Shown one piece after another: positions 1 through 20,451 of a stretch of DNA of 20,451 nucleotides; positions within the stretch are counted from its first letter, which is position 1, and each line of letters starts with the position of its first letter. This DNA comes from Minisyncoccota bacterium (GTDB lineage: Bacteria > Patescibacteriota > Minisyncoccia > Minisyncoccales > Minisyncoccaceae). The DNA is taken from NCBI GenBank assembly GCA_028690275.1, contig JAQVBN010000002.1, positions 1 to 20,451 on the forward strand, read 5' to 3'. Below the pieces are notes generated by a model. It worked only from the letters and a program-made list of their open reading frames with translations. It ran no database searches and was not told where the DNA came from. A program made the translations under genes and the position numbers.

Positions 1-30
1 CTTTTAAGGACTTGATTTAAAAAAGAAATT

Positions 31-60
31 TTGTTATTGTATTTAGTATAATTATATAAA
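31..60 (+). promoter_or_regulatory. Probable promoter of rpmE-prfA
   Basis: TTGTTA at 31-36 and TATAAA at 55-60 are separated by 18 bases. The -10 box ends 8 bases before the rpmE ATG, so transcription would start almost at the start codon. A second, better -10 match (TATAAT, 47-52) has no good -35 at normal spacing; if it were used the leader would be about 10 bases. No Shine-Dalgarno sequence lies before the ATG. Confidence 0.45.
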
Positions 61-68
61 TAAAAGTT

Positions 69-293
69 ATGGACAAAAAGATTCAGCCAAAATATTTTGA
101 GAATGCAAAGATTAAATGTGCTTGTGGCGCCGTTTTTGAAATTGGCTCAACAAAAGAATCAATGGAAGTAGAAATTTGTTCTCACTGTCATCCATTCTAC
201 ACAGGACAAGAAAGAAGAACTGGAGAAATGGGTAGAGTACAGAAGTTCAAACAAAGACTTGCTAAGCAAAACAAATTAAACGATGGAAAATAG
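69..293 (+). CDS. rpmE: 50S ribosomal protein L31 (zinc-binding type)
   Basis: This 74-residue protein is bacterial ribosomal protein bL31, a component of the large subunit near the central protuberance and the intersubunit bridges. Four cysteines (C17, C19, C37, C40) form the CxC...CxxC zinc ribbon of the zinc-containing form, followed by the typical HPFYTGQ block and a basic C-terminal tail. The length is normal for the family. Its last 11 bases overlap the start of prfA, and a rpmE-prfA order is also known from other bacteria, so the two are probably co-transcribed and translationally coupled. There is no visible Shine-Dalgarno sequence; the promoter just upstream suggests a leaderless or nearly leaderless mRNA. 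It ends on TAG. Confidence 0.95.
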   Translation: MDKKIQPKYFENAKIKCACGAVFEIGSTKESMEVEICSHCHPFYTGQERRTGEMGRVQKFKQRLAKQNKLNDGK

Positions 294-1020
294 TGCAAAA
301 GCAATTATTTTTGAAATAAGAGCCGGTGTCGGAGGCGACGAAGCGGCTCTTTTTGCGAGTGATCTCTTTAGAATGTATTCAAGATATGCCCAAAGAAAAG
401 ATTGGGGTATTTCTGTTATTTCAGAAAATAAAACTGAGAGTGGTGGGCTTAAGGAAATTATCTTTGAAGTTAAAGGAAGTGGAGCTTTTGGAGATTTTCA
501 ACATGAAGCAGGAGTTCATAGAGTTCAAAGAATTCCAAAAACCGAAAAATCAGGTAGAATTCATACTTCTACCGCAACAGTAGCTGTGCTTCCAAAAATG
601 GAACAAGCTGCCATTAGTTTAAATCCTAGAGATATTTCTATAGAAACCACAAAGGCTTCTGGTCCAGGGGGACAATATGTCAATAAGAGAATGAATGCTG
701 TTAGAGCAACATATTTACCAACAGGATTAGCAGTTTTTTGCCAAGAAGAAAGAAATCTTCAGGCAAACAAAGAAAGAGCAATTGAACTGTTAACCTTTAG
801 AATTTTAGAAGAAAGAAGAAAGCAAAATATTTCTGCTATAGAAGGACAAAGGAGAGAACAAATCGGAGATGCTGACCGAGGAGAAAAAATCAGAACTTAC
901 AATTTTCCTCAAGATAGAGTTACCGATCACAGAATAAATAAAAAATGGCACGGAATGGAAATAATCTTAGATGGAAAGATAGATAAGATGATCAAACAAT
1001 TAAAAGAAGGATTGGAATAA
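283..1020 (+). CDS. prfA: Peptide chain release factor 1, lacking domain 1
   Basis: This is class I release factor RF1, which reads UAA and UAG and triggers peptide release. Seen directly: the GGDEAALF segment near residues 17-24 that opens domain 2, the codon-recognition P-x-T motif as PKT at residues 85-87 (RF2 would have SPF), the GGQ motif at 129-131, and the conserved IRTYNFPQ..VTDHR block. At 245 residues it is about 110 shorter than the usual ~355. The loss is the N-terminal helical domain 1, which in other RF1s contacts the L11/GTPase-centre region. The short start is real in this sequence: an in-frame TAA lies at 277-279, just upstream of the ATG. The start overlaps rpmE by 11 bases. 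The flank of GGQ is also divergent (GPGGQYVNKRMNAVR rather than a TTDSAVR-type segment). No prmC methyltransferase gene follows; a terminator does. Confidence 0.9.
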   Translation: MENSAKAIIFEIRAGVGGDEAALFASDLFRMYSRYAQRKDWGISVISENKTESGGLKEIIFEVKGSGAFGDFQHEAGVHRVQRIPKTEKSGRIHTSTATVAVLPKMEQAAISLNPRDISIETTKASGPGGQYVNKRMNAVRATYLPTGLAVFCQEERNLQANKERAIELLTFRILEERRKQNISAIEGQRREQIGDADRGEKIRTYNFPQDRVTDHRINKKWHGMEIILDGKIDKMIKQLKEGLE

Positions 1021-1046
1021 AAAAAACCGCAAAAATGCGGTTTTTT
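1021..1046. terminator. Bidirectional intrinsic terminator between prfA and the transglycosylase gene
   Basis: A perfect 10-bp stem (AAAAAACCGC / GCGGTTTTTT) encloses a 6-base loop. The A and T flanks give a U-tract in both directions, so it can end both prfA (+) and the convergent - strand gene whose stop lies at 1049-1051. It begins directly after the prfA stop codon. Confidence 0.9.
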
Positions 1047-1048
1047 AT

Positions 1049-2635
1049 TTAAGGAAATATCATTGACTCACAACTTGAAGACATTGAACCATAATCAATG
1101 TATTGTTGCATGCACCAAGTTCTAGTTTGTACGCTCTTAGCATAAGCTGAAGAGCCTCCATAATATCTAGAAGCAGCATTATATTCCCCAGTACCATCAC
1201 TTCTAGCTCCTAAATCATATAAATAAGAAGCGGAAGCAGTTAAAGCATCTTCAAAATTCCATGGATTGGCAATAGCATGTCCTGTAAACTTAGAAACCTT
1301 ATCACTATAAAGTTCCCAAGTGCTTGGAATAAATTGAGCTGGCCCCATAGCACCACCAAAACCATAAGCATAATAGCCACTCGGACAATTAATAGTTCCG
1401 TCACTTGAAATAGTAATTGAAGATTTTTTAGCGGTATATCCTCCAGACCTACAATCAGTAATCCAGCAAGAAACTGGCACTTGAGCACTGTTATATCCTA
1501 AAGCTTTCATAAGCTCAAGGAATGGCTCTAGATCTCTTTTATAATGAGTAATTCTCTCTATCAATCCCCCATTAGTATAATAGCTTCCGTCTGGCTGTCT
1601 ATAACTTGAACCTGAACCAGAAAAAGTACCTCCTCCTGTAGTTGAATTAGTGATATAACACCTTCCGACATTTCTTCCTAGCGCTGATTCTTGAGAAATA
1701 ATTCCTAAAATATAAGCTGGTCTTACTCCTACTTTTGGACCCACTGTTTTGGCTATGTTTAAAAGAGTTCCAAAATCAGGTTGTTCCTGTCCAGGCAAAA
1801 GTCCTACTAATTGAATCAATCTTTTTTCCACTTCTGCTTGTTTACTTTCAATATCTTCTTTCAACTCCAAAGATTGTTGATATTCTTGTTCGCTTATAGT
1901 GTAAAGATATTCTTGTTCTTCTTTAGCTTCAACAGAAGCGTTCTTTTGAACCTGTTGAAGTTCAATATAACTTTCTTGTTCTCCTTTTTTAGTCTCTAAA
2001 ACTTCTTTTTCTTCACTTAATTTAGCTTGAAGAGTTTGATACTCACTCAAAAGATCCTGATTCTTATTGTTCAAAATCTCAAAATAGATAAAATTGTCAA
2101 AAAAGTTTGAGATAGAACCAGAAGTTAAAAATATTTCTAATGCTCCTTTTTCTCCACTTTCATAAACAGCTTGAAGAATCAAAGCAACTTTTTCTTTTTG
2201 ATCTTCAATATCTTCCTTAGTCTCTTCTATTGTTGCTTCTGTATCAGTTATCTTATATCCTAAACTTTTAATTGTTAGATTAGACTGATATATTTGATTA
2301 TTTAAACTTTTAATCTGACTAGTTATTTTATTAATCTCGTTTTCAAGAGTTTCTTTTTCTCCAGCCTTTACCTCTAAGTCTTTTTCGGCAAGAATTTGTT
2401 TATTCTTAAGATAAACTTTACAATTTTCAAGTAATTCTTGAAAATCCTTTTTAGAAAATTCTTGTTCTTTTTGATCAAGCAAATTAGAGTTTTCACAAAT
2501 TTCTGCTAAATTTAAATTTGGATCTAATGCAGCCATAGAAAAAGCGGGAATAAAAAACATTATTCCCACTAATCCTATAAAAATTTGTTTAAAACTATTA
2601 TTCTTTTGATTCTTCTGTTGGTTTTTCTGTATCAT
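1049..2635 (-). CDS. Secreted coiled-coil lytic transglycosylase (PcsB-like N-terminus, MltB-type C-terminus)
   Basis: This 528-residue protein probably cleaves peptidoglycan glycan strands outside the cytoplasmic membrane. Residues about 14-36 form a signal peptide or N-terminal anchor (hydrophobic run IFIGLVGIMFFIPAFSMA). Residues about 60-275 are heptad-rich coiled coil; the stretch AVYESGEKGALEIFL (157-171) resembles the coiled-coil region of PcsB/CwlO-type cell-division hydrolases. Residues about 285-528 resemble the MltB/SLT_2 transglycosylase fold: ISQESALG carries the likely catalytic Glu316, and GGAMGPAQFIPSTW (427-440) and AASRYYGG (487-494) are substrate-groove motifs. Six cysteines in this part could form disulfides. 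The chosen ATG lies inside rplY (38-base overlap in another frame) but is needed for the charged n-region of the signal peptide. Substrate is inferred; partners such as FtsEX are a guess by analogy. Confidence 0.8.
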   Translation of the reverse strand: MIQKNQQKNQKNNSFKQIFIGLVGIMFFIPAFSMAALDPNLNLAEICENSNLLDQKEQEFSKKDFQELLENCKVYLKNKQILAEKDLEVKAGEKETLENEINKITSQIKSLNNQIYQSNLTIKSLGYKITDTEATIEETKEDIEDQKEKVALILQAVYESGEKGALEIFLTSGSISNFFDNFIYFEILNNKNQDLLSEYQTLQAKLSEEKEVLETKKGEQESYIELQQVQKNASVEAKEEQEYLYTISEQEYQQSLELKEDIESKQAEVEKRLIQLVGLLPGQEQPDFGTLLNIAKTVGPKVGVRPAYILGIISQESALGRNVGRCYITNSTTGGGTFSGSGSSYRQPDGSYYTNGGLIERITHYKRDLEPFLELMKALGYNSAQVPVSCWITDCRSGGYTAKKSSITISSDGTINCPSGYYAYGFGGAMGPAQFIPSTWELYSDKVSKFTGHAIANPWNFEDALTASASYLYDLGARSDGTGEYNAASRYYGGSSAYAKSVQTRTWCMQQYIDYGSMSSSCESMIFP

Positions 2636-3212
2636 TTTTTGGTTCTTCTTTTGCTACTGGCTGTTCTTCAACTTGAGCCTTTACCTCTATTACGGTAGCA
2701 ATAACTTCGTCTTTATTAGTTAAAATCTTAACCTTACCACCTAAATCAATACTTGATACTGGTATAGCATCAGCAAATGTTATAAGACTAGAAACGTCTA
2801 CTTCAATCTTGTGTGGTAATTCGTTAGGAAGAGCCTTAACGTGTAAAACTTTAAGGTTGTGATTTAATGTTCCTCCAAGAGCAACTGCTGGAGCTACTCC
2901 TACTAATTCTACTGGAACTTCTGCTTCTACTTCTACATTTAAGTTAGGAGCATATAAATCTAAATGAATAAACTCTCCTGATAATGGTTCTTTTTGATAA
3001 CCATAAACCAAGACAGAATACTTCTTTTTATCTGCTTCTATTTCAATCAAAGAAGTTTCCCCAGCCTCTCTAAAAACTTTTTTAAATTCGTTTAAATTTA
3101 TTTTAAGTAAAACGTTTTCTTTTATCTCAGGGCCATATAGTATTGCTGGTATACTTCCCTCTGCTTCTACATTTTCCTTTTTTTCTCTTAAATCTGCTTT
3201 TAATGAATACAT
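2598..3212 (-). CDS. rplY: 50S ribosomal protein L25 (TL5/CTC type)
   Basis: This 204-residue protein is the long form of bL25, which binds 5S rRNA. The N-terminal domain (about 1-88) contains the family pattern from the R-x-K-G-like opening through IPAILYGPE to the VLVYGYQKEPLSGEFIHLDLY region. The C-terminal TL5/CTC domain spans about 95-178. The end is an acidic, low-complexity tail (Glu/Lys/Pro/Thr) common in long L25 proteins. Its last 38 bases are also read in a second frame as the start of the transglycosylase gene, which suggests coupled expression. A promoter is visible upstream, inside the 3' end of gatB. No clear Shine-Dalgarno sequence precedes the ATG. Confidence 0.92.
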   Translation of the reverse strand: MYSLKADLREKKENVEAEGSIPAILYGPEIKENVLLKINLNEFKKVFREAGETSLIEIEADKKKYSVLVYGYQKEPLSGEFIHLDLYAPNLNVEVEAEVPVELVGVAPAVALGGTLNHNLKVLHVKALPNELPHKIEVDVSSLITFADAIPVSSIDLGGKVKILTNKDEVIATVIEVKAQVEEQPVAKEEPKNDTEKPTEESKE

Positions 3213-3241
3213 AATCGTTTCTATTAATTAATTACTTTTTT

Positions 3242-3269
3242 ATAATAGCATTTTATTGGATATTTTCAA
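3242..3269 (-). promoter_or_regulatory. Probable promoter of rplY and the transglycosylase gene
   Basis: On the minus strand TTGAAA (3264-3269) is followed after 16 bases by TATTAT (3242-3247), with an extended -10 TGC just upstream. The -35 box lies in the last codons of gatB. The predicted start near 3235 gives a leader of roughly 23 bases. Confidence 0.5.
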
Positions 3270-4746
3270 GTTTTTGAGAAAGAATCTCTCTCGCTTTGTC
3301 TGGATTAATCTTTCCTTTTGACTTGGCCATTATCTGTCCTATTAAAAATTGGAAACTGGCTGTCTTACCTTTTTTATAATCTTCAACAGCATTTTTATTG
3401 TTTTCCAAAACTTCTTCTATAATATTATCTATCTCGTCGCCATCATCTATTTGCTTTAAACCCCTATCTTCAAGAATATGAGATGGATCCTTTTTCAATT
3501 CAAACATATCCTTTAAAATAATCTTTGCAATCTTACTATTAATTTCACCCAAATAAATCATTGAAATAAATTCTGCAAAATTTTCGGGATCAATGTTCTT
3601 GCTAAAATCAATAATCTTACCACCAGATAATCCTATTAAATCAGAAGTTAAATAATTACTAGCCAATCTGAAAAGCTCAAAAGCTTTACTCTCTTCAATT
3701 TTTTTATCAATCATCCAATTAGAAATTTCTGTTGCTATTTTTTCAAAATATTCACCAAAATCTTTATTTTCTATAAAAATTTCTAGAACTTTAAGATCAT
3801 TTATTCCATACTCAGCCTCAATTCTAGCTCTCTTATTTTGAGGAAGTTCTGGAATTTGACTCTTTAAGGTCGCTATTCTTTTTTCCGTAATTTCAAGAGG
3901 TGGCAAATCTGGTTCTGGAAAGTATCGATACTCGTCACTATCTTCTTTTGATCTTTGACTTAAGGTCTCTTGTTTGGCTTCGTTCCAACCTCTAGTTTCC
4001 TGAACAACTCTCTCTCCTTTATCTAGAATTTTTGCCTGTCTTTCTATTTCAAATAAAATAGATTTTTCAACTGCTTTAAAAGAGTTAAGATTTTTTACCT
4101 CAACCTTTGTTCCAAGCTCTTCTTCTCCCTTTTCTTTAAGAGATAAGTTAACTTCAATTCTCATCTCCCCTTTTTCCATATTAGCGTTAGAAACATTTAA
4201 ATATTTAGCAATTAATTGAAGCTCTTTTGCAAAACGAATAACTTCTCCAGCTGATTTAAAATCAGGCTCTGTAACTAATTCTATTAAAGGAACCCCTGCT
4301 CTATTATAATCAACAAGCGAAGAAGTAGCATCGTTAGTATGTGCTAGTCTTCCCGCGTCCTCTTCCTGATGAATCCTATTAATTCTCATGAGCTTTATAC
4401 CTTTTTCTACCATTACACCCAAATAACCATTTTTACAAACTGGATAATCAAATTGTGATATTTGATAACCTTTTGGTAAATCAGGATAAAAATAATTCTT
4501 ACGATCAAACTTAGTATAAGAAGAAATCTCTGTGTTCAAAGCTAATCCTAATTTAATAATATTGTCAATTGCTCGCTCGTTTATAACAGGAAGAGTTCCT
4601 GGATGACCCATACAAATAGGACAAACGTTTTGGTTTGGCTTTCTTTCGTCTGGATCATTCAAACAAGAACAAAACATTTTTGTCTTTGTATTGGACTCTA
4701 AATGTATCTCAAGTCCTATAACAACATCGTATTTATTATTTTCCAT
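3253..4746 (-). CDS. gatB: Aspartyl/glutamyl-tRNA(Asn/Gln) amidotransferase subunit B
   Basis: GatB binds misacylated Glu-tRNA(Gln) or Asp-tRNA(Asn), activates the carboxylate with ATP and accepts ammonia from GatA. The 497-residue length is normal. Visible signatures are VIGLEIHLES at the start, the cysteine cluster of the zinc site (FCSCLND...NVCPICMGHPG), and the family pattern YFYPDLPKGYQISQFD. Further on are RIHQEEDAGR, NRAGVPLIELVTEPD and YRYFPEPDLPPL. The C-terminal ~150 residues are the helical and YqeY-like tRNA-binding part, ending with FLIGQIMAKSKGKINP. It is the last gene of the secE operon and overlaps deoC by 11 bases. Its partners gatC and gatA lie about 12.5 kb away on the same strand, so the three subunits are not made from one transcript here. 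Confidence 0.95.
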   Translation of the reverse strand: MENNKYDVVIGLEIHLESNTKTKMFCSCLNDPDERKPNQNVCPICMGHPGTLPVINERAIDNIIKLGLALNTEISSYTKFDRKNYFYPDLPKGYQISQFDYPVCKNGYLGVMVEKGIKLMRINRIHQEEDAGRLAHTNDATSSLVDYNRAGVPLIELVTEPDFKSAGEVIRFAKELQLIAKYLNVSNANMEKGEMRIEVNLSLKEKGEEELGTKVEVKNLNSFKAVEKSILFEIERQAKILDKGERVVQETRGWNEAKQETLSQRSKEDSDEYRYFPEPDLPPLEITEKRIATLKSQIPELPQNKRARIEAEYGINDLKVLEIFIENKDFGEYFEKIATEISNWMIDKKIEESKAFELFRLASNYLTSDLIGLSGGKIIDFSKNIDPENFAEFISMIYLGEINSKIAKIILKDMFELKKDPSHILEDRGLKQIDDGDEIDNIIEEVLENNKNAVEDYKKGKTASFQFLIGQIMAKSKGKINPDKAREILSQKLENIQ

Positions 4747-5395
4747 AAGCTTTCATAATTTTAACTCCAGAGCTTGTTCCAATAATATCAGCTCCCGCTT
4801 TAATTAATATATTAACATCGTCTACTGTTTTAACATTTCCAGAAGCCTTAATCAAAAGACCTTCTGCATTCTTTCTCATTATTTTTAGATGCCTTGCTTT
4901 TTCTGGTATCTCTCTATTCTCTAAAGGATCCTTTCCGGTCGCTGTTTTAACACAGAAAGCTCCAGATTCTTTGACTAGCTCCGAAACTTTAGCAATTTCT
5001 TCATCGGTCAAATATCCACTTCCAATAATAACCTTAAGATGACCTATTTTAGCTAATGCTTTTAAATCCTTAAGTATTTTGTTCCATCTTTCATGCTTAA
5101 CATCAAAAATATTAACAACAACATCTAAGTCATCAGCCCCATCTTTTATGGCTTGCTTACATAAAGAAACTCTTTTTTTGTGTTCAGAATCTCCGATTGG
5201 ATCATCAATTAATACTACAATTTTAATATCAGTATCTTTCAACTCTTTTTTGGTTAATTTAACCCATTTTGGATTAACACAAACACCTCTAAAATTATAC
5301 TCTTTCGCTTCCGCGCAAACCTTAATGATGTCTTCTTTTTTAACATCTTTTCCTATTTTTGTATGATCTATATATTGGTTGATTTCTTTTTTCAT
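4736..5395 (-). CDS. deoC: Deoxyribose-phosphate aldolase
   Basis: DeoC splits 2-deoxyribose 5-phosphate into glyceraldehyde 3-phosphate and acetaldehyde, salvaging carbon from deoxynucleosides. The 219-residue length fits the family. Visible elements are YIDHTKI at the N-terminus, VCVNP (38-42), the catalytic Asp91 in DDLDVV, the Schiff-base Lys150 in VKTATG, and the second catalytic Lys183 in KASGNVKT. IIGTSSG (204-210) is the phosphate-binding end. Some usually conserved residues differ: KVIIGSG where KVIIETG is common, and KASGN where K-x-[AS]-G-G is usual. It sits between tmk (4-base ATGA overlap) and gatB (11-base overlap), so it is translationally coupled within the operon. The family is clear; unchanged activity is inferred. 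Confidence 0.9.
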   Translation of the reverse strand: MKKEINQYIDHTKIGKDVKKEDIIKVCAEAKEYNFRGVCVNPKWVKLTKKELKDTDIKIVVLIDDPIGDSEHKKRVSLCKQAIKDGADDLDVVVNIFDVKHERWNKILKDLKALAKIGHLKVIIGSGYLTDEEIAKVSELVKESGAFCVKTATGKDPLENREIPEKARHLKIMRKNAEGLLIKASGNVKTVDDVNILIKAGADIIGTSSGVKIMKAYGK

Positions 5396-6006
5396 ATTAA
5401 ATCTATTTTATTTTTTATTTCTTCAAAAACTTCATTAATTGTTTTTTCTCCATCTATTATTTCCCACTTGCAAAAAATTTGTTCTTGGGCAACTTTTAGG
5501 TATTGATTTCGAATACTATCCATAAAAACTAAGTTACCTTCATTTCTATCTAAATTAATAAAACCTTCTTTTTCTTTTGATTTTCTTCTTTGAGACTCTT
5601 CTGCTGAAATATCTAATAGAAAACAAATATCAGGAACAGGAAGTTTAAAAATGTTATTTAAATTAAGTATATCATCAATACTTTTTCCTGCCAAACTCTG
5701 AAAAGCAATGGTAGAGGTAAAATACCTATCAGTAATAACTTGCTTACCTTCACTTAAAGCTTTAATAATAGCTGATTTAAATTGAAGTATGTCTGCATAA
5801 TAAACTAAAAGTTCAACATCTTTTACTTCGTAAATAATTTTTTTATGCAAAAAATCATCAACTATTTGACCTAATTTAGTTTCGTAGCACGGAAAGGATA
5901 GGAATAAGATATTTTCTTCTCCAAAATATTTTTTAAGAAGATTTATTTGAGTCTCACCTCCACATCCATCGATGCCTTCAATAACGATAAATTTTCCTTT
6001 TTCCAT
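5392..6006 (-). CDS. tmk: Thymidylate kinase with non-canonical P-loop
   Basis: Thymidylate kinase phosphorylates dTMP to dTDP with ATP. The 204-residue length and order of motifs fit: IVIEGIDG at 7-14, the DRY motif in ITDRYFTSTIAFQ (dTMP site), FLLDI, and an arginine-rich LID region (RRKSKEKEG). The Walker A loop is abnormal. It reads EGIDGCGGETQ, so the lysine that normally contacts ATP phosphates is Gly17 and the following Ser/Thr is Glu18. The codons (GGT GAG) read clearly in the sequence. I recall thymidylate kinases with other lysine replacements (for example GSGTTTQ), so activity is not excluded. The gene ends on TGA within an ATGA overlap with deoC. It lies 27 bases after dcd, and together they suggest a dTTP-supply cluster. 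Confidence 0.87.
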   Translation of the reverse strand: MEKGKFIVIEGIDGCGGETQINLLKKYFGEENILFLSFPCYETKLGQIVDDFLHKKIIYEVKDVELLVYYADILQFKSAIIKALSEGKQVITDRYFTSTIAFQSLAGKSIDDILNLNNIFKLPVPDICFLLDISAEESQRRKSKEKEGFINLDRNEGNLVFMDSIRNQYLKVAQEQIFCKWEIIDGEKTINEVFEEIKNKIDLI

Positions 6007-6033
6007 ATTTATAATATTTAAAAACAGGAAACG

Positions 6034-6603
6034 TTAATCCCCTGTCTCTAATCTACTTTCTTGAGGATGGCTTTGTTGCGCATATTTGGCCCCAATCTTT
6101 TTGTAATAAGGATTTGTTGTTGGTGTTTTCAACTCTTGAAAAACTAATTGGCAAATTCTTGTTCCTGGATAAAGAAGTACTGGCATCATGCCGATATTTT
6201 CCATCTCCAAAACAATTTTTCCTCTAAATCCTGGATCGATATGTCCTGCAGTCGAATGAATAACAATTCCCAATCTTCCCAAACTTGATCTGCCATCTAT
6301 TCTAGCAGCAATACTATCTGGAAGCCAAACCTCTTCAAGAGTAATTCCTAAAACAAAGTCTGTAGGATGAAAAACAAATGGCTCGTCATCCTTTAGGGTA
6401 ATAAGTCTTGTGGTTCCAGTGGTTGCTTCTGGATCTCTAGTATCAATAAAAGGTTTAGCACTGTGTTCAAAAATTTTAAATTCATTACCAAGCCTTAAAT
6501 CAAAAGAGGCTGAACCTAATTGTTTTTCCATATTAGGTTCTGGAGTAATCTGAATTTTCTTTGAATCAATATATTCTTTTATATCTACGTTTGATAAAAT
6601 CAT
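6034..6603 (-). CDS. dcd: dCTP deaminase, probably the bifunctional dUMP-forming type
   Basis: The protein belongs to the trimeric dCTP deaminase/dUTPase family. The signature is RSSLGRLGIVIHSTAGHIDPGF, with the core GSASFDLRLGNEF near the N-terminus and a nucleotide-contacting YPGTRICQLVF region. The HSTAG-x-IDPGF wording resembles the bifunctional mycobacterial enzyme, which turns dCTP directly into dUMP, more than the monofunctional E. coli enzyme (HVTAHRIDPGW); this subtype is inferred. Length 189 is normal. The C-terminal tail (KYAQQSHPQESRL) differs from the usual KYQGQRGP lid ending. Its ATG overlaps the rplK stop (TAATG), so it is coupled to ribosomal protein synthesis, and tmk follows 27 bases later. 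Dcd and Tmk would act at two steps towards dTTP; no thymidylate synthase gene is in the window. Confidence 0.9.
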   Translation of the reverse strand: MILSNVDIKEYIDSKKIQITPEPNMEKQLGSASFDLRLGNEFKIFEHSAKPFIDTRDPEATTGTTRLITLKDDEPFVFHPTDFVLGITLEEVWLPDSIAARIDGRSSLGRLGIVIHSTAGHIDPGFRGKIVLEMENIGMMPVLLYPGTRICQLVFQELKTPTTNPYYKKIGAKYAQQSHPQESRLETGD

Positions 6604-7028
6604 TAGTCAATAATTTCAATACCAAGTGATCTTGCTGATCCTTCAAGGATCTTTAAAGCAGCTTCCATGTCATTAGCATTTAAATCTTTCATTTTTCTTT
6701 CAGCAATTTCTGTTAATTGTGCTTTTGTCATTTTACCAACCTTCTTCTTGTTTGCTTCTGATGATCCTTTTTCTAATCCCAAAGCTTTTTTAATTAATTG
6801 AGAAGCTGGAGGTTCCTTTAAAACAAAATCATAACTCTTGTCTTCGTAAACAGTAATTACTACTGGAATTTTAAATCCAGCGCTATCTTGTGTTTGAGCA
6901 TTAAATTTCTGACAAAATTCAGACATGTTAATTCCTGTTGGTGCCAATGCTGGTCCTACTGGAGGTGCTGGATTTGCCTTTCCTGCTGCTATATGTAATT
7001 TTACTATCTTTTTAATTTTTTTTGCCAT
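6603..7028 (-). CDS. rplK: 50S ribosomal protein L11
   Basis: L11 (uL11) forms the base of the GTPase-associated centre of the large subunit. The 141-residue length is standard. Seen are the N-terminal [26 protein letters not shown] segment, read here in parts as [10 protein letters not shown] and GINMSEFC, and the C-terminal rRNA-binding domain with [11 protein letters not shown] and the terminal [10 protein letters not shown]. It follows nusG with one base between, the usual order. The gene normally next, rplA, is absent; dcd starts at the L11 stop instead. No Shine-Dalgarno sequence is evident, so reinitiation after nusG is likely. Confidence 0.97.
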
Positions 7029-7029
7029 A

Positions 7030-7575
7030 TTATAATTTATTTATCTGAAGAGAGTCTAATTCAAGTGGTGTATCTCTTCCAAACATATTAATTAACACCT
7101 TAACCTTTCCTTTTTCTTTATCTATTCCAGAAACTTTTCCATCAAAATCTTTAAACGGTCCATCAATAATCTTAACTGAATCACCTTTTTTAAAATCAAC
7201 ATTAAACTCTGGCTCATCCGCATTCATTCTTTTCTTTAAAGCTGTAATTTCTTCTTCAGAAACTGGAAGTGGAACTGTTCCAGAACCAACAAAACCAGTA
7301 ACATTTGGAGTGTTTCTTACAACATACCAAGAATCATCAGTAACAATCATTTCTACAAGAACATATCCTGGATATATTTTTTCTTCAATAGCTTTCTTTT
7401 TTCCGTTCTTAATTTTAATCTTTTTCTCCTTAGGAACAATCACGTTAAAAATCTTATCATCCATAGAAAGAGATTCAATTCTTTGTTTTAGTCCTTTAGC
7501 AACGGCATCTTCATAACCAGAATAAGTGTGAAGAACGTACCACCTTCTTTCATTTGTTGTCTGTTGTTTTGCCAT
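7030..7575 (-). CDS. nusG: Transcription termination/antitermination factor NusG
   Basis: NusG binds the RNA polymerase clamp and modulates pausing, Rho-dependent termination and transcription-translation coupling. The 181-residue protein has the usual two domains. The NGN domain (about 9-115) opens with [13 protein letters not shown] and contains [10 protein letters not shown] and [12 protein letters not shown]. The KOW domain (about 127-181) has [19 protein letters not shown] and ends with a typical LELDSLQI strand. It sits between secE (9 bases upstream) and rplK (1 base downstream), the canonical arrangement, and is transcribed from the promoter before secE. There is no Shine-Dalgarno sequence. 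Confidence 0.97.
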
Positions 7576-7584
7576 AAAATATTT

Positions 7585-7767
7585 TTAAATAAAATAATTT
7601 TCTAATAGGTAAATGTAAAGAATATCAAGTAGTCCTAAAATAGCCGCAACAATTAAAGAAAAAACTAAAACGTTAACAACATTTTTAATAAGTTCTTGCT
7701 TTGAAGGCCAAGTTACTTTCTTTACTTCCATAAAAACATCTTGTATGAAATTTCCTTTAGTATTCAT
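7585..7767 (-). CDS. secE: Preprotein translocase subunit SecE
   Basis: SecE clamps SecY in the membrane-embedded SecYEG channel. The 60-residue protein is the short single-span form: an amphipathic helix with the signature EVKKVTWPSKQEL (residues 14-26) followed by one membrane helix (about 30-53, rich in Val, Leu and Ile). It leads the operon secE-nusG-rplK-dcd-tmk-deoC-gatB. The -10 box of a strong promoter ends 6 bases before its ATG, so the mRNA is predicted to be leaderless. Confidence 0.95.
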   Translation of the reverse strand: MNTKGNFIQDVFMEVKKVTWPSKQELIKNVVNVLVFSLIVAAILGLLDILYIYLLENYFI

Positions 7768-7773
7768 AAAGTC

Positions 7774-7802
7774 ACAATACCAAAAAGGTTAAGAATTGTC
7801 AA
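7774..7802 (-). promoter_or_regulatory. Strong promoter of the secE operon
   Basis: On the minus strand a consensus -35 TTGACA (7797-7802) is followed after exactly 17 bases by TATTGT (7774-7779), with the extended -10 TGG just before it. Only GACTTT lies between the -10 box and the secE ATG, so the predicted start falls at or next to the A of the ATG. The -35 box contains the TGA stop codon of the preceding prepilin-like gene and overlaps its terminator hairpin. Confidence 0.75.
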
Positions 7803-7823
7803 TTTTTACCTAACAATTCAACC
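7782..7823 (-). terminator. Probable terminator of the pheS-pheT-gyrB-pilin operon
   Basis: On the minus strand a GAATTGT/ACAATTC stem of 7 bp is extended by GGTT/AACC beyond a two-base bulge and followed by TTTTT. The loop is 13 bases. The hairpin covers the last codons and the TGA stop of the prepilin-like gene and also the secE -35 box. The bulge and large loop make it weaker than the other terminators here. Confidence 0.5.
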
Positions 7824-8671
7824 CTTTCGTTATATTCTTCTTTTGAGATTAAATTTTTAGCTAGCATAGAATCCAAACCAGCGATATATTGTTGTCTGAT
7901 TTGAGATGAAGTTAGAATTCCTTTATATAGTCTAGCGTCGTCAATGTATCCGATAAAAGGTATTCCTGGCGTTGCTCTAAAATCACCACCAACTCTTACC
8001 GGCCAAGCAAGATTCAATATTGTCCCTGCCGCACTTTTACTAGCTCTCACCTCACCATCAATATATAGTTTTACAATATCGTTGTCTAAATCGTGCACAA
8101 AACCTACAAAATGCCAATTGTTATCCCGCAAATCTTTGTTTGTAACAGAAAAATCAATTTGTCCAGCATTCCAATAAAACCTCAACCTTCCTAATGAAAG
8201 GACCTCTAACGCAAAATGGGGAGAATGAGAATAGTTGCTCACAACAGCTCCAATTCTCGTAGCGTCTGAAACGCTAGAAGAAATTTTAATCCAAGAAAAA
8301 CCCGAAAACTCATTACTTACCCCCATCAAATTACTTCCTCCACAATCAATATAACTAGTATATCCATCAAAGCTATAACAACCACCAGAAGCACATTCCC
8401 CCAAAGAACTATCTTTATAGGTCGCATTATGAATAGTGCAATTATTAGCTTTGCCAGTATCTTCCCCCAAATCAAAAGTATTGTCAAACTTCCATTCAGA
8501 TAATAGATCATACCCTAATTGTGCTTGAGTGGTTGTAGAAAAAGCCTGAGCCTTAGCAAGTATAGCTTTATCTGTAGAACTAGCGGTAGACACTAAAATC
8601 ACTCCCGAAAGAATACCAATAATGGCAATCACTACCAAAAGTTCGATTAAGGTGAATGATTTATTTTTCAT
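7799..8671 (-). CDS. Prepilin-like surface protein with LamG domain
   Basis: The 290-residue protein begins with a type IV prepilin N-terminus: charged MKNK, then SFTLIELLVVIAIIGILSG, with the conserved Glu five residues after the likely cleavage site. The residue before the cleavage site is Ser rather than the usual Gly. After a short helical spine (to about residue 60) comes a LamG/concanavalin-like jelly roll (about 75-265), with the typical NNWHFVGFVHD, LYIDGE and GYIDDARLYKG strands. The end (ISKEEYNERVELL) resembles the short helical SHOCT-type tails. It is probably exported through a type IV pilus-like machine and displayed on the surface for attachment; the ligand cannot be told. It follows gyrB after 3 bases and ends the pheS operon on TGA. 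Confidence 0.85.
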   Translation of the reverse strand: MKNKSFTLIELLVVIAIIGILSGVILVSTASSTDKAILAKAQAFSTTTQAQLGYDLLSEWKFDNTFDLGEDTGKANNCTIHNATYKDSSLGECASGGCYSFDGYTSYIDCGGSNLMGVSNEFSGFSWIKISSSVSDATRIGAVVSNYSHSPHFALEVLSLGRLRFYWNAGQIDFSVTNKDLRDNNWHFVGFVHDLDNDIVKLYIDGEVRASKSAAGTILNLAWPVRVGGDFRATPGIPFIGYIDDARLYKGILTSSQIRQQYIAGLDSMLAKNLISKEEYNERVELLGKN

Positions 8672-8674
8672 AAA

Positions 8675-10582
8675 TTATATGTCTAAGTTTTGAACGTCTT
8701 TAGCTGATAATTGAATAAATCTCTTTCTTGGAGCAACTTCCTTCCCCATAAGGCAATCAAATATCTTATCCGCTTCTTGAGCATCTTCAATTGTTACTCT
8801 AACAAGAACTCTTTTTTCTGGATCCATAGTTGTCTCCCAAAGCTGTTCAGGATTCATCTCTCCCAAACCTTTATATCTTTGTATGGAATATTTTTGTGTT
8901 TTGATAGTCTTCAATATTTCAACCTTCTCTTCTTCTGAATAAGAATAATGAATTTCTTTTCCTGCAGTAATCTTATATAATGGTGGTTGAGCAATGTATA
9001 AATATCCTTTTTCAATAATTTCTCTAAAATATCTAAAGAATAGAGTAAGAATAAGGGTGGCAATATGATTTCCATCAGAATCCGCATCACACATTACAAT
9101 AATTCTATGATATCTTAATTTTTCAACATTAAAGTCCTCAGCAACTGCTGTTCCCATAGCAATAATTAAATTTTTAATTTCTGTGGAAGCAAGCATCTTA
9201 TCAATTCTTACCCTCTCTACGTTCAAAATCTTACCTCTTAATGGCAAAATAGCTTGAAATCTTCTATCTCTAGCCTGTCTACTTGAACCTCCCGCAGATT
9301 CTCCCTCCACTAAATATATTTCTGATTCTTCTGGTTTCTTTGAAGTACAATCAGATAATTTTCCAGGAAGAGCAAGTCCTTCTAAAACACCTTTTCTAAG
9401 AACTGTTTCTCTAGCAGCTCTAGCTGCTTGCCTTGCCTTAGCAGAAAGTAAACATTTTTCAATAATAATTTTTGTATCTTGAGCATACTTATCTAAGAAA
9501 TCTGTTAAAGCTTCTGATGTAACTGAATCTACTGCTGTTCTTGCTTCTGGATTTCCTAATTTTCCTTTAGTCTGACCTTCGAATTGAGGGTCTTCAATTT
9601 TAATAGAAACGATAGCAACAATACCCTCCCTAATATCATCTCCTGTAAGTTTATCTTTTTCCTTAAGACTTCCACTTTTTTTAGCATAATCACTTACAAG
9701 TCTAGTCAAAGAAGTTCTAAATCCAGTTAAATGCATTCCACCTTCAATAGTATAAATATTATTGGTAAAGCTTTGTTCATTAGGTTCTATATCGTCAACA
9801 TATTGAAAGGCTACCTCTACGTAAACACCATCCTTCTCTTTTGCAACATAAAAAGGGTTAGGATTTAATGTTTTAACGTCTCCAACTAAATAATTTAAAT
9901 ATGATTTTATTCCCCCATCAAAATAAAAATGATATTCAAAAGGTTTTTCCTCATCTCTTAAGTCGTAAAAATCTATTGTTACCCCTTTTGTTAAATATGC
10001 TTGTTGTCTTAAGTGGTCAATAATAGTTTTTCTGTTAAAAACAATTTCTTTAAATATTGATATATCGGGCTTAAAAATAATTGAAGTTCCGTGCTCTTTT
10101 GTGTCTCCAATTTTCCTAACTGCATATTTTGGCTTGGCAGTATCATATTCTTGTTCGTAAACCCCTCCATCTTTTCTTACCTCTGCTCTTAAATAAGTAG
10201 ATAAAGCACAAACAACAGAAACTCCAACCCCATGAAGTCCTCCCGAAATCTTGTAAGCTCCTCCCCCAAATTTTCCTCCAGCATGAAGTGTTGTTAGAAT
10301 AGTCTCTAGCGCTGATTTCTTTGTTTTTTCATGAATGTCAACAGGAATTCCTCTTCCATTATCATCAACTCTCACCATATCTCCCGGAAGAAGAGTAACT
10401 GTTATGTGGTCACAAAAACCACCAATGGCCTCATCAAGAGAATTATCCACAACTTCATAAACTAAATGGTGTAATCCTTGTGGCCCAGTCGAACCAATAT
10501 ACATACCCGGTCTTTTTCTTACCGGGTCAAGTCCTTCTAAGATTTGTATTGAGCTAGCTGAATATGAATTGTCTTTTGCCAT
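8675..10582 (-). CDS. gyrB: DNA gyrase subunit B
   Basis: GyrB supplies the ATPase and TOPRIM parts of gyrase, which introduces negative supercoils. The 635-residue length is normal for the short form. The GHKL ATPase domain shows EVVDNSLDEA (Glu43, Asp46, Asn47), DNGRGIP (74-80) and GGLHGVG (114-120). The transducer carries QTKGKLG (337-343). TOPRIM shows the metal-binding EGES (426-429, usually EGDS) and DADSDG (499-504, usually DADVDG), and PLRGKILNVE. The tail has RYKGLGEMNPEQLWETTMDP, typical of GyrB. The three metal ligands are kept, so activity is expected. It follows pheT by 5 bases and precedes the prepilin-LamG gene by 3; gyrA is not in the window. Confidence 0.96.
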   Translation of the reverse strand: MAKDNSYSASSIQILEGLDPVRKRPGMYIGSTGPQGLHHLVYEVVDNSLDEAIGGFCDHITVTLLPGDMVRVDDNGRGIPVDIHEKTKKSALETILTTLHAGGKFGGGAYKISGGLHGVGVSVVCALSTYLRAEVRKDGGVYEQEYDTAKPKYAVRKIGDTKEHGTSIIFKPDISIFKEIVFNRKTIIDHLRQQAYLTKGVTIDFYDLRDEEKPFEYHFYFDGGIKSYLNYLVGDVKTLNPNPFYVAKEKDGVYVEVAFQYVDDIEPNEQSFTNNIYTIEGGMHLTGFRTSLTRLVSDYAKKSGSLKEKDKLTGDDIREGIVAIVSIKIEDPQFEGQTKGKLGNPEARTAVDSVTSEALTDFLDKYAQDTKIIIEKCLLSAKARQAARAARETVLRKGVLEGLALPGKLSDCTSKKPEESEIYLVEGESAGGSSRQARDRRFQAILPLRGKILNVERVRIDKMLASTEIKNLIIAMGTAVAEDFNVEKLRYHRIIVMCDADSDGNHIATLILTLFFRYFREIIEKGYLYIAQPPLYKITAGKEIHYSYSEEEKVEILKTIKTQKYSIQRYKGLGEMNPEQLWETTMDPEKRVLVRVTIEDAQEADKIFDCLMGKEVAPRKRFIQLSAKDVQNLDI

Positions 10583-10587
10583 AATAT

Positions 10588-12582
10588 TTATTTCTTAATC
10601 TCCCATTCTGGGTTTTGTGTTAATTTGTTAATTATTTTATCTTGAATTTCATTAATCTCCTTATTTTCAAGTCCTTTTTTACTTGATTGTAAATAAATTC
10701 TAAAAGTTAGAGTTTTCAATTGAGAATTAATATATGTATCTAAAAGATCTATTTGTTTAATTAATTTACTTTCTGAAGATTTTATCACATCAATTACTTC
10801 TTGAACAAAAACCATGTCTGGAACAATAACAGAAATATCTCTTGTTGCTATGGGATGATTGGAAATATGAACAAAGTTTGCATCTTTTAGTATCTCACCT
10901 CTTAATGATTCGAAATCGATTTCGAATAAAACAGGATCAATATTTAAATCCAAAGATTCTAGAACATATCCTGACAGATATCCAATTACTCCAATTTCTT
11001 TCTTATTTACCTTTATTATAGCAGATTTCTTCTGACTTAAAAAGCTCTCTTTTGAGTTAGAAATATATTCAATATTATTTATATTAAAAGTCTTAAATAA
11101 TTCCTCCAAACAACCTTTTAGTTCCAAATAATCACCACTAGAAACAACCCCCGAAACAACTCTTCTTTCTGAAAAAGAACCATTTTTCTTAAAAACGTTC
11201 CCAATTTCATAAATCTTAATATTTTTTTCAAATCTTAAATTTAATTTTAAATTTTTTATTAAATTAGGAATAAGGGATGGCACTAAATATTCTGAATCAA
11301 CTGTTATTGGGTTTTGAACTTCTATTAATTTAGATAGATTGAAAGCATTTTTATATTCTTCACCTAAAAAAGGATAGTTATAAACTTCCGTAAAACAAAG
11401 TTCTTTAAAAGTAAGCTCTAATTGATTAATAAAATCAACATCTTCATTTCTCATAATTCTCTCATCCGACAATGGAAGGACAGGCTTAATCTTTTCATAT
11501 CCATAGATTCTACCAATTTCTTCAACAAGATTTTCCTCTATAGTAATATCTTTTCTAAAGGTAGGAATTAAAAGCTGTAAAAGGTTCTTTTCTTCTTTTA
11601 AAATTTCAAATCCCAAATTCCTTAAAATTCTTTTCACTTCTTTTAACGGAACTTCTATTCCTAAAAATCTATCAACATAATGTAAATCTAAAGATATCTT
11701 TCTTGGTTTCTCTTTTTTATTATAGGCATCAACAATTCCTTTTAAAATCTTAGCTCCTGTCATTTCTTGAATTAAAGAAGCAACCCTATCAAGAGCAACA
11801 ACAGTCAATTCTGGATCAATATTATGTTCAAATCTAAAAGAAGAATCTGTTCTTATTTTTATTTTTTTAGAAGCTTTAGAAATCATTGCTCCTTCAAAAT
11901 TAGCTGCTTCAAGAACAATAGCTTTTGTAGTCTCATCTATTTCTGTTTTTTTACCACCTTTAATTCCAGCAATAACCAAAGCATCCTTTTCATCTCTGAT
12001 AGTAAGAATATTTTCATCTAAAACAACTTCCTGATTTGAAAGAGTGATAAATTTTTCTCCTTTTTTTGCTTTTTCAATGATTATTTTTTTATTCTCAGAA
12101 AGTTTTTCATAATCATAAGCATGAAGGGGTTGCCCCAATTCAAGCATAACATAATTAGTAGCATCAACAACATTATTAATCGATGAAATACCACATTTAT
12201 TTAATTTCTCCTTTAACCATTCTGGAGACTCTTTAACTTGAACTCCTGTTAAAACTCTAGCTGAATATCTAATACAGCCATCGTTCTTAATCTCTACAGA
12301 CAAAAAGTTATTAACATCTTGAGTTTTATCTTCCAAAAGATCATATTTAAAATTATTCAAATCTAAATTTAAAATAGCAGCACACTCTCGAGCAATACCA
12401 AAATGGCTTAAGGCATCGCCCCCTCTATCAGGAGTAACTTTTACTTCAAAAGTAAAATCATCCTTATACTCTTTAGGATCTTCTACTTCAAAAGCGTGAA
12501 GAGTTATTTTATCCATCAAATCTTCCACCTTAGGAAGTTTTTCTTTAAAAAACGTACTTAAAAACTTATAGGAAATAATCAT
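10588..12582 (-). CDS. pheT: Phenylalanyl-tRNA synthetase beta subunit, lacking the OB-fold tRNA-binding domain
   Basis: PheT pairs with PheS in the (alpha-beta)2 phenylalanyl-tRNA synthetase. At 664 residues it is about 120-130 shorter than the usual ~790. The N-terminal B1 segment (about 1-33) runs directly into the VKVTPDRGGDALSHFGIARE region (B1/B3 side, about 47-66). The EMAP-II-like OB domain usually inserted there (roughly residues 40-150 of E. coli PheT) is therefore absent. The B3/B4 editing region contains INNVVDATNYVMLELGQPLHAYD, the B5 region ends near LVEEIGRIYGYEKI, and the C-terminal FDX-ACB anticodon-binding domain (about 570-664) starts near HPIATRDISVIV. It follows pheS by 4 bases and is co-transcribed with it. 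Confidence 0.94.
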   Translation of the reverse strand: MIISYKFLSTFFKEKLPKVEDLMDKITLHAFEVEDPKEYKDDFTFEVKVTPDRGGDALSHFGIARECAAILNLDLNNFKYDLLEDKTQDVNNFLSVEIKNDGCIRYSARVLTGVQVKESPEWLKEKLNKCGISSINNVVDATNYVMLELGQPLHAYDYEKLSENKKIIIEKAKKGEKFITLSNQEVVLDENILTIRDEKDALVIAGIKGGKKTEIDETTKAIVLEAANFEGAMISKASKKIKIRTDSSFRFEHNIDPELTVVALDRVASLIQEMTGAKILKGIVDAYNKKEKPRKISLDLHYVDRFLGIEVPLKEVKRILRNLGFEILKEEKNLLQLLIPTFRKDITIEENLVEEIGRIYGYEKIKPVLPLSDERIMRNEDVDFINQLELTFKELCFTEVYNYPFLGEEYKNAFNLSKLIEVQNPITVDSEYLVPSLIPNLIKNLKLNLRFEKNIKIYEIGNVFKKNGSFSERRVVSGVVSSGDYLELKGCLEELFKTFNINNIEYISNSKESFLSQKKSAIIKVNKKEIGVIGYLSGYVLESLDLNIDPVLFEIDFESLRGEILKDANFVHISNHPIATRDISVIVPDMVFVQEVIDVIKSSESKLIKQIDLLDTYINSQLKTLTFRIYLQSSKKGLENKEINEIQDKIINKLTQNPEWEIKK

Positions 12583-12586
12583 AACT

Positions 12587-13633
12587 TTAAAATTGTTTTA
12601 GAAATCTTAAATCTCCGCTGTGAAACCATCTAATATTGTCCACTCTTGATTTCATCATCGCTAATCTATCTACAGAAACTCCAAAAGCAAATCCAGTTAC
12701 TTCTTTTGGGTTTAATCCACAATTTTTAAAAACATTTGGATGAACCATTCCCCCTCCCAAAATCTCTAACCATCCCTCACCAGAACAAACAGAGCAACCT
12801 TTTTGCCCGCAAACAAGACAACTCATATCAACCTCAAATCCTGGTTCCACAAAAGGGAAATAACTAGGCCTTAACCTAATCTTAACTTTAGAGTCTCGAA
12901 AATATTCTTGTAAAAACCTTTCTAAAACAGCTTTTAAATTAGCCACAGAAACATTTTTGTCAACATACAATCCTTCTATTTGATAAAAACAAACCTCATG
13001 TCTGTCATCAGTCGCCTCACATCTAAACACCCTTCCAGGAGCTACGATCTTTATTGGTGGCTCATGGTTTTCCATGTACCTTGTTTGAATATTAGAGGTG
13101 TGAGTTCTTAAAACAAATTTTTCTTTTTGAGAAAGACTTTCCCTTTCTTTCTGTTTGATAAAAAAAGTATCTTGCATCTCTCTAGCAGGATGATTCAAAG
13201 GAAAATTTAAAGCATCAAAATTGTGCCACTCATCTTCAACCTCCGGACCTTCAATAACAGAAAAACCCATGAGGGCAAAAATATCCTCTAATTCTTTTTT
13301 GGTAGAAGATAAAGGATGAATGTGTCCTCTTTCTATTTTTTTTCCAGGAACAGTAATATCTAAAAAATCACCTTCTTCCTTCTTTCTAATTTCAGAAAGT
13401 TTAAAATTTTTCTTTTTAAAAAGAATTTTTTCTTCTAAAAGATTTGATAATTCATTAAGTTGAACCCCTAAATCTTTTCTCTCTTCGGAACTAAGACCTT
13501 TCATGGAAGAAGATAGTTCTCTAATCTTTCCCTTCTTCCCTAAATATTCTTTTTCTATAATAGCAAGCCCCTCTAAATTAAGAACTTTATCTAATTTATT
13601 TAAAGCTTCATTTTTGAGATTTTCTATTGTCAT
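12587..13633 (-). CDS. pheS: Phenylalanyl-tRNA synthetase alpha subunit
   Basis: PheS is the catalytic subunit that activates phenylalanine and charges tRNA(Phe). From the ATG at 13633 it has 348 residues, the normal size. It has an N-terminal coiled-coil arm (about 1-85), then class II motifs: HPLSST at the start of the core, RAPGRVFR-type motif 2 (VAPGRVFRCEATDDRHEVCFYQIEG), and motif 3 GFAFGVSVDRLAM near the end. The cysteine-rich CLVCGQKGCSVCSGEGW segment is found in many bacterial PheS. An in-frame ATG at 13711 would add 26 residues, but that stretch is encoded by the upstream terminator's T-tract and promoter and overlaps the preceding gene. The 13633 start sits 7 bases after a -10 box. 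Confidence 0.95.
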   Translation of the reverse strand: MTIENLKNEALNKLDKVLNLEGLAIIEKEYLGKKGKIRELSSSMKGLSSEERKDLGVQLNELSNLLEEKILFKKKNFKLSEIRKKEEGDFLDITVPGKKIERGHIHPLSSTKKELEDIFALMGFSVIEGPEVEDEWHNFDALNFPLNHPAREMQDTFFIKQKERESLSQKEKFVLRTHTSNIQTRYMENHEPPIKIVAPGRVFRCEATDDRHEVCFYQIEGLYVDKNVSVANLKAVLERFLQEYFRDSKVKIRLRPSYFPFVEPGFEVDMSCLVCGQKGCSVCSGEGWLEILGGGMVHPNVFKNCGLNPKEVTGFAFGVSVDRLAMMKSRVDNIRWFHSGDLRFLKQF

Positions 13634-13640
13634 ATTAATG

Positions 13641-13669
13641 ATTTTAACCCAAATAGAAGAAAAAAGCAA
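13641..13669 (-). promoter_or_regulatory. Probable promoter of pheS-pheT-gyrB
   Basis: On the minus strand TTGCTT (13664-13669) is followed after 17 bases by TAAAAT (13641-13646). Seven bases then lead to the pheS ATG, which predicts a leaderless transcript and supports that start. The same -35 sequence, TTGCTT, with a 17-base spacer occurs before gatC and before the tRNA operon. Confidence 0.6.
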
Positions 13670-13680
13670 ATCTTTAAAAT

Positions 13681-13708
13681 AAAAAAAGAGGAGTTGTTTA
13701 GACTCTCT
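13681..13708 (-). terminator. Probable intrinsic terminator after the small helical protein gene
   Basis: On the minus strand AGAGAGT pairs with ACTCCTCT (7 bp with one bulged C) around the 7-base loop CTAAACA, followed by a run of T. The stop codon of the preceding gene lies in the loop. The T-run read in frame gives a Phe-rich stretch that could be mistaken for a pheM-like leader peptide. Confidence 0.5.
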
Positions 13709-13988
13709 CAAACGATTTTTGGAATTCCTCCAAATTACCTATTGCCTCCTTTGCTTCGGCAATTAATTTTTCACTTTCTGCTAAAAGATCTTTTCCATAT
13801 TCATATTGTCCTTCTTGGGAAAAACGTTCCACTAAAGACAATCTACTCTGTATAAGAGAATAAAGAATTGATACTGGTGATTCGTTAGTTCTCTTTCCTT
13901 TCAATTGATGCAAAACAAATTCTGCAGAACTTAAAGACTTTTTCAGTTCGTCAAGCGCTTCTTCAGGTGTAAATTCAAAATTTATCAA
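13698..13988 (-). CDS. Small helical protein of unknown function
   Basis: I do not recognise this 96-residue protein. It is charged, without membrane segments or cysteines, and appears almost fully alpha-helical. A first half has the pattern FTPEEALDELKKSL and a second half is Glu/Lys/Ala-rich (ESEKLIAEAKEAIGNLEEF), as in small helical hairpins or bundles. I considered exonuclease VII small subunit because of size, but the XseB motif pattern is not there. The start codon is TTG at 13988, supported by a strong Shine-Dalgarno sequence 7 bases upstream, the only clear one I found in the window. It has its own promoter and terminator, so it is probably a single-gene unit between the tRNA/hypothetical unit and pheS. 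Confidence 0.7.
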   Translation of the reverse strand: MINFEFTPEEALDELKKSLSSAEFVLHQLKGKRTNESPVSILYSLIQSRLSLVERFSQEGQYEYGKDLLAESEKLIAEAKEAIGNLEEFQKSFERV

Positions 13989-13995
13989 TTTGATT

Positions 13996-14002
13996 CCTCC
14001 CT
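13996..14002 (-). promoter_or_regulatory. Strong Shine-Dalgarno site deciding a TTG start
   Basis: AGGGAGG on the minus strand, continuing as AGGGAGGAA, ends 7 bases before the TTG at 13988. It fixes that unusual start. Most other genes in the window have no comparable sequence. Confidence 0.75.
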
Positions 14003-14016
14003 AATGGGCTATTCAA

Positions 14017-14045
14017 TAGATAACACAAAAATAAAAGGTTGTCTA
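14017..14045 (-). promoter_or_regulatory. Probable promoter of the small helical protein gene
   Basis: On the minus strand TAGACA (14040-14045) is followed after 17 bases by TATCTA (14017-14022) with an extended -10 TGT. Twenty-eight bases separate the -10 box from the TTG start, leaving a leader of about 20 bases that carries the Shine-Dalgarno site. Confidence 0.5.
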
Positions 14046-14048
14046 GAA

Positions 14049-14399
14049 TTAAACAAAAAAAGAGACTTTTATCTCTTTTAACCAAAGGCCTAACAAATAA
14101 TCAGAAAGTTTGGAATACTTTTTATAGTTTCTAATTCCATAAGGACTAAGATCCTTTTTCCATAATTCTTTTTGTACACAAACAAGATGATAAAGATTCA
14201 TTCTTTCTTTTTCCATCTCTTCGTCTAAAACCTTTAGAACTTTTAGTTTTTCTCTCTTCACTTCTTTAAAATTATTTTCACAATAGAATAAAATATAATT
14301 TAGGAAAGAAGGATCATAATTCAAGTTCCGTTTCTTTAAATTAATATTTTCCTTAATGATCTTTTCTAAGAAGTAATCGAAACGCATTCTTTGCATCAT
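14049..14399 (-). CDS. Hypothetical protein, Lys/Leu/Tyr-rich
   Basis: No family is recognised. From the ATG at 14399 it has 116 residues. It is helical, rich in Lys, Asn, Glu, Leu and Tyr, with two cysteines (in FYCENNF and HLVCVQ) and no clear motif. Alternative ATGs lie at 14396 and 14387. An upstream in-frame TTG at 14441 would add a hydrophobic 14-residue stretch, but it lies in the hairpin of the tRNA terminator and is unlikely. A promoter is visible before the ATG. Oddly, an intrinsic terminator sits inside the last codons, so the stop codon at 14049-14051 lies beyond the predicted RNA end. That either weakens the case for the gene or implies non-stop transcripts. Confidence 0.5.
   Translation of the reverse strand: MMQRMRFDYFLEKIIKENINLKKRNLNYDPSFLNYILFYCENNFKEVKREKLKVLKVLDEEMEKERMNLYHLVCVQKELWKKDLSPYGIRNYKKYSKLSDYLLGLWLKEIKVSFFV
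14055..14079 (-). terminator. Intrinsic terminator inside the 3' end of a coding region
   Basis: On the minus strand AAAGAGA pairs with TCTCTTT around the loop TAAAAG and is followed by TTTT. Read as codons it gives the protein ending KEIKVSFF. It probably ends the short transcript from the promoter at 14413-14441. Confidence 0.65.
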
Positions 14400-14412
14400 A
14401 ATAACTAAAATT

Positions 14413-14441
14413 AAAATAACATAAAGAATATATAAAAACAA
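14413..14441 (-). promoter_or_regulatory. Possible promoter of the hypothetical gene at 14049-14399
   Basis: On the minus strand TTGTTT (14436-14441) is followed after 17 bases by TATTTT (14413-14418), with an extended -10 TGT. The ATG is 13 bases after the -10 box, so any leader would be about 6 bases. The -35 box lies in the 3' arm of the tRNA operon terminator. Confidence 0.4.
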
Positions 14442-14458
14442 GCCACTCGGCTTGTTTT
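14435..14458 (-). terminator. Intrinsic terminator of the tRNA operon
   Basis: A perfect 10-bp stem (AAAACAAGCC / GGCTTGTTTT) with a GAGT loop on the minus strand is followed by further T residues. It lies 8 bases beyond the 3' end of tRNA-Asp and is symmetrical enough to work in both directions. Confidence 0.9.
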
Positions 14459-14465
14459 ATTGGGG

Positions 14466-14539
14466 CGGACCCGACCGGACTCGAACCGGCAGCCCCCTCC
14501 GTGACAGGGAGGTGCGATGACCAATTTCGCCACGGGTCC
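14466..14539 (-). tRNA. tRNA-Asp (anticodon GTC)
   Basis: The cloverleaf is complete: acceptor stem GGACCCG/CGGGTCC with discriminator G, anticodon stem CCTCC/GGAGG around loop CTGTCAC (anticodon GTC), and a T-arm with loop TTCGAGT. The 3' CCA is not encoded directly after the discriminator (the DNA reads CCCCA), so it must be added. It is the last of three tRNAs in the operon. Confidence 0.93.
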
Positions 14540-14547
14540 AACTTATG

Positions 14548-14619
14548 TGCCAGAGGTGAGAATTGAACTCACGGCGTCTCGCTTATGAAACGAGTGCTCT
14601 ACCACTGAGCTACTCTGGC
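14548..14619 (-). tRNA. tRNA-Met (anticodon CAT), elongator type
   Basis: The acceptor stem GCCAGAG/CTCTGGC is fully paired with discriminator A. The D-arm is GCTC-AGTGGTA-GAGC, the anticodon stem CTCGT/GCGAG holds loop TTCATAA, and the T-loop is TTCAATT. The paired 1-72 position and pyrimidine-11:purine-24 pair (C:G) mark an elongator. A tRNA-Ile whose CAT is modified to lysidine cannot be excluded from sequence alone. CCA is not encoded. Confidence 0.88.
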
Positions 14620-14636
14620 CTCTGGTTTTAAAAATG

Positions 14637-14707
14637 TTGCGGTTCTTGGAATTGCACCAAGGCCTCCAGCTTATGAGACTGGCGAGATACTACTTCTCCA
14701 AACCGCT
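14637..14707 (-). tRNA. Initiator tRNA-fMet (anticodon CAT) with unusual elbow
   Basis: Initiator identity rests on an A1 x A72 mismatch above the paired GCGGTT/AACCGC, the A11:U24 pair in the D-stem (GAGA/TCTC), and the loop CTCATAA; overall it aligns well with E. coli tRNA-fMet. Two features are odd. The anticodon stem CCAGT/GCTGG has A-U, G-C and U-G at 29-41, 30-40 and 31-39, not three G-C pairs. The D-loop AGTAGTA and T-loop TGCAATT have A18 and G55 where G18 and U55 are expected. The length is 71 bases without encoded CCA. It leads the three-tRNA operon. A degenerate copy is possible, but acceptor, anticodon and T-stems are intact. Confidence 0.82.
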
Positions 14708-14709
14708 CC

Positions 14710-14755
14710 GCTTGCATATAATTATTAATACACTAAAAATTAATAAAAAGCAAGC
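14710..14755. repeat. Interrupted palindrome across the tRNA operon promoter
   Basis: GCTTGC (14710-14715) and TTATTAAT (14722-14729) are matched in inverted order by ATTAATAA (14739-14746) and GCAAGC (14750-14755). The 9-base centre is unpaired. The arms cover the predicted -35 and -10 boxes of the tRNA promoter and follow the end of the surface-protein gene. It could be an operator or a transcript-end hairpin; no T-run follows the minus-strand arm. Confidence 0.5.
14725..14753 (-). promoter_or_regulatory. Probable promoter of the tRNA operon
   Basis: On the minus strand TTGCTT (14748-14753) is followed after 17 bases by TATTAA (14725-14730). The predicted start is about 10 bases before tRNA-fMet, leaving a short 5' leader for RNase P to remove. 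Confidence 0.5.
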
Positions 14756-14767
14756 TTAGTAAAATTT

Positions 14768-15931
14768 TTAATCTTTAATACATCTAACACTAAAATAATA
14801 ACTATTTGATGCGCTTATAGACCCAAGACTTCCCATTGAAACTCCCGTGTTTGTAGAATAAAGAAAATGATAACCGCTAGTATACCCGTCATAATATGCT
14901 AAATAAGCACCATTAGTTCCCCAACCACCAAAAGCAGTTCTATAATAATATCCACCTAAAGGAGCTTCGAAACCACTTACTCCTCCAGCTTTAAGCGCTG
15001 TTCCTGCTGGAGCACAACTCAAAGTATTGTCCGCATAACAAGATGTTGTTGAATAAATCGTATCTAAATTTACCCAATCTTGAAGATTCGGAGTATGCCA
15101 TCCTGTTGGACAAATTGATGTTAATCCTGCATAAATTCCAGCATTATAAAGTCGTCCAGCAGAAAGACAATAAGTTGCATTGTTGCTATAACAAATACCA
15201 TAAGTCGATGCATAATTTAAATTCTGAGTCATCCAACATTTAGAACCATACTGTTTTGTGGTATAAGATTGTCCGTCACGAGGATCTACAAAAGCAAGTC
15301 CACAAGCCCAATCAGTTGTAACTGAAAGAATAGCACTTTCAGGAGAAGCATTAAGTGTTTCTGTCTCAGCCAATCTTTGAGTAAAAGAATATGTAGTAAG
15401 CGGAGATAATCCACTAAAAGTGTTTGACGATTGCCAAGTGCCCCCATCACGACGATATTCACATCCAGTACAAGAAGAAAGAATAACAGTAGTAGATGTT
15501 TTACTTGATAATGTGGGAGCAGCTGGCGTTGCCTGATCTCCTTTCAAAAATGTAGCTGAACATGAATCTGTAGTTCCACCATAAAGACCAACACACTCCC
15601 ATGTCCATGGTCCTGTTCCAGACACAGAAGAAGCCATACCCGCAGAACAAAGATTTTCTGTTGGGGTAGAATAAAAACCTTCCCCATCACTAGAGCCACA
15701 AACACCATTTACAGGCATTGTTCCAGTAGCACAAGAATCTGTCGTTCCCCCATTAATCCCCAAACAACTCCAAGTCCAAGGTCCAGTTCCAGATACAGAA
15801 GAAGCAGTTCCTGCTGAACAAAGATTTTCTGTTGGAATAGAAGTTAAATTGGCTCCGTCGCTAGAACCGCAAACACCACTTATTGCTTTTGTTGCCGTAC
15901 ATGTTGCTGTAGTTCCTCCATTAATCCCCAA
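14768..15931 (-). CDS. Downstream part of a UGA-interrupted surface protein (Cys repeats, Fn3-like, FISUMP domain)
   Basis: This 387-codon stretch continues, in the same frame, the prepilin-like gene that stops at 15953-15955. The reading frame is open from 15952, so it was probably one gene of about 676 codons. Residues 17-127 hold two 57-residue repeats with conserved cysteines and a GTGPWTW core. Residues about 130-208 look like an Fn3-type module (APTLSSKTS to LSVTTD). Residues about 209-387 match the FISUMP surface domain: GLAFVDPRDGQSY, KCWMTQNLNY, CPTGWHTPNLQDW, and a final SVRCIKD. There is no signal peptide and the nominal start (TTG at 15931) has no Shine-Dalgarno site, so independent export is doubtful. 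It would reach the surface only by readthrough. Confidence 0.7.
   Translation of the reverse strand: MGINGGTTATCTATKAISGVCGSSDGANLTSIPTENLCSAGTASSVSGTGPWTWSCLGINGGTTDSCATGTMPVNGVCGSSDGEGFYSTPTENLCSAGMASSVSGTGPWTWECVGLYGGTTDSCSATFLKGDQATPAAPTLSSKTSTTVILSSCTGCEYRRDGGTWQSSNTFSGLSPLTTYSFTQRLAETETLNASPESAILSVTTDWACGLAFVDPRDGQSYTTKQYGSKCWMTQNLNYASTYGICYSNNATYCLSAGRLYNAGIYAGLTSICPTGWHTPNLQDWVNLDTIYSTTSCYADNTLSCAPAGTALKAGGVSGFEAPLGGYYYRTAFGGWGTNGAYLAYYDGYTSGYHFLYSTNTGVSMGSLGSISASNSYYFSVRCIKD
15551..15883 (-). repeat. Two tandem 171-bp repeats encoding Cys-rich modules
   Basis: Two copies (about 15719-15883 and 15551-15712) encode the same 57-residue unit. The shared core runs from GVCGSSDG through PTENLCSAG, ASSVSGTGPWTW and GGTTDSC. 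A more divergent third unit lies just upstream, beginning NGTCG in the other half of the gene, and holds the UGA codon. Such near-identical copies can recombine and change the number of modules. Confidence 0.8.
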
Positions 15932-15952
15932 ACAGCTCCAAGAAACAGAACT

Positions 15953-15955
15953 TCA
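15953..15955 (-). other. In-frame UGA codon splitting the surface-protein gene
   Basis: The frame reads CCT GAT CTA TGA AGT TCT GTT TCT TGG AGC, that is PDL-stop-SSVSWS, and remains open on both sides for hundreds of codons. In related Cys repeats that I remember, this point is commonly Gly (G-S-x-V-S-W), and GGA to TGA is a single change. A nonsense mutation, readthrough or a sequencing error would all give this picture. Confidence 0.85.
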
Positions 15956-16798
15956 TAGATCAGGAAAAGATGGAAAAGAAGAAACATTACCCGTCTCACA
16001 AAAAGATTCTAATCCATCATAATCAGTTTCTGTAATATATGTTCTTGCGGCTGCGCCACAAGTTCCATTAATAACTGTGGTTGATACTAACAATCCTTTT
16101 TCTAAAGAACCTGCAAACAATACAAGATCATCCATATAAAAAAGACTATTAGCACTACAACCAAGACACATACTAGAACCTCTATTAAAAGAATCAACAT
16201 TGACTGTCTCTGAGGCAAAAACATCTCCATCTATAGTCCCCACAAAAGTTTCGTCTGAATTTAAACTACCACAAACATAATGCCATTTATTGTCATAGAT
16301 ATTCTTTCCAGTGTAAGTAACAGTATTATATGTCGCATCAGCATAATAAATATTAAATGAAACAATTCCTGAGGTGGTGTAAATCTTAAAATCATTTGTT
16401 CTTTCTAGAATATCAACTGATGTGGCGGTTGGTTTTATCCAAAAACAAACAGTGCTAAATTTTTGGCTATTTGAAAAAGAAACATTAGCCACATTAGAAT
16501 TAATACAATTATTTCCTTCTGGACAATTATTTACTTTAGTTAAAGTTCCTCCTGTCGTTCCAGTAATACCAAGCCTACCAGAATCATACAACAAAGCCGT
16601 TTCTATTCCCTCCATTTTCCATTCAGCAACTAAGGTTCCACCTATTTTATTTTTAATATTGTTAGAATAAGCAGCAACTTCATCCATATAAGCTTTATCT
16701 TTCCAATCATTAACACCATAAACCATAATCCCTGATAAGACCCCAACAATACTAACAACTGTTACAAGTTCAATTAAAGTAAAAGATTTGAGTTTCAT
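15953..16798 (-). CDS. Prepilin-like LamG surface protein, upstream part of the interrupted gene
   Basis: The 281-residue product starts with a type IV prepilin N-terminus: MKLK, then SFTLIELVTVVSIVGVLSG with the conserved Glu and again Ser instead of Gly before the cleavage site. A LamG-like domain follows (about 85-235), with CFWIKPTATS, NKWHYVCGSL, GTIDGDVF and YMDDLVLFAGSL. The end enters a Cys repeat (NGTCG...) and stops at UGA inside that repeat. The ATG overlaps the TGA of the preceding membrane-protein gene (ATGA), so it is translationally coupled to it. If the UGA truly ends translation, the product is a short LamG pilin without the FISUMP domain. It resembles the other prepilin-LamG protein at 7799-8671 in plan. 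Confidence 0.75.
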   Translation of the reverse strand: MKLKSFTLIELVTVVSIVGVLSGIMVYGVNDWKDKAYMDEVAAYSNNIKNKIGGTLVAEWKMEGIETALLYDSGRLGITGTTGGTLTKVNNCPEGNNCINSNVANVSFSNSQKFSTVCFWIKPTATSVDILERTNDFKIYTTSGIVSFNIYYADATYNTVTYTGKNIYDNKWHYVCGSLNSDETFVGTIDGDVFASETVNVDSFNRGSSMCLGCSANSLFYMDDLVLFAGSLEKGLLVSTTVINGTCGAAARTYITETDYDGLESFCETGNVSSFPSFPDL

Positions 16799-17313
16799 CT
16801 TTCTAATATATTTATTTTTAATAATGTTTCCTTACTTAGATTAAATATTTGAGTGGCTTCCTCTTTTTTTAAAGAAATATTTCCCGCTTTTCTTAACTCA
16901 CAAACCTTTTTTACATTATCAACATTAGGAAAACTAGAATCTCCTATACTATTAAAAGCAATAATACCACAAGAATCACTGCCAACATAACCAAAACTAA
17001 TTAAAATTTGCAACATTAATTTATCAATCAAAACAACCATATTTTCATAATCTTCTTCTTGAAAAAGTTTTTCGATTTTTTTCCATTCTCGAACAAACTT
17101 TTTAGGCTTTGTAAATTTCTTAGCATCACTACAAAAATCAAAAATTCTCCTTCTTATTTCGGCAAAGAAAAAACGCTCCTGAAAAAGCATGACAAAACCA
17201 ATTACAAAAAAAAGAATAGAAATTAAAATAGAGATATCCCTATAGGGAGCGATTAAACTTTGAACTTGATTTGATAAGATTAAATCTGTTAAATATGTTA
17301 TATCTTTTTCCAT
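16795..17313 (-). CDS. Membrane-anchored protein of unknown function
   Basis: The 172-residue protein has a short N-terminal region, one membrane helix (about 27-45, [18 protein letters not shown]) and a charged, helical, probably cytoplasmic part. The part after residue 73 ([25 protein letters not shown] to FGYVG) resembles a recurrent candidate-phyla family in which a tryptophan-led helix precedes a stretch of helices. I recall that family only as uncharacterised, so no function is assigned. Its start overlaps the end of gatA by 16 bases, and its TGA stop overlaps the ATG of the prepilin-like gene. It is therefore the third gene of gatC-gatA-this-pilin. Confidence 0.75.
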
Positions 17314-18698
17314 TGTATAAGACTTGCTATTTTAAATAATTTCTCCTCACTAAAATGAGAAGTAATTATGTGAAGTCCTTGTGGAAGGCCTTCTTTTGAT
17401 AATTCTAAAGGAATAGAAATCGCTGGCAATCCCGCTAAGTTTATTGGTGTTGTATAAATATCAGCTAAATACATTGAAAGTGGATCTTCTGTTTTTTCTC
17501 CAATTTTGAATGGCAAGATAGGAGAAACTGGCCCCATAATCGCATCTACTTTTTCAAAAGCTTCTTCAAAATCTTTCTTAATTAATGATCTGGCTTTTAA
17601 CGCTTGTTTGTAATAAGCATCATAATATCCCGAAGACAAAGTATAGGTTCCAAGCATAATTCTTTTTTTAACTTCTTCTCCAAAACCATTTGTTCTTGTG
17701 TTAACATAAATATCGTTTAAAGTTTCACCGAGCTCCTTAAATCCGTATCTGATGCCATCAAATCTTGATAAATTAGCGGAAGCTTCTGCGGTCGCAATAA
17801 TATAATAACAAGCAAGGGCGTATTTAGAATGTGGTAAACTAATCTCAACAATCTCTGCTCCCCTTTCTCTATATTGCTCAATAGCATTTAAAACTGTTTC
17901 TTTAACTTCCGAATCAAGTCCTTCTTCAAAATACTCTTTTGGTATTCCTATTCTTATATTTTTTAAATTATTTTCGCCTTCAATATTTAAACTTGTTGAA
18001 TCAAGAGAATCTTTTCCTTTTATTGCATCAAAAACTGTTTTTACATCAGCCACACAATTTCCAAATGGTCCAATTTGATCAAGGGAAGAAGCATAAGCAA
18101 TCAAACCACTTCTAGAAACAGAACCATAAGTAGGCTTTAATCCAACAACATCACAAAAAGAAGCTGGCTGTCTAATAGAACCACCTGTATCCGAACCCAA
18201 AGAAAATGCACACATTTCAGCCGCTAAAGCTGCTGCCGATCCTCCAGAAGAACCCCCAGGAACTCTTTTTAAATCATATGGATTTTTCGTTACCCCAAAA
18301 TAAGAATTTTCCGTAGAAGAACCCATTGCAAATTCATCCATATTTGTCTTTCCTAAAAAGACCACTCCCTGCTTTTTTAATTTCAAAACAACAGAAGCAT
18401 CATAAGAAGCAATATAGTTTTCAAGCATTTTCGAACCAGCAGTACACTTTTTTCCTTTAATCAATATATTGTCTTTAATAGCACAAGGAATACCAGTCAA
18501 AATCGAAACCTCACCTTTTTTAATTCTTTCATCCGCATCTTTAGCCTCTAAAAGAGCCTCTTTTTCGAAAACATCCAAAAAAGCATGAATCTCTCCATCT
18601 TCATTCTTGATTCTTTTTAAATAATCTTTTGTTAGCTCTTCAGAAGAATATTTTTTAGAATCTAAATCTTCTCTAATTTCTTTAATAGTTTTACTCAT
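17298..18698 (-). CDS. gatA: Aspartyl/glutamyl-tRNA(Asn/Gln) amidotransferase subunit A
   Basis: GatA is the glutaminase of GatCAB: it releases ammonia from glutamine and passes it to GatB. The amidase-signature triad is visible as Lys75 (CAIKDN), Ser150 (GGSSGGSAA) and the nucleophile Ser174 ([12 protein letters not shown]). The family segments [31 protein letters not shown] and LPAISIPL are present. Length 466 is slightly short; the last ~15 residues of the usual C-terminus are missing and the end (IQWKKI) overlaps the next gene by 16 bases. gatC overlaps its start by 8 bases, so subunits C and A are coupled, while gatB is elsewhere. Confidence 0.96.
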
Positions 18699-18969
18699 CT
18701 TTTAATATTTTTTTAACCACTAAATATTCATCTTGTTTTTCTTCAATCAAATTGTCACCATTATACTTAGAAGGAATATCTTCTCTCTCCACGTTTTTAA
18801 TAGTAACCGAATGAGACATTTCGGGAATATTATCTGTATCGAGTTTCTTAAGATCAGAAACATATTCTAAAATCTGAGATAAATCTTTTTGAATCTTATC
18901 TATTTTAGATTCTTCTATTTTTAATTTTGATAATTCGGCAATTTTTAATACCTCTTGTTTTTCAATCAT
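18691..18969 (-). CDS. gatC: Aspartyl/glutamyl-tRNA(Asn/Gln) amidotransferase subunit C
   Basis: GatC is the small scaffold that wraps around GatA and holds it against GatB. The 92-residue protein shows the usual pattern: an N-terminal helix ending AELSKLKI, the [19 protein letters not shown] helix, and a C-terminal extended part with EREDIPSKY. It opens the operon gatC-gatA-membrane protein-pilin. A promoter whose -10 box ends 6 bases before the ATG predicts a leaderless mRNA, and no Shine-Dalgarno sequence is present. Confidence 0.93.
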
Positions 18970-18975
18970 ACTTTA

Positions 18976-19004
18976 ATAATATCAAAAAACAATTATTAAA
19001 GCAA
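18976..19004 (-). promoter_or_regulatory. Probable promoter of the gatC operon
   Basis: On the minus strand TTGCTT (18999-19004) is followed after 17 bases by TATTAT (18976-18981) with an extended -10 TGA. Six bases (TAAAGT) separate the -10 box from the gatC ATG. The -35 box spans the loop of the mreB terminator hairpin. Confidence 0.65.
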
Positions 19005-19016
19005 TAATTGTTTTTT
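18984..19016 (-). terminator. Intrinsic terminator of mreB
   Basis: A perfect 14-bp stem (AAAAAACAATTATT / AATAATTGTTTTTT) with a 5-base loop lies 22 bases after the mreB stop and ends in TTTTTT. The stem is AT-only apart from one C-G pair. It shares its DNA with the gatC promoter. Confidence 0.85.
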
Positions 19017-19038
19017 AATAAAAAATAGATATTAAGTA

Positions 19039-20100
19039 TTATCTTGGCGGAGCTAAATCTTCTGGCTCAACCAAAACTTCTGCATATTGATCTAAGTCTT
19101 CCAAAACAACTCCAGCACCTCTCGCAACCGCAGTCATTGGATCTTCAATAACATAAGCAGGAATACCTGTCTCTTTAGTAATTAAGACGTCTAGTCCACC
19201 AAGCAAAGCCCCTCCACCAGCAAGACAAATACCTTTTTTCATAATATCAGAAATTAATTCTGGTGGAGTAATCTCTATAGTATTTTTAATTTCTCCAATA
19301 ATTTGATTAACCGATCTTTCCATAGCTTTCTTAACATCATTTCTTGAAACAGTAATTTCTTCTGGCAATCCAGTAACTAAATTTCTTCCCCTAATAGCTA
19401 CTTTTTTCAATTTATTTTTCTTGTCATTCTCATCAAAAAATACTGTACCAATGTTAATTTTTACGTTTTCAGCAGTCCTTACTCCAATTAAAAGCTTATA
19501 CTTTTCTTGAGCATATTTAATAATGTCTTGATTTAATCTATCCCCAGCAATTCTTAAACTTTTTGAAACTACAATTCCTCCAAGAGAAATAACTGCAATC
19601 TCTGTTGTTCCTCCTCCAATATCAACCATAAAATTACCCCCTGCTTCTTGTACTGGCAAACGAGCTCCAATTGTTGCTGCCATAGGTTCTTCTATTAGAA
19701 ATACTTCTCTTGCACCAGCTGATTTAGCTGCATCAATAACCGCCCTTTTTTCTACTTCTGTAACTCCACAAGGAATACCAACAATAGCTCTTGGTTTGAT
19801 TAAATTAATTTTGTTTTCCCTAGCTCTTTCAAATAAATATCTAAGCATTTGTTCTGTAACTTCAAAATCAGAAACAACTCCATTAACAAGAGGTCTAGTA
19901 GCAACAATGTGTCCTGGGGTTTTTCCTACCATCTTTTCCGCCTCTCTTCCAATAGCCAAAACTTGTCCTGTTTTCTGATTAATAGCAACAACCGATGGTT
20001 CGGATAGAATTATCCCTCTTCCACGAACATAAACTAAACAGTTTGCTGTTCCTAAATCAATAGCGATATCATTTGAAAACCTGTCAAAAAAATTCTTCAT
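19039..20100 (-). CDS. mreB: Rod shape-determining protein MreB
   Basis: MreB is the bacterial actin that organises cell-wall synthesis along the cell body and maintains rod shape. The 353-residue protein shows the actin-fold nucleotide motifs: IAIDLGTANCLVY (phosphate 1), MVDIGGGTTEIAVIS (phosphate 2), and CLAGGGALLGGLD (adenosine). It also has RPLVNGVVSDFEV and EEPMAATIGA. The Phe-Phe-x-x-Phe N-terminus could act as a membrane-binding patch. Length is standard, with a short acidic/proline tail. It has its own promoter and terminator, so it appears to be a single-gene unit; mreC/mreD do not follow it. No Shine-Dalgarno sequence is present. Confidence 0.96.
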   Translation of the reverse strand: MKNFFDRFSNDIAIDLGTANCLVYVRGRGIILSEPSVVAINQKTGQVLAIGREAEKMVGKTPGHIVATRPLVNGVVSDFEVTEQMLRYLFERARENKINLIKPRAIVGIPCGVTEVEKRAVIDAAKSAGAREVFLIEEPMAATIGARLPVQEAGGNFMVDIGGGTTEIAVISLGGIVVSKSLRIAGDRLNQDIIKYAQEKYKLLIGVRTAENVKINIGTVFFDENDKKNKLKKVAIRGRNLVTGLPEEITVSRNDVKKAMERSVNQIIGEIKNTIEITPPELISDIMKKGICLAGGGALLGGLDVLITKETGIPAYVIEDPMTAVARGAGVVLEDLDQYAEVLVEPEDLAPPR

Positions 20101-20109
20101 AGTGTCTAG

Positions 20110-20138
20110 ATAATAGCAAGTTTTTGCTCTAAAATCAA
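20110..20138 (-). promoter_or_regulatory. Probable promoter of mreB
   Basis: On the minus strand TTGATT (20133-20138) is followed after 17 bases by TATTAT (20110-20115), with an extended -10 TGC. The mreB ATG follows 9 bases after the -10 box, so the leader would be only 2-3 bases. The -35 box overlaps the proS stop codon. Confidence 0.6.
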
Positions 20139-20451
20139 CATTCCTTTAAAAAATTATTAATTTCATTTATTTTTACCATTTCTATAGTTTCTTCTGATCT
20201 TTTCTTTATCTCTACAGCACCTTCCTTTAAAGTCTTTTCTGAAACAACTACCCTTAAAGGAATACCCATTAAATCGGCGTCTGAAAACTTCTCTCCTGGA
20301 GTTTTTTCTCTATCGTCGAATAAAACCTCATACCCTTCCCCTTGAAGCATCTCATACACTTTCTCTGCTTCTCCATTACTCTTAATATCGATTAAATAAA
20401 TATCATATGGAGCAACTGTTTTAGGAAAAATAATTCCTTTTTCGTCATGGA
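20135..20451 (-). CDS. proS: Prolyl-tRNA synthetase, C-terminal part (runs off the window)
   Basis: The frame is open from the window edge to the TGA at 20135-20137, giving about 104 residues. It begins HDEKGIIFPKTVAPYDIYLI, which is where the catalytic core ends and the class II anticodon-binding domain (HGTP type) starts. Typical strands follow: GYEVLFDDREKTPGEKFSDADLMGIP and LRVVVSEKTLKEGAVE. The usual ProRS end (a Lys/Arg-rich strand and a terminal helix) is present, so only the N-terminal and catalytic parts are outside the window. An in-frame GTG at 20359 is not the true start. The stop overlaps the -35 box of mreB. Confidence 0.9.
   Translation of the reverse strand, partial: HDEKGIIFPKTVAPYDIYLIDIKSNGEAEKVYEMLQGEGYEVLFDDREKTPGEKFSDADLMGIPLRVVVSEKTLKEGAVEIKKRSEETIEMVKINEINNFLKEC

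Follow-up and report, generated by a model that had tools for sequence, protein, structure and literature searches.

The tRNA cluster of the window

The window analysed here is a 20,451-nt stretch (contig C72) of a Patescibacteria genome, a 524-kb draft that is 90% complete. It contains a row of three tRNA genes on the minus strand, encoding tRNA-Asp(GUC) (14463..14540), elongator tRNA-Met(CAU) (14547..14619) and initiator tRNA-fMet(CAU) (14637..14707). ARAGORN and Rfam both report the first two genes. The tRNA-Asp has the usual elbow, and the elongator tRNA-Met, which the initial annotation had correctly described as normal, carries G18/U55 in loops AGTGGTA and TTCAATT by sequence reading and serves as an internal control. 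Two proteins among the housekeeping genes of the window (7799-8671 and 15953-16798, both on the minus strand) start with a putative prepilin-like leader.

The initiator gene was located by ARAGORN at 14636-14707 and by the Rfam tRNA model at 14637-14707 with 54.4 bits (gathering score, 29); the tRNA call rests on these two programs, as the minimum-energy fold of the gene differs from the cloverleaf. Its anticodon, CAU, occupies positions 14673..14675 (minus strand) according to ARAGORN and to our reading of the sequence. The D-stem, the anticodon stem (with one U.G), the T-stem and the acceptor positions 2-71 to 7-66 all pair, the variable loop has 4 nt and lacks position 47, and CCA is not encoded. 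The 7-nt D-loop (14688..14694, minus strand) reads AGTAGTA, i.e., A14 G15 U16 A18 G19 U20 A21, with A18 at 14691 and G19 at 14690, while the T-loop (14650..14656, minus strand) reads TGCAATT, i.e., T54 G55 C56 A57 A58 T59 T60, with G55 at 14655 and C56 at 14654. The D-loop numbering was anchored on T8, A14, A21 and the D-stem, and, because AGTAGTA has one G after G15, the assignment of G19 rests on C56 and on sister genes of equal length that show GG at 18-19. Every base was thus found to be as the initial annotation had read it, with both loops departing from the usual at positions 18 and 55 and with G19 and C56 kept.

In addition to a CAU anticodon within a tRNA fold, which ARAGORN and Rfam report here, an initiator is expected to carry a purine 11-pyrimidine 24 pair, present in this gene as A11-U24 (A-U or G-C in 129 and U-A in 2 of the 131 distinct initiators described below), and to lack a Watson-Crick pair at 1-72, where the usual C1.A72 is replaced by an A1.A72 mismatch (among a larger set of 228 distinct initiators, A.A or C.A in 179 and A-U or U-A in 20). 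The three G-C pairs expected at 29-41, 30-40 and 31-39 are absent as a set (A29-U41, G30-C40, U31.G39). However, all three occur in only 23 of the 228 distinct phylum initiators, the commonest first pair being A29-U41, so this departure reflects a relaxation across the phylum; given the other features and the lack of a better candidate gene, we still call the gene an initiator.

Rfam gives 25 tRNA matches in the genome of the window, and ARAGORN finds 26 genes in those loci, including 2 whose anticodon is CAU. A third CAU tRNA, which could serve the lysidine route, was not seen in these loci; a tRNA-Ile with a UAU anticodon is located at 2897-2973 of locus L001 (contig C22). An apparent G18/G55 elongator at L001, also an Ile tRNA, was an out-of-frame reading and proved normal when reparsed.

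Conservation of the initiator gene

The initial annotation had favoured an altered elbow over decay. The simultaneous alteration of two normally near-invariant bases might raise suspicion of a sequencing error or of a pseudogene kept as a spare copy. Nevertheless, a BLAST search with the window gene matched 45 of 59 relatives from the same genus, family and order, and A18 and G55 were both present in all 29 that were read among these 45, relatives found by their similarity to the window gene. The identical two changes recur in 34 distinct initiators of the model-based set described below, and the stems of the window gene pair. Additionally, no second initiator-grade gene was seen in two closed genomes, where the next-best match reached at most 54 bits versus more than 91 bits for the initiator, and the only other CAU tRNA in the tRNA loci of the window genome is the elongator. 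Decay or error has, in our opinion, a negligible chance of being the explanation; the conserved gene, the lack of a second copy and the covariation of 18 and 55, which has no exception among the genes read and extends through no fewer than 13 changes on the tree (see below), uphold the altered elbow. Based on these comparisons, it is very probable that the window gene is the working initiator tRNA of this organism and that A18-G55 takes the place of G18-U(psi)55 as the tertiary contact between the D-loop and the T-loop, with a geometry and a functional equivalence that we infer.

A scan of genome contigs for the A18/G55 pattern, which required GCAA at positions 55-58 and gives no frequencies, returned at least 112 stretches, and 110 of the 112 listed read as initiator genes. 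The genomes with an assigned phylum belonged mostly to Parcubacteria groups (Staskawicz-, Zambryski-, Kaiser-, Giovannoni-, Nealson-, Andersen- and Adlerbacteria, among others); one of the listed stretches was from WWE3, two were titled Saccharibacteria and 50 of the 112 had no phylum in the taxonomy. The G18/U55 initiator sequence of E. coli was matched in 5375 of 5426 E. coli genomes.

Several stretches from the pattern scan deserve separate mention. L143 was a chance match. L162, on a contig titled Dehalococcoidales, is a tRNA-like oddity with CAU, A18, G55, C33 and an A53-T61 end of the T-stem, either a damaged copy or an odd tRNA. L142, on a contig titled Nitratireductor sp. HKST-UBA69 (60% G+C; a title outside Patescibacteria), holds an intact A18/G55 initiator, which is either a case of mis-binning or a true case from outside the phylum. 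L109 and L116 are initiators with an unusual D-arm outside the fit of our parser, and they are A18/G55 by pattern.

Covariation of positions 18 and 55

The relationship between the two positions was surveyed with an initiator covariance model (R1) whose rows were 26 A18/G55 sequences and a single G18/U55 sequence, that of E. coli. The model matched 270 of 286 phylum genomes, leaving 16 without a match. Initiators were read in 109 of the 270 matching genomes, from 29 returned loci and 80 hand-picked places, the other 161, that of the window included, lying outside this reading; 82 were G18/U55, 27 were A18/G55 and none was mixed, after three rows had been corrected by eye. Two of these rows, L201 and L205, had appeared as G18/G55 due to a 20a insertion (AGTAGCAA), and the third, L186, had appeared as A18/U55 in a gene cut by the contig end; by eye, all three are A18/G55. 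Rows that appeared to be fMet with C55 turned out to be either elongators or copies whose reading was one base out of frame.

Both states also coexist within families. In family f91 (27 genomes, 25 matches), to which the WWE3 contig L121 belongs, 6 of the 23 initiators read were A18/G55 and 17 were G18/U55; in f89 (4 genomes), the counts were 3 and 1; in f96 (14 genomes, 11 initiators read), they were 1 and 10; and in a draw of 36 genomes from the class of the window (28 matches, 27 initiators read), they were 12 and 15, with no mixed initiator in any of these samples. Two f91 genomes that are 95-97% complete, G103 and G209, gave no match to the initiator model after 150 candidates had been scored in each, which may reflect an assembly gap, strong divergence or an intron-bearing gene.

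The pooled model-based set comprised 205 loci, of which 167 were parsed, yielding 131 distinct initiators; loci selected by pattern and BLAST relatives were excluded. The parser left positions 18, 19, 55, 56 and 58 unconstrained, assumed a 7-nt T-loop, which fits these genes, and demanded T8, A73, a base other than C at 11, the absence of G-C and C-G at 1-72 and the formation of 18 of 20 pairs; odder initiators were dropped as a result, one of which, at L369, reads G18/U55. The 131 initiators divided into 97 G18/U55 and 34 A18/G55, proportions that are biased and are not frequencies, as the model is nearly all A18/G55 rows and scores that state higher. None of the 131 was mixed, although 38 of the 205 loci, many of them elongators, remained unparsed, and an initiator that had diverged or was of mixed state would receive a low score and might escape detection. 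Positions 19=G, 53=G, 54=T, 56=C, 58=A and 61=C were invariant in all 131, so that the G19-C56, T54-A58 and G53-C61 pairs are kept; the larger set of 228 has a single C54 (L049). In 29 of these 228 initiators, of both elbow states (e.g., L047, L053, L055, L172 and L174), C33 replaces the near-universal U33 (loop CCCATAA).

The mutual information between columns 18 and 55 was 0.826 bits, which equals the entropy of column 18 and is the possible maximum. After average-product correction, 18-55 ranked 8th of all column pairs, behind seven helical pairs only, and was the top non-helical pair; the same analysis recovered the known tertiary pairs 15-48 (9th) and 22-46 (12th). Positions 18 and 55 therefore covary in the initiators read, a conclusion that we hold with high confidence and that answers the test proposed in the initial annotation. 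That annotation had also suggested that relatives with G18/U55 would point to a pseudogene or a sequence error. Such relatives do exist in other families and at the phylum level, but they differ from the window gene at both positions jointly, which supports an altered elbow rather than refuting it.

Recurrence on the rpoB tree and comparison of sister genes

Because the relatedness of the sequences inflates mutual information, a tree-based test was used. The rpoB gene was sought in 60 hand-chosen genomes, 30 per state, and was found in 59. On the resulting tree, a quick, one-gene tree of genomes chosen by state in which 15 of 56 inner branches are weak, the elbow state changes 19 times on the best tree, and at least 13 changes are forced by well-supported branches. 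Both positions change together in 13 of 13 independent pairs (sign test, p 0.00024), under a joint label whose agreement was read gene by gene; when 18 and 55 were coded apart, 12 or 13 of the 13 pairs agreed, the shortfall being due to one parser slip. A mixed reading of genome G187 in the tree coding was rejected, as its loop AGAGGTA is G18/U55. Control positions 1, 9, 13 and 33 showed no such link on the tree (median p 0.22 or more).

The state was no more clustered on the tree than shuffled labels (19 changes versus a shuffled mean of 20), partly as a result of choosing contrasting genomes. This scatter could be accommodated by a single origin of the A18/G55 gene followed by its spread through transfer or gene conversion. 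However, in f96, the A18/G55 gene L189 differs from the G18/U55 genes L321, L322 and L325 only at 18, 20, 55 and 57; in f91, L278 and L282 differ only at the same four positions, and the differences between L277 and L280 lie at 18, at 55 and in the T-stem pair 50-64. Identity between sisters in the L278/L282 and L189/L321 comparisons is 67/71 or 68/72. Apart from the elbow loops and, at most, a single T-stem pair, these A18/G55 genes are thus the same as their G18/U55 sisters; between lineages, in contrast, A18/G55 genes diverge widely in their stems and variable loop. Conversion would also need to take two loops at opposite ends of the gene while sparing the middle, and spread from one origin is, in our judgement, very unlikely. 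The joint change of the two partners in the genes read suggests that evolution in many ultra-small Patescibacteria repeatedly swapped one working elbow joint for another.

Position 57 follows the elbow state to some extent: A57 was found in 33 of 34 A18/G55 versus 28 of 97 G18/U55 initiators. On the tree, approximately 7 of 13 pairs change in the same way and 0.2 in the opposite way, the rest showing no difference, a moderate link (median p 0.016, range 0.002-0.22). This link is unsurprising, as residue 57 sits between the 18-55 and 19-56 pairs, according to a passage of PMC7912444. In raw counts, U20 occurs in 33 of 34 A18/G55 versus 47 of 97 G18/U55 initiators (three of the 97 being misread as G20), but the link of position 20 is absent on the tree (median p 0.63) and is not claimed.

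TruB and the loss of U55

The initial annotation had expected the change at 55 to remove the target uridine of TruB. The uridine is indeed gone, but a TIGR00431 search of the genome of the window gave no TruB candidates, and TruB presence did not follow the elbow state elsewhere. Loss of TruB, and hence of psi55, might have freed position 55 so that the switch followed, and this would fit both the window genome and the 31 of 70 tested genomes, many of them drafts, that have no TruB match. Nevertheless, matches occurred in 21 of 40 A18/G55 and in 18 of 30 G18/U55 genomes (34 of these 39 matches reach the family cut-off), so TruB presence shows no link to the elbow state at the tips, and TruB loss does not explain the switch there. 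Additionally, 24 of the 25 unique non-initiator tRNAs parsed from the loci of the window genome keep U55, the remaining one having C55. Overall, we consider TruB loss quite unlikely as the origin of the switch.

A18/G55 in elongator tRNAs

Among the R1 loci, A18/G55 was found in 33 of 132 initiators versus none of 160 parsed elongators, after the exclusion of one spurious hit (L301); the initiator count becomes 36 of 135 if L201, L215 and L259, which have U11-A24 and were typed by the script as 'eMet', are added. This preference would be expected if A18-G55 were an initiator badge read by IF2, the formylase or the P site, or serving exclusion from elongation factors. The proposal would also fit the place of the initiator as the first tRNA to occupy the P site, and a destabilised elbow slows translocation according to a passage of PMC4810234. 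However, G18/U55 does the same job in sister genomes within one family, and A18/G55 elongators exist. Six pattern-selected loci (L085, L087, L098, L104, L132 and L167) from Zambryski-, Nomura-, Kaiser- and Adlerbacteria carry an A18/G55 elongator tRNA-Met, and searching 383 class genomes for A18 and G55 together with a GCTC D-stem gave 16 genes from 15 of them (Met 9, Phe 5, Thr 1, Val 1), with an A18/G55 tRNA-Cys gene lying close to one of the Phe genes. As some elongator tRNAs (for Met, Phe, Thr, Val and Cys) share the pair, it is not an initiator badge as such, and a badge role of the kind described is unlikely; the exchange appears instead to be an option open to tRNAs in general and used most often by the initiator.

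At L446 (genome G702, from the order of the window), a tRNA-Phe(GAA) and a tRNA-Cys(GCA) located approximately 900 bases apart are both A18/G55, and several elongators may have switched in this genome. Among the parsed elongators, neither single-change combination (A18 with U55, or G18 with G55) occurred. G18 with C55 recurs in a minority of elongators (at L030, L039, L065, L070, L082, L110, L282, L369 and other loci), mostly tRNA-Met(CAU), which the loci over-sample, as well as Thr, Arg and Gln tRNAs.

A probable compensatory elbow pair

The data fit the exchange of one solution for another, with 19-56, 54-58 and 53-61 constant while 18, 55 and partly 57 move, and they are best read as pointing to a compensatory alternative elbow pair. 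Position 55, the second residue of the T-loop, would begin the U-turn. Such a turn can be started by U, as in UNR, and also, to judge from GNRA loops, by G. Residue 18 would slot between 57 and 58 and pair with 55, so the purine at 18 would have to match, with G facing U55 and A facing G55. Passages of PMC4810234 describe residue 18 as intercalated in the T-loop and joined to 55, where the T-loop turns, and they name L5, the L1 stalk and RNase P among the partners that recognise the G19-C56 face. As G19-C56, T54-A58 and G53-C61 are unchanged, the flat elbow surface offered to the ribosome, RNase P and processing enzymes would be kept. The phylum flips repeatedly between the two solutions, mostly in the initiator and occasionally in elongators, with A18/G55 tending to be accompanied by A57. 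We have moderate confidence in the base-pair geometry proposed for A18-G55; the two elbow pairs would be functionally equivalent, and our guess is that the preference of the initiator stems from its exemption from A-site delivery.

A broader proposal is that 18-55 acts in Patescibacteria as a two-state switch between functional equals. Exchanges would have occurred clearly more than a dozen times, with no intermediate surviving, and would favour the initiator as the only tRNA exempt from delivery to the A site; those parts of the reduced ribosomes that read the elbow (uL5, uL1 and the L1 stalk) would have evolved compensations for the change. We put this forward tentatively, as a possibility that we consider less probable than its converse.

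These initiators offer a large natural experiment, in which the elbow pair has been exchanged time and again in an essential tRNA, present as a single copy in the two closed genomes tested. The matched genes that are four bases apart could be used to examine the role of 18-55 in folding, initiation and the first translocation, and they provide a clean case of double compensatory evolution in a tertiary, non-Watson-Crick RNA contact. Such genes may be scored or annotated wrongly by tRNA models, and by modification predictions, that assume G18/U55.

Comparison with known systems

The closest reference is the canonical G18-psi55 elbow, whose psi55 is called universally conserved in passages of two reviews (PMC7912444, PMC4810234). 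The pair described here is alike in its place, in the T-loop frame (T54-A58, C56-G19 and purine 57) and in its inferred role, but both partners are replaced by A18 and G55, and no uridine is available to TruB. Another T-loop exception linked to the initiator is that of eukaryotes, where A54 takes the place of U54 according to part of PMC7912444; that exception affects the 54-58 pair, whereas in Patescibacteria 18-55 is affected and T54 is kept in 131 of 131 initiators. Metazoan mitochondrial tRNAs, some of which are described in a passage of PMC4810234 as having no elbow, also depart from the universal elbow, but there the contact is lost, while in Patescibacteria it is exchanged.

In the open-licence literature (subscription papers were outside the search), we recognised no earlier report of an A18-G55 tRNA or of this initiator trait in Patescibacteria/CPR. 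The elbow contact itself is already known; what appears to be new is an initiator tRNA in which the elbow pair has an alternative form and covaries. In laboratory-selected suppressor tRNAs, Doyon, Zagryadskaya, Chen and Steinberg (J Mol Biol 2004) reportedly described a 'specific purine trap', in which U55 needs G18 and G55 needs A18. The features of that trap are reportedly the 55/18 rule, T54-A58, a purine at 57 and a 7-nt T-loop. G55 with A18 is found in the window gene and in the model-based set, where all 34 A18/G55 initiators have T54 and A58, and position 57 is A in 33 and G in one. The Patescibacteria case differs in being natural, genomic, recurrent over a phylum and seen mainly in the initiator. 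It would be a natural, recurrent instance of the laboratory rule, with nature using a joint first reported from a laboratory library.
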